From: Fimbriiglobus ruber
GTDB taxonomy: Bacteria; Planctomycetota; Planctomycetia; Gemmatales; Gemmataceae
DNA length: 64,000 bases
Assembly: GCF_002197845.1 (NCBI RefSeq)
Contig: NZ_NIDE01000002.1
Coordinates: forward strand, 806,001-870,000
Direction: 5' to 3'
Positions 1-64,000 of the stretch are shown one piece after another (position 1 is the first letter of the stretch; every line of letters starts with the position of its first letter). Made by a program: the position numbers and the translations under genes. The notes below the pieces were generated by a model that was not told the origin of the DNA, made no database searches, and saw only the letters and a program-made list of their open reading frames with translations.

Positions 1-1
1 G

Positions 2-370
2 GGCAAGTACGCGATCGAGGCCCTCGGCGCCTTCGACCTCGTCTGCGTCCACGTCGAGGCGCCGGACGAGGCGTCGCACGAGGGCCGGGCGGACGAGAAG
101 GTGAAGGCGCTGGAGCGGATCGACGAACACATCGTCGGCCCCCTGCTGGACGCGCTGCCGCGGTACGATTCCTGGCGCATCCTGGTCGAGCCCGACCACC
201 GGACGACGCTCAAGACCCGCGCTCACGCTTACGGTGCGGTCGCGTTCGCGGCCGCCGGCGCCGGCATCGCGCCCGCCGGCCAGACCAGCTACGACGAGCC
301 GACCGCCGACGCGAGCCCGCTGTCGTTCGACCCCGGCTGGGGGCTGATGAAGTGGTTCCTGGGCAAATAG
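2..370 (+). CDS. 2,3-bisphosphoglycerate-independent phosphoglycerate mutase-like, C-terminal part
   Basis: Partial gene: the frame is open from the window edge to a TAG at 368-370, giving about 122 residues. The visible segment holds the archaeal-type (ApgM/alkaline-phosphatase superfamily) C-terminal motifs: a VHVEAPDEASHEG stretch, and EPDHRT where ApgM enzymes carry a metal-binding DH (often GDHST). The family interconverts 2- and 3-phosphoglycerate in glycolysis, in the cytosol, using two metal ions and no bisphosphoglycerate cofactor. A conserved ending of the type SFxPGWxLMKWFLGK is also seen. The start lies outside the window. The family call is fairly safe; the exact substrate is inferred, because homoserine-kinase-like ApgM paralogues exist. 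Confidence 0.8.
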   Translation, partial: GKYAIEALGAFDLVCVHVEAPDEASHEGRADEKVKALERIDEHIVGPLLDALPRYDSWRILVEPDHRTTLKTRAHAYGAVAFAAAGAGIAPAGQTSYDEPTADASPLSFDPGWGLMKWFLGK

Positions 371-493
371 CGGATGTGTCGAGCCGAGGGATTTTGGGGC
401 GGCCCGGGCAGTGGTTCGGATGTGGGGTGGGACCGCCCACCACCCGTTCCCGAGACCGAAACACCCCATGCCCGATCGGTCACCCGGTCGCCC
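371..493. other. Intergenic region between convergent genes
   Basis: About 120 bases between the mutase-like gene (+) and the kinase gene (-), which converge. It is GC-rich, with short GGTGGG/CCCACC complementarity. No clear hairpin followed by a T-run is seen. Confidence 0.4.
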
Positions 494-3400
494 TCACACC
501 GGCACGAGGTACGTGCCCATGATCCGGTCCTGCGGCGGGCGGGCGGGCTCGCGGAGGGCGATCGCCACGTAGAGCGGGACCATCAGCACGGCGGCCAGCC
601 ACAGCACCGTCCGCGCCAGGACCAGCTCCGGGGCGGCCGCCTGGGCCCACAGGCACGCCAGCAAGACGGCGGTCAGCGGCAGCCAGACGAGTAACTCGCG
701 GGCGGCACAGCGGACCCGGCCGGCCGGCCGGCCGTCGGCCCGGACGATGGTGATCCCGGCCACCGCCATGGCCAGCCCGCCCCGGAAGACCAGCGCGAAC
801 CCGGCCCACACCAGCGGCCACACGACCACCCCCACCACGAACACCCCGAACATCGGCCACCGGGCTGCCGCGAACGTCGCCCCCTTGCCCGCCCGGGCCG
901 TCGTCACGGCGAAATCCACGTTCCGCAGGCTGATCTCGTCCGCGTCCGTGACGTCGTCCGCACTCTCCTGCTGGAACCGGGTGAGTACGGTCCGCTCCGG
1001 CCGGTTTAAGTGCTGTCGGATTTCGTCCAGTTCGACCTGCTGGACGGCAACCGCCTGCCGCAGTTTGCGCCGGGTCGCGGCCCGGTCCGTCGGCCGCAGG
1101 GCGGACTCGATCCGCTCCCGCTCGGCGGCGTTCAGCGCGTGCCGCCGGGCCCGCTCCAAAAGGGTCTCGCAGCCGGCGTCGGACTCGATGATCCTGGCCG
1201 TGTCCGCGAACGACTGGGCCCGGAGGACGGCGGTCAGCGCGGACGTGAGGTTGAACACGCCGCCCAGGACGAACATCACGACCAGCCCGAGCGCGAGCAT
1301 CGGCCCCTGGACGCCGATGTGCGCGGCCCGGACGCCGGCCGAAACGTGCGGCGGGAAGGCGTGGTTGTCCGCGAGGGCGCCGCGGAGGGCGTCCAGGGCG
1401 CCGGGCTCGCCGCCGCCGAACAAGCGGTCGGTGATCCGGGAGGCGTGCGCCGGCAGCGGCGCCCGGACCCGCCCGCCGGCCGCCCGCGGGGTGCCCTCCA
1501 GCGCCAGCGTGGCCACCCGGCGGACCAGGTCGGACGGGTCGCCGGTTCCGGGCTCGGGCAGCGCCCCGGGCACCCGCGCGGCCCCGACCGGGAGCGGGAA
1601 GTCGAGGATCTGGACCCGCCCGCCGGGCTCGACCCACACCTGCTCGACGGCCGGCCGGTAGACGCCCGACCCGTCCCCGGCCGCGTCCGCCAGCTCGTTG
1701 ACGAGTTGTTCTAAGATCAGGCGGGCGTCGGCCCACGAGAGCGGGCCGCGGGGGTCGATCACGTCCGCCAGGGGGGCGCCGGCCGGGGCCACGTACCCGA
1801 CCCACGCCCGCTCGGTCCCGTTCCACGCGACCGTCCCGTGCCCGACCGCCCGCAGGCGGGTCGGCCGGGTGACCGGGGCGTCCCAGTTGACCGGGTCGTC
1901 GCGGCCCGGCGGGAAGACGCGGACGAGGACCCGCCGGCCGAGCGCCTTGTCCACCCCCGCCCACACCTCCCCGCCGTCCGGGAGGGCGCAGATTTTCCCC
2001 TTCACGCCGAACCCGCCGACGACCTCGGGCAGCTTGACCGGCGACGGCTGGACCCGGTCGAGCGGGTTCGGGAACCGGCTGGCGAGGCGGACCCGGTGGG
2101 CCGGCCGCGGCCGCTGGACCACCCGGCACCCGCTCGCGAAGTCGTGGACCCCGCGCCACCCCTGGGCCGTCCGCCGGAACTGGAGCAGGAGGGCCGCCAC
2201 GGCGACGGCGGCGCCCAGCAGCGCGAGGACCCACCCGGCCGGCCCGCGCGGCCAGACTTCCACGAGCCATTCCGGGCCGACCATGAGCGCGTTCGTCAGC
2301 AGAGCGAACACGCCGGCCCGGACCGCGCCGGCGCGGAGGCCCGGCGGCCCGGTCCGGCCGACCCGGACCACCCGCAGGCGGGCGAGCCGCTTGCCGACCG
2401 TACACCCGAACAGCCCGTCCGCGACCGCGAAGTAGACGAAGTACACGAGTTCGGCCGGCCAGTTCCACTCGGTCGGGCTGGCGAGCCCGAAGGTCGTCCC
2501 GACCAGGAACCGGACCACCACCTCGGCCGGGAGAATGACCACCTGGATCAGCACGAGGTCGATCAGGAACGCGAGGACCATGTCCCGCGGGCGGGCCGGC
2601 GCCTGCCGCTCGGGCTGGAGGCCGATCAGTTCTTCCCGCAGTTCTTCCAGCGACTCCCACCGGCGGGCGCGGTCCCGGTCGAGCCCCTTCAAGACGACGC
2701 GCTCGAGTTCGGGGGAGACGTCCGGGCGGGCGGCGCGAAACGGCGGGGGCGGCTCGGACACGGCCCGAGCCAGGGCCGCCGTCAGGCTCTCGTGCTGGAA
2801 CGGGGCCCGGCCGGCGAGCAGGTGGTAGAGCGTCGCGCACACCGAGTAGACGTCCGACTCGTACCCGACCGGCTCCCCGCGAATCTGTTCCGGGGACGCG
2901 TACAGGATCGTCCCGAGGAAGTGCCCGGACTGGGTCAGGTGCTGGTCCGCCTGGTCCGGGTCGAGGGACTTCGACAGGCCGAAGTCGCCGACCTTGACGC
3001 GGTCGTCGTCGGTGAGGAAGCAATTTGACGGCTTGACATCCCGGTGGATGACGCCGCACCGGTGGGCCTCGGCGAGCCCGTCGATGACGTCCAGGATTCG
3101 GGCGACGGCTTCCCCGGGCGGGAGCGGGCCGCGGTCGTCGACGAGGTCCTTGAGCGTCCGCCCGGGCATCAGCTCCATGACGATGTACGGCCGGCCGGCG
3201 TCCGCGTCGGCCCGCAGGACGAACACGCACCGCGGGTGCGTGATCTGGCTGGCGACCCGGCCCTCCTGGCGGAACCGCTCGACCGACGTCGGGTTGGCCG
3301 AGAGCCGGCTCGACAGCAGCTTGATGGCCACCCGCTGGCCGGTGGTCTCGTTCTCGGCCTCGTAGACCGCGCCCATCCCGCCGGACCCGAGTACCCGGCC

Positions 3401-3670
3401 GAGGCGGTACCCGCCGATCACCGACCCGACCGCCGCGACCTGCCCGTCGGCCGCCCGCGGCGGGGGAGCCTGTTCGACCTGGACGGACACGTCGTAAATC
3501 GGCTCCGGGGCGTCGATCGTCTCGGCCTGGTCGGGCATGACCGGCGGCAGGGCCGGGCAGTCGGCGGTCGCCCGCAGTTTCTGTCCGCAGTACATGCAGA
3601 ACACCGGCGGTTCGACCGGGTCGACCGAGTCGGACAGTTTCCGGAGGCAGCGTGGACAAGTCAGGGCCAT
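494..3670 (-). CDS. Membrane Ser/Thr protein kinase with RDD domain, pseudokinase and second RDD
   Basis: 1058 residues. A zinc-ribbon (C5-x2-C8, C25-x2-C28) precedes a complete Hanks-type kinase at about 88-345: glycine loop GSGGMG near 95, VAIK lysine near 117, HRDVKPSN near 209 and DFG near 219. An RDD membrane domain follows (PRDMVLAFLIDLVL, about 360-480), with several hydrophobic segments. The second half repeats the plan. A kinase-like segment (about 530-740) keeps VQILDF where DFG would be but lacks the HRD motif, so it looks like a pseudokinase. It is followed by transmembrane segments and a second RDD-like region (FRGGLAMAVAGITIV). The protein probably phosphorylates Ser/Thr at the inner membrane; its target is unknown. 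Start: ATG preceding the zinc ribbon. The overlapping ORF shifted by one frame is a GC-rich shadow. Confidence 0.85.
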   Translation of the reverse strand: MALTCPRCLRKLSDSVDPVEPPVFCMYCGQKLRATADCPALPPVMPDQAETIDAPEPIYDVSVQVEQAPPPRAADGQVAAVGSVIGGYRLGRVLGSGGMGAVYEAENETTGQRVAIKLLSSRLSANPTSVERFRQEGRVASQITHPRCVFVLRADADAGRPYIVMELMPGRTLKDLVDDRGPLPPGEAVARILDVIDGLAEAHRCGVIHRDVKPSNCFLTDDDRVKVGDFGLSKSLDPDQADQHLTQSGHFLGTILYASPEQIRGEPVGYESDVYSVCATLYHLLAGRAPFQHESLTAALARAVSEPPPPFRAARPDVSPELERVVLKGLDRDRARRWESLEELREELIGLQPERQAPARPRDMVLAFLIDLVLIQVVILPAEVVVRFLVGTTFGLASPTEWNWPAELVYFVYFAVADGLFGCTVGKRLARLRVVRVGRTGPPGLRAGAVRAGVFALLTNALMVGPEWLVEVWPRGPAGWVLALLGAAVAVAALLLQFRRTAQGWRGVHDFASGCRVVQRPRPAHRVRLASRFPNPLDRVQPSPVKLPEVVGGFGVKGKICALPDGGEVWAGVDKALGRRVLVRVFPPGRDDPVNWDAPVTRPTRLRAVGHGTVAWNGTERAWVGYVAPAGAPLADVIDPRGPLSWADARLILEQLVNELADAAGDGSGVYRPAVEQVWVEPGGRVQILDFPLPVGAARVPGALPEPGTGDPSDLVRRVATLALEGTPRAAGGRVRAPLPAHASRITDRLFGGGEPGALDALRGALADNHAFPPHVSAGVRAAHIGVQGPMLALGLVVMFVLGGVFNLTSALTAVLRAQSFADTARIIESDAGCETLLERARRHALNAAERERIESALRPTDRAATRRKLRQAVAVQQVELDEIRQHLNRPERTVLTRFQQESADDVTDADEISLRNVDFAVTTARAGKGATFAAARWPMFGVFVVGVVVWPLVWAGFALVFRGGLAMAVAGITIVRADGRPAGRVRCAARELLVWLPLTAVLLACLWAQAAAPELVLARTVLWLAAVLMVPLYVAIALREPARPPQDRIMGTYLVPV

Positions 3671-3937
3671 GCGCGGGCTCGGGTGGAGTCCGGGACGACG
3701 GTCGGGTTCGTGACGCGGGGGTCGGCCGGGTCAGCGCCGACCCGTCGGAAGAGAAATTATCGGCACCGGCCCGGAAAACACAAGCCGCGCAGCCGGGTTG
3801 GGTTGCGAATCTTGTCGCGCCGGAACGAGTTGCGTCTCAAGTATAAGGCTCGGGCCGCGTTCGGCCAGTGGCCCGCGGGGCGTAAGCCCGCCACCTCTCG
3901 GCCGTTTCTTTCCCCCGATAGCCGCACCGCCGCGGCC
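3671..3937. other. Intergenic region upstream of the kinase gene and IS66 copy 1
   Basis: Non-coding stretch of about 270 bases. It probably carries the promoter of the minus-strand kinase gene. No recognisable RNA gene or strong hairpin was seen; small ORFs here show no protein-like composition. Confidence 0.4.
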
Positions 3938-3945
3938 GATCTTTG

Positions 3946-5848
3946 GTAACTTCTCAATAACTTCCTGCGACGGTCGCCGAGCAGGGGGTGCTTGCGTTTA
4001 GAAATTCCGGGTCCGTGGCGCAGCTGATCGAAGGGGGGTTTCTTATGTTGGCCGCATGAACCTTTCCGCGAGTACTGACGGCAACGACTCCGGCCGGGAG
4101 GTGGCAACACCCGCGGCGGCGTCATGGCCAGAAGTCATCGCGGGCATCCGCGACGACGACAGAACCCCTCTCGTGCTTCTCTTGCTGAAGGTGATCGAAG
4201 AGTACTCCCAACGCATTGCGGATCTCGAAACCGAACTTACGCAACTCACGGGAGAGATCACACAACTCAAGGGAGGTCCGAAGAAACCCGCGTCCAACAG
4301 CAAGCCCAGCAAGTTAAGCAAGCCCTTCACTCCTCCATTGCCCGATGGCAAGAGGCCCGGTTCGCAGAAGCGTTCGAAGACCCACGATCTGCCGATTCAC
4401 GCCGAGGTTCCGGTCACGCCGAAACCGTTGCCGCCCGACGCGAAGTTGTTGCGTCGCGATGCGTTCGTCGTGCAGGATCTGGTGATCAAAACACACAACA
4501 CGCGGTATTGGTTGGAAACCTGGCAGGCGCCGACGGGGGAGTGGATTCGTGGCGAACTGCCGGCGGGAATTCGCGGGCATTTCGGTCCCGGATTGCTTGG
4601 TTTCGTGTTGCAACAGCATTACGCGGCCCACGTTCCCCAGAGTCGCCTTCTCGAAGAATTGCGGGATTACGGCGTCGACATTTCCGCGGGCCAAGTCAAC
4701 AACATGTTGACCGAGAATCACGCGGCGTTTCACGCAGAGAAGGACGCCTTGTTGCCGACGGCCTTGCAGGTTTTCACCTGCCTGAACGTGGACGATTCGG
4801 GGGCTCCCCACCAGGGACGTTACGGTTCGTGTCTGTGCATTTGCAATGAATTCTTCACGTCCTTCCACAGCAGCGACACGAAAGAGCGGAGCAAATTCCT
4901 GGATGTGCTGCGTTGCGGTCGGATCGATTATGTGCTGAACGAGCATGCCTGGGCCTACCTGACGCGACAGGGGTTGCCTGCCAAAATCTGGCCGTTGTTG
5001 CAAGCCGAGGTGTCGACCGGCGACGTGGGGGAGCGTCCGTTCGTGACACGGACGTTCGCGGATGTGTCGGCCTGGAATCAGCATTTGGATGGCCTGGGAA
5101 TCGACAACGCGAAGCATCGTCAAACGATGACGGAGGCGGCGTTGCTGGGCAGCGCGATTGCTCACGGCCTATCGCCGAACTTGGGCCTCGTCAGCGATGG
5201 CTCGGCGATTTATGCCCTGTTCGTTCATGGCTTGTGCTGGATTCACCAGGAACGCAATCTGGCCAAGTTGACGCCGTGTGGCCGTGAGCAATGTCAAGCG
5301 ATGGAAGAGGTGTTGACGGCGGTCTGGCAACTGTACGCCGACTTGAAGGCGTATCGTTTGGCGCCGACGCCGAGCCAGGCCGAGTTGCTGCGAGCGCGTT
5401 TCGATGCCATCGTCGGCCGCACGACCATCTGGCCGGAGTTGAACGCGGCGTTGCAGCGTATGGCGGGCAAGAAAGCGGACTTGTTACGGGTTCTGGATCG
5501 TCCGGACCTGCCGCTGCACACCAACACGGCCGAGCGTGATTTTCGGGACTGGGCGACGAAGCGGAAGATCAGTGCCGGCACGCGTGGCGAGTTGGGCAAG
5601 CGTTGCCGGGATACGTTTTTGAGTTTGAAGTCGACGTGCAAGAAGCTGGGAGTTCGCTTTACGTCCTACCTTCAGGATCGAATCCTGAAGGCGGGAGAGT
5701 TACTTCCTTTATCGGAGTTGGTCCGCCAGAGAGCGGCCGGTTCCGCAACGATATAGACTTCTATTCAAGCTCTCGACGCCACCGAACTTCCTGTTCGGCG
5801 GGGCACCCGCGCGCGATGCCGACGCCCGCGGGGTTATTGAGAAGTTAC
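3946..5848 (+). mobile_element. IS66-family insertion sequence, copy 1 (1903 bp)
   Basis: The ends are perfect inverted repeats: GTAACTTCTCAATAAC at 3946-3961 and its reverse complement at 5833-5848. Both sides carry the same 8-bp target duplication, GATCTTTG (3938-3945 and 5849-5856); 8 bp is the size known for IS66 elements. A single long transposase ORF fills the element, as in the ISBst12-type subgroup that lacks the tnpA/tnpB accessory genes. An apparently identical copy lies inverted at 42477-44379. Confidence 0.95.
4056..5756 (+). CDS. IS66-family transposase (TnpC-like)
   Basis: 566 residues. The N-terminus has a coiled-coil leucine-rich stretch (IADLETELTQLTGEITQLKGG, about 53-73), then a linker rich in Lys/Pro/Ser, then a DDE transposase core. 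The first catalytic Asp is probably in LNVDDSGAP and the Glu in the NTAERDFRDWA region, as in IS66 transposases (family knowledge; residues assigned by eye). It catalyses cut-and-paste or copy movement of the flanking 1903-bp element. The protein is identical to that encoded by the second copy. ATG start 110 bases inside the left inverted repeat. No frameshift or stop is seen, so it is likely active or recently active. Confidence 0.93.
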   Translation: MNLSASTDGNDSGREVATPAAASWPEVIAGIRDDDRTPLVLLLLKVIEEYSQRIADLETELTQLTGEITQLKGGPKKPASNSKPSKLSKPFTPPLPDGKRPGSQKRSKTHDLPIHAEVPVTPKPLPPDAKLLRRDAFVVQDLVIKTHNTRYWLETWQAPTGEWIRGELPAGIRGHFGPGLLGFVLQQHYAAHVPQSRLLEELRDYGVDISAGQVNNMLTENHAAFHAEKDALLPTALQVFTCLNVDDSGAPHQGRYGSCLCICNEFFTSFHSSDTKERSKFLDVLRCGRIDYVLNEHAWAYLTRQGLPAKIWPLLQAEVSTGDVGERPFVTRTFADVSAWNQHLDGLGIDNAKHRQTMTEAALLGSAIAHGLSPNLGLVSDGSAIYALFVHGLCWIHQERNLAKLTPCGREQCQAMEEVLTAVWQLYADLKAYRLAPTPSQAELLRARFDAIVGRTTIWPELNAALQRMAGKKADLLRVLDRPDLPLHTNTAERDFRDWATKRKISAGTRGELGKRCRDTFLSLKSTCKKLGVRFTSYLQDRILKAGELLPLSELVRQRAAGSATI

Positions 5849-5993
5849 GATCTTTGCTACAACAGGCCGGAGATATCGTGTACAGTCTGACTGACATAAA
5901 GACTTCTACCGAGTTGTTCGTGATGGCCGGTTCGATATTTTCGAAAAGGGACTGGTATCGGTTCGTCCGCTGAGCCCGCACGAGTTCGCCCTC

Positions 5994-6866
5994 ATGGAAG
6001 CCACCGCCTTCGGCAGGGAAGAGCTGGAACACCTGCGAGGACTCCAAGGTGTGACCCCACCCGGGAACTGGTTCGCCGTGATCGGGATTCCGGCCCTTGT
6101 CATAGCGTGCGGTCTGGTGTTTGCTGGCCTGTCGCGACACGGCCAGTTCGCCCGGACACAGGCGGAGAAACAGTCGGGACCGCGGGCGGAGCGGGTGCCG
6201 TGGGAGGGGTATTGCATGTACGGAACGCTGGCGCTGTGTGCCGTGGGGACAGGTGCACTTTTGCTCACGCGGAGCCTTTGGAATCACTCTTTTCTTGAAA
6301 CATACACGATCCGGCTGACCTATTCGTTATCTCCCCAGCGGCAGTCCGATTACGAGAAACTTCTGAAGACTCTGGCGGGCTCGACCTGGACGCGGTTCTT
6401 TGAGATCGACACCCATCCGGAGGGGAACCACGCGTTCGCCGGGGATGTCAAACTGCGGGCGGGACTGCCGAAATACCTGGCATGCAACCTCGACGTATAC
6501 TGCCTGGAAACCGAGTCCGAACAGTATTTCCTCTTCCCCGACGGCGTCATCGCGTTTTCCGACAACAAGCTGTACCTCGTGTCGTGGGCCAAGGTGTCGC
6601 TGCGGCTCAACGACGTTGCCGGTCAATTCCGGATCAAGAAGTACCGGGACGTCATGGTCCACGGCCGGATCCGAAAGGACGGCGGGTACGATCAACGGTA
6701 TAACACGCGATTCGAACGCCAGAGTTATCAGGCGTGGGAGCCGGTCAGTAATTATGGCGTCCTGTCGTTTGGCTTCGGCCAGGATCAGGTCACCGTTTTG
6801 ACGAATGACCGCAGCCTCGCACCGCAATTCCATGCACTATTTCGCGACTGGCTCGCGAAACAGTGA
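5994..6866 (+). CDS. Hypothetical membrane protein, possibly 5'-truncated
   Basis: 290 residues from the ATG. Two hydrophobic segments (NWFAVIGIPALVIACGLVFAGL, about 23-44, and a second at about 68-92) are followed by a soluble domain of about 190 residues rich in aromatic and charged residues. No family recognised. The frame stays open upstream to 5895, and the translated upstream part (FYRVVRDGRFDIFEKGL) has protein-like composition but no ATG/GTG/TTG start. The ribosome-binding site before 5994 is weak. IS66 copy 1 ends 145 bases upstream and may have separated the gene from its promoter, or the true N-terminus may be frameshifted. Cellular role unknown. Confidence 0.6.
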   Translation: MEATAFGREELEHLRGLQGVTPPGNWFAVIGIPALVIACGLVFAGLSRHGQFARTQAEKQSGPRAERVPWEGYCMYGTLALCAVGTGALLLTRSLWNHSFLETYTIRLTYSLSPQRQSDYEKLLKTLAGSTWTRFFEIDTHPEGNHAFAGDVKLRAGLPKYLACNLDVYCLETESEQYFLFPDGVIAFSDNKLYLVSWAKVSLRLNDVAGQFRIKKYRDVMVHGRIRKDGGYDQRYNTRFERQSYQAWEPVSNYGVLSFGFGQDQVTVLTNDRSLAPQFHALFRDWLAKQ

Positions 6867-6943
6867 CGGTTCGGATACGGGGTGTGGCCGCAGTCCGCGC
6901 GTTCAGATTGAGAATCAGGGGGCTCACCGGTTCCCGCCCCGGG

Positions 6944-7684
6944 CTACATCGTCCGCCCGCCGTCGACGACGATCACCTGGCCGGTGGTGAGGGTGGTGCC
7001 GGTGGCCAGGTAAAGGACGGCGTCGGCGATGTCGTCCGGGGTGGCGGCCCGCTTGATCGCCGCCTGTTCGAGGTACTTCTCGATCTGGGCCTCGCGGCCG
7101 TCGAGCCACCGGGTCAGGATCGGGCCGGGGGCGACCGCGTTCACCCGGACGTCCGGCCCGGCCACCCGGGCGAGGCTCCTGGTCAGCGTGTTGACCGCCC
7201 CCTTGCTCGCGCAGTACGGGATCGAACTCCCCTGCCCCGACAGCCCCGCCACGCTCGACACGGTGACGATGTTCCCCTGTCGCTCCTTCAGCAGCGGCAG
7301 CGCGGCCCGGCAGCAGTAGAACGTGCCCTTCAGGTTGACCTGGAAGATCTCGTCCCAGACCTCGTCCGTGAGCGCGTCCAGGTCGGCGTGTTGGACGAAG
7401 TGCGTGGTGGCGGCGTTGTTCACGAGTACGTCGAGCCCGCCGAGTTCCGCGCCAACTCGGGCGACCATCGCCCGCACCTGCATGTCGTCGGCGATGGTCG
7501 CCTTGTGGAGCAGGACCGGGACGCCGGTCGCCTCGACGGCGGCCGCCGTCTCGCGGGCCTCCGCCTCGGACTTCGAGTAGTTGACCGCGACCGCGTACCC
7601 GAGCCGGGCGAACCGCAGGGCGCACGCGCGGCCGACCCCGGTCGCCGACCCGGTCACCAGCGCGACTTTTCGATGTGTGGACAT
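6944..7684 (-). CDS. SDR-family oxidoreductase
   Basis: 246 residues, the normal length for a classical short-chain dehydrogenase/reductase. The NAD(P)-binding motif TGSATGVGRA is near residue 11-20, the NNAAT motif near 89, the catalytic Ser in VSSVAG, and the YCASKGA motif supplies the Tyr and Lys. The family ending VDGGRTM is present. It oxidises or reduces an alcohol/carbonyl pair in the cytosol with NAD(P)H; the substrate cannot be told. A longer in-frame version exists (to 7858), but its extra N-terminus translates a dispersed repeat, so the ATG at 7684 (MSTHRKVAL) was chosen. The gene stands alone. Confidence 0.88.
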   Translation of the reverse strand: MSTHRKVALVTGSATGVGRACALRFARLGYAVAVNYSKSEAEARETAAAVEATGVPVLLHKATIADDMQVRAMVARVGAELGGLDVLVNNAATTHFVQHADLDALTDEVWDEIFQVNLKGTFYCCRAALPLLKERQGNIVTVSSVAGLSGQGSSIPYCASKGAVNTLTRSLARVAGPDVRVNAVAPGPILTRWLDGREAQIEKYLEQAAIKRAATPDDIADAVLYLATGTTLTTGQVIVVDGGRTM

Positions 7685-7805
7685 GGAAGAACTCGGGAAA
7701 ACAGTGCCGTGAGGGAGGTACCGAAACCGACTGCCGTCATGATACGGCGGCGGACCCGGTCGCCCGTCAAAAGCACGTTCCACATGAGTAGGTAGTTCGT
7801 CTGGG

Positions 7806-7858
7806 GCACGCGTAGCGAACCCCCGGGCTGTGTTGTGTAACGCTTTTAGCGTGCCCAA
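7806..7858. repeat. Partial copy of dispersed palindromic repeat (family A)
   Basis: The stretch GCGAACCCCCGGGCTGTGTT followed by GTGTAACGCTTTTAGCGT matches the left half of the fuller palindrome at 33925-34086. Only one half is seen here; the IS630-type element starts 19 bases further on. Confidence 0.6.
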
Positions 7859-7876
7859 ATCCGGGCAAGGTTGTTA

Positions 7877-9021
7877 TTACCTCGGCATGAAATATTCTCA
7901 CACATTGATGGCGGATGCATATTGCGCACATGGATGCTGGAAATAGCTCATGACATGCTCGGGGAGGTGGAGCAACTTCCGCATAAACGTCTGAATCCGG
8001 GACCGCACCTCGGACGTCGTGTGCGGCAACCCGGACGCGTTGACCTGCCCTTTCAGGTCGTGGTTTAGGTACTCGACCGGGTTCCGCTCGGGGGCGTACC
8101 GGGGCAACAGGAAGACCTCGATCCGGTCCTGGTGGGCTTCCACCCAGGTGAGAACGGCGGGTGTCTGGTGGGCCGACAACCGGTCGACGATGAGGAACAG
8201 TTTCCCCGTCGTACTTCGCAGGAGTCGGTCCAAGAAGACCAGGAACAGGGCGGCCGTCATGGTTTGGGTGTACGTCATGAACCGGATGGTCCCGTCGTTC
8301 GTGATGGTCGAGATCTGGTTCGCCCGGACGTGTGGGCCGGAGACGTCGAGGATGGGCGGTTGGCCTTCCGGAGCATACCCCCGGGCCGGGACCTCGTCGG
8401 CCGCCACTCCGACTTCGTCGCACCAGTGGATCTCGGCTCCTTCGTCGGCCGCCCGGGCGGCGATCGCCGGGTAAATTTCGTCTAACCACTCGGCCACCTC
8501 GTCCGGGTCTTGGTCCCGGGACCGACGGGCCGGCCGCTTCGGTGCGAATCCCCACCGCTGGAGGTACAGGCCGACCGTCCGGATTGCGAGGTCGACCCCG
8601 CACACCTGTTGGATCAGCTCCCGGACCGCCCGGCGGGTCCAGAGCGGGGCCGCAATCCCGTGGTCGTCCGGGACCGTCGTCCGGACGAGTTGTTGGACGA
8701 CCGCGGCGTGGTCGTCGGACAGGAGGCGGCCGGACCCGAGTGGACGGCCGGGGCGATCCCCGGGGAGGGCGTTCACCCCACCCGCCGCATACGCCGACCA
8801 CCACCGGCAGACGGTCTCCCGGGAGACGCCCAGGAGGTCGGCCACGTCGGCTTCCGTGAATCCCAACTCGCACCCCCGCAGCGCCCGCAGGCGAAGGGCG
8901 TCGAGGACCTCATCCGACAGCTGACGGGCGTCCGGTAATGTGATGGCCATGGGGACGTCTCCCACCGGGCGACCGGATCTAAGAATCCATAAATACGTGA
9001 GCAGATTTCATGCCGAGGTAA
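7877..9021 (-). mobile_element. IS630-family (Tc1/mariner-like) insertion sequence, 1145 bp
   Basis: 35-bp imperfect terminal inverted repeats begin TTACCTCGGCATGAAAT at 7877-7911, with the reverse complement at 8987-9021. The element is flanked by TA dinucleotides (7875-7876 and 9022-9023), the target duplication typical of IS630/Tc1. One full-length transposase gene is inside. It lies between the SDR gene and a secreted-protein gene, without breaking a recognisable reading frame. Confidence 0.9.
7898..8950 (-). CDS. IS630-family transposase
   Basis: 350 residues. The N-terminal helix-turn-helix (FTEADVADLLGVSRETVCRW, about 31-50) is followed by a winged-helix/linker region and a DDE domain: HWCDEVG near 190, LIVDRLSAHQT near 260 and PERNPVEYLNHDLKG near 300 (the last holding the catalytic Glu). 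These are the usual IS630 landmarks. The ATG at 8950 is preceded by a GGGAG ribosome-binding site about 8 bases away; a GTG five codons upstream (8965) is less likely. The gene is intact and the frame clean. Confidence 0.92.
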   Translation of the reverse strand: MAITLPDARQLSDEVLDALRLRALRGCELGFTEADVADLLGVSRETVCRWWSAYAAGGVNALPGDRPGRPLGSGRLLSDDHAAVVQQLVRTTVPDDHGIAAPLWTRRAVRELIQQVCGVDLAIRTVGLYLQRWGFAPKRPARRSRDQDPDEVAEWLDEIYPAIAARAADEGAEIHWCDEVGVAADEVPARGYAPEGQPPILDVSGPHVRANQISTITNDGTIRFMTYTQTMTAALFLVFLDRLLRSTTGKLFLIVDRLSAHQTPAVLTWVEAHQDRIEVFLLPRYAPERNPVEYLNHDLKGQVNASGLPHTTSEVRSRIQTFMRKLLHLPEHVMSYFQHPCAQYASAINV

Positions 9022-9260
9022 TATTGCGGAAGGCGCAAAGGGGCAAAACTGCATTCGCAGGTCCGCACGGAGCCGCTTCTTTGGCCGGGCGGCTTATGAC
9101 TCCAGCTGACTTCACAAGTCTGGTTCCAACGACCGCATTCAGCCACCCGTCGCTAACGCGGCCCGAACTCGTGCGTTCCTACTGTACTGGATGTCGAAAC
9201 GACTGCCGCCGGCCACCGGCGCGCCCGGGACAGATACGGTCCCGCTGGAGAGGTTTTGCC

Positions 9261-10295
9261 GTGTTCATTTTCCGCGTGTGGCTGCTTGCGTTTTTCGCCG
9301 CCGCCGGCCCAGAGGCCGCCGCCGATGACAATGTCCCGCCCGCGGTCATCCCCTCCGTCGTCTACCGGAACAACATCTTCAGTCATTATCGCGAGCGAAC
9401 CTTCTCGACCGAGCCGTATGTGATCAGTGTTCGCTCGCTCAACAAATTTTCAATGCGTGTTATCACGGAGACGCCACTTGATGCCCGGAACGGTTTCGAG
9501 TCGGTCTTCGTTCGCAATCGTGTCCTCGTCATCGGGAACACGTTCTGTGCGGGTCCAGAGCGCGATGCCACAACGTCGGCGACCGATCACGTCTTCTTCG
9601 CCTCGCCGGACAAACTCTGCGAAGCTAAGCTGTTGTCTGTTGACGTAAACGGTGTTGACAATGATGACCAGCGAGGATTCAAAATATTTCGCTTGCCCCC
9701 CGTTTGGTCGCGAAGTCACACGTTGACACCCCTTGCGGGCCCTCCCGACTTGGTGCACACGGCTGTGGCGGCGCTGGCCGGGCACGACCTGCTCGTGTTC
9801 ACCCTGACGCGAACGGCCCCGGCCGACACCAAGCCGGACGCCCCAGCCCGCATGGCCGTGATCCGCGTCACCCCCGATCTGAAGAAACCCCGGGAACAAC
9901 CAGTCGAGGAATTCGAGGTCGATTTCCGGGAGCCGTTCCAGGCGTACGTCCTCGGGGACGAGTACTATTTCCTGACCCGGTCGGGGTCCGTGTACCGGGC
10001 TCCGCCGGCCGATAAAGGGAAGTCCCGGCGGATGGTGGCCGTGTGGGCTGCCCCCCAGCCGCCGGTGGGCTACATCTTCTCGGACGGGAACCGCCCCGGC
10101 GTTCACTATCTCGTCGTTACCCGCAAACGCGAGGTCGAGCAAACCGAGTGGTACGAGTATTTCCGCCTTGGTCCCAACCCCCAGACACGGGAGTTGAAGA
10201 ATGTTGAAATCGACTCAACAGAGACTCCCGTCGAAAGGGCCTACTGGATGGCAAGGGCACTGCGGGAAAACGAGATCCTCGTCACGCCGAAATGA
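9261..10295 (+). CDS. Hypothetical secreted protein
   Basis: 344 residues. The GTG start at 9261 has a GGAGAGG site 7 bases upstream and opens a signal peptide (FIFRVWLLAFFAAAGPEAAADD). The frame extends upstream into the IS630 end, but that part translates the IS terminus, so the longer start was rejected. The mature part is a beta-rich sequence with repeated phrases of the type VFVRNRVLVIGNTF, HDLLVFTLTR and GDEYYFLTRSGSVYRAP, suggestive of a propeller-like exported domain; this is a weak inference. No family recognised. It probably acts in the periplasm or at the cell surface. Confidence 0.65.
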   Translation: MFIFRVWLLAFFAAAGPEAAADDNVPPAVIPSVVYRNNIFSHYRERTFSTEPYVISVRSLNKFSMRVITETPLDARNGFESVFVRNRVLVIGNTFCAGPERDATTSATDHVFFASPDKLCEAKLLSVDVNGVDNDDQRGFKIFRLPPVWSRSHTLTPLAGPPDLVHTAVAALAGHDLLVFTLTRTAPADTKPDAPARMAVIRVTPDLKKPREQPVEEFEVDFREPFQAYVLGDEYYFLTRSGSVYRAPPADKGKSRRMVAVWAAPQPPVGYIFSDGNRPGVHYLVVTRKREVEQTEWYEYFRLGPNPQTRELKNVEIDSTETPVERAYWMARALRENEILVTPK

Positions 10296-10336
10296 GACGG
10301 GCCGTAGCCGCGATGCAGCGCTCTAATCTCACGCGG

Positions 10337-11383
10337 CTACTTCTTGCCGGCCCGGGCCAGCACCGCTTCCAGTTTCACCGGAGCGCCGTCGAGTCGCTTG
10401 CTTTCTTCCGCGGCTTCCAGGAACGCGAACAACTCGGTCGTCTCCTCGGCCGACACCGGCGGGGTGCGGGTCTTGAAGAACCGGGCGATCTCGACGGCTG
10501 TCGCCTCGTAGCCCATGTACCGGCCCTTCGGCACCACCCCGTTGATCGGGGCCGCGTATCCATAAATCCCCGCCGGGGCGACGCCCTTGCTGCCGAAGAC
10601 CACGGCGCTGTACTTCACCGCCCCCTTGCGGATGGCCCGGTACGTCCCGACGCGGCCGTCCTTCCAGACGCCGGTGACCACGTCGGCGGTGTCCGTGGCC
10701 GCCCGCGTCACCGACACGCACCCCGGACCCATGATCGTGTACAGCGTCTCGACGCCGTGGACGCCGTGCCAGAACAGGTCCGGGTGGTGCGGCTCCCGCG
10801 GGCACCCGCCGTACACGTCGCAGCCCATCACGTCGCCGACTTCTTCGTGGTTCCGCATGCCGATGAAGCCCGGGCTGAACCGGTGCTGCGAACACGAAAA
10901 GATCGGCGTCTTGTATTCCCGCGCGAGGCGAAAGATCTCGACCGCGTCGGCCAGCGAGGCGGCGAGCGGGCGGCCGACGTAGACCGGCTTCCCGGTCTTG
11001 AGTACCGCCTTGAGCTGTTCCAGGTGAGCCCGGCCGTCGACGCTCATCACCATGACCGCGTCGACCCGCTTGAGTACCTCGGCCGGCGAGCCGACGATCT
11101 CGACGCCGAGTTTCTTGATGCCGTCCGTCCACTTCGGCAGTTCGCGGACGCTCTCCTCGATGTCCGGGCTGCCGGCGGGAAACGCCGCCACCACCCGAAT
11201 GCCGGCCAGGTTTTCAGCCGGCTTGGGCGCGTGGAACAGCTCCGTAAACGCGACCGCCTGGTAGTTGTCGAGGCCGATCACGCCGACCTTGATCGGCACA
11301 GCCGGGTCGGCGGCGGCCAGCAGCGGGCAGGTCAGGAGCGCCCCGAAGAGGGCGAGGAGGATGCTCGACGTGCGAATCGTCAC
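10337..11383 (-). CDS. Secreted Gfo/Idh/MocA-family oxidoreductase
   Basis: 348 residues from a GTG at 11383, which has a GAAAGG site about 8 bases upstream. The signal peptide (TIRTSSILLALFGALLTCPLLAAADP) precedes a Rossmann-type segment starting IKVGVIGLDNYQAVAF. GKPVYVGRPLAAS corresponds to the family's EKP region (the Lys is replaced by Arg), and HGVHGVETLYTIMGPG corresponds to its GxHxxD-type region. Such exported relatives are common in Planctomycetes and are thought to act on sugars or polyols with a bound nicotinamide cofactor; the substrate is unknown. The same reading frame continues upstream without a stop into a damaged GIY-YIG gene, so an automatic caller would report a 641-residue fusion. 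The signal peptide argues for two genes. Confidence 0.8.
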   Translation of the reverse strand: MTIRTSSILLALFGALLTCPLLAAADPAVPIKVGVIGLDNYQAVAFTELFHAPKPAENLAGIRVVAAFPAGSPDIEESVRELPKWTDGIKKLGVEIVGSPAEVLKRVDAVMVMSVDGRAHLEQLKAVLKTGKPVYVGRPLAASLADAVEIFRLAREYKTPIFSCSQHRFSPGFIGMRNHEEVGDVMGCDVYGGCPREPHHPDLFWHGVHGVETLYTIMGPGCVSVTRAATDTADVVTGVWKDGRVGTYRAIRKGAVKYSAVVFGSKGVAPAGIYGYAAPINGVVPKGRYMGYEATAVEIARFFKTRTPPVSAEETTELFAFLEAAEESKRLDGAPVKLEAVLARAGKK

Positions 11384-11447
11384 GGGTGGGGCCTTTCGGC
11401 AAGAGGATGTGCGGCTGGCGGCGGGTCGTCCGGTCGCGTTAGGGGCA

Positions 11448-12244
11448 TCAGTTGTCGTTAAGGCCGTTTGGCGCTCGCGTGTGGAGTCGTTTCTTCCAGG
11501 ACGTTTCAAGACGTTCCCACCATGACCGCTCGCCGCGTACCCTTCCCACCGGCCAAGCAAGTTGTCCGCGCCCGACGCGGACCCGACGTACCCTTTACCG
11601 TCCGACGTGTCGAAGATGTAGTAGACACCCCGCCATTCGTGCATGGCCGCTTTCCAACGGTTCGGCATGATCCCCAGATCGTCCCATGTCATAACGATTT
11701 CATTCCAGGGAGGCATTGCCGCGTCCAAGGCACTGTCTTCGCGGATGGCCAGCACAGTCATTTCGTCCTTGTTGTGGGCACGACGCCACCAGGACCGTTC
11801 CGGGGGCGGCCACTTTATGATGAGTCGCCCTTTCCATTCAGGGTAGAAGTCGGGCACGACCGTCAGGTCGAATAGGAGATGCGTTGGACGCGTGACATCG
11901 ACCGTCATTCCCCGTTTGATCAGTTCGGCGAACGGCGGCGTGCTGTGGAGTTCGTCGGTCGGTCTCGCGGACCACCCGTCTACAGCGTACAGCCCGACGA
12001 ACAATGCTTTGCCCGGCGACCGGCCAATGAACGATGCCACGTACTTCACTTTCTGTAACACTGCCTCGACATTCTCGTTTTGCATCCGCTGGTAGGCGTT
12101 GAACAGTTCGGGCTGTTCTGCGGCTAGCCACGGGAGAACCCGGTTGAGAGCCGGCTCTTTCGGTCGATGCCTCATTACGACGACTTGCTTTAGATCGATG
12201 CCTCTACCCTTGAGTAAGTCGTTAAGCGTAATAGTGGCATTCAT
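11448..12244 (-). pseudogene. GIY-YIG nuclease-domain protein with internal deletion and frameshift
   Basis: The N-terminal ~235 residues are intact: ITLNDLLKGRGIDLKQVVVMRH at the start, and the GIY-YIG core as GVYYIFDTSDGKGYVGSASG with LLGRW following. Straight after GHGGN the frame departs from the family. A shift of two bases then gives ETSWKKRLHTRAPNGLNDN and a TGA at 11448-11450, which reads like the normal C-terminus of these proteins. So a central piece of roughly 25-40 residues appears deleted (inference from family memory), leaving the tail out of frame. The original frame runs on into the downstream oxidoreductase. ATG at 12244, or at 12262. Likely inactive. Confidence 0.75.
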
Positions 12245-12262
12245 ATGCTTCTTACCGACCAT

Positions 12263-12605
12263 AATTCATAGTGGGATCGACTCATTTTATAAGGCGTCGG
12301 CGACCCGTAGGCCGCCGACGCACCGCGTCTTCAAACCGCACAAAGCCCGGCGTAACCGAACCCTGTCCGAAGCAGGTCAATTCAGAGTTAACAGCCGTTT
12401 GGTTACGGCACCTGCTCGTGAGTGCATATTTAATATCGGTACCGGGAACCGATTAGCCAAGGTTGGTCGAGCTTACCCTATTCGCGGCAATGATTGACCG
12501 CCTCACCGCCAACGAACCAGACCTCCGGTCGTGGCCGGCACCGCTTTCTTGGCGCGGTCGATCCGGGAGAGTAAGTTAGAGCGATCACCTCCGGAGAACC
12601 GTCCC
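12263..12605. other. Intergenic region between divergent genes
   Basis: About 340 bases between the GIY-YIG pseudogene (-) and a membrane-protein gene (+). It presumably holds both promoters. Part of it (12400-12450) is noticeably AT-richer than its surroundings. No RNA gene or repeat recognised. Confidence 0.4.
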
Positions 12606-13169
12606 ATGTCACACGATCACTCTGAGGACCGCGAGTCCTCACCCTCCGAGTCCTCCTCGCCGTTGCCAGTGTTCCTGATGATCGCCGGAGGACTGCTTTT
12701 GGTCTGTATCTTCGGCGGTGCGGCGTTCTGGTTCACGGACCGACGGCAGATGGTGCGGATGGAGATGTTGGCGCGGGAGGAGCAGATGGCCGCCGAACGC
12801 GCGGCGGTGGCGGAGCGCGAGACCGCAGCCAGGGCGTCGAACGGGCCGATTTTCCCGAGCGAAGTGATCTACCAGTTCGGGCAGGACGGCGCGACCACCC
12901 ACGGCGTATACCGGGGCGCCGCCGGGAAGTCGGCGGTCGGTGCCGGTGAGCGGTACTCGCAAACGGCTACCGTCGGTCCGGTGTCCGTCACCTTCGAGTT
13001 GACGTTCGTCGCCCACCGCGGCGGGAAGGACGTGTTCAGGCTGACCTACACCGTCACCGACAGCGGACGGACCGAGACGAAGACGAGCGAGGTCGAATAC
13101 GACGGCACCAGGACGGTCGCGGTCGAGGACAAGCACGGGTCCGTCGTCATCCAACCCCCGGGCAAGTAG
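12606..13169 (+). CDS. Hypothetical single-pass membrane protein
   Basis: 187 residues. The ATG at 12606 lies 8 bases after GGAGAA. The N-terminus is short, acidic and Ser-rich, then one transmembrane helix (LPVFLMIAGGLLLVCIFGGAAFWF, about 20-43). An Arg/Glu/Ala-rich helix (about 45-75) follows, then a beta-rich exported domain of about 110 residues. The topology suggests an N-terminal anchor with the domain outside the membrane. No family recognised. It stands alone between a divergent pseudogene and the ThuA gene. Confidence 0.65.
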   Translation: MSHDHSEDRESSPSESSSPLPVFLMIAGGLLLVCIFGGAAFWFTDRRQMVRMEMLAREEQMAAERAAVAERETAARASNGPIFPSEVIYQFGQDGATTHGVYRGAAGKSAVGAGERYSQTATVGPVSVTFELTFVAHRGGKDVFRLTYTVTDSGRTETKTSEVEYDGTRTVAVEDKHGSVVIQPPGK

Positions 13170-13360
13170 GCCGCCCGCGACATTGATCGCCTGGGTCAAT
13201 TTTCACGTCCCATTTCTCCGATCGACTTTGTCCTGTCCGCGCCGGGCGGGCGGCCGGTATGATATGCCCGCAGCGGTCGGCGCCCCGCGCTGGAACCCTC
13301 GGCGCCGCTCACCAGTCACCCGTAACGCGCCGGCCCGACCGGCGCCCGGAGTCCCTCCCG

Positions 13361-14239
13361 ATGAGTCGTTCCACGTTCTGGGCCCCCATGATCGCGGCGT
13401 TCGCCGCCCTGTCCGCCGTCGTGGCCGGCCTCGCGCCGGTCGACCGCGCCCGCGCCGACGACGACGCGGACAAGCCGATCCGCGCACTGCTCGTACTCGG
13501 CGGCTGCTGCCACGATTACGCGAAGCAAAAGGACGCCATCGCCGCGGGCGTCTCCAAACGCGCGAACGTCCAGTGGGCGATCGCCTACGACAAGGACACG
13601 GGGACCAAGCACCTCAACCCGGTCTACGACCACGCCGACTGGTACAAGGGGTACGACGTCATCGTCCACGACGAGTGCTCGGCCGACGTGAAAGACCCCG
13701 AAACGGTCGACAACGTCCTCAAGCCGCACAAGGCCGGCATCCCCGGCGTGGTCCTCCACTGCGGCATGCACTCGTACCGCAGCGAGGGATTTCCGAAAAC
13801 CACCCCGTGGTTCGACTTCACCGGCCTGGCCACCACCGGGCACGGCGCCCAGCTGCCGATCGCGGTGACGTACGTCGACAAGGAGAGCCCGATCACCAAG
13901 GGCCTGGAAGACTGGCGGACGGTCAACGAGGAGCTTTACAACAACGCCGCCGGCAAACTGCTCGACACCGCCAAGCCGATCGCCCGCGGCCAACAGACGA
14001 GCAAGAGTAAAGACGGCAAGGAATCGACCGCCGAATGCGTGGTCGCGTGGACGAACCTGTACCAGGGCAAGACGAAGGTGTTCGCGACGACGCTCGGCCA
14101 CAACACCGGCACCGTCGCCGACGCCCGGTACCTCGACCTCCTGACCCGTGGCCTCCTGTGGTCGGTCGGCAAACTGGACGACGCCCACCTGAAGCCGGCT
14201 AAACAGGTCTACATCGACGGATCGGCCCCGGCGAAGTAA
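13361..14239 (+). CDS. Secreted ThuA-domain protein
   Basis: 292 residues. A signal peptide (about 1-34, ending ARADDD) is followed by a ThuA-like fold. IRALLVLGGCCHDY is the glutamine-amidotransferase-like first strand, YDVIVHDECSADVKD follows, then GIPGVVLHCGMHSYR and TTLGHNTGTV near the end. ThuA was first linked to trehalose utilisation; in Planctomycetes ThuA proteins are numerous, exported and of unknown substrate. Closely followed by a strong hairpin terminator. An upstream in-frame ATG (13259) would place a non-signal segment in front and was rejected. Confidence 0.85.
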   Translation: MSRSTFWAPMIAAFAALSAVVAGLAPVDRARADDDADKPIRALLVLGGCCHDYAKQKDAIAAGVSKRANVQWAIAYDKDTGTKHLNPVYDHADWYKGYDVIVHDECSADVKDPETVDNVLKPHKAGIPGVVLHCGMHSYRSEGFPKTTPWFDFTGLATTGHGAQLPIAVTYVDKESPITKGLEDWRTVNEELYNNAAGKLLDTAKPIARGQQTSKSKDGKESTAECVVAWTNLYQGKTKVFATTLGHNTGTVADARYLDLLTRGLLWSVGKLDDAHLKPAKQVYIDGSAPAK

Positions 14240-14277
14240 CGCGAGGTTCGACAACCTGTCTCGTGTACAACAAAACG

Positions 14278-14320
14278 AAAGGGGCGAGCCCGGGACTTCT
14301 GTCCCGGGCTCGCCCCTTTT
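14278..14320. terminator. Bidirectional rho-independent terminator
   Basis: A 16-bp perfect stem (GGGGCGAGCCCGGGAC with TTCT loop and GTCCCGGGCTCGCCCC), preceded by AAA and followed by TTTT. It sits between the convergent ThuA (+) and NYN (-) genes and can serve both. Confidence 0.93.
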
Positions 14321-14344
14321 CACGATAAAAACACGGCTCGCGGC

Positions 14345-15946
14345 TTACAGATCGAGCCCGGCGCCGAACTCGTCGTCGGACACTGGCTTCGGCACCGGCT
14401 TGGGTGCGGGTTTGGGCGCCACCGGCGTGCGAGCGGGCGGCGGGGGCAGCGGCGCGGGGGCTGGTTCGGCCGGTGCCGCTGCCGGTTTGCGCTGCGGCTT
14501 CGGCTCTTGCGCGCGGATTGGTTTGGCCGCCTTCGCGGGCGGCTCGCCCGCCGCCGTCTTGCGCGGCGTCTTGGCACGCTCGCCCGACGCGGCCGGGGCT
14601 TTCGCGGGCTTCGCGCCCCGTGCCGGCGACGCGGCTGGTTTCGCCGATGCCGGCTTGACCGGGGCCTGCTTGGGAGCCGGTTTGGTGCCGACGACGGGCG
14701 GGATCTTCGTCGAACTCGCCGGAGCGGGCTTCCGCGACATGTACGACGGGATGTCGTCAAAGTCGTCTTCGTCCAGTTCGTCGATCAGCGCCCGGCCGAG
14801 CGGGACGCGATCCTCGTCGTCCTCTTCCTCGACTTCGACGGGGGGCGGAACGGGAACGGGAATCGGCCGCGACGGCAGGGTGACGACCTTGCGCGGCGGG
14901 GGTGGGGGCTCGCTGGCCAGCGGTTCGGGCTGGCGCGCAGCCGGTCGCGCGGCCGGTCTCGTCCCCCGGGGTTCCACCGCCGGCCGCTCGCGCGAGCCGT
15001 TCGCGGCCGGCGTTTTGGCCGGCGGAGCAGGGGGCGGGGCGACCGGGCGGGTCGGGGGCGTGATCGCGAGTGGCGGCCGCGGAGCCGGCGCGACGACGGC
15101 CGGCTTGACCGGACCGGGCAGCGCCAGCGGCACCCGCGCGGCCGGCGCGAGGACGCCCGACCCGGTGCCCGTCTTGGGTTCGGACTCGAACCGGGTGACG
15201 ACGTAGGTTCCGCTGTTCTTGTGCCGCTCCAGTTCGAGGATGCCGAACCGCTGGGCGTCTTCCAGCAGTTCGCTGAACGTCCGGTAGCCGTGGTATTCCT
15301 CGTTGAACGACGGCTTCTTCCGCTTCATCGTGTCCTTGACCATCGACGAGAAGATGACTTCCTTGTTCTCGCGGCGGAGGGCCAGGAGCGAGTCGAGCAT
15401 GAGCGCGAACGCCTTCCGCTTGGTCTCCGGGATGGCGACGTTCTCGGCCAGCGGGGTGATCGGGGCGCGGTCGAGGTCTTCGTAGTAAATGAACTCGTCG
15501 CAGTTGTCGCGGAGCAGGTTCGAGGTGGAGTCCGCCAGGCCCAGCCCGATGACGTGCTTGCCGAGTTCTTTTAACTTCGACACGAGCGGCGAGAAGTCGC
15601 TATCCCCGGACACGACGACGAACGTGTCGATGTGGTCCTTGGAGTAGGCGAGGTCCATCGCGTCCACGCACATGCGGATGTCGGCCGAGTTTTTCCCGGT
15701 CATCACCCGCTTGGGGATTTCGATGAGTTCGACGGCGGACTCGTGGAGTTCGGACGTGAAAAAGCCGAACCGGCTCCAGTCGGCGTAAGCCTTCTTGGCG
15801 ACGATCTTGCCTTTTTCGACGAGCCGTTCGAGCACCTTCTCGATGTTGAACCGGTCCCGCCGGTTGCCGAACCCGAGGGCGAGGTTCTCGAAATCGATGA
15901 AGACGGCGAGGATGCGCTCCCCGTCCCCGACGCGGTGAGATTTCAT
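14345..15946 (-). CDS. NYN-domain (LabA/DUF88-like) protein with OST-HTH/LOTUS-like segment and Pro/Ala-rich tail
   Basis: 533 residues. The NYN/PIN-like domain occupies about 8-165: AVFIDFENLALG carries the first acidic residues, KNSADIRMCVDAMDLAY the middle Asp, and FVVVSGDSDFSPLV the last. These form a metal-binding nuclease-like site. An OST-HTH/LOTUS-like RNA-binding segment follows at about 190-265 (YHGYRTFSELLEDAQRFGILEL). The last 260 residues are low-complexity Pro/Ala/Lys with no fold. The family is thought to cleave or bind RNA in the cytosol; a specific role is unknown. ATG at 15946 chosen because the NYN domain begins there; a longer start at 16042 adds a basic, non-conserved leader. 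Confidence 0.8.
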   Translation of the reverse strand: MKSHRVGDGERILAVFIDFENLALGFGNRRDRFNIEKVLERLVEKGKIVAKKAYADWSRFGFFTSELHESAVELIEIPKRVMTGKNSADIRMCVDAMDLAYSKDHIDTFVVVSGDSDFSPLVSKLKELGKHVIGLGLADSTSNLLRDNCDEFIYYEDLDRAPITPLAENVAIPETKRKAFALMLDSLLALRRENKEVIFSSMVKDTMKRKKPSFNEEYHGYRTFSELLEDAQRFGILELERHKNSGTYVVTRFESEPKTGTGSGVLAPAARVPLALPGPVKPAVVAPAPRPPLAITPPTRPVAPPPAPPAKTPAANGSRERPAVEPRGTRPAARPAARQPEPLASEPPPPPRKVVTLPSRPIPVPVPPPVEVEEEDDEDRVPLGRALIDELDEDDFDDIPSYMSRKPAPASSTKIPPVVGTKPAPKQAPVKPASAKPAASPARGAKPAKAPAASGERAKTPRKTAAGEPPAKAAKPIRAQEPKPQRKPAAAPAEPAPAPLPPPPARTPVAPKPAPKPVPKPVSDDEFGAGLDL

Positions 15947-16225
15947 AAGCGGGCCCGACTCCAATTCTCTAGCCCGGCCGGCGGCGGCGGCCCCCGTGCG
16001 CCGGGCGCTCACTATCTTGGGCCTCGGGGGTCGGTTCGACAATCGCTTTTACGCGGTAAAGTTGCCCGAGTTACCACCCGCCCGCCGGAAAACCCGACTC
16101 GGCCGGTGGCGACGGGCCGCAATCAACCCCCGGGCCACTTCGATTGCAAAGGGGACGACCGAGACACGTCTGTGTATGCGATCGAAGAGCCGGAGCGGTT
16201 TAATCTTATAACTCTGCCAATCCGT

Positions 16226-16645
16226 TTAAACCGACCAATCTTCAATGCTCAGGCCGGGAACTCGGCCGAAATCGCGACCGTTCCGCGTGACGACGATTGC
16301 GTTATTTTCCAGAGCTATGGCTGCGATGCGCAAATCCATGAGACCAACATTGAGCCGGAGGCTCTTGAAGTTCGCAACCCGCGCGATTGCTGCTTCGGTA
16401 TAGGGAAGGATGGACCAACGGGCCAAACGCACGACCGCTTCGCCGAGCTGCGCGTAGGCGCGGGCCGTTTGTTCGGGTTTGCGGGCTTGTCGCGTGAGCG
16501 TATACCAGCCCGTGAGCTGTTCGTCGACGGTCATCACCGAGATGGCTAACTCCGAGGCTGGCCGGGAATTGACACGCCGTACCACGGACTGGTCGCCATG
16601 GTAGTAAAGGGTGAGGATGTCGGTGTCGAGGACAAAGAGGCTCAT
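16226..16645 (-). CDS. PIN-domain toxin, VapC family
   Basis: 139 residues, normal for VapC. The acidic active-site residues are visible: VLDTDILT near the N-terminus, TVDEQLTGW, LMDLRIAAIAL, and TRNGRDFGRVPGL near the C-terminus. VapC toxins are Mg-dependent RNases that cleave tRNA or rRNA when freed of their antitoxin. The gene overlaps the upstream antitoxin by 4 bases (ATGA), implying translational coupling. The RNA target is unknown. Confidence 0.87.
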   Translation of the reverse strand: MSLFVLDTDILTLYYHGDQSVVRRVNSRPASELAISVMTVDEQLTGWYTLTRQARKPEQTARAYAQLGEAVVRLARWSILPYTEAAIARVANFKSLRLNVGLMDLRIAAIALENNAIVVTRNGRDFGRVPGLSIEDWSV

Positions 16646-16947
16646 AATGCCTCGGGGTCGTCGTTCAATTTCCGACGGTAGTCAGCCATCGCTTCGCGCC
16701 AAGGTTCGTACAGGGGCTCGCCGCTCAGGCACCCGGCGTCTTGCTTCCAGGGAGCCGCGCTCGCCGTAACATTCACCTCGGCCAATTTCGCTCCCGCATT
16801 CACCCGGGTTCGTACCTGATCGGCCAAACGGTCGATGGCTTCCTCGGCCGTCGCACCATCTGCCGTCAGTCCGACCGAAAGCCCGCCGGCCCCGGTTGCG
16901 CGGTAACCGTTGCCAGCAACTGATTCAATGACAACCGGAATTTCCAC
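16642..16947 (-). CDS. HicB-like antitoxin partner of the PIN toxin
   Basis: 101 residues from a GTG at 16947, which has GAGAGG 7 bases upstream; a TTG at 16962 is the alternative. The N-terminal half (EIPVVIESVAGNGYRATG, then GLTADGATAEEAIDRLADQV) is the partial RNase-H-like HicB fold, in which the first strands and the EAxxxL helix are typical. HicB normally pairs with HicA, not with a PIN toxin. No separate DNA-binding HTH or RHH is visible, so autoregulation cannot be inferred. The C-terminal 40 residues (PLYEPWREAMADYRRKLND) probably wrap the toxin. Confidence 0.72.
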   Translation of the reverse strand: MEIPVVIESVAGNGYRATGAGGLSVGLTADGATAEEAIDRLADQVRTRVNAGAKLAEVNVTASAAPWKQDAGCLSGEPLYEPWREAMADYRRKLNDDPEAL

Positions 16948-17177
16948 AGGAAACCCTCTCAAATTCTATTTCCGTTCACACATTCTAACCGAGTCGAGAT
17001 GAGATGAATAGTGACGCGAAGTGGAAGCGGTAGATGCCCTCATCACCCCGATTTTGCCCGGTTAGTAATGCCGACCGCGCCTTACATTTCCGTCCGATTC
17101 ACCCCAACAGTGTACCGCGTCAGTGTAAAAAGAAAGAAAGTGCCCCGACCGGCGTCTTTCTACCGGGGGAAGTCATC

Positions 17178-18044
17178 ATGCGCGGTGTTCACGTTCGGCT
17201 GCTCCTCGCCCGCGTCGTCGGCCCGGCGGCCGTCGTCCTGGCTTTGGCTGCCGCGTCCCCCCCGGATATCGGCCCGCCCGACGAGCTGATTCGCCTGGGA
17301 AATGATGCCTTTCTCCGCGGCGACGCCGCCCGCGCGGACCAGCTTTTCGCCACGGCCGGGGAGCGGACGGCGGACCCGGGCCTGGTCGCGTTCAACCGGG
17401 CGGCGGTCGCCGTCCAGAAGCACGAGTTCCGCGAGGCCGAAGAGGATTACACCCGGGTACTCGACGACCGCGCGGCTCCGCCGGCCCGCCGGGCGCGGGC
17501 GCTGTACAACCGCGGCGTCTGCCTCCTGAACCGCGGCGGCAGCGCGGCCACGCTCCGGTCCGCGATCGCGTACTTTGAACAGGCGATCGACGTTCCGGGA
17601 AGCAACGCGGCACTGACGGCGGACGCGCAGCACAACCTGGAACTGGCGAAGTTGCTCTGGAACAGGGCCCGCGCCCAGGAAAAAGTCCCGCCCCGGCCGA
17701 ACGACCTCCCGCAGGACCTGCCGCCGCCCGAACCGCCCCCCCAGCGGCCCGACACGGACAACGACCCGAACCCGCCGGGGGACGACCCGTTCGGCGCGAA
17801 CGGCGGCGCGGGGAAACTGGAATCCGGGGCCGGCGCCGCCCAGAAGGGCCAACAGCAGCGCGAGACCCGCCAACAAACCCCCGGCGCCGGCTCGCTGCCG
17901 GTCCGGTTCGACCCGAACCCGCCGCAAGCGTTGTCCCCCGAAGACACCCGCGCGTACCTTCGGCAAATCAACGCCCGGCTCAACAAGGACCGCCGCGACA
18001 ACATCCCTCCCGTACCGGAGCGCCCGCATGTGCGCGACTGGTAA
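17178..18044 (+). CDS. TPR-repeat protein, BatC-like, secreted or membrane-anchored
   Basis: 288 residues. ATG at 17178 with a GGGGGAAG site. An N-terminal signal/anchor segment (LLLARVVGPAAVVLALAAASP) is followed by two to three tetratricopeptide units (ELIRLGNDAFLRGDAARADQLF, LVAFNRAAVAVQKHEFREAEEDY, ARALYNRGVCLLNR) at about 35-155. A Pro/Asp/Gly-rich linker and a short conserved tail (SPEDTRAYLRQINARLNKDRR) close the protein. This is the layout of BatC, or of the C-terminal half of BatB, in aerotolerance operons. It overlaps the BatD-like gene by 17 bases. Confidence 0.72.
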   Translation: MRGVHVRLLLARVVGPAAVVLALAAASPPDIGPPDELIRLGNDAFLRGDAARADQLFATAGERTADPGLVAFNRAAVAVQKHEFREAEEDYTRVLDDRAAPPARRARALYNRGVCLLNRGGSAATLRSAIAYFEQAIDVPGSNAALTADAQHNLELAKLLWNRARAQEKVPPRPNDLPQDLPPPEPPPQRPDTDNDPNPPGDDPFGANGGAGKLESGAGAAQKGQQQRETRQQTPGAGSLPVRFDPNPPQALSPEDTRAYLRQINARLNKDRRDNIPPVPERPHVRDW

Positions 18045-19143
18045 CCTCCCGTTCCGGGTTTTGAGCCCCAACGGGGCGGCAGAGAATAGCCCAGGCCGTA
18101 AGCCCTGGGCGAACTCCCTCTGGCGAGTCGCCGTCCTGGTCGCTCTCGCCCTTTCTCCCCTCTCGGCTCCCGCCCAGGACGCCCCCCCGCCCTCGGTCGA
18201 GAACCTGCTCCCCATCGAGCGGCAGACGCCGCACTTCTACAACGCTATCGCCACTGGTCCGTCGGGCGTCGCAGTGAGTTGGGAAGTGACCCCGGCGACC
18301 GTCCCGCGGGGCGGCGACATGACCCTCACGCTCGCCGTCCGCAACGCGGCCAACCCGCAGGAACTCGCCCGGCCCGACCTGAGCCAGATCAACGCCTTCA
18401 CGCAACGATTCCAGATTCTTCCGGCGCCTCCCCCGGCCGCGGTCCCGTCGACCGCGCGGGAGGTGAAATTCGTCTACCACGTCCGGCCCGTGTCGGTCGA
18501 CGTGAAGGACGTGCCGGCGCTGAAATACGTCTACTACCAGCCGGCGTCTCGCGAAGGAAAGCGATTCCCGACCACCTACGCCCGGGAAGTCCCGATCACC
18601 GTCACCGTGCCGCCCCCGCCGCCGGCCGCGGTCGTCACCGCGCCCCCAGTTCCGGTCGAGGCCCCGGAAGAATTCTTCGTATGGAAGGACTTCAGCACGA
18701 CGTGGACTCTGCGACCGGCGCGGTTCTCGTGGCTGGCGCCGGTAGCGGTCGTGCCGTTCGTCGTCGGGCTGTGGGTCGCGGGCTGGCGGTGGCTTTTCCC
18801 GGACGCGGCGCGGCTGGCCAAACTCCGCCGCCACCGGGCCGTGCGGGCCGCGCTCGGCGCCTTGAAAAAAGCCCGTTCGGCCGCCGACCCCGCCGGCGCG
18901 GCGGGAGCCGCCCTGCGGACCTATCTCGCCACCCGGTACGGGATGTTTCCGGGCGCGCAGACGCCGGCCGAGGTCCGCGCCGCGCTGGACGAAGTGGCGT
19001 TCCCGGCCGAGCGCGCGGCGGACGCCGAATCGTTCCTCCGCGCGTGCGACGCCACCCGGTTCGCCCAGGAAATCGGCCCGAGCGTGGCCCTGACCATTGA
19101 GGCGGAGAAGTTGATCGTGACGTGGGAAGGGGTGCGGGAATGA
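18028..19143 (+). CDS. BatD-like membrane protein
   Basis: 371 residues. A hydrophobic signal segment (RVAVLVALALSPLSAPAQD, about 33-51), Ig-like beta strands (VAVSWEVTPATVPRGGDMTLTLAVRN and so on, 75-210), one transmembrane helix (FSWLAPVAVVPFVVGLWVAGW) near 235-255, and a C-terminal helical domain. This matches BatD of the Bat aerotolerance operon, which is thought to act in envelope stress; the mechanism is unresolved. The first ~30 codons translate a dispersed repeat (18059-18112), so the real start could be downstream. Overlaps both neighbours (17 bases and ATGA), showing one transcript. Confidence 0.72.
   Translation: MCATGNLPFRVLSPNGAAENSPGRKPWANSLWRVAVLVALALSPLSAPAQDAPPPSVENLLPIERQTPHFYNAIATGPSGVAVSWEVTPATVPRGGDMTLTLAVRNAANPQELARPDLSQINAFTQRFQILPAPPPAAVPSTAREVKFVYHVRPVSVDVKDVPALKYVYYQPASREGKRFPTTYAREVPITVTVPPPPPAAVVTAPPVPVEAPEEFFVWKDFSTTWTLRPARFSWLAPVAVVPFVVGLWVAGWRWLFPDAARLAKLRRHRAVRAALGALKKARSAADPAGAAGAALRTYLATRYGMFPGAQTPAEVRAALDEVAFPAERAADAESFLRACDATRFAQEIGPSVALTIEAEKLIVTWEGVRE
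18059..18112. repeat. Dispersed repeat (family D) inside the BatD-like gene
   Basis: Contains TTTTGAGCCCCAACGGGGCG followed by GCCCAGGCCGTAAGCCCTGGGC, two short palindromes. A related unit lies in reverse orientation at 44408-44465. It codes for the extreme N-terminus of the BatD-like protein. Confidence 0.55.
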
Positions 19144-19961
19144 GCCGGCGCCTGCTGCCCCTGTTGGTCGCCGGGGTACTGGTGTCGCCGGCGTTCGCCC
19201 AACCGCTGACGGTGCCGACCGCTCCGAAACTCCGTGATCCGATCGCGTCGTTTAACAAAGGCGTCGAAAACCGCCTCGACGCAGCCCGGGCGCGGCCCGA
19301 ATTCGCGGACGCCGCGGCGGACATTGAGGACATCTGGCGGAAAGAGGAACGGGCCCGGACGCCCGAATTCGCGCTGGCCCGAGGTCGCGCACAGTTCCTG
19401 GCCGGGGATCTGCCCCGGGCGATCCGCGCGTTCCGCGACGGCCTCGCCATCGCGCCCTACGACGCGGACCTCCAACACGGGTTGGCCGCCTGCCGGGCGG
19501 CGGTCGCGTACCCGGCCGAGGCCGATCCCGCCGCCCGCGTCCGCCCGGACCCGACGACCGCCCTCTGCAACCGCGTCACGCAGACCGACTTGCTCGTCGC
19601 GTCGGTCGTCGCTTCGCTCCTGCTCGCTGTCGGCCTCGCGCGGCGGTTCACGACCCGCGACGAGTGGGCGGTGCCGGTCGCCGCGGTCGGAGTGGTCGGA
19701 CTGGCGCTGGTCGCGGCCGTCGCGTGGCAGATCGAGCGCGAGCGGCAGCGCGACCGCGAGCGGACGGTGCTGGTGGTCAAGGCCGACGCGGTTCTGCGCA
19801 CCGGCAACGGACTCTCTTTCCCGCCGCGGATCGACGCCCCGCTCCCACGGGGGGCGGAAGTACGGGCGCTGGGACATCGCGGTGGCTGGGTGCAAGTCGA
19901 ACTGCCGGGCGGGGCTGTCGGTTGGGTACCTGAGGCGGCCGTGTTGAACGTGACGGAGTAG
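19140..19961 (+). CDS. TPR and SH3-domain membrane protein, BatE-like
   Basis: 273 residues. Signal peptide (RLLPLLVAGVLVSPAFAQ), a TPR-like region (FALARGRAQFLAGDLPRAIRAFRDGLAIAPYDADLQHGLAACR, about 75-118), two transmembrane helices (LLVASVVASLLLAVGLA and VPVAAVGVVGLALVAAVAW), and a C-terminal bacterial SH3 domain (VLVVKADAVLRTGNGLSF ... WVQVELPGGAVGWVPEAAV). This is the arrangement of BatE. It starts inside the stop of the BatD-like gene (ATGA). Likely part of a membrane complex with the two upstream products. Confidence 0.75.
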   Translation: MSRRLLPLLVAGVLVSPAFAQPLTVPTAPKLRDPIASFNKGVENRLDAARARPEFADAAADIEDIWRKEERARTPEFALARGRAQFLAGDLPRAIRAFRDGLAIAPYDADLQHGLAACRAAVAYPAEADPAARVRPDPTTALCNRVTQTDLLVASVVASLLLAVGLARRFTTRDEWAVPVAAVGVVGLALVAAVAWQIERERQRDRERTVLVVKADAVLRTGNGLSFPPRIDAPLPRGAEVRALGHRGGWVQVELPGGAVGWVPEAAVLNVTE

Positions 19962-19964
19962 ACC

Positions 19965-20035
19965 GTTGTCGGGCACGTCATTATGTGCCGGTTTTGCCGC
20001 GGGAAGCGACGGCACGCAATCGCGTGCCCGACAAC
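19965..20035. repeat. Dispersed inverted repeat (family B), possible terminator
   Basis: The 13-bp arms GTTGTCGGGCACG (19965-19977) and CGTGCCCGACAAC (20023-20035) match perfectly. The GGCACGCAATCGCGTGCC core is shared with the hairpin at 30674-30703. It directly follows the BatE-like stop, so it may end that transcript, although no T-run follows. Confidence 0.65.
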
Positions 20036-20192
20036 GATCTGCCACCGGTGCCGCCCTCCGGCCGCCCTCCCGACCCGCACAGTCGCCCCGAAGTCCGCGC
20101 TTTTCCCGACCCTAACTCAGTGAATTTTCATCCCGGGTCACGTAAATTATGAAAGACTCGATCTCGGCCTACCTCCGCCCGCGAACACCGAC

Positions 20193-21932
20193 ATGATGCT
20201 CATTGACGCGCTCTGCGACCGCGGGTTGCTGTCCAAAGAAGACCGCGGGCGGGCGACCGACGCTCTGACCGCCAGCCCGGGTAAGCCGCCGCACTTCGCA
20301 CTGCTCGAAAAAGGGTTCATCAAGGAAGAGCCGCTCTACACCGTCCTCGCCGACGAGTTCGGCATGGACTTCGTCGACCTGGCGAAGATCAACGTCGACC
20401 CGGCCGCCCTCGTCGGCATCCCCCAGCGACTCGTCCACCGCCGGAACCTGATGCCACTGTCCCGCGAAAACGGGTCCCTCGTCGTCGCCACAGGCGATCC
20501 CTACGACCCGAACGCCATCGACGAGCTACAAACCGTCACCGGTTTGCACATCCGCCCCGTCCTCGGCAGCCCGCGGGAAATCTCCCGCCTGCTCAAGCAG
20601 CACTTCGGCGTCGGCGGCGACACCGTCACCGCCCTGATGGAGGAGCAGAAGAAAGAAGAGATCGAGCTGCTGGAGGACATCGAGGCCGACGATAGCGAAA
20701 TGGCCAAGCAGGCCCAGGAGGCCTCGGTCGTCAAGCTGGTGAACCAGATCCTGGTCGAAGCCGCGAACGAGCGGGCGAGCGACATCCACGTCGAACACGA
20801 GGAAGGCGGCGTCATCCGCATCCGGTACCGGATCGACGGCCTGCTCCAGGAGCAGAAGCTGCCGCCCGAGATCAACCGCTTCCAGGCGGCGATCGTCAGC
20901 CGCCTCAAGATCATGGCCCGCTTGAACATCGCCGAAAAACGGCTGCCCCAGGACGGCCGGATCAAGATGCGGGTGTCCGGCCGCGAAATCGACGTCCGGG
21001 TGTCGATCATCCCGATGGTCCACGGGGAAGGGATCGTCATGCGGTTGCTCGACAAGGGCCGCATGGTGTTCAACCTCAAGAGCATCGGCTTCCTGCCCGA
21101 GATCGACAAGAAGTTCCGCCAGCTGATCGACCGCCCGCACGGCATCGTGATCGTCACCGGCCCGACCGGGTCCGGGAAGTCGACGACCCTCTACTCGGCT
21201 CTGAACGAGGTGAAGGACGAGTCGACCAAGATCATCACCGTGGAAGACCCGGTCGAATACCAACAGCCGGGCATCTGCCAGATTCAGACGCACGCGAAGA
21301 TCGGCCTGACCTTCGCGGCCGCCCTGCGGAGCATCCTGCGGCACGACCCGGACGTCGTGCTGATCGGGGAAATGCGGGACAAGGAAACCAGCGAGGCGGC
21401 CATCCAGGCGTCGCTGACCGGGCACATGGTGTTCAGCACGCTGCACACGAACGACGCCCCGAGTGCGTTCACACGCCTCATCGACATGGGCGTCGAGCCA
21501 TTCCTGGTCGCGTCCACGGTCGAAGGGATCATGGCCCAGCGGCTGGTGCGGACCATTTGCCCGGACTGCAAAACGCAGTATCCCCCGCTCTCCGAAGACG
21601 TTCCGCCCGACTTCCCGAAGAAGCACCACGAGGCCGCGGGCGCCCACGTGAACGGCACGCCGCCCGAGGTGTTGATGCTGCACAAGGGAGCCGGGTGCCG
21701 TGCGTGTCGCCAGTCCGGCTACCGCGGCCGGACCGGCATCCACGAACTGCTCATCAACAGCGACGCCATCCGGGACATGGTCGTCCAGCGGGTAAATGCC
21801 AGCGTCATCCGGACGATCGCGACCAAGGCCGGGATGACGACCCTCCGCCAGGACGGCTGGCTCAAAGTTCTGAACGGCAGCACCACGATCGACGAAGTCG
21901 GCCGCGTAACCGCGGGCGACATCGTCCAGTAG
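20193..21932 (+). CDS. gspE: Type II secretion/type IV pilus assembly ATPase GspE/PilB
   Basis: 579 residues. The N-terminal MshEN-type domain (about 1-150) is followed by the bilobed hexameric ATPase. Walker A GPTGSGKSTT is at about 325, an Asp box lies near VEDPVEYQ, Walker B RHDPDVVLIGEMRDKET near 385, and a His box in STLHTNDAP. A zinc-binding tetracysteine (CPDCK ... CRACR) near 455-510 is typical of GspE. It powers pseudopilus assembly from the cytoplasmic face of the inner membrane. It is the first gene of a secretion cluster that runs to 42.4 kb; gspF follows after two unrelated small genes. ATG-ATG start; no clear ribosome-binding site. Confidence 0.93.
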   Translation: MMLIDALCDRGLLSKEDRGRATDALTASPGKPPHFALLEKGFIKEEPLYTVLADEFGMDFVDLAKINVDPAALVGIPQRLVHRRNLMPLSRENGSLVVATGDPYDPNAIDELQTVTGLHIRPVLGSPREISRLLKQHFGVGGDTVTALMEEQKKEEIELLEDIEADDSEMAKQAQEASVVKLVNQILVEAANERASDIHVEHEEGGVIRIRYRIDGLLQEQKLPPEINRFQAAIVSRLKIMARLNIAEKRLPQDGRIKMRVSGREIDVRVSIIPMVHGEGIVMRLLDKGRMVFNLKSIGFLPEIDKKFRQLIDRPHGIVIVTGPTGSGKSTTLYSALNEVKDESTKIITVEDPVEYQQPGICQIQTHAKIGLTFAAALRSILRHDPDVVLIGEMRDKETSEAAIQASLTGHMVFSTLHTNDAPSAFTRLIDMGVEPFLVASTVEGIMAQRLVRTICPDCKTQYPPLSEDVPPDFPKKHHEAAGAHVNGTPPEVLMLHKGAGCRACRQSGYRGRTGIHELLINSDAIRDMVVQRVNASVIRTIATKAGMTTLRQDGWLKVLNGSTTIDEVGRVTAGDIVQ

Positions 21933-21953
21933 TGGGGCGAGTGAGGCCCAAGC

Positions 21954-22403
21954 GTGCAGGAAGTGCCATCGCCAGAAGATCGTCTTCTTGGGGGGTTACT
22001 CGTCGGACCGACCCACTGGGAAGCGGTTGCCGAGGAGGCGGTGGTAGGCCTCGAAGCGCGGAACTTCGGAACCGAGCCCAACCGGATCTTGTTCGAGACC
22101 ATTTTGAGTCTCCGCCGAGACGGCATTCGGGTCGACTTGGTTAGCGTTCACAATCGTCTCCGACAGGAAGGACGACGCGATGAGGCCGGTGGTGCTGGGC
22201 GATTAGCCGACCTATGGATGAGCGCTTGCAGTCCGGAGGATTTGCTCAGATTGGCCGCCGGGATTCGGGGCACCTACCCGGAGTCGGCTCTGCGGACGCC
22301 CGAGAAGTTCACGCAAATAACGGTGCCGCCGGTGTGTGAGGCACCCGTTTTGGATGTGTCTTTTGAATTCGGGGCGAACGTCTCGAATTTTGACAATGGC
22401 TGA
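21954..22403 (+). CDS. Orphan DnaB N-terminal-domain protein
   Basis: 149 residues from a GTG. The first ~100 residues match the N-terminal domain of replicative helicase DnaB: PSPEDRLLGGLLVGPTHWEAV, then FGTEPNRILFETILSLRRDGIRVDLVSVHNRL. There is no RecA-like ATPase lobe, so it cannot be a helicase by itself. In full-length DnaB this domain mediates hexamer and primase contacts. The last ~45 residues look unrelated and may be out-of-frame or foreign sequence, so this may be a truncated remnant. It sits between gspE and gspF on the same strand, an odd place for a replication domain. Confidence 0.65.
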   Translation: MQEVPSPEDRLLGGLLVGPTHWEAVAEEAVVGLEARNFGTEPNRILFETILSLRRDGIRVDLVSVHNRLRQEGRRDEAGGAGRLADLWMSACSPEDLLRLAAGIRGTYPESALRTPEKFTQITVPPVCEAPVLDVSFEFGANVSNFDNG

Positions 22404-22465
22404 ATTCTGAGGTAGCCGGGTTGGACCTTCTTGAAGTGGGTCATGGAGCGAGAGGGGCAGCCCGG

Positions 22466-22711
22466 GTGAGTAAAGTCTTGCGGTTCTTGCGATGGTACGA
22501 CTCCGCCAACGAGACGATCGTCGGTGAAGTCGAATTGCGCGGGGTGGACCTGCCGACATTGCAACAACTTGTGGGCGCGCCACCAGCCGACCTGCTGTAC
22601 GACTGCTGGCCTATCCCGCACGCGCGACTGCCCGAGTTGGCTGCGTTTGTTGAGGTGCCCATCGCGTCGGAGCGACGGGCTTACTTTCTGGAAGCAAACA
22701 CAGAATCGTGA
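22466..22711 (+). CDS. Small conserved-looking protein (DUF7683-like)
   Basis: 81 residues from a GTG at 22466, with AGAGGGG 9-15 bases upstream. The sequence (VLRFLRWYDSANETIVGEVELRG, then LPTLQQLV and LYDCWPI) is compact, with no signal peptide or membrane segment. It resembles small proteins I associate with the DUF7683 label in Gemmataceae; that memory is uncertain. Function unknown. Lies between the DnaB-N gene and gspF. Confidence 0.5.
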   Translation: MSKVLRFLRWYDSANETIVGEVELRGVDLPTLQQLVGAPPADLLYDCWPIPHARLPELAAFVEVPIASERRAYFLEANTES

Positions 22712-22771
22712 CCTGGGGACCGGCGGGACGGAAGACGTTGTCTTCTTTTACTTTATTCTCAACTGGTTGCC

Positions 22772-23989
22772 ATGCCTGACTTTACCTATACCGCGCTCGC
22801 CAAGTCGGGCTTGAAGAGCACCGGGACACTCACCGCGGGCAGCGAGCGGGAAGCCGCCGCGGTCCTCGACTCCCGCGGGCTCTTCCCACTGCAGATCTCG
22901 ACCGCCCGCGAGGCCGGTGGCGGCCGGTTCCAGAAAGGCGTCAGCGGCCGCGACCTCGCCACCTTCTACGGCCAGCTCGCGGACTTGCTCCACTCCGGCG
23001 TGCCCCTGCTCCGCGCACTGGAACTGCTCGAACGCCAGAGCCCGAACAAGCGGCTCCAGGGCGTCCTCCGCGAAGTCCGCCTGAAAGTCGCGGACGGGAC
23101 CGGGCTCGCCCAGGCGATGGCCCTCTACCCGAAAGCGTTCGACGAACTGGCCGTCAGCATGGTCCGGGCCGGCCAGGAAGGCGGGTTCCTCGAAGACGTA
23201 CTCAAGCGGATCGCGGTGTTCGTCGAACACCAGAACGACATGAAGTCGAAGGTGATCGGGTCGCTAGCGTACCCGATCTTTCTCGGCTTCGCCGGGTTCG
23301 CGGTGGTGAACATCCTGGTGATCTTCTTCGTTCCGAAGTTCGAGCAGATCTTCATCAAGATGAAGGCCAACGGCGAACTGCCGATCCTGACGCAAGGGTT
23401 GCTCGGCCTGAGCCACTTCATGCAGTCGTGGAAAGGCATGCTGGCGGCCGTCCTCGTCGTCACCGCCGTCGTTTGGTTCCGCCGCTGGACGAGGGGGGCG
23501 GGGCGAACGTGGGCGGACGGAATGAAACTCCGCATCCCGTTATTCGGCAAGGTGTTCCTCAGCCTCTCGTTGTCCCGGTTTACGCGCATTTTGGGAACGA
23601 TGTTGCACAACGGTATCCCGATCCTGCGGGCGCTGACGATCGCCAAAGACTCGACCGGCAACCGCGTCCTCGCGGCCGCCATTGAGCAGTCCGCGGAGAA
23701 CATCACCGCCGGTCAAAAGCTCGCCGACCCGTTCCGCAAGTGTAAATACTTCCCGACCGACGTGGTCGAGATGATCGCGATCGCCGAGGAAGCGAACAGC
23801 CTGGAAAAGGTTCTGATCGACATCGCGGACAGCCTGGAGAAGCGCACCGGGCGGAATCTGGACCTGATGGTCAAACTGCTCGAACCGATCATGCTACTGA
23901 CGATGGCACTCGCTGTTCTTCTCGTCGTACTCGGGCTGCTGATGCCGGTGTTCAACCTGGGGAGTACGGTCGGCGGCGAAGGGGGATAA
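22772..23989 (+). CDS. gspF: Type II secretion/type IV pilus inner-membrane protein GspF/PilC
   Basis: 405 residues, standard length. Two homologous GspF cytoplasmic domains are each followed by transmembrane helices. The first (LATFYGQLADLLHSGVPLLRALELLE, about 62-185) leads to IGSLAYPIFLGFAGFAVVNILVIFFVP, with another helix near 222-238; the second (FTRILGTMLHNGIPILRALTIAKD, about 270-375) leads to the final helix LLTMALAVLLVVLGLLMPVFNL. The protein anchors the assembly ATPase to the inner membrane and turns ATP hydrolysis into pseudopilus growth. gspE lies upstream, separated by two small genes; gspG lies 2.2 kb downstream, beyond an ATPase/Toprim module. Confidence 0.93.
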   Translation: MPDFTYTALAKSGLKSTGTLTAGSEREAAAVLDSRGLFPLQISTAREAGGGRFQKGVSGRDLATFYGQLADLLHSGVPLLRALELLERQSPNKRLQGVLREVRLKVADGTGLAQAMALYPKAFDELAVSMVRAGQEGGFLEDVLKRIAVFVEHQNDMKSKVIGSLAYPIFLGFAGFAVVNILVIFFVPKFEQIFIKMKANGELPILTQGLLGLSHFMQSWKGMLAAVLVVTAVVWFRRWTRGAGRTWADGMKLRIPLFGKVFLSLSLSRFTRILGTMLHNGIPILRALTIAKDSTGNRVLAAAIEQSAENITAGQKLADPFRKCKYFPTDVVEMIAIAEEANSLEKVLIDIADSLEKRTGRNLDLMVKLLEPIMLLTMALAVLLVVLGLLMPVFNLGSTVGGEGG

Positions 23990-24023
23990 AGGCGAGCGGG
24001 GTGGCCATCTGCCCAACGAGAAG

Positions 24024-24076
24024 CCAAAACATCTTGAGCGAACCGCTCGCAACGCGGTACGCTCAAGATGTTTTGG
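24024..24076. terminator. Long near-perfect hairpin after gspF
   Basis: 17-bp arms CCAAAACATCTTGAGCG (24024-24040) and CGCTCAAGATGTTTTGG (24060-24076), with an inner ACCGC/GCGGT stem, fold into a 53-base hairpin. It lies 35 bases after the gspF stop and 58 before the ATPase gene, so it may end the gspF transcript and insulate the inserted module. Confidence 0.7.
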
Positions 24077-24134
24077 TCATTCGCGTCTTGCGGAGGCGTG
24101 TGCCTGCCGACGGCAAAAGCAGAGTGGATTGGCT

Positions 24135-25184
24135 ATGATTAACAAGGTCTCGATCCGTAACTACAAGTGCCTCCGGGACGTTCAAATCGAGCTGGAGCGG
24201 TTCACCGTTTTCGTTGGCCCCAACGCTTCGGGCAAGTCGAGTATCCTGCAGGCGATTGACGTTCTGTGCCGAGCATTTCGTTCGCAAAATTTGAATGTTG
24301 ACGGCGAATTAGTTCAAGCAATGAGTCGTGGGTCGAAAGATTCGATTGAGTTGGCTGCTGTGGCTGGAGGCCAATGGTATAGGTACCGTACCCGTTCCAC
24401 GGCTACCCAAATCCCTCATTTGGGACCCCCAAAAAAATGGCTTGGGGAAGGGCGGGGGATTGCGTCCAACTTGGATTCAAACGATTGGAAACAGTGGAAC
24501 GTCGGCCCAAGTGGCGGCAATCCGTTGCCGCTGTCGGCTTTACTCCGTTTGGAAGCATCCAAGCTTATTCAACCTTACCCTGCCGTCAACGCCAACAGTA
24601 CAGATATGGCATCAGACGGAACTGGCCTGCATTCCGCTTTGGCGAATATGGCGCTGAACGACCCAGATTCCTGGCAGCAATTGCAGACCGACCTACGGCG
24701 GATTATTCCCACTATTCGTCGACTGAGGCACACTAAGGCTGCCATTAATCAGCACGCTGCTCTTCTGTTCGACACGCTGGGTGCTGATTCCCTACCCGCC
24801 AATCAAGTAAGCGAGGGCACATTGCTCGTTCTCGGTCTTCTGACCGCGCTCCACGCCCCGGACCGTCCGAGCCTCGTCCTGCTCGATGACCTGGATCGCG
24901 GTCTCCACCCCAGAGCCCAGAAGGAGTTGATCTCGCTGCTGCGGGGCTTGTTGGACACGAACCCCGATCTGCAAATCATCGCCACTACGCACTCGCCTTA
25001 CATGCTCGATTGCATGGAGACGAACGAAGTCCGCATGACGTTCCTCCGCGACGACGGGGCCACGGTGTGCGCCGATCTTGTCAGTCATCCCAAATTTGAG
25101 AAATGGAAGGACGAGATGACGCCCGGCGAGATGTGGAGCCTGTTCGGGGAGAAGTGGCTCGTCGAGCAAGGGGCCGCTCCATGA
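24135..25184 (+). CDS. AAA/ABC-type ATPase (AAA_21, OLD-like), putative defence component
   Basis: 349 residues. The N-terminus INKVSIRNYKCLRDVQIEL and Walker A GPNASGKSS (about 28-36) are typical of RecF/OLD-type ATPases. An ABC-like signature follows (VSEGTLLVLGLLTAL, about 225-239), then Walker B LVLLDDLDRGLHP (Asp in place of the usual Glu) and a His loop (IIATTHSPYMLD, near 282). There is no C-terminal Toprim domain, unlike fused OLD nucleases; instead the next gene, overlapping by ATGA, supplies a Toprim-like protein. The base composition is lower in GC than the flanking gsp genes, hinting at acquisition. ATG at 24135; a TTG two codons upstream is the alternative. Confidence 0.8.
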   Translation: MINKVSIRNYKCLRDVQIELERFTVFVGPNASGKSSILQAIDVLCRAFRSQNLNVDGELVQAMSRGSKDSIELAAVAGGQWYRYRTRSTATQIPHLGPPKKWLGEGRGIASNLDSNDWKQWNVGPSGGNPLPLSALLRLEASKLIQPYPAVNANSTDMASDGTGLHSALANMALNDPDSWQQLQTDLRRIIPTIRRLRHTKAAINQHAALLFDTLGADSLPANQVSEGTLLVLGLLTALHAPDRPSLVLLDDLDRGLHPRAQKELISLLRGLLDTNPDLQIIATTHSPYMLDCMETNEVRMTFLRDDGATVCADLVSHPKFEKWKDEMTPGEMWSLFGEKWLVEQGAAP

Positions 25185-25924
25185 GTCTGCGCTTCGCCGT
25201 CGTTTACGAAGCCGAAGCAGATTTCAGGACAGCCGCCGAACTGGCAGACCGGGTATTGGTAGAAAGCATCGACTGGCTGGAAGACGAACACCTCGTTCAC
25301 CTGCGGGAATGGGTGGCCGAACTGACCGGCGGTCGGCGGCTGATGTGGAAAGCCATCAAGCAACAGGCCAAAGACGCCGGCATTCGGATGCACGGGCATT
25401 TTGACGGCGAACCGGGACTGGCGGACGCGGCTGCTGCCCGGCGAGCCATTCTTTATCTCTTGACGCAAGAGCCAGCCGTACAAGCCATTGTGCTGATTCG
25501 AGATCAGGACGATCAACCGGAGCGGCGGACGGGTTTGGAACAGGCACGGGCGCAAGACCGGAGCGGGATTCCGATCATCGTGGGGCTGGCAGTCGTGGAG
25601 AGAGAATGTTGGGTCATCAACGGGTTCGAACCGCAAGATGATGCCGAGTCAGAACGTATGGAAGCTGAGAGAAGGACTTTGGGATTCGATCCCCGGTTGC
25701 GAAGTCATGAACTCACCGCTTGCAAGGATGACGGCGCTACCCGCAGTCCCAAGCGCGTCTTGCAAAAGCTGACCGACGGCGATTTCCAACGGGAACGATG
25801 CTGCTGGACGGACACCGCGTTGGAAATTCTACGGGAGCGAGGGGTTGAGAACGGGCTTGTCGCCTACCTGCATGAGGTTCGCGACAAACTTGCACCTCTG
25901 ATCGGTCACGTTTCCAGACAATGA
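25181..25924 (+). CDS. Toprim-like (DUF4276/RloB/AriB-type) putative nuclease partner
   Basis: 247 residues, overlapping the ATPase gene by 4 bases (ATGA). The pattern is Toprim-like: an N-terminal strand with an acidic tail (FAVVYEAEAD) and a central hydrophobic strand ending in an acidic cluster (AIVLIRDQDDQ, about 105). GLAVVERECWVINGF then matches the ExExW region seen in DUF4276-type proteins. Toprim domains bind Mg and cleave nucleic acid, in OLD and Abi/PARIS-type systems when released or activated by the ATPase. Exact family not certain; the pairing with an AAA ATPase is what makes the defence role likely. Cytosolic; no signal peptide. Confidence 0.68.
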   Translation: MSLRFAVVYEAEADFRTAAELADRVLVESIDWLEDEHLVHLREWVAELTGGRRLMWKAIKQQAKDAGIRMHGHFDGEPGLADAAAARRAILYLLTQEPAVQAIVLIRDQDDQPERRTGLEQARAQDRSGIPIIVGLAVVERECWVINGFEPQDDAESERMEAERRTLGFDPRLRSHELTACKDDGATRSPKRVLQKLTDGDFQRERCCWTDTALEILRERGVENGLVAYLHEVRDKLAPLIGHVSRQ

Positions 25925-26227
25925 ACATGGGCAACGAGAGCGGGGGATCAGCCGTCTGATTTCGCCATATCATCAGTTTTGAAAGCTAGTTGCATTCGCT
26001 GAAGCGACACGAAAGAGGGCCCGTGGATGTCCGCCGGGGAAACCGCCCGGTCGTCTCGCACAGACTCTCTGGCGGTTACCCGCAATAAACCCTCTTGCGA
26101 GTGAAATTTCCCGCGGTAAGATGTCGGTCCCGCCGCCCAGCACACCTTCCTCATTTTCTCTCACCGCCTATTAACTCCCCCCAGCTTATAGTTTCCTGTA
26201 AGGACATCGCCGCGTAAGGAGTTTCCC
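25925..26227. other. Intergenic region between the ATPase/Toprim module and gspG
   Basis: About 300 bases. It probably holds the promoter for the gspG-to-gspM operon. GTAAGGAG just before 26228 is a strong ribosome-binding site. No transposon ends recognised. Confidence 0.4.
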
Positions 26228-26644
26228 ATGATCGTTCGCCAAACTGCACGCCGCCTGCCGGCCCGCACGCGATCCGCGTTCACGCTGCTCGAAGTGCTCG
26301 TCGTCGTGGCCATCCTCGTGATCCTCGCCAGCGTCTCGACGTTTGCCACCGTCAGCTATCTGGAACGGGCCAAGCGGAGCGAGGCCAACCTCAAGATGCA
26401 AAAAGTCGAAACGGCCGCGAAAGCGTTTTACACGCAATACAGTTACTGGCCGTCGTCGCCACAGGATCTGGTTCAGATGGGGCCGGATGGTACCGCCCCG
26501 TTCCTCGAAGGTGGCGCCAGCGCGATTTCCGACCCGTGGGGCGCGCCGTTTACGCTCGCGGAAGAACAAGATTCGACGGGGTCCATCCGCGTAAGAATCT
26601 ATTCGTCTGGCAGCGGAAACCAAATGGCGTGGCCTCTTAGATAA
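26228..26644 (+). CDS. gspG: Type II secretion major pseudopilin GspG-like
   Basis: 138 residues. A basic leader ends before the prepilin peptidase motif SAFTLLEVLVVVAILVILASV, with Glu at mature position 5 and the hydrophobic helix following. A short C-terminal domain carries features of GspG (FYTQYSYWPSSPQDLVQ, SDPWGAPF), which in GspG order the DPWGxP loop near bound calcium. It forms the shaft of the pseudopilus after cleavage and N-methylation by GspO. First gene of the run gspG-H-I-J-K. Confidence 0.9.
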   Translation: MIVRQTARRLPARTRSAFTLLEVLVVVAILVILASVSTFATVSYLERAKRSEANLKMQKVETAAKAFYTQYSYWPSSPQDLVQMGPDGTAPFLEGGASAISDPWGAPFTLAEEQDSTGSIRVRIYSSGSGNQMAWPLR

Positions 26645-26701
26645 CCCCCGTAATAAACCCGTCCCCGCGAGCACGTTCCTCCCGCACCGCACGAGGTTGT
26701 C

Positions 26702-27247
26702 ATGACGATCGCCCGCCGCCCACACCAGGTTCGTCGCGGTTACACGCTGGTCGAGCTGTTGGCCGTGATGGCGATCAGCATCATTCTGGGCGCCGTCTCG
26801 CTCCCGACCCTTCGCGCCTACACCCGGGACAGTAAAGTAAAAGCCGGGGCCGACACCTTCCGCGCCCGGATCGCCGACGCGCGGTCCGCGGCGGTCGGAC
26901 AGGGCCGGGCGTACCGGGTCGCCCTGTCGCCGGACGGGTCGCAGGTCAAGGTCGAGCCGGACGACCTCGACACCGTCGGGACCACGCCCGTCGACACGAA
27001 CGACGCCGACACGCCGGTGATCATTGAGGAAGGGATGCCCGAACACGTGACCGTCGAGCCGGTCGTGGACGACGGCACCCAGCAGGTGACCGACCAGTCC
27101 GGGTGGGTCCGCGTGGCGACGTTCCTACCGGACGGGACGTGCCGCGAAGACCACGCCATCGTTCGTATCCGCGAACCCGGCCAGTCGCCGATCGCGATCC
27201 GCATCCGCGGGCTGACCGGCACCGTGGCCCATGCGACCGGCCAATAG
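26702..27247 (+). CDS. gspH: GspH-like minor pseudopilin
   Basis: 181 residues. The leader ends in RRGYTLVELLAVMAISIILGAVSLP, a class III signal with Glu5. The domain after it (FRARIADARSAAVGQGRAYRVALS) matches the GspH/FimT pattern of a helix followed by beta strands. Probably sits at or near the pseudopilus tip. Lies 57 bases after gspG and 16 before gspI. Confidence 0.82.
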   Translation: MTIARRPHQVRRGYTLVELLAVMAISIILGAVSLPTLRAYTRDSKVKAGADTFRARIADARSAAVGQGRAYRVALSPDGSQVKVEPDDLDTVGTTPVDTNDADTPVIIEEGMPEHVTVEPVVDDGTQQVTDQSGWVRVATFLPDGTCREDHAIVRIREPGQSPIAIRIRGLTGTVAHATGQ

Positions 27248-27263
27248 AACCGGGGGATGACCC

Positions 27264-27767
27264 GTGATCATTTCCGCGCGGTTCGGGCCGGCCCACAGGC
27301 GCCGCCGGCCCGGTCTCTCGCTCCTCGAAGTCCTCCTCGCGCTCACCATTTTCCTCCTCTCCTTGGCTGCGATCGGCGGGTTGGTCGACTACGGGGCCGC
27401 CCGCGGCACCGCCGCCCAGACCCAGGCCATGGGCGTCCGCCTCGCACAGTCCAAGCTCGCCGAGGTCGAAGCCGGCTCCCTGCCGGTGTCGTCCGGCGGC
27501 TCCGGCACGTTCGACGAAGACCCGAACTGGAACTGGTCCGTCGAACCCGGCGACATGGTCGCTACCAACGTCTACTCGGTCACGGTCCGGGCGTGGCGGG
27601 AGATCGGCGGCCAGAAGCACGAGGTGTCGCTGACCCAGATGATCTTCGACCCCACGATGATGGGGAACGCGACCGCCGCCCAGCCCCCGGCAACAAGCAG
27701 TACTGGTACAACCTCGAGCGGGTCGTCGTCCGGGTCCGGCACGACGACCGGCGGGAGTGGGTCATGA
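27264..27767 (+). CDS. gspI: GspI-like minor pseudopilin with Ser/Gly/Thr-rich tail
   Basis: 167 residues from a GTG. The class III signal is RRPGLSLLEVLLALTIFLLSLAAIGGL, followed by the GspI-like segment AQSKLAEVEAG. The domain is short, ending with a Ser/Gly/Thr-rich stretch (SSTGTTSSGSSSGSGTTTGGSGS) that ordinary GspI lacks. GspI forms the tip complex with GspJ and GspK. The stop overlaps the gspJ start (ATGA). Confidence 0.8.
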   Translation: MIISARFGPAHRRRRPGLSLLEVLLALTIFLLSLAAIGGLVDYGAARGTAAQTQAMGVRLAQSKLAEVEAGSLPVSSGGSGTFDEDPNWNWSVEPGDMVATNVYSVTVRAWREIGGQKHEVSLTQMIFDPTMMGNATAAQPPATSSTGTTSSGSSSGSGTTTGGSGS

Positions 27768-28825
27768 TCGCCGCCCGACGCACCCGCCCCGGCCGCACCC
27801 GGCCGGGGTACACGCTTTTGGAGCTGCTGCTCGCCAGCGCGATCGCGCTCGTGGTGCTGGCCGCGGTCTACGCCGCCCTGAACATCACCCTCCTCCGCAT
27901 GGACCGGAGCCGCGACCAGATCGCGACGAGCGACCTGTCCCGCGCGGTGGTCAACCGGATGACGGTCGACCTGACCGCCGTCCTCGGCCCGCTGCCCCCG
28001 AATTCCGGCGGCGCCAACGCCCCGACCAACACCGGCAGCGGCGCATCGGGGTCGTCGTCATCGGGGTCGAGTTCGTCGGGCTCTTCGTCGTCTGGTTCCT
28101 CAGGCTCGTCCGGGTCGTCGGGTTCGAGTTCATCGGGCTCCTCCTCCTCCGGATCATCGGGCTCGTCGGGCTCTTCCTCATCCGGGACGACGACCATGTC
28201 CTCGACCGGGCTGGGCTCGACATCCTCGTCGTCCAGCAGCACGTCGTCCACGACCACGGCCGTCGACCCGGACATGCCGTTCGCGGCCGGGGTCGTCGGC
28301 ACGGACACGCAACTCACGGTGTACGTGAGCCGCGTGCCGACGGCGCTGACGGACCTGGAAGCGTACAATTCGTCGTTGAGCAGCGGCGTCCCCCTGCCGG
28401 CCGACCTGGCCCGGGTGACGTACTACCTGGCGGACGACGGGAGCGGGCTCTGCCGCCAGGAGCGGCCGTGGATCACGGCGGACGGCATCGGGAACATCAC
28501 CGACCCGGACTACACGACCGAGTCGACGGACGTGATCGCCCCGGAAGTGAACAACGTCCTGTTCGAGTATTTCGACGGGATCGACTGGCAGACCGGGTGG
28601 GACGGGACGCAGCTGTCGCCGGACGGGGTCACGCTCGTCGGCCCGCCCCGGGCCATCCGCGTGACGCTCACCATGTCGCTCCGCGGCGGCACGGTCCAGA
28701 AGTCGGTTCAGCACGTATTCCCGGTCCGCGCCGCCATCGGCACGTACACCCCGGCCACGTCCGGTACCGGCACGACGAGCGGCAGCACGACGACGAGTGG
28801 CAGCAGCACGACGGGGGGGATGTGA
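27764..28825 (+). CDS. gspJ: GspJ-like minor pseudopilin with Ser/Gly insert
   Basis: 353 residues, long for GspJ (usually about 200). Class III signal RPGYTLLELLLASAIALVVLAAVYAAL, then the conserved helix. An insert of about 75 residues of Ser/Gly repeats (roughly 85-160) follows, then the GspJ-like C-terminal domain (VTYYLADDGSGLCRQERPW, NVLFEYFDGIDWQ). ATG chosen at the gspI stop overlap; the longer ORF starting at 27257 reads gspI in the wrong frame. The stop overlaps the gspK start by one base. Confidence 0.8.
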   Translation: MIAARRTRPGRTRPGYTLLELLLASAIALVVLAAVYAALNITLLRMDRSRDQIATSDLSRAVVNRMTVDLTAVLGPLPPNSGGANAPTNTGSGASGSSSSGSSSSGSSSSGSSGSSGSSGSSSSGSSSSGSSGSSGSSSSGTTTMSSTGLGSTSSSSSSTSSTTTAVDPDMPFAAGVVGTDTQLTVYVSRVPTALTDLEAYNSSLSSGVPLPADLARVTYYLADDGSGLCRQERPWITADGIGNITDPDYTTESTDVIAPEVNNVLFEYFDGIDWQTGWDGTQLSPDGVTLVGPPRAIRVTLTMSLRGGTVQKSVQHVFPVRAAIGTYTPATSGTGTTSGSTTTSGSSTTGGM

Positions 28826-30666
28826 TGCTCCGGAAAAAATCCCACGCCCGCCCGGTCGCCGGGTCCGCGCTCGCCCGGCTCGCGGGCTCCCGTTTCTCTT
28901 TCAGAGGGAAGCTGCGGACGACCCGCCGCGTCGGCTTCGCGCTGATCGCGGTGCTGATCGTCGTCTCCGTACTCTCCCTCGCCGCCTACCGCTTCGCCGA
29001 GTCGATGACCTCCGAGTACCAGGTCGCGGTGCGGACCACCGAGGCCGCCCAGGCGAAGACGTTCGCCGCCTCGGGCGTCCACTACGTCGCCGGCATGCTG
29101 GCCGACCCGAACACCTTCAACGGCACCCTCGCCGGGAACCCGTACGACAACCAGGGCGTGTTCGCGAACGTCACCGTGTCGACGGACGGCCCCAAGGGGG
29201 GCGGGCGGTTCAGCCTGATCGCGGTCGGGGACACGTTCACCGGGACGGGCGAGAGCCGGTACATGATCCGGTACGGCGTGACCGACGAGGCCGCCAAGAT
29301 CAACGTCAACTCGATGTTGCAGCTCGACCCGACCGGGAACACGCTGTACACCGCGCTGATGACTTTGCCGAATATGACGCCGAACATCGCGGACTCGATC
29401 GTCGATTGGGTGGATTCCGACGAGATTCCGCGTACGAACGGGTCCGAGTCGTCGTATTATCAGGGCCTCTCGCAACCGTACCGCTCCAAGAACGCGCCGC
29501 TGAACAGCCTGGACGAGCTGTTACTCGTCAACGGCGTGACGCCGCAACTGCTGTACGGGAACGACCGCAATCGCAACGGCAAGATGGACACCGGCGAAGC
29601 CGACGGGAACGACTTCGGCCGCGGGTGGTCGGAATTCCTGACCCCCTACGGCCGCGAACTGGACGTGGACATCAACGGGAACCAGCGGATCAACCTGAAC
29701 GACTCCACGACCGACCCGAACACGCAGTCCCAATTGTTGACCCAGGCGCTCGGCCAAGCGATGTCGGACTACATAATGGCCGCCCGGATGTACGGAACGA
29801 CCTCGACCGCTTCGTCGACGACTAGCTCGTCGTCCAGCGGGTCGTCGACGTCCGGCAGTTCTACGACGCAAAGCGGGTCGTCGGGTTCGTCCGGGAATTC
29901 GGGTTCGGGCTCGTCGGGTTCCATGTCCGGCTCGGGCTCGTCCGGGAGTTCAGGTTCGGGCTCCTCCGGGAACTCGGGCTCAAGTGGTTCGTCGAGCGGG
30001 TCCGGGAGTTCGGGCTCGTCCTCGAACACCGTGACCGGCACCGCCGCCAACCTGCGGACCGCGGTCGCGGCCTCGCTGGCGGCCAGCACCCCCCCGACAC
30101 TGTCGAACAAGATCAGCTCGATCGGGTCGCTCTTTAGCACGCAGGTTTCGCTCCCGCAGCCGGCGAACGCGGCGCAAAACGCCCCGACGACGGTCGTCGC
30201 CAGCCCGCTCAACGACCCGACGCAGCTGGCCACCGTGCTGCCGCCCCTGCTCGACGCGACGACCCCGCGGACGACCTACGACATGGTCCCCCGCGTGAAC
30301 GTCAACATGGCCCCGCCGGAAGTCCTGACCGCGCTGCCCGGGCTGACCGCGGCGGACGTCGCCACGATCGTGAACGCCCGCGGGTCGCAGTCCCCGACCG
30401 ACCCGGCGACCACGACCGGGGCCTGGATCTTCACCCAGGCGGGGATCGACCCGAGCAAGTTCGCCGCACTCGAACAATACATCACCGGGAAGACGATGAC
30501 GTACCGCGTCCACTCGGTCGGGTACTTCGCGTCCAACGGCTCGATCGGTAACGGGGGGGCGGTCGCCCGGGTCGAGGCCGTGATCGACACGAACCAGGGC
30601 ACCCCCCGCTTCCTGTACTACCGCGACGTGACCGACTTGGGCCGCGGATTCGACCTCCCGCGTTGA
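28825..30666 (+). CDS. gspK: GspK-like pseudopilin with Ser/Gly insert
   Basis: 613 residues (GspK is usually about 330). After a long basic leader comes GFALIAVLIVVSVLSLAAYRFA; as usual for GspK the +5 Glu is absent. The SAM-like GspK domain follows: YGVTDEAAKINVNSM, IADSIVDWVDSDEIPR, YRSKNAPLNSLDELLLVNGV, and later VPRVNVNMAPPEVLTALPGL. Between the two halves lies a Ser/Gly-rich insert of about 85 residues (around 335-420). GspK caps the pseudopilus tip. ATG at 28825; the upstream part of the larger ORF is gspJ in another frame. Confidence 0.83.
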   Translation: MLRKKSHARPVAGSALARLAGSRFSFRGKLRTTRRVGFALIAVLIVVSVLSLAAYRFAESMTSEYQVAVRTTEAAQAKTFAASGVHYVAGMLADPNTFNGTLAGNPYDNQGVFANVTVSTDGPKGGGRFSLIAVGDTFTGTGESRYMIRYGVTDEAAKINVNSMLQLDPTGNTLYTALMTLPNMTPNIADSIVDWVDSDEIPRTNGSESSYYQGLSQPYRSKNAPLNSLDELLLVNGVTPQLLYGNDRNRNGKMDTGEADGNDFGRGWSEFLTPYGRELDVDINGNQRINLNDSTTDPNTQSQLLTQALGQAMSDYIMAARMYGTTSTASSTTSSSSSGSSTSGSSTTQSGSSGSSGNSGSGSSGSMSGSGSSGSSGSGSSGNSGSSGSSSGSGSSGSSSNTVTGTAANLRTAVAASLAASTPPTLSNKISSIGSLFSTQVSLPQPANAAQNAPTTVVASPLNDPTQLATVLPPLLDATTPRTTYDMVPRVNVNMAPPEVLTALPGLTAADVATIVNARGSQSPTDPATTTGAWIFTQAGIDPSKFAALEQYITGKTMTYRVHSVGYFASNGSIGNGGAVARVEAVIDTNQGTPRFLYYRDVTDLGRGFDLPR

Positions 30667-30673
30667 GTGGATT

Positions 30674-30703
30674 GTGTCGGGCACGCAATAGCGTGCCCGA
30701 CAC
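30674..30703. repeat. Perfect 13-bp-stem hairpin (family B)
   Basis: GTGTCGGGCACGC, AATA loop, GCGTGCCCGACAC, starting 8 bases after the gspK stop. Related to the inverted repeat at 19965-20035. It could act as an RNA stabiliser or attenuator between gspK and the PilM/GspL-like gene; this is inference. Confidence 0.7.
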
Positions 30704-30750
30704 CGGACCGACCGAAGAATACCCAGACTCCTTGCCGGAGAACTCGCACC

Positions 30751-32385
30751 GTGTCTCGTTTCCTGGCCATCGACGCCGACGTCAACGGGCTGGTCGTCAC
30801 GGCCGCGACCCTGAAGGGTCGCACGGTCGTGCTCGAGCACGCCGTCGCGGACGGCGGCGAGGCCCGCCCGCTGTCGCCGGCGTCCGCGCCGGCCCTCGGC
30901 GCCCGCCTGAAGGAGATCCTGAGGCGGGACGGCATTAGGCCGGCCCCGGTCCTCGTCTGCTTCGGCCGCGACCGGATCATCCTGAAGGACGTCCGCCACC
31001 CCCCGACCGCCCCGGTCGAGGAGCCGGCCGTCGTCCGCTTCCAGGCGGTCAAGGACCTGACCGAGTCGCCGGACGACGTGGTCATGGACTACGCCCCGGT
31101 CGACGGCGGGGCTCCGACCGCGGACGGCGAGAAGCGGGCGCTGGCCGTGTTCGTCCGCAAGGAGATGGTCCAGGCGGCCCGCATCCTCTGCGACGCGGCC
31201 GGCCTGAAGCTGGCCGCGGTGTCCCCGCGGCCGTTCGCGGCGGTGGCCGCCGCCCGGTACGAGCTCGCGGCCGGCACCGCCCACCAGCCGCCCGAAGGCG
31301 GGCCCGGGGCGGTGATCGCGGTCGTCTCGCTGTGGGGCACCGGCGGGGAGTTCACCGTCGCCCGCGGGGCGGACGTGGCGCTTTCCCGGACCGTGTCCGC
31401 CCAGTCCCACGAAGACCCCCGCGGGCTCGCCGGGGAACTCAAGCGGAACCTCGCGGCCTACGACGGCCAGAACCCGACGACCCCCGTCCGCGCCTTGTAC
31501 ATCTGCGAGGCGGACGCCCCCGGCGGGTGGGCCGACCACCTCCGGGCTGCCCTCCCGGTCCCCGTTTACACGCTCGACCCGCTGGCCGCCGCCCCGGCCG
31601 CGGCCACCGACGTCCCCGAGGCGGCCCGCGGCCGGTTCGTCGGGCCGATCGGGCTGCTCGCGGGGTGGGCCGCGGCCGACGCCGTCCCGATCAACTTCGC
31701 GGCCCCCCGGCAGCCGCGGCCCGAGAAGGGCCCCGGCCCCCGGCGGGTGATCATGGCGGCCGTCGCCGCCGCCCTCGTCTTCGCCGTCGGCGGGGTGATC
31801 GGGTACCTCGAACTCGACAAGGCCGACCAGGAACTCGCCGCCCTGAAGACCCACAAGGAAGAACTCGACCAGGAACTGCAGTCGCACGAGCTCGACGCCA
31901 AGCGGCTGGCCGCGGCCGACGATTTTTCCGGCCGCGAGATCCCCTGGCTCGACGAGCTGTACGACCTCGCGGACCGCGTCCCGGACGTCAGTAAGCTGTC
32001 CGTGACCGAAATGAACGGCGTGGCCCTGGCCCCGCCCAAGCCGGCCCAAAAGATCCCCGGACAGGCGCCGCCGCCGAAGGAGAAGGTCGGCCCGGTCGCC
32101 GCCCTCTCGCTCACCATGCGGACCGCCGACGACAAGCTCGCCCAGAGAGTCCAGGACGCGTTCACGGCGGACAAGTTTTACGCCAACACGTCGCGAACCA
32201 TCGGCGGCTTAAACGACGCCGCGGCCAAGGGGCAACAGTTCGTGCTCAACACTCAGGTTCTGCACCGTAAGCCGAAGGACTACACCCGGCACCTCGTCCC
32301 GCCCCCGGCGCCCGCCCCGCGGGGCGGGTTCGGCGGCGGCTTCGGTGGGGGGGTCGACGACTTCGAGGGGGGGTTCGGGCCATGA
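30751..32385 (+). CDS. PilM/GspL-like inner-membrane assembly protein
   Basis: 544 residues from a GTG with GGAG 10 bases upstream. The N-terminal ~330 residues have an actin-like layout (FLAIDADVNGLVVTAATLKG start, as in PilM). One transmembrane helix follows (VIMAAVAAALVFAVGGVIGYLEL, about 331-353), then a coiled-coil (ADQELAALKTHKEELDQELQSHE) and a periplasmic PilN/GspL-like domain. It ends in a Gly-rich tail. It would link the ATPase to the periplasmic ring. The stop overlaps the next start (ATGA). The longer ORF start reads through the hairpin and was rejected. Confidence 0.72.
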   Translation: MSRFLAIDADVNGLVVTAATLKGRTVVLEHAVADGGEARPLSPASAPALGARLKEILRRDGIRPAPVLVCFGRDRIILKDVRHPPTAPVEEPAVVRFQAVKDLTESPDDVVMDYAPVDGGAPTADGEKRALAVFVRKEMVQAARILCDAAGLKLAAVSPRPFAAVAAARYELAAGTAHQPPEGGPGAVIAVVSLWGTGGEFTVARGADVALSRTVSAQSHEDPRGLAGELKRNLAAYDGQNPTTPVRALYICEADAPGGWADHLRAALPVPVYTLDPLAAAPAAATDVPEAARGRFVGPIGLLAGWAAADAVPINFAAPRQPRPEKGPGPRRVIMAAVAAALVFAVGGVIGYLELDKADQELAALKTHKEELDQELQSHELDAKRLAAADDFSGREIPWLDELYDLADRVPDVSKLSVTEMNGVALAPPKPAQKIPGQAPPPKEKVGPVAALSLTMRTADDKLAQRVQDAFTADKFYANTSRTIGGLNDAAAKGQQFVLNTQVLHRKPKDYTRHLVPPPAPAPRGGFGGGFGGGVDDFEGGFGP

Positions 32386-33890
32386 CCGTCCGCGAACAAA
32401 AGATGGCGTTCGGGGTCGGGGCCGGCACCGTGTTCCTCCTGGCCGTCGTCCTCGGGTATCTGCTCGTCGTCATGCCGCTCGGCGACCGCGCCCGGTCGGC
32501 CCGCGCGCTGGAAGACGACATCGCCGAGAAGGACGCCAAGCTCCGCGCCTTCCTCAAGGACCGCCCGCGGCTCGAAATCGCGAAGAAACGGAGCCTGCCG
32601 ACCAACACCGACATCGCCCGGCAGGAGTACGACGCGGCCCTCAACCGCGTCCTCCGGGAAGCCAAGGTGCCGCTGACCTCGTCCACCGTCACCCCGAAGG
32701 TGGCCGACGGCAAGGCGACCCCCGAGCTGGCCCCGAAGAAGCCGGCGTATTCCCGGATCGTGTTCGAAATCAAGCTCAAGCCGATCGACATCGGCACCCT
32801 GGTGAACGTGCTGGTCGGGTACTACAAACTCGACCTGCTCCAGCAAATCACCACCTTCAAGGTCAAGCGGAACGAAATCGCGGCGGTGGGTACCGGCGCC
32901 GGCAACCAGCGCCGCGGGCCGATCTTCGACCGCGCGGACCTGGAAGTCACGCTCGTCACCGAGGCGATTATTCTGGACGGCGCGGAGAACCGGAAGTCGC
33001 TCGTGGCGGTCCCGCTCCTGACCGCTGTGACCGGCGGCGGGGCCGGGTACGCGGCCCTGACCCAGACTGCGGGCGTCACCCGCGGGCTGGCCCCGCAGCA
33101 GATCGTCCGCGTCCTCGCCGACCCGAACCGGGATTACGCGGTCCTGGTCCAGAAAGACCCGATCCACGGCCCGCCGGTCGTGCTGTCTACATACACGGCG
33201 CCGAAAGAAGAGAAGGAAGACACCAGTTCCTTCATCCGGCTGACCGGGGCCGGGCGGAACTCGGACGGGAGCGGGTCGGCGTTCATCGCCGACATCGCCA
33301 GCCACCAGGAGTACGAAATCGAGATCAATATTAAGCCGGACGGCAAACTCGATCCCCGGGTGATCAAGTATTACTTCACCTCCAAGAGTGCCCGGAAAAA
33401 GTTGGAAGAGGGGCCGGACCTGGACATTTCGGAAGCCACCTCGCGGACCGCGCGGAAGTTCCGGGTGGTCGGAATCGACGACAACGGCCTCGTTTTGGCC
33501 GAGCGGCTGGACGGCGAGAAGGGGGCATCGTCTCCGGGTCCGGGCGGGGGCAAGGGCGGCGGGAAAGGCGGCGGCCGTGGTCGGGGCGGCGAGTTCCCGA
33601 TTGCCGCCCCGACCACGGCTGTCACCGGGGCGGCGCCCGCGGCAGTCCCGCCCGAGAAGATCTTCCTGTGGAAGCACGGCGAGACGCTCAACAAAGTGGC
33701 CGCGCTGACCCCTTCGGAAGCGACCAAACTGCTGCACAAGATCGTCGGCCCGGCGGCCGCCACGATCCCGCTGCGGGAGGAGGCTCCGATGCCGACCGGG
33801 GTCACCGCCGGCGGCGAACGGGTGGTGCGGGAAGAAGGGCGGGAAGACGCCTCGACCGGCGGCGTGCTGGAAGACGAGGAAAACGAGTAA
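32382..33890 (+). CDS. GspM/PilO-like inner-membrane assembly protein
   Basis: 502 residues. One N-terminal transmembrane helix (FGVGAGTVFLLAVVLGYLLVVMPLG) is followed by a coiled-coil (RALEDDIAEKDAKLRAFLKD) and a periplasmic ferredoxin-like region of PilO/GspM type (about 100-190). The C-terminal half is unusual: beta-rich, with a Gly/Lys-rich patch (GGGKGGGKGGGRGRGG), and much longer than GspM (about 160) or PilO (about 210). Pairs with the upstream PilM/GspL-like protein by gene order and overlap. Last gene of the gspG-M run. Confidence 0.68.
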   Translation: MTVREQKMAFGVGAGTVFLLAVVLGYLLVVMPLGDRARSARALEDDIAEKDAKLRAFLKDRPRLEIAKKRSLPTNTDIARQEYDAALNRVLREAKVPLTSSTVTPKVADGKATPELAPKKPAYSRIVFEIKLKPIDIGTLVNVLVGYYKLDLLQQITTFKVKRNEIAAVGTGAGNQRRGPIFDRADLEVTLVTEAIILDGAENRKSLVAVPLLTAVTGGGAGYAALTQTAGVTRGLAPQQIVRVLADPNRDYAVLVQKDPIHGPPVVLSTYTAPKEEKEDTSSFIRLTGAGRNSDGSGSAFIADIASHQEYEIEINIKPDGKLDPRVIKYYFTSKSARKKLEEGPDLDISEATSRTARKFRVVGIDDNGLVLAERLDGEKGASSPGPGGGKGGGKGGGRGRGGEFPIAAPTTAVTGAAPAAVPPEKIFLWKHGETLNKVAALTPSEATKLLHKIVGPAAATIPLREEAPMPTGVTAGGERVVREEGREDASTGGVLEDEENE

Positions 33891-34476
33891 CGGGGGCGCG
33901 GGTGGCCGTCTACCCGGGGGGCGGCCCGGGGTACGCTTCGCGAACCCCGGGCTGAGTTGTGTAACGCTTTCAGCGTTCCAAACCCGGCGAAGCCGAGTGA
34001 GTGAGTGACGGTGGTCGTGGCGATTTGGGCTTTACGCTGAAAGCGTTGCAGAACAGAGCCCGGGGGTTCGCGAAGCGTACCCCGGGCGGATTTGCCGACC
34101 CCGAATAGACAAATCGCCTCTCCCGGAAACACTGGACACCGATCGTATCCCGCGCCGGCTCAGACCGGACGCCTGGAACAGGTCGCGATGACCCGGCTAG
34201 ACTGAAACAAGGGAACAAGGGGAAGCGGGCGAGCCCGGTACCTTACGTTCCCGCGCCCGTTCCGCCCGACGGCACAAGCTGTCGTGTCTGGGGAAACCCG
34301 GGCAAGCAAGTCGAAACATTAAATCTTTGTCAAGACCAGTCGAGTTGTGTTGCAGCGGTTCGGTCCGCACGCTAAACACGACGCACAAAGTAATGGGGTC
34401 GTCTTCCGGCGGGGGCCGGGGGACGAGGGCGGCGGCTCCGGTCGGGGTTCGCGCCCGAATTCTTTGGGGGAAAATT
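33891..34476. other. Intergenic region before the secretin gene
   Basis: 586 bases. It contains the full family A palindrome and then about 390 bases that presumably hold the secretin promoter. The ribosome-binding site GGGGG is 9-13 bases before the ATG at 34477. Nothing else recognised. Confidence 0.5.
33925..34086. repeat. Dispersed palindromic repeat (family A), full copy
   Basis: Outer arms CCCGGGGTACGCTTCGCGAA... (33925-33953) and ...TTCGCGAAGCGTACCCCGGG (34057-34086) are nearly perfect reverse complements. Inner arms AACGCTTTCAGCGTT and ACGCTGAAAGCGTT also pair. A half copy lies at 7806-7858. Confidence 0.75.
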
Positions 34477-37400
34477 ATGGCTATTCCGCGCGCTCGCCGA
34501 GCGTTCCGCGTCCCGCAATGGCGCCTCCGCCAGTGGCTGCCGGCGGTGTTGGTCGCCGGCCTGGGTGGGACGGCCCTGGCCCTCCAGCCCCAGGCCGCCC
34601 CGGTCACTCAACCGGCCCCGGCCCAGCCGATGGCCCCGGTCCCGCCGGCCGCCGATGTGCAAAAGAAATTCTCGTACAAGTTCGAGAAGGCGTCGTGGGA
34701 CTCGGTCTTCGCGTGGTTCTCCCGGCAGAGCGGGCTGAACCTGATCGCCACCGTCAAGCCGACGGGGACGGTCTCCCTCACGATCGACAACAAGACGCTC
34801 CCCGAAATCATCGACCTGTTCAACGACGCGCTGGCGGCCGAAAAGTTCGTGCTCGTCCGCCTCGAACAGTCGTTCACGCTGCACACGGCGGACGAGAAGT
34901 TCCCGAGCGAGTGGATCGCCAAGATCACCCCGGACCAGCTGTCCAAGCGGGGTAAGTCGGAGATCGTCCAGACCGTCCTGCCGCTCAAGACGATCATGGC
35001 GGAGGACATCGTCCCCCAGGTGAAGAAGCTCCTCACCAACTTCGGGGAAGTCTCCCCGCTGGGGGCCAACAACCTGATCGTGACCGACAAGGCCGGGAAC
35101 ATCCGGAACATCGTCACGCACCTCGCCACGCTGGAAGACGAAAAGAACGGGGACTCGCTGACGTACGTCTGCAAGTTCCAGAAGGCCCAGAAGATCGCGG
35201 ACCTGCTCGGCAAATCGCTCTCCGACGAGAAGACGGTGGTGCCGGCGCAGCCGGGCGGGTTCGGGGGCGGATTCCCCGGCGGGTTCGGGGGCGGATTCCC
35301 CGGCGGGTTCGGGGGCGGCGGATTCCCCGGCGGCGATATGGGCGGCGGCGGTGGCCGCGGTAACCGGGGCGGTGGGGGGAACAACAACAACAACAACGGT
35401 GGCGGGGGCGGGATCGGGCCGCGGTTCCGGTCCGTCCAGATCGCCGTCCAGGAAGAAACCAACACGATTGTGGTCACCGGCCCGGCGGACAAGATCGCGA
35501 TCGCCAAGAATCTGCTCACCCAGCTCGACGCCGGCAGCCCCGGGGAGAAACCCCGGATCATCGGCGGGAAGGCCGAGTCGCGGACGTACAACGTCCCGGC
35601 CAGCACCGCCGACGCGGTGGCGGGGATGCTCAAGAACGTCTACAAGACGTCCAGCGTTACCCAGATCACCGCCCTCCCGGGCGGCAACCAGATCCTGGTC
35701 TACGCGCTGCCGGCCGACCACTTCGACATCGTCGACATGATCCGGGGCGACAGCCAGACCAAACCGAACACGGTGGTCAAGAACATCCCGCTGTCGGTTA
35801 CGACGCCCGACAAGGCGGCCAAGACGCTCCAGGCCGCGCTCGGCAGCACCGGCCTCTTCATTGAGGCCCAGACCGAAGGGACGCCCGGCATCGTCCTCCG
35901 CGGGACGCCCGACCAGATCGCGCAGGCGGAGGAGGTCCTCCGGGCGCTCGGGGAAGACCCCCGCACGGGGGCCGTGCTGAACAACCTGCCGACCATGCGG
36001 GTGATCACGATCGACAACGGCAGCCCGGCCATCCTCGCCCAGGGCCTGGCCGACATGCTCAAGAACCTCGGCCGCAAGAACCCGGTCCAGGTGATCGACC
36101 CGAGCCAGTTTAATAAGAAGTCGGACCCCGAGCCGGCCCCGGTGCCCCCGCCGAAGCCGGACGCGCCGCAGCAGAAGTCGTCCCGCGAGAGCGGGCTGCC
36201 GGCGGAGTTCGTCGTCGCGCAAGTGCCGGGCGGCCCGCTCGCCGACCCGCAAGCGCCGCAACCAAAGAACGACCCGGGCGCGGCGAAGCCGGTCACGATC
36301 ACCATCGCCGGGGACAAGTTGATCATCAACAGTCAGGACCCCGAGGCGCTGGAGATCGTCACCCAGCTGGCCCGGCTCCTCACCGCCCAACCCAAGGGCG
36401 AGCAGCTCTTCGAAGTGATCCGCCTGAAGAACGTCGCCGCGGAAGACGCGGCCAAGGTCATCAGCGAAGCCTTCAACGGCCCGGCCCCGCAAGGCGGCAT
36501 GGGCGGCGGCGGCGGCGGCGGTCGAGGTGGTCGTGGCGGTGGCGGCGGTGGTGGGTTCGGGGGCGGTGGATTTGGCGGGTTCGGTGGACTCGGCGCCCTC
36601 TTCGGCGGCCTCGGCGGCGGGCCGGGCGGCGACGGCGTGCCCGGTAGCCCGGCGGCCGGCCGCGTCCGCGTGGTCGCGGACAAGACGAGTAACTCGCTGA
36701 TCATCGTCAAGGCGTCGATGCTCGACCTACTTACGATCCGCCACCTGCTGCGGAACGCGGTCGACTACGACGGCCCGCCCGAGGGGGGCGTCGCGAAGAC
36801 GTTCATCATCTCGATCAAGTACGCCCGGGCGGAACGGGTCGCCGAGCAGCTCCGGGAACTCTACCGGAACCAGACGTCCCGGCTCACGGCCCTGCCCGCG
36901 CCGTCACCGTTCGCCCTCGGCGGTGCCCAGCCGACCCCGCTCCAGCCGGCTTCCCTGTCCGTCGTCGCCGACGAGGCGAGCAACCGGCTCATGGTGAACT
37001 GCACGGACAAGCTGTACGTCGAAGTGAAATTACTGGTCGAGGAACTCGACCAGACGACCAAGGACAACCCCGAAGTCGTCCGGGTGGTCACGGTTAAGGG
37101 CCTGAGCCCCACCCAGGTTCAGCAGGCGGTCGACGCCCTGCTCGGCCGCCCGGTCGTCGCGACGAACACGCCCGGCGGGATGCAGGCCGGACAACGCCCC
37201 GGCGGGTTCGGTGGTGGTGGATTCGGCGGTGGCGGGTTCCCCGGCGGTGGTGGGTTCGGTGGTGGTGGATTCGGTGGTGGCGGGTTCCCCGGCGGTGGTG
37301 GACTCGGCGGTGGCGGGTTCGGCGGCGGGCGCCCGGGTGGCGGATTCGGTGGGGGCGGTGGTGGCCCCGGCGGTGGCGGATTCGGCGGGGGAGGGGGAGG

Positions 37401-40400
37401 CGCGAGACCCGGGGGCGGCGGCCAGGGTGGCGGCCGCGGCGGCCAGGGGGGTGGCGGACGCAACCAGCGGTCCGCTCTCGACGGCTCCGGAGGGCGCGAT
37501 TTTTTTGAAGACCGGGGAATGGATTCCCCTTCCGCGCTGATCTACGACCCGCTGACCGACGACACGCCGGGCCCCGTCACACAGGCCCCGCCCGTCGATA
37601 ACGCATCGATCCTGCTGACGGCCGCCTACCTGCCGCAGGAGCAGGCGCCGGCCCCACGCGCACCCGCGCCCCCGGCGGGAGGTCTGAACGCGCCGAGCCC
37701 GTCGAACGACGTGACCGTCCAGCCGTTCGAGGAACTGGGGATTATCATCCTCCGCGGGCGGAACGAGCGGGACGTTCTGGAAATCCTGCGGTTCATCGAA
37801 CTCCTGACCAAGAATACGGAGTCCGCCCAGCTCGAAATCCGGCAGATCCCACTCGAACAGGGTGACGCGACAGAGATTGTCAGCCACCTCAACCAAATCT
37901 TCTCCCGCGTCCAGATCGGGATCGCGAGCAGTACCGTCGTCCAGCGCGGCATGGGCGCTGGCGGATTTGTGTTAGGCGCTGGGGGTGGCGGCGGGTTCGG
38001 ACAAGGCGGCGGGGCGAACCAACAAGCCCAGTCGACCGGTCCGCTCCTCATCTTCCCGCTCCCGCGTTTCAACTCGGTGCTGATCGCCGCACCGAAGAGC
38101 CGGATCGAAGACGTCGAGAAGGAAGTCCACCGGCTCGACAAGGCGGGCAGCGCCCAAATGAAGCCGGTCCCGTACCCGCTCAAGCGGGCCCCGGCCCAGT
38201 ACGTGGGCTCGCAGATTCAGAACTTTTTCGCCCAACGGTATTCGGACGAGAGCCTGATTCAAAATCAGATCCGGGTGTCGTTCGACGCGAACACCAACAC
38301 CGTATTCGTCCAGGCCGGCCCGTCCGACCAGGCGGAGATCGCGGAACTTATCAACTACTTTGACACGCGTACCTCGAAGGCGGTCAACGAAGTTAAGGTG
38401 TTCCGGCTCCGCAACGCGTACTCGGACGAATTGGCCCAGGTACTCGGCCAGGCGCTCACCTCGTCGATCGTGAACCCGAGTCTGTCGGCGGTCCAGCGGC
38501 AGATCACGGGGGCCGGTGGCGGGGCCGGCGGGGCCGGCGGCGGTGCGGGCGGCGGCGGGGGCAACAACGTCCCCGGCGGGTTCGGCCAGGTCGGTGCCGG
38601 CGGTGGCGGTGGCGGTGGGTTCGGGGGCGGTGGGGCCGGTGGTGGCGGGTTCGGCGGCGGCGGCGCCGGCGGGGGGCTCGGTGGCGGTGCCGGTGCGACC
38701 GGCAGCCTGACCCAGGGGTCCGGCCTGACCACCAAGACGACCACCCTCAAGTTCTTCAGCGCGGCCGGCGGGACGCCCGTCGAGTCCGGGATGCTCGAAG
38801 ACGTCCACATCACCCCGGACGCGCGGATCAACGGCCTCATCATCGCGGCCCCGTCCACGACCATGCGGTTGCTCGAAGCCCTGATCAAGGAACTGGACGT
38901 CGTCGCGGCCGCCTCGTCGTACATCAACGTCTTCACCCTGAAGCGGGCGGACGCGGTCACGACGGCCACGATCCTGACCAACCTGTTCTCCAGTTCGGCC
39001 CGGACCGGGGCCGGCGGGGGCGGCGCGTTCGGGGCCGGCGGCTTCGGCGGCGGGGCCGGCGGCGGCGGTGGTGGGGGCGGCGGGCTCGCCGGCGGCGGCG
39101 CGACCGGCGGGCTGACGTCCGTCAACGCGGTCAGCCGGCCGCTGCTCACCCTGACCGGTCAGGCGTCCGACGGGGCCACCTTGATCGACCTGCGGATCAC
39201 GGCCGACCCGCGGACCAACTCGATCGTCGTGGCCGGCAGCCGGAACGACCTGGACACGATCAACGCGATCGTCGCCCGGCTCGAGGACGCGGACGCCCCG
39301 CAGCTGCGGTCCGAAGTGTTCAAGCTCCGGTACGCGGCCTCGGCCGACCTGGCGACGGCCATCCAGACCTACGTGGCCACGTACACCCCGTTGATCACCC
39401 AGCAGTACCAGGGGCCGTTCCAGACGATCCAGAAGAACGTCGTGGTGGTGGCCGAGCCGGTCAGCAACACGCTGATGATCGCGGCCTCCCAGCCGCTCTT
39501 CGAAGAGATCGCGCGGATGGTCGCCCGGATGGACGCCCAGCCACCGCAGGTGTTCGTCCAGGTGACGATCGCCGAAGTCCAGCTCACGGCCCACGAGGAG
39601 TTCGGGGTCGAAATCGGGCTCCAGAGCCCGATCCTGTTCTCCCGCAGCTCGACCGGCACGACGCCGGGGACGCCGGGGTACAACTTCAACTCGACGGCCG
39701 CCCTGCCGAACACCACGTCGGCCGGGTCGGGGACGGTCGGGTTCCAGGGGCTCGGCCAGCTGGGCGTCGGTCGGTCCGGGTCGGCCGGGGTCGGCGGGTT
39801 CGTCTTCTCGGCCGCCAGCGACGCCGTCAGCATCCTCGTCCGGGCCCTCAAGACCCAGGGCCGGGTGGACATCCTGAGCCGCCCGCAGTTGCTCCTGACG
39901 GACAACCAGCAGGGGTTCTTCCAGGTCGGCCAGCAGTACCCGCTCCCGTCGGCCACGACCGTGACCGGGACCGGGTTGGCCCAGCAGTCGATCACGTACG
40001 TGGACATCGGGATCGTGTTGCGGATCACCCCGCGGATCAACCCGGACGGCCGGGTACTCATGCGGGTCGAGCCGCAGGTGTCGAGCCCGGACCCGATCTC
40101 GGTGGCCGTCGGGACCACGACCGCCCCGGCGATCGACGTCCAGACCCTGCAGACGACGGTCCAGGCCGGCGACGGGGAGACGGTCGTCCTCGGCGGGCTG
40201 ATCTCCAAGCAGGACACCAAGCAGGAGAACAAGATCCCGGTCCTCGGCGACCTCCCGTGGGTCGGGGCGGCGTTCCGGTACCGGACCCAGGACCAGCAGA
40301 AGCGGGAGCTGCTCTTCATCATGACCCCGCACATCATCCGGTCCGAGGCCGACTTCGCGCGGATCTCGCGGGACGAGTCGAGCCGGATGAGCTGGAACCT

Positions 40401-41232
40401 GAAGGACGTGGCGAACGTCCACGGGTACGGGCTGGACGTCCTGAGCGGCAACCGGCCGCTGGCGCCCGGCGCCTGTCCGCCCGGGAGCTACACCCCCGGC
40501 CCGGCCCCGTACATGGCGTCCCCCGGGTTCGTCCCGTCGCCGTCGTACCCGTCCGTGCAACCCGAGACGCTGCCGCTCCTGATCCCGGGCCAACCGCCGA
40601 GTGCGGTCGTGCCCCCGGGCGCACTCCCGTACGGCACGGTCGGTCCGGTCGGTCCGTACGGTGGGTCGGGTGTACCGTACGGGCCCGGCGGACCCGTGCC
40701 GTACGGTCCCGGTGGGCCGGGTGTACCGTATGGCCCCGGCGGCCCGGTCCCGGGCGGTCCCGGCGGCCCGATTCCTGGTGGCCCTGGTGGCCCCGGTGGC
40801 CCGATTCCTGGTAGCCCGATTCCTGGTGGCCCGGTGCCGGGTGGGTCGATCCCGCCGGGTGGTCCCGGTGGGCCGGTACCTGGAAATCCGGGCGGGCAGC
40901 TCCCGCCCGGCGGACCGGGTGGACCGAACGCGCAGGTCGTGCCCCCGGCCGGTCCCGTGATCGTCCCGACGTCCGGGTCCGTGACGATCGTCGCTCCGCC
41001 CGTCGGAACGCCGGTCACCGTGACCCCGCCCGCGGGGACTGGGGTTCCGGCGAACTCCGGCAAGCCGCAACCCGTGGTGATGTACCCGCAGTCGCAGATG
41101 ACGCCGGGGTACGTGCCGCCGACCCCGCAAACGGTCAACACTCTCCCCGCGGGCAGCGATTCGGCGCCGGCGACCAAGCCCAACGGACAGGACGCGACGC
41201 CGTGGGTGTTCCAGCGCGGTCCTTCGAAATAA
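34477..41232 (+). CDS. gspD: Giant secretin (GspD/PilQ superfamily)
   Basis: 2251 residues, about three times a normal GspD. Signal peptide (about 1-36), an N0 domain (FSYKFEKASWDSVFAWFSRQ, about 65-140), then a series of roughly eight to ten N1-type modules, recognisable by repeated phrases such as NNLIVTDKAGNI, TNTIVVTGPADKI, SNSLIIVKASM, SNRLMVNCTD, TNTVFVQAGPS, INGLIIAAPST, TNSIVVAGSRN and SNTLMIAASQ. Several are separated by Gly-rich inserts (about 258-313, 672-727, 905-995, 1345-1408, 1510-1547). The secretin barrel core lies at about 1690-1950 (FVQVTIAEVQL ... IPVLGDLPWVGAAFRYR ... ELLFIMTPHII). A Pro/Gly-rich tail follows (1988-2251). It forms the outer-membrane channel of the type II system. 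ATG at 34477 directly precedes the signal peptide. Confidence 0.9.
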   Translation: MAIPRARRAFRVPQWRLRQWLPAVLVAGLGGTALALQPQAAPVTQPAPAQPMAPVPPAADVQKKFSYKFEKASWDSVFAWFSRQSGLNLIATVKPTGTVSLTIDNKTLPEIIDLFNDALAAEKFVLVRLEQSFTLHTADEKFPSEWIAKITPDQLSKRGKSEIVQTVLPLKTIMAEDIVPQVKKLLTNFGEVSPLGANNLIVTDKAGNIRNIVTHLATLEDEKNGDSLTYVCKFQKAQKIADLLGKSLSDEKTVVPAQPGGFGGGFPGGFGGGFPGGFGGGGFPGGDMGGGGGRGNRGGGGNNNNNNGGGGGIGPRFRSVQIAVQEETNTIVVTGPADKIAIAKNLLTQLDAGSPGEKPRIIGGKAESRTYNVPASTADAVAGMLKNVYKTSSVTQITALPGGNQILVYALPADHFDIVDMIRGDSQTKPNTVVKNIPLSVTTPDKAAKTLQAALGSTGLFIEAQTEGTPGIVLRGTPDQIAQAEEVLRALGEDPRTGAVLNNLPTMRVITIDNGSPAILAQGLADMLKNLGRKNPVQVIDPSQFNKKSDPEPAPVPPPKPDAPQQKSSRESGLPAEFVVAQVPGGPLADPQAPQPKNDPGAAKPVTITIAGDKLIINSQDPEALEIVTQLARLLTAQPKGEQLFEVIRLKNVAAEDAAKVISEAFNGPAPQGGMGGGGGGGRGGRGGGGGGGFGGGGFGGFGGLGALFGGLGGGPGGDGVPGSPAAGRVRVVADKTSNSLIIVKASMLDLLTIRHLLRNAVDYDGPPEGGVAKTFIISIKYARAERVAEQLRELYRNQTSRLTALPAPSPFALGGAQPTPLQPASLSVVADEASNRLMVNCTDKLYVEVKLLVEELDQTTKDNPEVVRVVTVKGLSPTQVQQAVDALLGRPVVATNTPGGMQAGQRPGGFGGGGFGGGGFPGGGGFGGGGFGGGGFPGGGGLGGGGFGGGRPGGGFGGGGGGPGGGGFGGGGGGARPGGGGQGGGRGGQGGGGRNQRSALDGSGGRDFFEDRGMDSPSALIYDPLTDDTPGPVTQAPPVDNASILLTAAYLPQEQAPAPRAPAPPAGGLNAPSPSNDVTVQPFEELGIIILRGRNERDVLEILRFIELLTKNTESAQLEIRQIPLEQGDATEIVSHLNQIFSRVQIGIASSTVVQRGMGAGGFVLGAGGGGGFGQGGGANQQAQSTGPLLIFPLPRFNSVLIAAPKSRIEDVEKEVHRLDKAGSAQMKPVPYPLKRAPAQYVGSQIQNFFAQRYSDESLIQNQIRVSFDANTNTVFVQAGPSDQAEIAELINYFDTRTSKAVNEVKVFRLRNAYSDELAQVLGQALTSSIVNPSLSAVQRQITGAGGGAGGAGGGAGGGGGNNVPGGFGQVGAGGGGGGGFGGGGAGGGGFGGGGAGGGLGGGAGATGSLTQGSGLTTKTTTLKFFSAAGGTPVESGMLEDVHITPDARINGLIIAAPSTTMRLLEALIKELDVVAAASSYINVFTLKRADAVTTATILTNLFSSSARTGAGGGGAFGAGGFGGGAGGGGGGGGGLAGGGATGGLTSVNAVSRPLLTLTGQASDGATLIDLRITADPRTNSIVVAGSRNDLDTINAIVARLEDADAPQLRSEVFKLRYAASADLATAIQTYVATYTPLITQQYQGPFQTIQKNVVVVAEPVSNTLMIAASQPLFEEIARMVARMDAQPPQVFVQVTIAEVQLTAHEEFGVEIGLQSPILFSRSSTGTTPGTPGYNFNSTAALPNTTSAGSGTVGFQGLGQLGVGRSGSAGVGGFVFSAASDAVSILVRALKTQGRVDILSRPQLLLTDNQQGFFQVGQQYPLPSATTVTGTGLAQQSITYVDIGIVLRITPRINPDGRVLMRVEPQVSSPDPISVAVGTTTAPAIDVQTLQTTVQAGDGETVVLGGLISKQDTKQENKIPVLGDLPWVGAAFRYRTQDQQKRELLFIMTPHIIRSEADFARISRDESSRMSWNLKDVANVHGYGLDVLSGNRPLAPGACPPGSYTPGPAPYMASPGFVPSPSYPSVQPETLPLLIPGQPPSAVVPPGALPYGTVGPVGPYGGSGVPYGPGGPVPYGPGGPGVPYGPGGPVPGGPGGPIPGGPGGPGGPIPGSPIPGGPVPGGSIPPGGPGGPVPGNPGGQLPPGGPGGPNAQVVPPAGPVIVPTSGSVTIVAPPVGTPVTVTPPAGTGVPANSGKPQPVVMYPQSQMTPGYVPPTPQTVNTLPAGSDSAPATKPNGQDATPWVFQRGPSK

Positions 41233-41353
41233 GTTGGGGCCAGTAACCGCGGGGGGCGGCAGGTTGCCGCCCCCTTATCAACTCGTTCAACGTTCTTTCA
41301 TTTGCCGGGCACTGTATCCCGGTACATTTTCACGAAGCCACGGAGGGCCGGTC

Positions 41354-42367
41354 ATGGACGTTCGGCCGATAGCCCGGGCGGCGGCACTCGCCGCCCCGGC
41401 CGCCCTGTTCGCCGCCCTCGGGGCGACCGGGTGTGTGTCCGCGAGTAAGGTGACGGATTCGGTGCGCCAGTCGCTCCACATGGAGGCGTCGCGGCCGGCG
41501 AGCCAGGCCGTCTGCGTTTGGCAGCGCCGCCTGAACTCCCTGCAGGACACGATGAACGACGGTGCCCAGGTTCCGGGTATCGTCGGGCAATTGTTCTTGC
41601 TCACGCCGGAGGGGAAGCCGGCCGACCTGACCGGCGACCTGACGATCGTCGTGTACGACGAGACGCAGCGGCCGCCCGGCGTCCCGGCGAAGGTGCCCGA
41701 GGTGTGGCACTACGCCAACCCGACGCTCAAGAACATGGTCACGACCGACGAGCATTTCGGCCGCTGTTGTGTCGTGTTCATCCCCTGGCGGATGGACTGG
41801 CAGGACGTGACGACCGTGAAGCTCATGGGCCGCTACCAGAACCCGGGCCACCCGGACGTCGCCATCACGGGCACCCGGGTCTCACTCGACTTCACGGCGA
41901 CCGGGACGCCCGTCTGGACGAAGAACGACGACTCCTCGGGCGGGAGGACGACGACGTCCGCCGCGTCGTTCGACCTCCGGGGGGTGCCCGACGGGAACCG
42001 GCTCGCGAAAGAGCTTGGCGCCGGACGGGCCCCGGCCATCCCGACCCGCGTGACCGGGACGGCGACCGCGCAAGCCGTGTTCCAGCCCCAGCAGCCCGCA
42101 CCGGGCGAGGGGATGACTCCGGCCGGCTACCCGCCGCAGCAACCGGCGGCCCAGCCCGGCTTCCCCCAGCAACCTGTACCGGGCCAGGGGATGACCCCGG
42201 CCGGGTACCCGGTGCCGCAATCCGGGGCGGCCGATTGGCCCCAGGCGCAGGCAGCCCCGCAGGCGCCGCCGGTCCAACAACCGGCGGCCTTTAACGGCGG
42301 CCAACCCGTGCCGGCCGGCGTCGACATCATGCGACCGCCGATCATTATCTCGCGCGACGGCCGCTAA
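41354..42367 (+). CDS. Lipoprotein associated with the secretion cluster
   Basis: 337 residues. ATG at 41354 with GGAGG 8 bases upstream. The signal peptide ends in a lipobox (ALGATGC), so Cys27 or so should be lipidated. The mature domain of about 190 residues contains WQRRLNSLQDTMNDG and LTGDLTIVVYDET and is of unknown fold. The C-terminal ~95 residues are Pro/Gln/Ala-rich with two copies of GMTPAGYP. Position directly after the secretin suggests a pilotin-like or accessory role, but there is no sequence evidence for this. It probably ends the cluster. Confidence 0.7.
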   Translation: MDVRPIARAAALAAPAALFAALGATGCVSASKVTDSVRQSLHMEASRPASQAVCVWQRRLNSLQDTMNDGAQVPGIVGQLFLLTPEGKPADLTGDLTIVVYDETQRPPGVPAKVPEVWHYANPTLKNMVTTDEHFGRCCVVFIPWRMDWQDVTTVKLMGRYQNPGHPDVAITGTRVSLDFTATGTPVWTKNDDSSGGRTTTSAASFDLRGVPDGNRLAKELGAGRAPAIPTRVTGTATAQAVFQPQQPAPGEGMTPAGYPPQQPAAQPGFPQQPVPGQGMTPAGYPVPQSGAADWPQAQAAPQAPPVQQPAAFNGGQPVPAGVDIMRPPIIISRDGR

Positions 42368-42394
42368 CGTGCTGCCAATGTTGCTTTGCTTGGG

Positions 42395-42450
42395 TGGGAT
42401 GGCGGGACCGCCGTCCCGGCGGTCTCCGGGACAAGCGAGGCGCCTGTCCC
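42395..42450. repeat. Structured repeat with alternative hairpins, possible terminator
   Basis: GACCGCCG-TCC-CGGCGGTC (42406-42424) and GTCCCGG...CCGGGAC (42413-42432) are mutually exclusive stems, followed by GGGACA...TGTCCC. It lies between the lipoprotein gene and IS66 copy 2. No T-run, so termination is uncertain. Confidence 0.4.
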
Positions 42451-42476
42451 TGCCTTTCAAGATCAGGTGAAAAGTC

Positions 42477-44379
42477 GTAACTTCTCAATAACCCCGCGGG
42501 CGTCGGCATCGCGCGCGGGTGCCCCGCCGAACAGGAAGTTCGGTGGCGTCGAGAGCTTGAATAGAAGTCTATATCGTTGCGGAACCGGCCGCTCTCTGGC
42601 GGACCAACTCCGATAAAGGAAGTAACTCTCCCGCCTTCAGGATTCGATCCTGAAGGTAGGACGTAAAGCGAACTCCCAGCTTCTTGCACGTCGACTTCAA
42701 ACTCAAAAACGTATCCCGGCAACGCTTGCCCAACTCGCCACGCGTGCCGGCACTGATCTTCCGCTTCGTCGCCCAGTCCCGAAAATCACGCTCGGCCGTG
42801 TTGGTGTGCAGCGGCAGGTCCGGACGATCCAGAACCCGTAACAAGTCCGCTTTCTTGCCCGCCATACGCTGCAACGCCGCGTTCAACTCCGGCCAGATGG
42901 TCGTGCGGCCGACGATGGCATCGAAACGCGCTCGCAGCAACTCGGCCTGGCTCGGCGTCGGCGCCAAACGATACGCCTTCAAGTCGGCGTACAGTTGCCA
43001 GACCGCCGTCAACACCTCTTCCATCGCTTGACATTGCTCACGGCCACACGGCGTCAACTTGGCCAGATTGCGTTCCTGGTGAATCCAGCACAAGCCATGA
43101 ACGAACAGGGCATAAATCGCCGAGCCATCGCTGACGAGGCCCAAGTTCGGCGATAGGCCGTGAGCAATCGCGCTGCCCAGCAACGCCGCCTCCGTCATCG
43201 TTTGACGATGCTTCGCGTTGTCGATTCCCAGGCCATCCAAATGCTGATTCCAGGCCGACACATCCGCGAACGTCCGTGTCACGAACGGACGCTCCCCCAC
43301 GTCGCCGGTCGACACCTCGGCTTGCAACAACGGCCAGATTTTGGCAGGCAACCCCTGTCGCGTCAGGTAGGCCCAGGCATGCTCGTTCAGCACATAATCG
43401 ATCCGACCGCAACGCAGCACATCCAGGAATTTGCTCCGCTCTTTCGTGTCGCTGCTGTGGAAGGACGTGAAGAATTCATTGCAAATGCACAGACACGAAC
43501 CGTAACGTCCCTGGTGGGGAGCCCCCGAATCGTCCACGTTCAGGCAGGTGAAAACCTGCAAGGCCGTCGGCAACAAGGCGTCCTTCTCTGCGTGAAACGC
43601 CGCGTGATTCTCGGTCAACATGTTGTTGACTTGGCCCGCGGAAATGTCGACGCCGTAATCCCGCAATTCTTCGAGAAGGCGACTCTGGGGAACGTGGGCC
43701 GCGTAATGCTGTTGCAACACGAAACCAAGCAATCCGGGACCGAAATGCCCGCGAATTCCCGCCGGCAGTTCGCCACGAATCCACTCCCCCGTCGGCGCCT
43801 GCCAGGTTTCCAACCAATACCGCGTGTTGTGTGTTTTGATCACCAGATCCTGCACGACGAACGCATCGCGACGCAACAACTTCGCGTCGGGCGGCAACGG
43901 TTTCGGCGTGACCGGAACCTCGGCGTGAATCGGCAGATCGTGGGTCTTCGAACGCTTCTGCGAACCGGGCCTCTTGCCATCGGGCAATGGAGGAGTGAAG
44001 GGCTTGCTTAACTTGCTGGGCTTGCTGTTGGACGCGGGTTTCTTCGGACCTCCCTTGAGTTGTGTGATCTCTCCCGTGAGTTGCGTAAGTTCGGTTTCGA
44101 GATCCGCAATGCGTTGGGAGTACTCTTCGATCACCTTCAGCAAGAGAAGCACGAGAGGGGTTCTGTCGTCGTCGCGGATGCCCGCGATGACTTCTGGCCA
44201 TGACGCCGCCGCGGGTGTTGCCACCTCCCGGCCGGAGTCGTTGCCGTCAGTACTCGCGGAAAGGTTCATGCGGCCAACATAAGAAACCCCCCTTCGATCA
44301 GCTGCGCCACGGACCCGGAATTTCTAAACGCAAGCACCCCCTGCTCGGCGACCGTCGCAGGAAGTTATTGAGAAGTTAC
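42477..44379 (-). mobile_element. IS66-family insertion sequence, copy 2 (1903 bp)
   Basis: Same length, ends and encoded protein as copy 1, but in the opposite orientation. Inverted repeats are at 42477-42492 and 44364-44379. The flanking 8-bp duplication is GAAAAGTC (42469-42476 and 44380-44387), different from copy 1. Confidence 0.95.
42569..44269 (-). CDS. IS66-family transposase (copy 2)
   Basis: 566 residues, identical in translation to the transposase at 4056-5756, including the N-terminal coiled-coil and the DDE core. The identity implies very recent duplication or ongoing transposition. Intact frame. Confidence 0.93.
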   Translation of the reverse strand: MNLSASTDGNDSGREVATPAAASWPEVIAGIRDDDRTPLVLLLLKVIEEYSQRIADLETELTQLTGEITQLKGGPKKPASNSKPSKLSKPFTPPLPDGKRPGSQKRSKTHDLPIHAEVPVTPKPLPPDAKLLRRDAFVVQDLVIKTHNTRYWLETWQAPTGEWIRGELPAGIRGHFGPGLLGFVLQQHYAAHVPQSRLLEELRDYGVDISAGQVNNMLTENHAAFHAEKDALLPTALQVFTCLNVDDSGAPHQGRYGSCLCICNEFFTSFHSSDTKERSKFLDVLRCGRIDYVLNEHAWAYLTRQGLPAKIWPLLQAEVSTGDVGERPFVTRTFADVSAWNQHLDGLGIDNAKHRQTMTEAALLGSAIAHGLSPNLGLVSDGSAIYALFVHGLCWIHQERNLAKLTPCGREQCQAMEEVLTAVWQLYADLKAYRLAPTPSQAELLRARFDAIVGRTTIWPELNAALQRMAGKKADLLRVLDRPDLPLHTNTAERDFRDWATKRKISAGTRGELGKRCRDTFLSLKSTCKKLGVRFTSYLQDRILKAGELLPLSELVRQRAAGSATI

Positions 44380-44407
44380 GAAAAGTCAGCGAAAATGGAT
44401 GCGGTCG

Positions 44408-44465
44408 GGGCCCCCGGGTTCACACCCGGGGCTACCTTGTGCCGTCCCTCCGGGGCTCAAAACCA
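44408..44465. repeat. Dispersed repeat (family D), reverse orientation
   Basis: Contains GGGCCCCCGGGTTCACACCC and CGGGGCTCAAAACC, the reverse counterpart of the TTTTGAGCCCC... unit at 18059-18112. Lies between IS66 copy 2 and the kinase-receiver-HD gene. Confidence 0.5.
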
Positions 44466-44520
44466 CCGCGGGGAAGTGTCGGATCGGAGCCCCGTTAGCC
44501 CCGCGTGGGAACGGGCGGCG

Positions 44521-46746
44521 TCACGAATAGCGCTTGAACACGTCCTCAAACCGCGGGGCCGAGGCGGCGAACGCGGCCAGAATCGCCGGGTCGAACCGGC
44601 CGGGGCTCTCGTTCGCGATCACCCGCACGGCGTGGGCGTGGCTCAGGGCCGGGCGGTACGGGCGGCGGGACCGCAGCGCGTCGTACACCGACGCCACCGC
44701 CGTCACCCGCGCGGCCAGCGGGATCTCCGACCCGGCGAGCTGGTCCGGGTACCCGGACCCGTCCCACCGCTCGTGGTGGCCCCGGATCAAGTCGGCCGCG
44801 ACCGCCAGGCCGGCCGACTCCGTCGGGAGCTTGGCCGCCATCCCGCCCATCAACCCGGCCCCGATCGAGACGTGCGTCTGCATCACCATTTGCTCGTCCG
44901 CGTCCAGGCGGCCCGGCTTCATCACCAGTCCCCCCGGCAGGACCAGGAGCCCGATGTCGTACAGTGGGGCGGCCACGGTCAGGACGTTCACGTAAGCCGC
45001 GTCCTGGAGTCGCGCGTACTCGCCCTCCGGGTCGGTCATGACGGCCAGCGCCTGGACGTACCGGGAGATCCGGTGCTGGAACCCGGCGGCCAGGTAGCCG
45101 GACTCGGCCAGCAGCTCGGCCACCGCCGTAATCATCACGTTCCACGGGTGGGCGACCGGCGCGTGGGCGCCCACCGCCGGGGTGACGGTGATGTCGACCG
45201 GCCGGGTGCCGGGTCCGGGGGTTGACGTGTCCTGAGCCGCTTTCCGGCGGCCCAGCAGGGCCCGGACGCGGGAGCGGAACTCGACCGGACGGAACGGGTG
45301 GGCGAGGAAGTCGTCGGCCCCGCAGGCGAGCAAGCCGCCGAGGGTCTCGGTCGGGGTGTCCCGGGACACGAGCAGGATCTTCAGTTCGGGGTCCGGCGTG
45401 TGCGCCCGGATGGTCGCGAGCAGTTCCGCGACCCCGCTGTCCGGCGAGGCGACGTCGATCACGACCAGGTCGACGGCCCGCCGTTCGAGTACGGTGAGCA
45501 TGTCCTTGCTGCTGCGGGCCCAGAAGACGCGGAACTCGTCCCCGAGCAGGGCTTCGAGGTAGTTCCGGGTCGTGTCGTCCGGGCCGACGGCCAGAACCCG
45601 GGTCGCCTTCTCGCGGCCGTCCGCGGCGACCGCCTCGTGCGGGGTCCAGCGGGTGAACGGGACGAGCGCGGCGGACAGCGCGGCGGCCGACGGGAACCGG
45701 TCCTCGGGGTTCGTCTCCATGAGCTTCTGGATGAGCGCGGCCAAATCAACCGGGAGTTCCGGGCGGACCGTCAGGACGTCCGGGGGCGCGCCTGTCAGCC
45801 GCCGGCCCAGGTCGGCGAGGACGTTCCCGCTCTCGGGGAACGGCTCGGCCCCGGTGGCCGCCAGGAACATCGTCGCCCCGAGCGAGAACAGGTCGGCCCG
45901 GCCGTCGACGGCGTGCGCGTCCTTGGCCTGCTCGGGGGCCATGTACCCGACCGTCCCGAGCAGGGCACCCGGCTCGGTCAGCTGGCGGTGCGGCTGGAGG
46001 GCGAGCCCGAAGTCGAGCAGCTTGGCCTGCCAGTCCGGGGTGACGAAGATGTTCGGCGGCTTGATGTCCCGGTGGACCAGCCCGTGCCGGTGGGCCTCGG
46101 CCAGCGCGTCCGCGATCTGCCGGAACAGCGTGGCCACCCGGTAGACGGGGAGCGGCCCGGTGGTCCGGACGAGCGAGAACAGGTCCTGCCCGTTGAGCAG
46201 TTCCATCACGAAGTAGTCGCGGGGCGGCTTCGTCGAGTCCGCCCACTGGTGCCGCCCGCTGTCCAGGCAGGTCACGATGTTCGGGTGCCGGAGGCGGGCG
46301 ACGGCCCGGGACTCGGCGTAGAAGCGGTGAAGGAGCCGGGGGTTGTCCTCGATCATCTGGGTGGTGACTTTGATCGCCACCCGGCGGCGGAGGTACAGGT
46401 GTTCGGCGCAGTAGACGACGCCCATCCCGCCCCGGCCGATCTGCCCGAGCAGCCGATAGTGCCCGAGGATGAGTTCGTCCCACTTCCCGCGGTGGAGCAG
46501 GTCGGCCTGGAAGCGGGTGAGGAGTTTGTGCGCGACGAGCTGGTTGGTGAGCTCCTCGATCGTCGCACTGTTCTGGATGTTGGACCGGACGAGCTGCGAG
46601 AGTTCGTCCCACTCTTCCGGGAGGACGACCCAGGTATCCAGCATCCAGGCGAGGAGTTTGGACACGGCCGCGTCGACCGGGCGAGCCTTCGGGATCTCGA
46701 GATCGACCGTTTCCAGGAGGACGAGGTCGTTCGTACTCTTCACCAT
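44521..46746 (-). CDS. Ser/Thr kinase - receiver - HD (HD-GYP-like) fusion protein
   Basis: 741 residues. The kinase domain (about 94-365) has [19 protein letters not shown] and DFGLAL, so it should be active. A receiver-like domain (about 387-505) begins RVLAVGPDD; it keeps the probable phosphoacceptor Asp ([13 protein letters not shown]), but the conserved Lys is replaced ([10 protein letters not shown]). The C-terminal HD-GYP-like domain (about 545-741) has [11 protein letters not shown] and RPYRPA intact. The usual HD of LHDIGK reads LYDIGL, so a metal ligand appears lost. Soluble. It probably couples phosphorylation signals to a second-messenger or regulatory output; c-di-GMP hydrolysis is doubtful. 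ATG at 46746 chosen; a TTG 23 codons upstream also fits. Confidence 0.85.
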
Positions 46747-47264
46747 AAAATCGCGACCTGTTCTTGTCGACAGAGGGAGGGCGACCGGGCGGATCAGTGT
46801 GAAATCAGCGGACAATTTTCATCGATCGTCAGGGTGTTCTGGCAATTCGTTGCGTTCCATAGGCGCCTCCCGCGTGCCCACGACCCGCTGACTTGTGTCG
46901 CGCAGGGGGTTCTTATCCAGAACCCTTGGGCACAAGCTTGCGAGTAAAGCTAAACCGAAAAATATTCCTCCCGACGAATTCTTGTCAGGCACGAACATCC
47001 GCGTCTCGTGACGAAGTTGGTCTCTACAACCGGCAAAAACCACCGCAATCCCCTATTCTTTAGCACACTCCCCGACATGGCCACGCATTCCCGCGGGAGA
47101 AAAACTGGGCAAATTGCTGCCGCCACTGTCTTAAACATTAAAAGGCGAGATAACATATTTATCATTCGCACAAATGTCTGCGACTGCATGTTCAAGCTAT
47201 TTATCGATTGATTTCGAGCGCGCGAACCCGGGCCGCCCGCCGGGTGTCCTTCCTCGCGACGAAC
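46747..47264. other. Intergenic region, AT-richer, upstream of the kinase-HD gene and tRNA-Ser
   Basis: About 520 bases with visibly lower GC than the surroundings. It should contain promoters for the minus-strand kinase gene and the tRNA gene. No protein-like ORF or transposon end recognised. Confidence 0.45.
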
Positions 47265-47348
47265 GGAAGGGCGAGCCAACTGGCGATGGCACCTGTCTCG
47301 AAAACAGGCGAGCGATGAGCCTTGAGGGTTCGACTCCCTCTCCTTCCG
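47265..47348 (+). tRNA. tRNA-Ser (CGA)
   Basis: A cloverleaf can be drawn. The acceptor is GGAAGGG with TCCTTCC. The D arm is GCC...GGC. The anticodon stem is CCTGT/ACAGG with loop CTCGAAA, so the anticodon is CGA. A long variable arm follows, as in class II tRNAs. The T arm is GAGGG-TTCGACT-CCCTC, and the discriminator is G as in serine tRNAs. CCA is not encoded. Position 8 reads C instead of the usual T. Confidence 0.93.
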
Positions 47349-47939
47349 CTACAGATTCTCCGGCCGGAACCGCTTCTTGTAATTGACGTTTCGCCCCGAA
47401 ATCATGAACACCCCGTCCCCGCGATAGTGAAGTGTCGTCGGGTAACGCGGCGACGGCGCGACGTGGGCCTTCACCACCTCGAACACGAACAAGCCGAGTT
47501 TGTCGATCCGACTCGCGTCGGCCAGCCGGCACTCGAAACTCGCGTAGCACTCGGCGATGAGCGGGGCTCCGACTTCCGTGGCGTCGACCGGGGTGAGGCC
47601 GAACTCCCGGAACTTGTCGACGCCGGGCCCGTGGCTGTTGCCGACCTTGATGACCGCGTCCGCCATGTCCGCGGTCGGGACGTTGATAACGCACTCCTTG
47701 CTACCGCGGATCAGCGAGAAACTGTGGTTCTGGTCCCAGATGTAGCAGCCGATCTGGTCGTAGCCCAGCATCATGTGCCAGCCGAGCGTCATGATGTCCC
47801 GGTCGCCGCGGTGCGCGGAACTCACCAGGACGACGGGCCCCGGTTCCAGGAACCGGCGGACCTTGTCGGCCGGGAAGTCCTTCTTCTTGCGAATTTTCAC
47901 GGTGTCGATTCCCAGTGATTGCGACCGGTTGGGTGGCAT
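47349..47939 (-). CDS. Flavin reductase-like (FMN-binding split-barrel) protein
   Basis: 196 residues. The split-barrel features of the flavin reductase/DIM6-NTAB family are present: EPGPVVLVSSAHRGDRDIMTLGWHMMLGYDQIGCYI, NHSFSLIRGSKECVINVPTADM and AECYASFECRL. The family binds FMN and reduces flavin with NAD(P)H or serves related redox roles in the cytosol. Start uncertain: ATG at 47939 is used, but the conserved part begins about 18 residues later and no good ribosome-binding site was found. The stop codon lies 1 base from the 3' end of the tRNA gene. Confidence 0.78.
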   Translation of the reverse strand: MPPNRSQSLGIDTVKIRKKKDFPADKVRRFLEPGPVVLVSSAHRGDRDIMTLGWHMMLGYDQIGCYIWDQNHSFSLIRGSKECVINVPTADMADAVIKVGNSHGPGVDKFREFGLTPVDATEVGAPLIAECYASFECRLADASRIDKLGLFVFEVVKAHVAPSPRYPTTLHYRGDGVFMISGRNVNYKKRFRPENL

Positions 47940-48642
47940 CTCTTCCCGCCAGGCAAAGCTCACCCAAGTTGAATCGCGAGCCGACCGGCGACACGCCGGC
48001 ATCATTCAGAGTGGTCGCGGTAACGATGTCATCAAACATGTAGACTTGGTGCGGAGCGGACGAGGTATCTGCATCCGCCGCCCCGCCCGACACGGGAGCA
48101 GCTAACTCAGTGCCGCGGAGAGCATTGACCAAGGCTTCGCGCTAGTCGAAGAGGTTGATGGGATGAGAAGATTGGTTTGCACCAAGCTGCGTGCCTTACG
48201 GCGAGCGTTTTTTTGTCTTGACCGGTCGTCTTTAATTTCACCAGCGCGTCGTGTCACAGATAAACCGCGGGAGGGGCGTCGGCGTCGTGCCTGCGAAAGC
48301 CCGGCATGCGCCATGTGTGAAAACCTGAAGGGTCAGAAACACCAAAAAAATTTCAAATCGTACCTGTTGCCAAGTCAGCGCCAGACGCGCACTTGTGGCG
48401 ATGGGCGCCTCGACCGTTAATTGCGCGACTGGAATTCCGGTTGCCTTCAGGCGACCTCCGACAGATAGTTAGCTGTCGGGGTTGAAGAAAATAGCTCGCA
48501 ATTTAGATGTGAAAATAGCCCGTCAAATAGCTTGCAACCCAAACATTCAAATAGCTTCCGGGTTGCAGTTCTCCGCTGCACAGGTTATTAATCGGCGACA
48601 GGAATGGGTTCGTTTGTACACTATATTGGCAGGAGTCCCGGC
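47940..48642. other. Long intergenic region upstream of the dCTP-deaminase pair
   Basis: About 700 bases without a convincing gene; the ORFs here have no recognisable composition. The last part (48480-48640) is AT-rich and holds a 12-bp-phased repeat. A ribosome-binding site AGGAG sits at 48631-48635. Confidence 0.5.
48489..48560. repeat. Four AAATAGC heptamers in 12-bp phase
   Basis: AAATAGC occurs at 48489, 48513, 48525 and 48549, with spacings of 24, 12 and 24 bases, all multiples of 12. Intervening 12-mers are partly degenerate. Overlaps a TGCAACCC/GGGTTGCA inverted pair. Looks like an iteron or operator array 83-154 bases upstream of the start at 48643. Confidence 0.7.
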
Positions 48643-48921
48643 ATGATCGAGTTACGCTGTGATAAAATTTCCCCCGGTCTCCGCGCGTCTGAAGCGATCG
48701 CCGAATTCGCCGACACGACTGGCAAAGTTCACTACATACGAGTGGAGCGGGATTTCTTATCCGAAAGCAACGGGGTTTATTTTCTGCCGATTGGAATGGT
48801 AAAACTTGAACAGAACAGTAACCGGGCACTTATAGAACTCCCGCACGAAGCCGAAACCGGGGCCAACCGGATTTGGGTCATACCGAACCAGCTACAGCAA
48901 CACCGCGAGGCGGTCGCATGA
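48643..48921 (+). CDS. Small protein of unknown function upstream of the dCTP-deaminase-like gene
   Basis: 92 residues. ATG with AGGAG 7 bases upstream. Sequence IELRCDKISPGLRASEAIAEF, IRVERDFL, NGVYFLPIGMV, EAETGANRIWV: compact alpha/beta, with no signal peptide or membrane segment. No family recognised. Its stop overlaps the start of the deaminase-like gene (ATGA), so the two are translated together. Base composition is lower in GC than the genome core. Confidence 0.65.
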   Translation: MIELRCDKISPGLRASEAIAEFADTTGKVHYIRVERDFLSESNGVYFLPIGMVKLEQNSNRALIELPHEAETGANRIWVIPNQLQQHREAVA

Positions 48922-49520
48922 TCCTTTCAGATCGAGAGATCAAGGCTGCAATTAAACGTGGAGCAATCCGGCTGTCGCCGACGCCGGACGAAAGCATGTG
49001 GTCATCCACCGCCGTCGATTTACGGCTTGCTCCCCAAATCAACCAGTGGAAACGCCCGACACTCGGCGGGGTGGACATCCCGATCCGCCCCGCCGACGAA
49101 AAATACAGCTTTCCGGCACTCCAAAGAGAATGCTGCCCCGAAACAACCATTACCGATCAGGGCTACGTGCTGGCAGCCGGGAAATTCATACTGGGCTGGA
49201 CGATTGAAAAGATCCGGCTCCCACACCACTCCAAAATAGCGGCCCGAGTCGAAGGTAAAAGTAGTCTCGCCAGACTTGGACTCGGTGTGCATGTTACGGC
49301 CCCCACGATCCACGCGGGGTTTGGCGACAGGACGATCCCGAAAGACTATCCCGGCAACCCGATCCAGCTCGAAATTTGGAACGTCGGCCCGCTGGACATC
49401 GTACTCGTCTCGGGCATGAAAATCTGCCAGCTCATCTTTGAATCAGTGGAAGGCACACCCGATATCGGCTACACGGGCCAATTTGCCGACCAAGGGACGG
49501 GAACTTCATCCGCTTCCTAG
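48918..49520 (+). CDS. dCTP deaminase/dUTPase-family protein
   Basis: 200 residues, the usual size of Dcd. Landmarks: ILSDREIKAAIKRGAIRLSP, then WSSTAVDLRLAPQ, LGWTIEKIRLP, the catalytic-region motif RVEGKSSLARLGLGVHVTAPTIHAGFGD, and QLEIWNVGP. Dcd converts dCTP to dUTP for thymidylate synthesis; some phage-defence deaminases use the same fold to drain dCTP. The overlap with a small unknown gene and the AT-rich, repeat-bearing upstream region suggest a mobile or accessory context, not housekeeping; this is inference. The stop codon forms part of the CTAG duplication of a MITE. Confidence 0.8.
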   Translation: MILSDREIKAAIKRGAIRLSPTPDESMWSSTAVDLRLAPQINQWKRPTLGGVDIPIRPADEKYSFPALQRECCPETTITDQGYVLAAGKFILGWTIEKIRLPHHSKIAARVEGKSSLARLGLGVHVTAPTIHAGFGDRTIPKDYPGNPIQLEIWNVGPLDIVLVSGMKICQLIFESVEGTPDIGYTGQFADQGTGTSSAS

Positions 49521-49668
49521 TGTCTCCGGCACGAAAACTTGCAATGAATTCAAGCAATCCTGGACCAATCAGGGGTGTCACGATACCGCATGAATCCAAG
49601 GCTTTTAATAAGTGGCACCGGGCTGTCACTCGTATCCGAATTCATTGCAAGTTTTCGTGCCGGAAACA
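49521..49668. mobile_element. MITE-like element (148 bp) with CTAG target duplication
   Basis: 31-bp terminal inverted repeats starting TGTCTCCGGCACGAAAACTT and its reverse complement (one mismatch), ending at GAATTC. Flanked by CTAG at 49517-49520 and 49669-49672. No coding capacity beyond short ORFs. The left duplication contains the TAG stop of the deaminase gene. Confidence 0.85.
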
Positions 49669-49672
49669 CTAG

Positions 49673-49915
49673 GGCACGTTCCCGTCTCCAACGACAAGTT
49701 GCCACCGGAACCATATTGTCTATTGAATTATTTAATATAGTATTTCGCCGTCCAGAATAACGCAACGAGCTCGGCTTCCTTCGATTCGGCTCGGGAAATG
49801 CTGGAGCTTCAAAGTCACCTCATCAGAATGGCTCAAAAGCTTCCGGCCTCTCTTCTCGTCGGGTAAAGTCTGCCACAAGGCTTGTGGACCGTCCTCGGTG
49901 GCAGGAGGACAGGAT
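49673..49915. other. Intergenic region upstream of the DUF2071 gene
   Basis: About 240 bases, AT-rich near the MITE. It probably carries the promoter of the DUF2071 gene. Nothing else recognised. Confidence 0.35.
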
Positions 49916-50716
49916 TTGGCCGACCACCTGGCTTTCACCAGCGAACTCTTGACCCGCCCGCCGGTCGCGGGCTGGGACGTCGAGGCGTCGCTGGAGCATT
50001 TCGCCATCGTCTCCTACGCCGTGCCGCCGCAACGGGTCCGGCCCCACGTCTACCCGGGGTTCGACCTGGACTATTTCCCCGGGCCGAACGGCGACCCGCT
50101 GGTTTGGGTCTCGATGGTGCCGTTCGAGGATCAGGACTTCCGGTTCGTCGCCGTCCCGTGGCTCCGGTTTCGGTTCGGGCAGACGAACTATCGAACGTAT
50201 GTGATCGACCGCTCGACCGGCCGCCGAGCCGTCTGGTTCTTCGGCACCACCCTCGACTCGTGGACCGTAACCATCCCGCGGCACGCCTGGAAACTGCCGT
50301 GGCACCGCGGCCGGGTGCGGTTCGATTGCGCTTTCGACTCGCAGGCCGGCCGGTATACGGCGTACCGAATGGCGACCCGCGCGACGTGGGGGCCGGTGGA
50401 ACTGGAGTTGGAAGACTCGGGCGTACCGGTGAGCGTCATCCCCGGGTACGCCGATCTGGAAGCGGGGCTCGTGGCGCTAACGCATCCCCTGGTCGGCGTC
50501 TACTACCGACGAGACGGCCGGCTGGGAACGTACCGGATCTGGCACGACCGGCTCCGCTGCACCTCGGGGAGAGTGATTCGGGCACGGATCGGTTTGTTCG
50601 ACCGGCTGGGACTGGTGCCGTACAGCGAACAGGCGTGCCCGCACAGCGTCCTGCTCCAACACCGGACGGAATTCACCATCTACCTGCCACCCGGCCGGTA
50701 CCAAGCCGCCGGGTGA
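49916..50716 (+). CDS. DUF2071 (YqjF-like) family protein
   Basis: 266 residues. TTG start at 49916 with a strong AGGAGGAC site 7 bases upstream; a GTG at 49898 is the alternative. The fold-defining pattern of DUF2071 is seen: ASLEHFAIVSYAVPPQRVRPHVYPGFDL, then WVSMVPFEDQDFRFVAVPWLRFRFGQTNYRTYV with the R-x-Y strand, and RRAVWFFGTTLDSW. The family is acetoacetate-decarboxylase-like in fold, and no reaction is established. Cytosolic. Followed 101 bases later by a CBM9-like gene on the same strand. Confidence 0.8.
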   Translation: MADHLAFTSELLTRPPVAGWDVEASLEHFAIVSYAVPPQRVRPHVYPGFDLDYFPGPNGDPLVWVSMVPFEDQDFRFVAVPWLRFRFGQTNYRTYVIDRSTGRRAVWFFGTTLDSWTVTIPRHAWKLPWHRGRVRFDCAFDSQAGRYTAYRMATRATWGPVELELEDSGVPVSVIPGYADLEAGLVALTHPLVGVYYRRDGRLGTYRIWHDRLRCTSGRVIRARIGLFDRLGLVPYSEQACPHSVLLQHRTEFTIYLPPGRYQAAG

Positions 50717-50817
50717 TCGGGCTCCAACAAGTGCCGTTCGCTCCGGCGACTCGTACATTTGTCCAGTGGGGACGCGCGGGGTCGTCGCCCCGCTGCCGTT
50801 TTCGCTGGGATACCACC

Positions 50818-51486
50818 ATGCCGCCGCTCGTGCCGAACCGTTTCTTGGTCCGCGTCTGCCACCCGTGTGTGTACATCAAGGGAATCCCGCGCGACGAGGA
50901 CGACGACGAATTGCTCGATCTACCGGACGCGGCCCGACTGAATAACTTCGCGGACCTCGACGCCCGGGCGAACTTCGCCGATGTCCGCCTCGCGTGGAAC
51001 GAACTCGGGTTCGCCGTGCAGTGTACGGTCGCGGGGAAGGACCAGGCGCCGGTCGGGGACGCGGACAAGCCGCGGGGGTCGGACGGGCTGACGCTGTGGA
51101 TCGACACGCGGGACGCGCGGGCCGGGCACCGGGCCGGCCGGTTCTGCCACCAGTTCCACTTCCTCCCGTCCGGCGGCGGGTCGGACAGGGACGAGCCGGC
51201 GTTCGCCCAGACCAAGATCAACCGCGCGCTCCAGGACGCCCCGCTGTGCGGCCCGGCCGACGTCGCGTTCCGGTGCGGCCGCCGCAAGGGCGGGTATCGC
51301 GTCGAGGCGTTCCTCCCGGCCGCCGTCCTGACCGGGTTCGACCCGGAGCAGCACCCGCGGCTCGGCGTCTACTACCACGTCCGCGACCAGGAACTCGGCG
51401 ACCAGTTCCTCGGCGTCACCGCCGACTTCCCCTTCGCCGATGACCCGTCCCTGTGGGAGCCGCTGGACCTGGTCAAAGGGACGTGA
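50818..51486 (+). CDS. CBM9/DOMON-like beta-sandwich protein
   Basis: 222 residues from ATG at 50818. No signal peptide. FADLDARANFADVRLAWNELGFAVQCTVAGK, DGLTLWIDTRDAR, HQFHFLP, YRVEAFLPAAVLTGFDPEQHPRLGVYYHVRD: a succession of beta strands resembling family 9 carbohydrate-binding modules found in many Planctomycete proteins. A binding role is plausible; no catalytic motif. The longer ORF beginning at 49882 overlaps the DUF2071 gene in another frame and is a shadow. Confidence 0.65.
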   Translation: MPPLVPNRFLVRVCHPCVYIKGIPRDEDDDELLDLPDAARLNNFADLDARANFADVRLAWNELGFAVQCTVAGKDQAPVGDADKPRGSDGLTLWIDTRDARAGHRAGRFCHQFHFLPSGGGSDRDEPAFAQTKINRALQDAPLCGPADVAFRCGRRKGGYRVEAFLPAAVLTGFDPEQHPRLGVYYHVRDQELGDQFLGVTADFPFADDPSLWEPLDLVKGT

Positions 51487-51495
51487 CGACCGCCG

Positions 51496-51942
51496 CTATT
51501 CGAGCTTCACGCCTACAGACGCCGGGGCCGGAACATCGACGACCGGCGGGCTGATGTCGGCGGGGATACCCAGGTCGCCGGGCGGCGGCACGTCCACCCC
51601 GCGGGGAACCGGCGGCGGCCGGTGTTCGGGCTCCGCCGGTCGCGGCTGTGGGCGCGGGGTGACGGCGACCTGCGGGGGCCGCGCCGGCTGGACACGGGGG
51701 CGCGGCTGCGGGGGTGGGGCATCACCCCAGTACGGTGCCCCCTGCGGCACGGGCTGGAAGCCGCCACCGTATGGCACGCCTTCGTTAAACATCATCGGGT
51801 ACGAGATCGGCGGACCGCCGAACGTGGGGGGACACCCCGCCGGGCTTCACGCCCCGTCCGCACCCGACCGCCCGGGCACGGCGGCCACCCAGGCGCACAC
51901 CGCGGCTCCCAAAATCAGACCGACGCCGGCTAGCTTTCTCAT
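51496..51942 (-). pseudogene. Small secreted Pro-rich protein with in-frame TGA
   Basis: An ATG at 51942 begins a clear signal peptide (RKLAGVGLILGAAVCAWVAAVPG). The frame meets TGA at 51847-51849 (codon 32), then stays open in the same frame for another 117 codons. It reads CPPTFGGPPISYPMMFNEG, then a Pro/Arg/Gln-rich domain ending VGVKLE. Both halves belong together: a signal peptide without a mature domain, then a mature domain without a start. Simplest reading: nonsense mutation after the signal peptide. Alternatives: sequencing error or readthrough. Function unknown. Confidence 0.65.
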
Positions 51943-52145
51943 CGCTTGCACTCCGCGCCCGCGGCCGGTGGCCGATTCGGGCGGGAGAGGATAACCCGCT
52001 GTTTGCCGCGCGGGGAAGGGCAGTCTGAACCACCGACCAATCGCGATCCCCGACCTCGGCTATGGGAATAGATCTCCTATCGGTCCGGCGGTTCGTGTGA
52101 TAAATTCTGTTGTCCTCTTCTGATCTTTACTGTCTGCTACGCGAT

Positions 52146-52243
52146 CGTTTCGCGCCAATTTGGAGTGCGGCGCTTGACCGCCGCTTTGGTCTTTAAAAGC
52201 AAAAGCGGCGGTCAAGCGCCACACTCCAAATTGGCGCGAAACG
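52146..52243. repeat. Dispersed palindrome (family C)
   Basis: Arms of about 42 bp: CGTTTCGCGCCAATTTGGAG... and ...CTCCAAATTGGCGCGAAACG, with GCGGCGCTTGACCGCCGCTT inside. Same core as the repeat at 63765-63844. Located about 70 bases before the TIGR04222-type gene. Confidence 0.85.
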
Positions 52244-52313
52244 GCCAATAGCGCGCCCCGCATTCCGAAGATACCAGTAGGTGTGACTCGTTCCCGGCCC
52301 CGGAGCGTTCGCC

Positions 52314-53786
52314 ATGACCTCGTCAGATGATCTTTTGCGCCGGATTGAAGAATTCGACATCGACGGAACCCCTTCTCCGGCACTACCATTCGCCGCGCGG
52401 CTGGCCCGCGAGAACGGCTGGTCGCTCGCGTTCGCGACGCGGGTGGTCGCGGAATACAAGCGGTTCATGTACCTCGCGGTGAGCCACGGCACCGTCTGCC
52501 CGTCCGAGGAAGTGGACCAGGCGTGGCACCTGCACCTGACGTACACCCGGTCGTACTGGACCCGCTTCTGCGCGGACGTCCTGGGCCGGCCGGTCCACCA
52601 CGACCCGACCCGCGGCGGCGCGGCCGAGGGCGACAAGCACCTACGGATGTACGCCGACACACTGGCCGCGTACCGGCAGGTGTTCGGCACCGAGCCCCCG
52701 GCCGACGTCTGGCCGCCGGCCGGCGAGCGGTTCGGCGAGAGCGCGCAGCACCGGGTCGTGAACACGGCGCGGAACTGGGTGGTGCCGAAGGCGCCCGTCC
52801 ACCGCGGGGCGGCCGCAGTCGGACTGGCCGTCGCGGTCGTGGCCGGGGTCGGGTGTGCGGGCGCGATGGATCCGTTCCAGCTCGTCGGCGCCGACTTCCT
52901 GTTCGCCCTGATCCCGATCATGATCGCGGCCATACTGGTCGGCCGAGTTCTACGTAACATCCTGCGAACCCCGAACCCGCAGCCGGGGGACGAAGACCTG
53001 TCGCTCGGGTGGGCCGAGACGGCGTACCTCGCGGGCGGCATTCCGCGGCTGGCGACTGCGGCCATCACGCGGCTCGTCGCGGCGGGCGGCGCGCGGGTCG
53101 ACCCCGACGGCCGACTCGTTCCGCTCTATCCGGCACCGGCCGGTTTGGGTGAAGTCGAGGCGATGGTCCTGACCGCTTTGCCGGTCGACAAAACCAAAAC
53201 CACGATGAGCGCATTGAACACCGCGGTCGAACAGGCCGCCCGGCGGGACCGCCTGAATCTTTTCAAAGAGGGCTTGTTGATCACGCCCCGTCAAGCGGTC
53301 GGAAACACCGCCCTGGCGCTGGTGCCGCTCGCCCTCGTACTCGCGTTGCTGGCGTTCCCCCGACTGTGCGCGGGGATGGCGAACGGCAAGCCGGTCGGGT
53401 TCCTGGTGGCCACGTGCGTGGTCGGCGGTCTCGTGGGCCTGTTCGCCTTGATCGAGCGGACCAACCGGCGGACCAAGCGCGGCGACGCGCTCATGAACGC
53501 GCTGCGGGCGAAACACAAGGCGATGATGAACGACAAGACGTGGAGCGGGAACGACACCACCGCGCTGGCGGTCGCCTTATTCGGCACGGCCGTCCTGGTG
53601 GGGTCGCCGCTCGACGCCGTCGGCACGTGGTTCCCGCGCCGGACGCAGAGCCCGACGACCGGATGCGGCAGCGGGTGCGGCACCTATATCGGGTGCGGCG
53701 GCACGTCGGGCAGTGGCGGAGGCGGAGATGGTGGCGGGGGCGGCGGATGCGGCAGTGGGTGCGGAGGGTGCGGCGGGGGCGATTGA
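52314..53786 (+). CDS. TIGR04222-type membrane protein with Gly/Cys-rich C-terminus
   Basis: 490 residues. The N-terminal ~130 residues contain PSEEVDQAWHLHLTYTRSYW, as in glycine-rich-domain (DUF1399-like) proteins. Then transmembrane segments (AVGLAVAVVAGVGCAGAM, LFALIPIMIAAILVGRVL), a TIGR04222-like region (LGWAETAYLAGGIPRLATAAITRLVAAGG), two further helices, and a tail GCGSGCGTYIGCGG...GGGCGSGCGGCGGGD. The Gly/Cys tail is characteristic of this membrane-protein group; function unknown. A degraded second copy of the tail region lies at 56290-56440. Confidence 0.78.
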   Translation: MTSSDDLLRRIEEFDIDGTPSPALPFAARLARENGWSLAFATRVVAEYKRFMYLAVSHGTVCPSEEVDQAWHLHLTYTRSYWTRFCADVLGRPVHHDPTRGGAAEGDKHLRMYADTLAAYRQVFGTEPPADVWPPAGERFGESAQHRVVNTARNWVVPKAPVHRGAAAVGLAVAVVAGVGCAGAMDPFQLVGADFLFALIPIMIAAILVGRVLRNILRTPNPQPGDEDLSLGWAETAYLAGGIPRLATAAITRLVAAGGARVDPDGRLVPLYPAPAGLGEVEAMVLTALPVDKTKTTMSALNTAVEQAARRDRLNLFKEGLLITPRQAVGNTALALVPLALVLALLAFPRLCAGMANGKPVGFLVATCVVGGLVGLFALIERTNRRTKRGDALMNALRAKHKAMMNDKTWSGNDTTALAVALFGTAVLVGSPLDAVGTWFPRRTQSPTTGCGSGCGTYIGCGGTSGSGGGGDGGGGGGCGSGCGGCGGGD

Positions 53787-54125
53787 GGGCGTGCGAGGCG
53801 GGCAAACTCCGAGTGAGGGAGCCCCGGACGAGTGGCGGCTCCTATCGGGTCGCGAGCCTCATTTTAATGACCGCGACCCGATAGGTCAGTGAAATTCGCA
53901 ACAGAAGCCACCCGGCCGTGCCTCAACGTGGTGGTACCACTACCAATTCGGGGAAATTTTCCGAAACCGTCAAACATTATTGACGATCAGTATGCCCTTC
54001 GATTAGACTGATACTTCGTTAACCATACGAGTTATATGACTGATTCGGGCCTGTGCCGTAGCCCACACGTGGCAGGCCGCGGCGGTCAAATAACTTTCTA
54101 ATCGCCTTTGTGAAGGGGTATTCTG
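53787..54125. other. Intergenic region before the DUF1559 gene
   Basis: About 340 bases. Contains the hairpin at 53841-53885 and then an AT-rich stretch that probably holds the DUF1559 promoter. AAGGGG precedes the GTG at 54126. Confidence 0.45.
53841..53885. terminator. Hairpin downstream of the TIGR04222-type gene
   Basis: 14-bp perfect arms CCTATCGGGTCGCG (53841-53854) and CGCGACCCGATAGG (53872-53885), loop of 17. No T-run follows. Probable transcript-end structure. Confidence 0.55.
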
Positions 54126-54838
54126 GTGCATCGTGTTAAAGGTCGGGGCGGGTTCACACTGATTGAGCTGCTGGTGGTGATCGCGATCATCGCCATCCTC
54201 ATCGGGCTCTTGTTGCCCGCGGTCCAAAAGGTTCGCGAGGCGGCCGCCCGTGCCAAATGTCAGAACAACGTCAAACAAATCGCGCTGGCCTGCCACAACG
54301 CCGAGAGTACGTTCGGCGGATTACCGCCGGCGTGGGGCACTTACGGGTCGGGCATCAAGGGTCCGATCTTCTTCCACTTACTGCCGTACGTCGAGCAAGG
54401 TCCCTTGTATGCCGCGAGTCTCCTGAACGGGGTGAACGACTGCTCCTATGGAGGTAAATACGCGGGCGGCGGCAATCCGGTGTGTGGCGCCTTGGTTTCC
54501 ATCTACCTCTGCCCCTCCGATTCGACGGTCAACACCCACGGCGACGCCAACTGGAGCCCGAGCGGACAGACCACCTACGCCGACAACTGGCAGGTATTCG
54601 CGAACGTGGCCACCGGTTCCGGCCAAGGCACCGCCAAGCTGGCATCCACGTTCCTCGACGGCACCTCCAACACGATCTTGTTCGCCGAGCGGGTCGGTAA
54701 GTGTGGCGGCGTGTATCCGCTCTTCGCGAGATGGGACAATCAATCCGATGCGTATTCTCCGGTTTTCGCGGGTCCGAGTGACACGACCGGCACGACGTTG
54801 ACTCCGCAGGCCGGTGTCACGATCGCGAATTGCAATTA

Positions 54839-56118
54839 CAGTAGTTCAAAATCCCCGTGAGTGAAACCCTTTATTCTTTAAACAGTTATGTTCGCGTATC
54901 AGAAAGCGTTTCGTTGTCGTTATTTCCTTGAGCAAGTACGGCCAACATCCACCTGAACTGGAATCGTTTCGATGCCGCTTGCACTCGCGGGTGCCTGTCC
55001 TCCCCGAACCAGAGCGCCTGAAACCACACCCAAAGGTTTCGCAGCAACAGGGCCAGACCCACGAAGAACGATCGCAGGATCGGGTTCCGGGTACTGGTCC
55101 GGATTCGCGCCTGACCGAGTTGCCGATAGCTGCTTTCGATCCCGAACCGTGTGCGATACGCGTCACGCACGTCCCTCGGTGCACCCGACACACGCCAGCT
55201 GGCGAATACCAACGTCTTGGCCCGCCGCTTGTTCGTCCGGTGGTGGCGGTAGCTCTTGTAACTCACACAGACCCTCACGGTCACCTCCTCACCCTTGTGA
55301 CGGTGCGTGTGACGATACCAGCCGGCGGGCTTGCGCCGGAACATCCGCCATCCCGTGGACTTCTTCCCGCGACGCGGCTTCCGCCCGCGCATCACCACGG
55401 GCATCAGGAAGGGACAGTTGCGCTCCTGGAGAAACTGCATCACGGCGACGCTGAAAAACCCCCGATCCAGAAGCAGTTTGCGAATCCTCACGCCGCTGTT
55501 CCCGACCTCGGTCAGGAGTCGTTGCAGAACCTCGACCGTCGAGTCTTCCGCCCGGACCCACGTGTACGCCAGGGTATACCTGTGCCCATGATGAATCAGA
55601 CAGGCGGTGGCGTAGGTAAAAAACGTGGTCGTCCCCGAGCGTGGCTTGTTGCCCCGGACGTGATTCTTGGGACCGTGTCCGTGATACGGAATTTCGTGGT
55701 AATCGATCGCCAGATCCCGAGACCGGCGGCGCGTGTTCGGCGGCAGCGGTTCGCGCAAGGCGTGGTTCAGCTTGGCTTCGAGCGGCTTGCGCTGTTTGGG
55801 CAGACGCGACTTCAATTCGCTGCGCGCCGTCTGATCGGAGATCGTACCCAGACGAAGGCAGGCCCCGAACAACGAGATGATGTTGGCCGCAGCCGTCAAC
55901 ACGACCTGGAGCAGAACCGGCGCAGAACATTTGCGCGAACTCGATGGTCTGAAGATCGGAGAGATCAGTTCCGCAGCCCGATCTTGAATTTGCCGGGAAC
56001 ACAGTTTAGGCTTCTTGGCAGAACGCATGTTTCGCCACTCCATGGCTAGGTCGTGCTAACCCACTATGGAGCCGAAACATGCGTTTTTTTCAAGACCACC
56101 TCCAATTTTGAACTACTG
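54839..56118 (-). mobile_element. IS4-superfamily (ISH3-like) insertion sequence, 1280 bp
   Basis: Terminal inverted repeats CAGTAGTTCAAAAT (54839-54852) and the reverse complement (56105-56118), flanked by the 5-bp duplication AATTA (54834-54838 and 56119-56123). Carries one transposase gene. Disrupts a DUF1559 gene. Confidence 0.9.
54886..56043 (-). CDS. IS4/ISH3-like DDE transposase
   Basis: 385 residues. DYHEIPYHGHGPKNHVRGNKPRSGTTTFFTYAT carries the first catalytic Asp. LLLDRGFFSVAVMQFL carries the second Asp, and YRTRFGIESSYRQLGQARIRT the Glu in the YREK-like region. This layout is that of IS4-superfamily transposases, closest in style to ISH3. ATG at 56043 (or 56028). Intact, so possibly active. 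Confidence 0.82.
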   Translation of the reverse strand: MEWRNMRSAKKPKLCSRQIQDRAAELISPIFRPSSSRKCSAPVLLQVVLTAAANIISLFGACLRLGTISDQTARSELKSRLPKQRKPLEAKLNHALREPLPPNTRRRSRDLAIDYHEIPYHGHGPKNHVRGNKPRSGTTTFFTYATACLIHHGHRYTLAYTWVRAEDSTVEVLQRLLTEVGNSGVRIRKLLLDRGFFSVAVMQFLQERNCPFLMPVVMRGRKPRRGKKSTGWRMFRRKPAGWYRHTHRHKGEEVTVRVCVSYKSYRHHRTNKRRAKTLVFASWRVSGAPRDVRDAYRTRFGIESSYRQLGQARIRTSTRNPILRSFFVGLALLLRNLWVWFQALWFGEDRHPRVQAASKRFQFRWMLAVLAQGNNDNETLSDTRT

Positions 56119-56289
56119 AATTACAAACAGCCCAATTCATTCCACACCGGCGGGGTCATTTGCGGGCTCGGGGATGGCAGCATCCGATTCGTTTCCAGCT
56201 CGATATCCGGCACCACATTTTGGGCCGCGTGTACTCCCGCGAATTCCGACACGCTCGGCTCGGATTGGTAGGACCAGCGCCGCCCCAGG

Positions 56290-56443
56290 CACACGTTGGC
56301 CCACAACCTGAACGAGATCCCGACCGTCGCCCTGTGTGCCGTCCTCGGCGGCTCACCGCTCACCGCCGTCGGCCCGTGGCTGCCGCGGCGGCCGTGGGTC
56401 TCGACGACTGAGTACGGCAGCGGCGGCGGGGGTGATTGAGGGC
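56290..56443 (+). pseudogene. Degraded remnant of a TIGR04222-type gene C-terminus
   Basis: The reading TVALCAVLGGSPLTAVGPWLPRR, followed by a YGSGGGGD ending and a TGA, resembles the last part of the protein at 52314-53786 (TALAVALFGTAVLVGSPLDAVGTWFPRR ... ending GGGD). No start and no upstream domain remain. Probably the tail of a former paralogue. Confidence 0.5.
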
Positions 56444-56497
56444 CGAGAAAGCGCCCGCTTCCCGGGACGCCGATCGCCCCGGGAAGCAGGCGGAAGA

Positions 56498-56608
56498 TGC
56501 AAAAAATGCTCCCAGGCACCACGGCTCGGCAACCACGGGACGCGCCCGGCCCAAAACGGGGGTTTCCGCGCAATAAATGCAAAAAATACTCCCAGGTGCC
56601 ACAGCTCG
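56498..56608. repeat. Pair of 31-bp direct repeats, 80 bp apart
   Basis: TGCAAAAAATGCTCCCAGGC... at 56498-56528 and TGCAAAAAATACTCCCAGGT... at 56578-56608 match at about 27 of 31 positions. They lie in the upstream region of the sigma-factor gene. Confidence 0.6.
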
Positions 56609-56731
56609 TTGTCTGGAGTGGGTCAACTATCAACTGTCGAACGCCGAAGCAAGAAGCGAACGTCTTTACGCCCTTCGTCGTGGAGGTATGATGTCAACCT
56701 GCGTGACACCTCCTTCGCGCTCCCACCGGTT

Positions 56732-57298
56732 ATGGATCAAACGTCATCGAGTCTGCTCGATCAGCTTCAGGGGCCCGATCGAGCAGCGGCCTGGGGCCGG
56801 TTCGTCCGATTGTACACGCCCCTTCTCGCCCACTGGGCCGCCCGAGCCGGCGTCCGCCAGGCCGACCGCCCGGACCTGATCCAGGACGTGTTTTTGACCC
56901 TTCTGCGGGCACTCCCGTCATTTTCTTACGACCGCGGCCGCAGTTTCCGGGCGTGGCTGCACGCGGTCTTCGTGAACAAGTGGAAGGACGCCTGCCGGAA
57001 AAAGGCGCCCGTCACGCTCGCGGCCGACGGCAGCAGCTTCCCGGCCCCGCCGGTGAGCGACCACGCGCCGGCGATCGACGAGGCGGAATATCGTGCGGTC
57101 CTGGTTGCGCGGGCCGCCCGGCTGATCGAGTCTGACTTCAACCCGTTAACCTGGCAGGCATTCTGGAAGACCACGATCGAGGAACGGGCGGTCGCGGAGG
57201 TGGCCGCCGAACTCGGCTTGAGCGCGAACGCCATCTACCTCGCCCGCTCGCGGGTTCTCGCGCGGCTCCGGCAGGAACTCGCGGGGTTGTTGGAGTGA
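56732..57298 (+). CDS. ECF-type RNA polymerase sigma factor
   Basis: 188 residues from ATG at 56732. Region 2 (FVRLYTPLLAHWAARAGVRQADRPDLIQDVFLTLLRALPSFSYDRGRSFRAWLHAVFVNKWKD) carries the DLIQDVF core and the -10-reading helix; region 4 (VAEVAAELGLSANAIYLARSRVLARLRQEL) is the -35 HTH. It recruits RNA polymerase to specific promoters. An upstream start at 56336 adds a non-conserved basic stretch over repeats and was rejected. Followed 124 bases later by a large Ser/Thr kinase gene, the typical Planctomycete ECF-kinase neighbourhood. Confidence 0.88.
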   Translation: MDQTSSSLLDQLQGPDRAAAWGRFVRLYTPLLAHWAARAGVRQADRPDLIQDVFLTLLRALPSFSYDRGRSFRAWLHAVFVNKWKDACRKKAPVTLAADGSSFPAPPVSDHAPAIDEAEYRAVLVARAARLIESDFNPLTWQAFWKTTIEERAVAEVAAELGLSANAIYLARSRVLARLRQELAGLLE

Positions 57299-60200
57299 TT
57301 CGGCCCGCCGATCCGGGGTGACGACTCGAATTTTTCGCCCCGCGATTTTTCTCGACAGATTCCCGCGACCCACTTCGTATTCCTTCCCGACCGCCTCCCC
57401 TTCGCGTCACCGGAGCGCCGTAATGGTCAGCCCGCCCTTCGAGCCGGACGAAAACGTCCTCCGCCAGTATCTCCTCGGCTTGTTACCTCCGGACGAGCTG
57501 GAAGCGGTCGGCCGCTACCTCGACGCTCACCCCGAGCTGATGTCCACGCTGAACGGACTTCACGCGGGCGACACCCTCCTCGACGCCCTGCGCTCCGTGC
57601 AGGCCGCCGACGCTTCGGACCCTCCCGAGCTGCTCGCCATGATCGGCCGCGTCACGGCGATGGCCGCGGAGCCACCCGCCGACGGCCCACCACTGAACGG
57701 CACCACCCCGTCGGACTTCGGGGAGATGACGCTCAGTGCGCCCACCGCCCTGCCCGACCAGCCGGGCGCGGAGGCCGTCAACTTCGGGGTGGCGGCCGGC
57801 GCGGACGCCGACCTGGCTGGGTTGCTCGCCCCTCCGCAAGACCCGGGCGAACTCGGCCGGGTCGACGGCTACCGGGTGTTCCGGGTACTCGGGCGCGGCG
57901 GGATGGGGGCGGTGTTCGAGGCTGAGGATCTCAAGCTGGGGCGCCGGGTGGCGCTGAAGGTAATGCTGCCGGCCGTGGCGGCGAGCCCGACCGCGAAGAA
58001 GCGATTCCTCCAGGAAGCGAAGGCGGCCGCCGCGGTCGAACACGACCACATTGTCCCGATTTATCAGGTCGGCGAGGACCGGGGGATGCCGTTCATCGCC
58101 ATGCCGTTTCTTCGCGGGGAGCCGCTGGACGAGCGGTTGCGGGGCCGTAAGCCGCTGGCCACAGCGGACGTGCTGCTCATCGGTCGGCAGATCGCCGAGG
58201 GACTGGCGGCGGCCCACGCGGCCGGGCTGATCCATCGGGACATCAAGCCGAGCAACATCTGGCTGGAGCGGCACGCCGACGGCACCTTCAAGCGGGTCCG
58301 CATCCTCGATTTCGGCCTCGCCCGGTCGGTCCGCGAAGAGGGAGAGCACCTGACCAACTCCGGGGCAATCCTGGGCACCCCGGCGTACATGGCTCCGGAG
58401 CAGGCCCGGGGCCTGCCAGTCGACCACCGGGCGGACCTGTTCAGCCTCGGCGGCGTCCTCTACCAGATGGCGACCGGCCGCCGCGCGTTCACGGGGACCG
58501 ACACCTTCGCCATCCTGACCGCCCTGGCGACCGAAACGCCACCGTCCCCGCGCGCCATCGACCCGACCCTGTCGCCGGCGCTGTCCGACCTGATCGTCCG
58601 GCTGCTCGCAAAAGAGCCTGCCAGTCGACCCCAAACGGCGCAGGCTGTGGCCGACGAACTGACCCGGATCGCAACCGCCTTGCCCTTGCGCCCTGTGTCC
58701 GCGTCAGCGACGGAGATCGGCACACCACAGGCCGCCTTGACTCCGCCCGCGGACGTATGGGCGGATGTGGGCGAAGGAAAAACGGAGCCGGACGCCACGC
58801 CGCGGTCGGCACCGACCAGGCGGCGGAATGGCCGCCTGCTCTGGGTGGCGGCCGGGGTGCTGTTCCTGGGCCTGATCGGTGCCGGCACGTACTACGGGAA
58901 GACGGTTGTCCGGGTGGCGACGAACCAGGGCGAGTTGGTGATCGAGGTGGACGACCCGACGATCGAAGTGCAGGTGAAGCAAGGCGAAGCGGTTTTGGTG
59001 GACAAGAGCAGGGACCGCGAATTCGTGCTGAAGGGTGGCAGCGGCGAGGTCGAGTTCTTCGACCCGGAGACGGGCGTGCGGACGGTGACGCGGAAGTTCG
59101 AGATCGTGCGCGGCAAGCGGGCGGTGGTGACGGCAACGATGGCCGAGGTCGCCACCGCGCGGCCGGGGCCGAAGGTCGGCGAGAAACCCGACGCGGAGAG
59201 AAAGGCGGCGGAGGAGTTGCACAAGTTTGCCCATCTGGTGCTGCGAATGCAGTCTGGGAAGCAGGTTGATCTCTCGCCAAAAGATCAGTTACCAATCGAA
59301 TCGTTCGTTATCGTTGGGGTTAACTGGGTACGAAATGATGTCTACGAGTACATACAGAACGGCATTCTCCCTTCGGACCGATCCGCCAATGTTTATTTTC
59401 CTGCTGTAGAAAATCTGCGACATCTAATTGGGCTGGAGGACCATCATTGCACTTTATCCATGACTGAGGAGCAATTAGGGCGGCTAGCAGACAATCCCTC
59501 GGCTGCCAACATGACCTATCTTCTTGCAGGTTTTGAACTCACTCACAGAACTCTTGATATTCTCAAACGATTCCCCAAGTTGGCCGCGCTCGGGTGCAGG
59601 GGAAATTTGACAAATGACGAAGTTCTTCGCCGACTCGCGGAGTTTCCCAAATTGAAGAGCCTCGCTTTGCACGGACTCGGCGGATCTAGTCAGGTTGGGC
59701 CGGATGGGCTGGCTGCGCTTTCCAAGCTTCCACTCGACCAACTCCTCGTTGAGCAGAAAGGTGTCTGGACCCGCGGTTTTGCACGGCAAATCGCGTCAAT
59801 GCCCACGTTGGAGACGCTGTGGGTCTCGGTCAGCGAGATTGGAGACGACATCTCTTCGGAGCTGGCACACAGCCCGAAACTGAGGTTTTTGCAATTTACT
59901 GATGTGCACGTAAGCGACACCGGGCTGGAACATCTTAAAGATCTACAGAGTCTTCGAGTCCTTGCGCTTTTTGGAAGCAAAGCCACCGAAGCCGGGGTGC
60001 AGAGGTTGGCTGCCGCGCGACCGGATTTGAAGATTATATGGGAAGGGAAAGTGATCGGGCCGAACTCGCCCGTTCCGGCCCCGCTTACGCAGGAGCAGCG
60101 GAAAGCCCTGGAATGGGTGCTGTCGGTTGGGGGAGCCGTGTGGGTCAACGAATATCACGGGGGAATGCCGCCAATTCGCGAGCCGAAAGATCTCCCGGCC

Positions 60201-60823
60201 GGACCACTCATGATCGCGGGCGTTAGCCTCGAAGGAGTCTCGTCGGTCAATGATGACACTCTGGATCGGTTGCGAGACTTACCGCCCTTGACTCATTTGT
60301 TGAATCTCAACGGCACCGCCATTACTGATGCGGGCGTCGAAAAGGTCGCCCGTTTTTCAGGCACAAATCAGATCGTCCACTTCTGGTTGGCTGAAACGAA
60401 AGTCACAGACATCGGCCTCATTTCTCTGACGAAACTCCCGAGGCTGTGCGAGATTAATCTTTACAAAACCGCCATTACATCTGCAGGGGTGGCACATCTC
60501 GCCAAGTTGCCCAGGCTGGTGTCATTAAATCTAATCGGCACACGAATTGATGATTTCTCACTTTTATCCCTTAAGCCGCACAAACTCGAATTCCTTAACC
60601 TGAACGGGACGAAGGTGAGTGACGAGGGAATGAATGATCTCGGCGCCCAAACATCCCTCTATAAACTCACTTTGGCGAACACCAAGATCACAGATAAAGG
60701 TGTCAAAAGATTAGGCAAGTTGACGCGGCTTGACGAGCTAAGAGGCTGTCCGAAAAGTGACCTTGCTGTAAGTTGTGCGTCTCTTGTAAGTTAGTCGCTC
60801 CTTCGTACTCGAGGAGCGAAGTC

Positions 60824-61902
60824 ATGGATGCGACCGTTCGCAAACCGTATCCGACCGATTTGACCGACCTCCAATGGGAGATCATCCAGGTCGTCCTGCC
60901 GGCCGCCCGACCCGGAGGACGCCCCCGGTCGGTGGACCTCCGGGAGGTGCTGAACGCGATCGTGTACGTGAACCGGTCGGGGTGTCAGTGGTCGATGCTC
61001 CCGCACGACTTCCCGGCCAAGAGTACGGTGTACGAATACTTCGCCCAGTGGCGGGACGATGGCACCTGGCAAGAACTCCTGGATGTCCTCCGGGAGGGGT
61101 ATCGGGAAGTCCACGCCCCGAGTCACGAGCGGACCCCGAGTGCCGCGAGCATCGACAGCCAGTCGGTCAAAGGGACCGAACACGCGGGCGGGAACGGGTA
61201 CGATGCGGGCAAGAAAATCCAGGGCCGGAAGCGGTCGATCGTGGTCGATACGCTGGGCCTGCTGATGGTCGTGGCGGTGACCGCCGGGCACGTCGACGAC
61301 GCGGCCGCGGCCCCGACCGTACTCGAAGGGTTGGACCGTGACGCGTACCCGCGATTGAAGGTCGTGTGGGCCGACGGGAAGTACCACAACCATGCCCTGA
61401 ACGGGTGGAAAGACGGCCACACGGAACTCGGATGGGAACTCGTCATCGTCCGCCGACCGGACGGGGTCAAGGGGTTACCGCTGTCACTATTGACAAATGG
61501 ATTGTTCGTGATCCTTGCCGCAATTGCTGATAATACAAGCGGATGCGTCGAGAGTGTGGCGACTGGATTGGCATACGGTTTCGATCTGTCGGATGGGGCT
61601 TCGGCCCGTTCCGATCACCCATCCCTTCTGGATTCTGCTGAGATTTCCGCCGGTTAGGCGGTCCTGGGCTTTGTCAATAGTGACAGCGGTAGGTAAAGGG
61701 GTTCACCCTGTTACCCAAGCGGTGGGTCGTCGAGCGGACGTTCGGGTGGCTCGGGCGGGCCCGGCGGTTAAGTCGTAATTATGAGCGACTGAATAGTTCC
61801 AGCAAATCCATGATTCGTGTGCGGTCAATCCAGCTGATCCTCAATCGCATGGATCCACAAGAGCGTTATCCCCCGTTTAAATATAGAGTTGCATCAAAAT
61901 AG
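60824..61902 (+). pseudogene. IS5-family transposase interrupted by a MITE
   Basis: First part (60824-61476): YPTDLTDLQWEIIQVVLPAARPGG and LREVLNAIVYVNRSGCQWSMLP typical of IS5, catalytic Asp in SIDSQSVKG, second Asp in VVWADGKYHNHAL. The 219-bp MITE then breaks the frame. Third part (61704-61902): FTLLPKRWVVERTFGWLGRARRLSRNYE, carrying the catalytic Glu. Removing the MITE and one AAGGGGTT restores 283 residues. Without the Glu-bearing end the present product should be inactive. Confidence 0.9.
61477..61695. mobile_element. MITE-like element (219 bp) nested in the IS5 transposase
   Basis: 21-bp perfect inverted repeats ACCGCTGTCACTATTGACAA... (61477-61497) and reverse complement (61670-61690). 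Flanked by AAGGGGTT (61469-61476 and 61696-61703), an 8-bp target duplication. Four or five extra bases (AGGTA) lie between the right repeat and the duplication. No transposase of its own. Confidence 0.85.
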
Positions 61903-62673
61903 TCTTCCCGGACAGGCTCTAAGTCTAAATGGCCATAATATTACGGACGCGTCTGTGGACACCATAATAAATTATAAAAATATGTCAGTATTATGGATAG
62001 AGGCCACGTTGATCACGGATTCCGGGCTTTCCCGTCTCATGGAACTCCGTAATCTCTCCCATCTCTACCTGGCAAATAGTTCCCAAATCACAGATGTGGG
62101 ATTGCAGCACGTTGTCGGCCATACTTCACTTCAAACCCTCTCTCTCATAGGCACGAGTGTAACCGATACCGGGCTCAAGAAAATTGAGAAGCTGACGCAG
62201 CTTACAGTACTCACTGTCGGCGGAACGGGCACGACCGAGGCCAGCTTCGACACGATCGTCAAGCTCAGCGAACTGTCACTGTTACATCTCGGACCGACAC
62301 TCTCCTCGAATGCCGGGCTCGCCCGACTCGCCGCGCTGCCCAAACTCTCGAAGCTCATATTTGGGCATAGCGATCGGCTCACCGATGATGGGCTAGAGCA
62401 TCTGGTGAAATGTCAGCGTCTGAAAGAGGTTTCGTTTGAGGAGACCAAAGTTACCGAGGCCGGGGTCAAGAAACTCGCGGCCGCACGGCCAGACATGAAG
62501 ATCACTTGGGACGGAAAGGTGATCGGGCCGAAGAAGCAGTGACCGTGCTCCAACCCGAACTGGCGCGCGACGGCTTCACCTGTCGTCGCTTCCAAAGTTC
62601 CGGTATTCCCCCACCGTAAGATGTGCCGTCACCGAAAAGTCATGCAAATAACGGCGTACCAATCCGGGCGCTG

Positions 62674-63123
62674 TCACGCCTTCCGCAACCGCTCTTCCAG
62701 CTCCTCGACCGCCCGCTCCTGCGCGGCCGTCTCGACCGACCCCGGCCGCAGCGTGCGGACCTTGCGGATGGCCGCGTCGGCGGTCAGTCCCTGGGCCACG
62801 AAGTACGCCGCCAGGACCGTCCCCGTGCGGCCCTTCCCGGCCGTGCAGTGGACGGACACGCCCATGCCGGAATCGACCGCCCGGGTGATCGTGTCCAGGC
62901 AGAGGTCGATCTGGCGGTCGGTCGGGGCGGTCATGTCCGGGACCGGGACGTGGACGGCCATCATGCCGGCTTCGTTGACCCAGTGCCGCGGCGGCGGGGA
63001 TTCGCTCAGCGACAGCAGGACTTCGATCCCGCTCTGCCGGAGCCACGTCAGGTCGGCGGCCGAGCCGGGCATGGCGTGGGCCGCGAGCCGCGGCCGGTCG
63101 ACCCAAGTAAATCCCGGCGGCAT
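62674..63123 (-). CDS. Dual-specificity/protein tyrosine phosphatase
   Basis: 149 residues. The CX5R signature VHCTAGKGRTG (about 92-102) holds the catalytic Cys and Arg; the general-acid Asp is likely in HVPVPDMTAPT near 65. The ending RTLRPGSVETAAQERAVEELE fits bacterial dual-specificity phosphatases. It removes phosphate from Tyr or Ser/Thr side chains in the cytosol; the partner kinases in this window are plausible but unproven. Lies 13 bases downstream of the release-factor-like gene on the same strand, probably co-transcribed. Confidence 0.85.
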   Translation of the reverse strand: MPPGFTWVDRPRLAAHAMPGSAADLTWLRQSGIEVLLSLSESPPPRHWVNEAGMMAVHVPVPDMTAPTDRQIDLCLDTITRAVDSGMGVSVHCTAGKGRTGTVLAAYFVAQGLTADAAIRKVRTLRPGSVETAAQERAVEELEERLRKA

Positions 63124-63136
63124 ACGCGAACCCCGG

Positions 63137-63700
63137 TCACGTCGATTTCAGCGGCTTCAAACCCCATTGTACGCGGAGATGATTCACTTCCTGCCAGAGT
63201 TTGGGGTCGGTGAGAAAAAACTCGACCAGGTTCGCGGTCGACACCCCGAGCCCCTCGGCGGCCGTGCTGACCTGCCCCCCGGCCGCCTGCAAGACGTCCA
63301 GGGCCACCCCCGCGGCCGGCCAGAACCGCGCGTCGCGGGCGGAGAGGTGGAAGCGGCCGCCCACGCCCCGCGCGGCTGCGATGTCGGGGTGGGCGCCGAC
63401 CGTCTCGGGCGACAGGGTATCGGGCGGGAGTGGGTCGCGGAGTTGGAGGAAGAGCGCCCGGCGGAGGCGGACGAGGGCCTTCGCCTTGTTCTCGTGCTGG
63501 GACCGGCTCTCCTCGGCGATCACGATCAGGCCGGTCGGTGCGTGCCGGAGGCGGACGGCCGAACTCGTTTTGTTCCGCTTCTGCCCGCCCGGGCCGCTCG
63601 CCCGGTAGGTGTCGACGTCGCACTGGGCGAGAAGTTGGTCCGGGGTCAGGGCCGCCCAGGTGTCGCGGGGCGGCCGCGGCGGACCGGGCGGGGGCGTCAT
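63137..63700 (-). CDS. Peptide chain release factor-like protein (RF-1 GGQ domain)
   Basis: 187 residues from ATG at 63700, preceded by GGAGG at about 9 bases. The GGQ peptidyl-hydrolase motif is present as [25 protein letters not shown], followed by [18 protein letters not shown]. There is no stop-codon-recognition domain, so it is a small ArfB/RF-H-like factor that probably releases peptides from stalled ribosomes. The C-terminal ~90 residues ([12 protein letters not shown] ... WGLKPLKST) are unusual for ArfB. A longer start at 63844 runs through the family C repeat and was rejected. Confidence 0.82.
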
Positions 63701-63764
63701 GTCACCGTTCCTCCGGCGGGCGGATACCGGCGTCATTGTACGCCTGTACCGCCGGGGTTCGCCC

Positions 63765-63844
63765 TTGCGCAAATTTGGAGTGCGGCGCTTGACCGCCGCT
63801 TTGGCTTTTAAAAAACCAAAGCGCCGCACCCCAAATTTGCGCAA
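63765..63844. repeat. Dispersed palindrome (family C), second copy
   Basis: 26-bp arms TTGCGCAAATTTGGAGTGCG... (63765-63790) and the reverse complement (63819-63844), one mismatch. Core GTGCGGCGCTTGACCGCCGC shared with 52146-52243. Sits just upstream of the release-factor-like gene. Confidence 0.85.
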
Positions 63845-63856
63845 CGCGCTCGAACA

Positions 63857-63903
63857 ATCACCCGGGTGATTGATTGAAAACGGGCGTCCAGCCGACGCCC
63901 GTT
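63857..63903. terminator. Palindrome plus hairpin near the window end
   Basis: CAATCACCCGGGTGATTG is a perfect 18-bp palindrome (63857-63874). It is followed by AACGGGCGTC-CAGCC-GACGCCCGTT (63879-63903), a 10-bp stem. May end a transcript entering from the right; no gene is visible up to the window end. Confidence 0.45.
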
Positions 63904-64000
63904 CCCGCCAAAGAGTCTCGAATTCGTGCCCGTTACGGCCGCGTCACGATCGTGAAACTCTTGTGAAGGCGACCGCCACTTGCCGTCATTCGGCGCAGAA

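What the first reader, a model, noticed from the sequence alone, without database searches (positions are those of the whole stretch)
24024..25924. ATPase + Toprim-like gene pair embedded inside the type II secretion cluster: candidate defence system
An OLD/AAA_21-type ATPase (Walker A GPNASGKSS, His loop TTHSP, Asp in place of the Walker B Glu) overlaps by ATGA a Toprim-like protein with an acidic strand end and a DQDD cluster. Known relatives of this plan are OLD, AbiL and PARIS-type phage-defence modules, but the split pair here does not match one clearly. It lies between gspF and gspG, behind a 53-base hairpin, with lower GC, as if dropped into the operon. This is the best candidate in the window for an under-described system.
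Basis: partly seen in the sequence, partly recalled or inferred. Interest (0 to 1): 0.72.

Follow-up and report, generated by a model that had tools for sequence, protein, structure and literature searches.

The report
ATPase–nuclease defence pair, sometimes inside BREX
Two overlapping genes dropped into a planctomycete's secretion operon encode an ATPase and a Toprim-like putative nuclease; relatives of the pair stand alone or sit inside the BREX anti-phage system, so it is most likely a mobile defence unit, though no function has been tested.

Summary
Window 24135-25184 encodes an OLD/PtuA-type ABC ATPase; 25181-25924, overlapping by ATGA, a 247-aa protein without a significant family hit. 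An ATPase match lies just upstream of the second gene in 77 of 80 named loci (6 of these matches are partial). The second protein has a confident model (pLDDT 91) and most of the OLD two-metal residue order (E10-x3-D14, D108-x-D110, E142, K191), near-invariant in 73 sequences; fold searches alone are inconclusive. The pair is an insertion: absent downstream of gspF in 29 relatives, GC3 62-65% against 86-90% for gspE/gspF. Main new fact: in 6 of 80 loci (5 MAGs) the pair lies in a BREX operon, and these copies mix with others in the tree. Nearest named family: PADLOC's candidate HEC-01 (AAA_21 + DUF4276). The ATPase matches HEC-01A; the window partner matches no HEC-01B model, though its family does weakly and by profile comparison; Walker B is Asp-Asp here. 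Best reading: a mobile two-gene abortive-type defence module, used alone or as a BREX accessory. Function is inferred. New variant of a known kind.

The parts
24135..25184 (+). ABC ATPase gene (OLD/PtuA type, 349 aa); Walker A GPNASGKSS, SEGT signature, Walker B LLDD, H-loop TTHSP, C-terminal GEMWSLFGEKW motif
   Evidence: Pfam AAA_21 1.7e-32; PADLOC HEC-01A 6e-35; model pLDDT 92.8, VIA-align Z 22.4, rmsd 3.5 over 298 residues to retron PtuA 9nnk_C
25181..25924 (+). Toprim-like putative metal-dependent nuclease gene (247 aa); E10-x3-D14, D108-x-D110, R141-E142, K191
   Evidence: no Pfam or PADLOC hit at E <= 1; model pLDDT 91; near-invariant residues; family profile against HEC-01B/DUF4276 prob 90%, E 1.6e-6
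25181..25184 (+). ATGA stop/start overlap of the two genes (likely translational coupling)
   Evidence: by the start-codon rule the genes overlap by 4 nt in 25 and by 8 nt in 40 of 77 relatives
24024..24076 (.). 53-nt hairpin between gspF and the ATPase; not part of the conserved module, role unknown (terminator, operator or insertion scar)
23990..26227 (.). inserted lower-GC segment between gspF and gspG
   Evidence: GC 57.1%; 2238 bp here against 3-262 bp in 21 of 22 relatives and 748 bp in one; pair absent downstream of gspF in 29 relatives

Best explanation
It is a horizontally acquired two-gene anti-phage module. The first gene makes an OLD/PtuA-class ABC ATPase that most likely acts as sensor and keeper. 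The second makes a Toprim-like, probably two-metal, nuclease that most likely acts as effector. By analogy with PARIS, the ATPase would hold the nuclease inactive in an ATP-bound assembly until an infection cue (for example a phage anti-restriction protein, or DNA or nucleotide disturbance) releases it; the nuclease then cuts DNA or tRNA and stops phage growth, probably at the cost of the cell. The Asp-Asp Walker B suggests slow ATP turnover, so ATP may work as a lock rather than a motor. Relatives of the unit are found alone or inside BREX operons. Shown here: the genes, their constant pairing, the insertion, the conserved residues and the BREX embedding of some relatives. Inferred: nuclease activity, the sensor/effector split, ATP turnover, the trigger, the target and the defence role.
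For: Of the other 3, L045 and L109 begin at a contig end and L094 keeps only the first ~90 residues of the ATPase. The two proteins diverge together (distance correlation 0.92 over 68 pairs, 0 of 999 permutations as high). ATPase: retron PtuA structures lead, Z up to 22.4. Partner: strand 3-9, helix, strand 100-108, helix, strand 132-137, then helices, with E10 72/73, D14 72/73, D108, D110 and E142 73/73, K191 72/73, in the order of the OLD site E400, E404, D455, D457, E508 (first helix of the helical domain), K562 (later helix) (PMC6755086, passages read). Defence: BrxC, PglX, PglZ and BrxL by PADLOC around the pair in L032; BREX genes beside the pair in 6 of 80 loci. Patchy spread: 13 of 61 same-family genomes including this one, 0 of 38 others. 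Insertion. Published frame: TOPRIM-linked OLD-ABC dyads in BREX as presumed backup effectors (PMC12839542, passages); PARIS holds and releases a Toprim tRNase (PMC12409363, passages).
Against: No function was measured. Foldseek gave no PDB or viral match at E <= 0.001 for the partner. In VIA-align the top row is an uncharacterised protein (2p62, Z 8.9) and the OLD Toprim rows (Z 7.3, 6.7) are tied with lumazine synthases (up to 7.6) and an archaeal riboflavin synthase (7.7), in the range the tool warns may mean only a common arrangement. The OLD metal ligand T506 has no conserved counterpart (position 140 varies), and the spacing from E10 to DxD is 98 residues against 55. The window partner has no HEC-01B, RloB, Toprim or DUF4276 hit. 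BREX embedding is a minority (6 of 80 loci, 5 MAGs, all labelled planctomycete). In Microcoleus/Tychonema-type cyanobacteria the pair sits in shared synteny, which also fits a long-kept non-defence role. No copy was found in phage or plasmid records, or in viral contigs by one short pattern.
Confidence: 0.7

Rival explanations
1. A toxin-antitoxin or other addiction module: the Toprim-like protein is a nucleic-acid-cutting toxin, the ATPase its neutraliser, kept for selfish maintenance rather than for phage defence.
For: Two overlapping genes with an antitoxin-like first gene; the Pfam name of the ATPase family mentions a type IV toxin; 74 of 80 loci show no full BREX gene on the stretch held.
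Against: BREX embedding in 6 of 80; the best family and structure matches of the ATPase are mostly defence ATPases; no plasmid copy found.
Confidence: 0.15
2. A DNA-repair or chromosome-maintenance unit of RecF/RecR or SMC type (ABC ATPase plus Toprim protein), not antiviral.
For: The ATPase aligns with SMC heads at Z up to 20.6, tied with Septu PtuA (20.2-20.7), and with Rad50 up to 20.2; it also hits RecF; syntenic retention in Microcoleus-type cyanobacteria.
Against: Patchy presence within one family (13 of 61 genomes), compositional mismatch and insertion in an unrelated operon, BREX embedding; retron PtuA rows lead the structural list and PtuA leads the sequence profile search.
Confidence: 0.1
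3. A component or regulator of the type II secretion cluster in which it lies.
For: Position between gspF and gspG, same strand.
Against: Absent downstream of gspF in 29 relatives; no gspE/F/G/H hit in the 13 extended loci of relatives with a copy or piece of the pair.
Confidence: 0.02

Closest known systems
HEC-01 (PADLOC-DB candidate system; HEC-01A ATPase + HEC-01B)
   Same: Two-gene plan with an AAA_21 ATPase and a small partner with E-x3-D/E and E-x-W; ATPase hit 6e-35; partner family against 12 HEC-01B proteins prob 90%, E 1.6e-6; one of these, from this genome, is DUF4276 above cut-off
   Different: Window partner not hit by any HEC-01B model; ATPases beside HEC-01B genes read Glu-Glu (EEPE) at Walker B in 9 of 15 loci, FEHPE in one, motif not found in 5, here Asp-Asp in 70 of 72; the comparison puts D110, not D108, on the first Asp of HEC-01B's DAE and stops before K191
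PARIS (AriA/AriB; split OLD-type ATPase and Toprim tRNase)
   Same: Split ATPase + Toprim plan; linked to anti-restriction defence (PMC12409363, PMC12839542, passages)
   Different: The partner hits no PADLOC model at E <= 1; the ATPase profile matches PtuA (1e-24) better than AriA (3.7e-8)
Septu / retron effector PtuAB
   Same: Closest solved structures of the ATPase (Z 22.4)
   Different: PtuB is an HNH nuclease (PMC12409363, passage); here the partner is Toprim-like
OLD nucleases and Gabija GajA
   Same: ATPase-Toprim combination and most of the active-site order (PMC6755086, passages)
   Different: One polypeptide there, two genes here; T506 not matched; the neighbours here are secretion genes, not a helicase
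MADS components MAD3/MAD4
   Same: ATPase hits NCBIfam MAD3 at 1.3e-33; 7 of 58 partner relatives hit mad4, best 6.3e-6
   Different: Far below the MAD3 cut-off (116.8 against 420 bits); the neighbours scanned here are secretion genes
TOPRIM-linked OLD-ABC dyads of BREX operons
   Same: Some relatives lie between pglX and pglZ, as the published kind leads one to expect (PMC12839542, passages)
   Different: Most members, the window copy included, show no BREX genes nearby; whether this subfamily is in that paper's tables was not seen

Membership tests
HEC-01 (PADLOC) | ATPase matches HEC-01A models | tested here: met
   best 6e-35; the output gives no curated threshold
HEC-01 (PADLOC) | partner matches HEC-01B models | tested here: not met
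   window partner: no hit at E <= 1; 8 of 58 family members hit one model, best 8.2e-5; profile-profile prob 90% shows distant kinship, not membership
PARIS | AriB-type Toprim partner | tested here: inconclusive
   no PADLOC hit of any kind at E <= 1 for P0002; I did not check which AriB models the library holds
OLD family nuclease (class 1/2) | ATPase and Toprim in one polypeptide | tested here: not met
   two genes with ATGA overlap
OLD-type Toprim active site | E-x3-acid, DxD, T-x-E in the first helix after the core, distal Lys | tested here: inconclusive
   E10, D14, D108, D110, E142, K191 near-invariant in 73, but the T506 position varies; reference residues from PMC6755086; spatial clustering in the model was not measured
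Toprim fold | fold match to solved Toprim domains | tested here: inconclusive
   VIA-align 6nk8_B Z 7.3, rmsd 5.2 over 171; 6njv Z 6.7, rmsd 5.3 over 180; lumazine synthases score alike; no Foldseek hit at E <= 0.001
Septu | HNH nuclease PtuB as partner | tested here: not met
   no HNH hit by P0002 in Pfam or PADLOC at E <= 1; conserved residues are E, D, DxD, E, K
MADS MAD3 | score over NCBIfam cut-off of 420 bits | tested here: not met
   116.8 bits
RloB | profile kinship to RloB | tested here: inconclusive
   4 of 58 family members hit PF13707, best 0.0018; hhalign prob 2%
BREX accessory module | located within a BREX operon | tested here: not met
   window copy lies among gsp genes; own genome has no match to PglZ model PDLC02566; 6 of 80 related loci do lie in BREX
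Anti-phage defence system | protects cells from phage | not testable with these tools
   needs plaque assays

The most novel reading that the evidence does not exclude
This is a distinct, unnamed class of split OLD-ABC/Toprim immunity whose Asp-Asp ATPase is an ATP-held lock rather than a motor, and which moves between stand-alone life and BREX operons, where it guards BREX and fires when phages disable it. About a fifth of the same-family genomes sampled and many cyanobacteria would carry it, although the effector of the window copy is invisible to the family models tried here.
Probability: 0.3. Interest if true: 0.65.

Novelty: new variant of a known kind. Interest (0 to 1): 0.47.

Why it matters
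It gives a defined, testable two-gene unit that occurs both inside and outside BREX in related copies. One gene pair could therefore show directly whether such ATPase-Toprim dyads are independent immune systems or guards of BREX. It also points to a gap in defence annotation: the window's second protein has no Pfam or PADLOC hit, although the pair was found in planctomycetes, cyanobacteria (40 of the 80 loci by record title), myxobacteria, acidobacteria, Chloroflexota and others (many records are MAGs).

Tried and rejected
Secretion role: rejected; the pair is absent downstream of gspF in 29 relatives (these are the 29 best of the relatives' gspF matches, 30 loci being fetched with the window's own; the search covered 59 genomes, 58 with a match). 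In 7 of the 29 gspG was not found on the stretch held. Hairpin as a conserved regulatory part: rejected (3 of 73 relatives; no DNA similarity outside the two genes beyond 4 nt). Hairpin as a dispersed repeat: rejected, single copy. Insertion-site duplications: the repeat finder showed none flanking the pair. Viral, phage and plasmid carriers: none found (the viral scan used one short pattern). Sequence search of solved structures with the partner: P0002 alone gave none; the 58-row profile gave only weak hits without a Toprim among them, best E 0.38. Foldseek on the partner: no match at E <= 0.001; the viral top hit is annotated RloB-like (E 6.2e-3), but a profile comparison with RloB failed (prob 2%). 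P0002 had single weak hits in NCBIfam (cobM_cbiF, E 0.015) and PHROGs (E 0.2), taken as chance. No AriB, AbiL or GajA row is in the VIA-align list; by the tool's note this is inconclusive. Recurrent neighbours other than BREX: clusters that look like shared synteny within cyanobacterial groups, plus families scattered at varying distances. Papers: HEC-01 occurs in 5 papers of the library, of which one is about phages (PMC12724379, one listing of the name, passage read); I found no description of its function in that search. The ABC-ATPase classification paper that others cite (PMC7544218) is not held and supplements could not be read, so this subfamily may already have a name there.

Rows dropped: of the 77 paired loci, 72 gave a full-length partner and 71 a full-length ATPase; with the window these are the 73 and 72. 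Alignments A3 and A4 hold 58 and 51 of them, chosen by me by eye to thin near-duplicates; the tree uses the 68 with both genes complete. The 80 loci are the best 80 of 90 found. The gene-gap figures are estimates from tblastn ends. The HEC-01B alignment (A5) uses 12 and the RloB alignment (A6) 9 of the 15 loci fetched for each.

Full report
WHAT IS THERE. The window lies in a 12.36-Mb genome. It is probably of the planctomycete genus Fimbriiglobus: the same-genus genome G001 has its copy on a 3959-base contig, the same length as the contig of L047, titled Fimbriiglobus sp.; this is an inference. Between gspF (22772-23989) and gspG (26228-26644) lie two genes on the same strand: an ABC ATPase at 24135-25184 and a second gene at 25181-25924, sharing ATGA. 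Pfam finds T2SSE, T2SSF and, weakly, T2SSG and pilin-type motifs in the neighbours. A 53-nt hairpin with one mismatch lies 34 nt after the gspF stop.

IT IS AN INSERTION. GC3 of the two genes is 64.6% and 62.1%, against 90.5% for gspE and 86.2% for gspF; gspG is intermediate at 71.9%. In 29 relatives neither gene is on the stretch held downstream of gspF. In the 22 of these where gspG was found, the gspF-gspG gap is 3-262 bp in 21 and 748 bp in one; here it is 2238 bp. DNA similarity to relatives begins at 24131-24135 and ends by 25912, inside the second gene. Relatives of the second protein occur in 13 of 61 same-family genomes including this one, two of them only as short pieces, and in 0 of 38 genomes outside the family. 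The copy of the same-genus genome G001 is less like the window's (53%) than several from other genera (up to 67-68%), which fits horizontal spread.

THE PAIR IS CONSTANT. In the 10 other relative genomes with a substantial match the ATPase lies directly upstream in all 10. In 80 named loci (the best 80 of 90) an ATPase match lies within 600 bp upstream in 77; in 6 of the 77 this match is under 240 aa, at contig ends or in possibly broken copies. Of the 3 others, two begin at a contig end and one, L094, keeps only the first ~90 residues of the ATPase. The genes overlap by 4 nt in 25 and by 8 nt in 40 of the 77 by the start-codon rule used. Distances of the two proteins agree (r = 0.92 over 68 pairs, 0 of 999 permutations as high).

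THE ATPASE. AAA_21 at 1.7e-32; HEC-01A at 6e-35 is the best PADLOC row. The model (pLDDT 92.8) matches retron PtuA best, Z up to 22.4; Septu PtuA (20.2-20.7) is tied with SMC heads (up to 20.6). PtuA also leads the profile search of solved structures, 1e-24, against 3.7e-8 for AriA. Walker A K34 and H286 are invariant in 72 sequences; the residue after the Walker B Asp is Asp in 70 of 72. ATPases beside HEC-01B genes in relatives read EEPE there in 9 of 15 loci, FEHPE in one, and gave no match to the pattern in 5. Slow turnover is inferred from this, not measured.

THE PARTNER. It has no significant family hit of its own. The model (pLDDT 91) is a small alpha/beta domain followed by helices. 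Six positions are near-invariant in 73 sequences: E10, D14, D108, D110, E142, K191. They come in the order of the BpOLD two-metal site E400, E404, D455, D457, E508 and K562, the last two lying in helices of the helical domain (PMC6755086, passages), as E142 and K191 lie in helices of the model. Against this, the OLD ligand T506 has no conserved counterpart (position 140 varies), and the spacing from E10 to DxD is longer (98 against 55). OLD Toprim domains are among the structural matches (Z 7.3 and 6.7), but an uncharacterised protein leads (2p62, Z 8.9) and lumazine synthases score alike; Foldseek found nothing significant. Some family members hit HEC-01B (8 of 58, best 8.2e-5), mad4 (7 of 58, best 6.3e-6) and RloB (4 of 58, best 0.0018). 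A profile comparison with 12 HEC-01B proteins gives prob 90%, E 1.6e-6; it sets E10-x3-D14 on E-x3-E and E142-x-W144 on E-N-W, and D110 on the first Asp of DAE, so the DxD and DxE motifs are two residues out of register. RloB gives prob 2%. A HEC-01B protein from this same genome is DUF4276 above cut-off. So the partner is a distant relative of HEC-01B/DUF4276 with Toprim-like features.

THE BREX LINK. In L032 the order is BrxC - two unassigned ORFs - PglX - ATPase - partner - PglZ - BrxL, with 4-nt overlaps joining PglX to the ATPase and the ATPase to the partner. PADLOC scores there are BrxC 6e-202, PglX 0, PglZ 8e-286 and BrxL 6e-290. By tblastn with PglX, PglZ and BrxL of L032 and BrxC of L088, BREX genes flank the pair in 6 of 80 loci: PglX before and PglZ after it in L031, L032, L033, L044 and L088, and PglZ-BrxL after it in L040, whose contig begins inside the ATPase. 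L044 and L088 are from one MAG. L036 has only a short PglX-like piece. Contig ends hide some neighbourhoods, so 6 may be too low. On the tree the six BREX copies, the window's and 11 others share one starred group, and BREX copies pair with non-BREX ones (L040 with L042, L033 with L036). The window ATPase is 74% identical to that of L032. The window genome has no match to the PglZ model PDLC02566.

HOW IT MOST LIKELY WORKS. In PARIS the ATPase holds the Toprim tRNase and releases it when a phage protein such as Ocr is sensed (PMC12409363, passages). A 2026 survey reports TOPRIM-linked OLD-ABC dyads in BREX operons as presumed backup suicidal effectors (PMC12839542, passages). The pair here fits that plan: sensor/keeper plus nuclease, self-contained, and found within BREX in some relatives. 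What is shown is anatomy, pairing, insertion and context; enzymatic activity, trigger, target and defence are inferred.

WHAT IS NEW. The kind is known (split OLD-ABC + Toprim). This branch fails the tests made here for Septu, MADS MAD3 and, for the partner, HEC-01; PARIS could not be settled. It has its own Walker B and its own partner signature. I rate it a new variant. Interest is moderate: the mechanism class is not surprising, but related copies inside and outside BREX make a current question (autonomous systems or BREX guards?) testable.

Noticed in passing
window 21954-22711: Two more small lower-GC genes sit between gspE and gspF: a DnaB N-terminal-domain protein (PF00772, 2.2e-12) and a DUF7683 protein (2.8e-17). 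In 23 of 25 relatives measured the gspE-gspF gap is 6-229 bp, in two 749 and 969 bp, against 843 bp here by the same estimate, so the gsp operon looks to have taken insertions at two junctions.
   Followed up: partly
G000:C17:419219-419842 (L150) and G000:C2:247648-247953: The same genome carries a HEC-01B/DUF4276 gene (1.0e-38; DUF4276 3.3e-12), with an IEEPE-type ATPase motif on the same strand of the locus, plus a partial HEC-01B match elsewhere (2.1e-13).
   Followed up: partly
G000:C2:643197-645218 and G000:C17:866617-868635: Two strong BrxL-model matches in this genome although PglZ model PDLC02566 is absent; the BrxL model also rings in 12 of 14 control genomes, so they may be other proteins.
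   Followed up: no
L094 around 6479-7488: Cyanobacterial copy in which only about the first 90 residues of the ATPase are matched, running straight into the partner, whose first 9 residues are not matched: a broken copy, or an effector left without its keeper.
   Followed up: partly
L054, L062, L068, L070, L071, L073, L076, L084, L086: In these Microcoleus/Tychonema-type cyanobacteria the pair shares flanking genes across genomes, which suggests long vertical retention rather than rapid turnover.
   Followed up: no
L035, L079, L102 upstream of the ATPase: Three of 73 relatives also have strong hairpins (arms of 31, 23 and 12) within 150 nt upstream of the ATPase, different in sequence from the window's; in 300 random window pieces the 95% point of the score was 9 and the maximum 19.
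   Followed up: no
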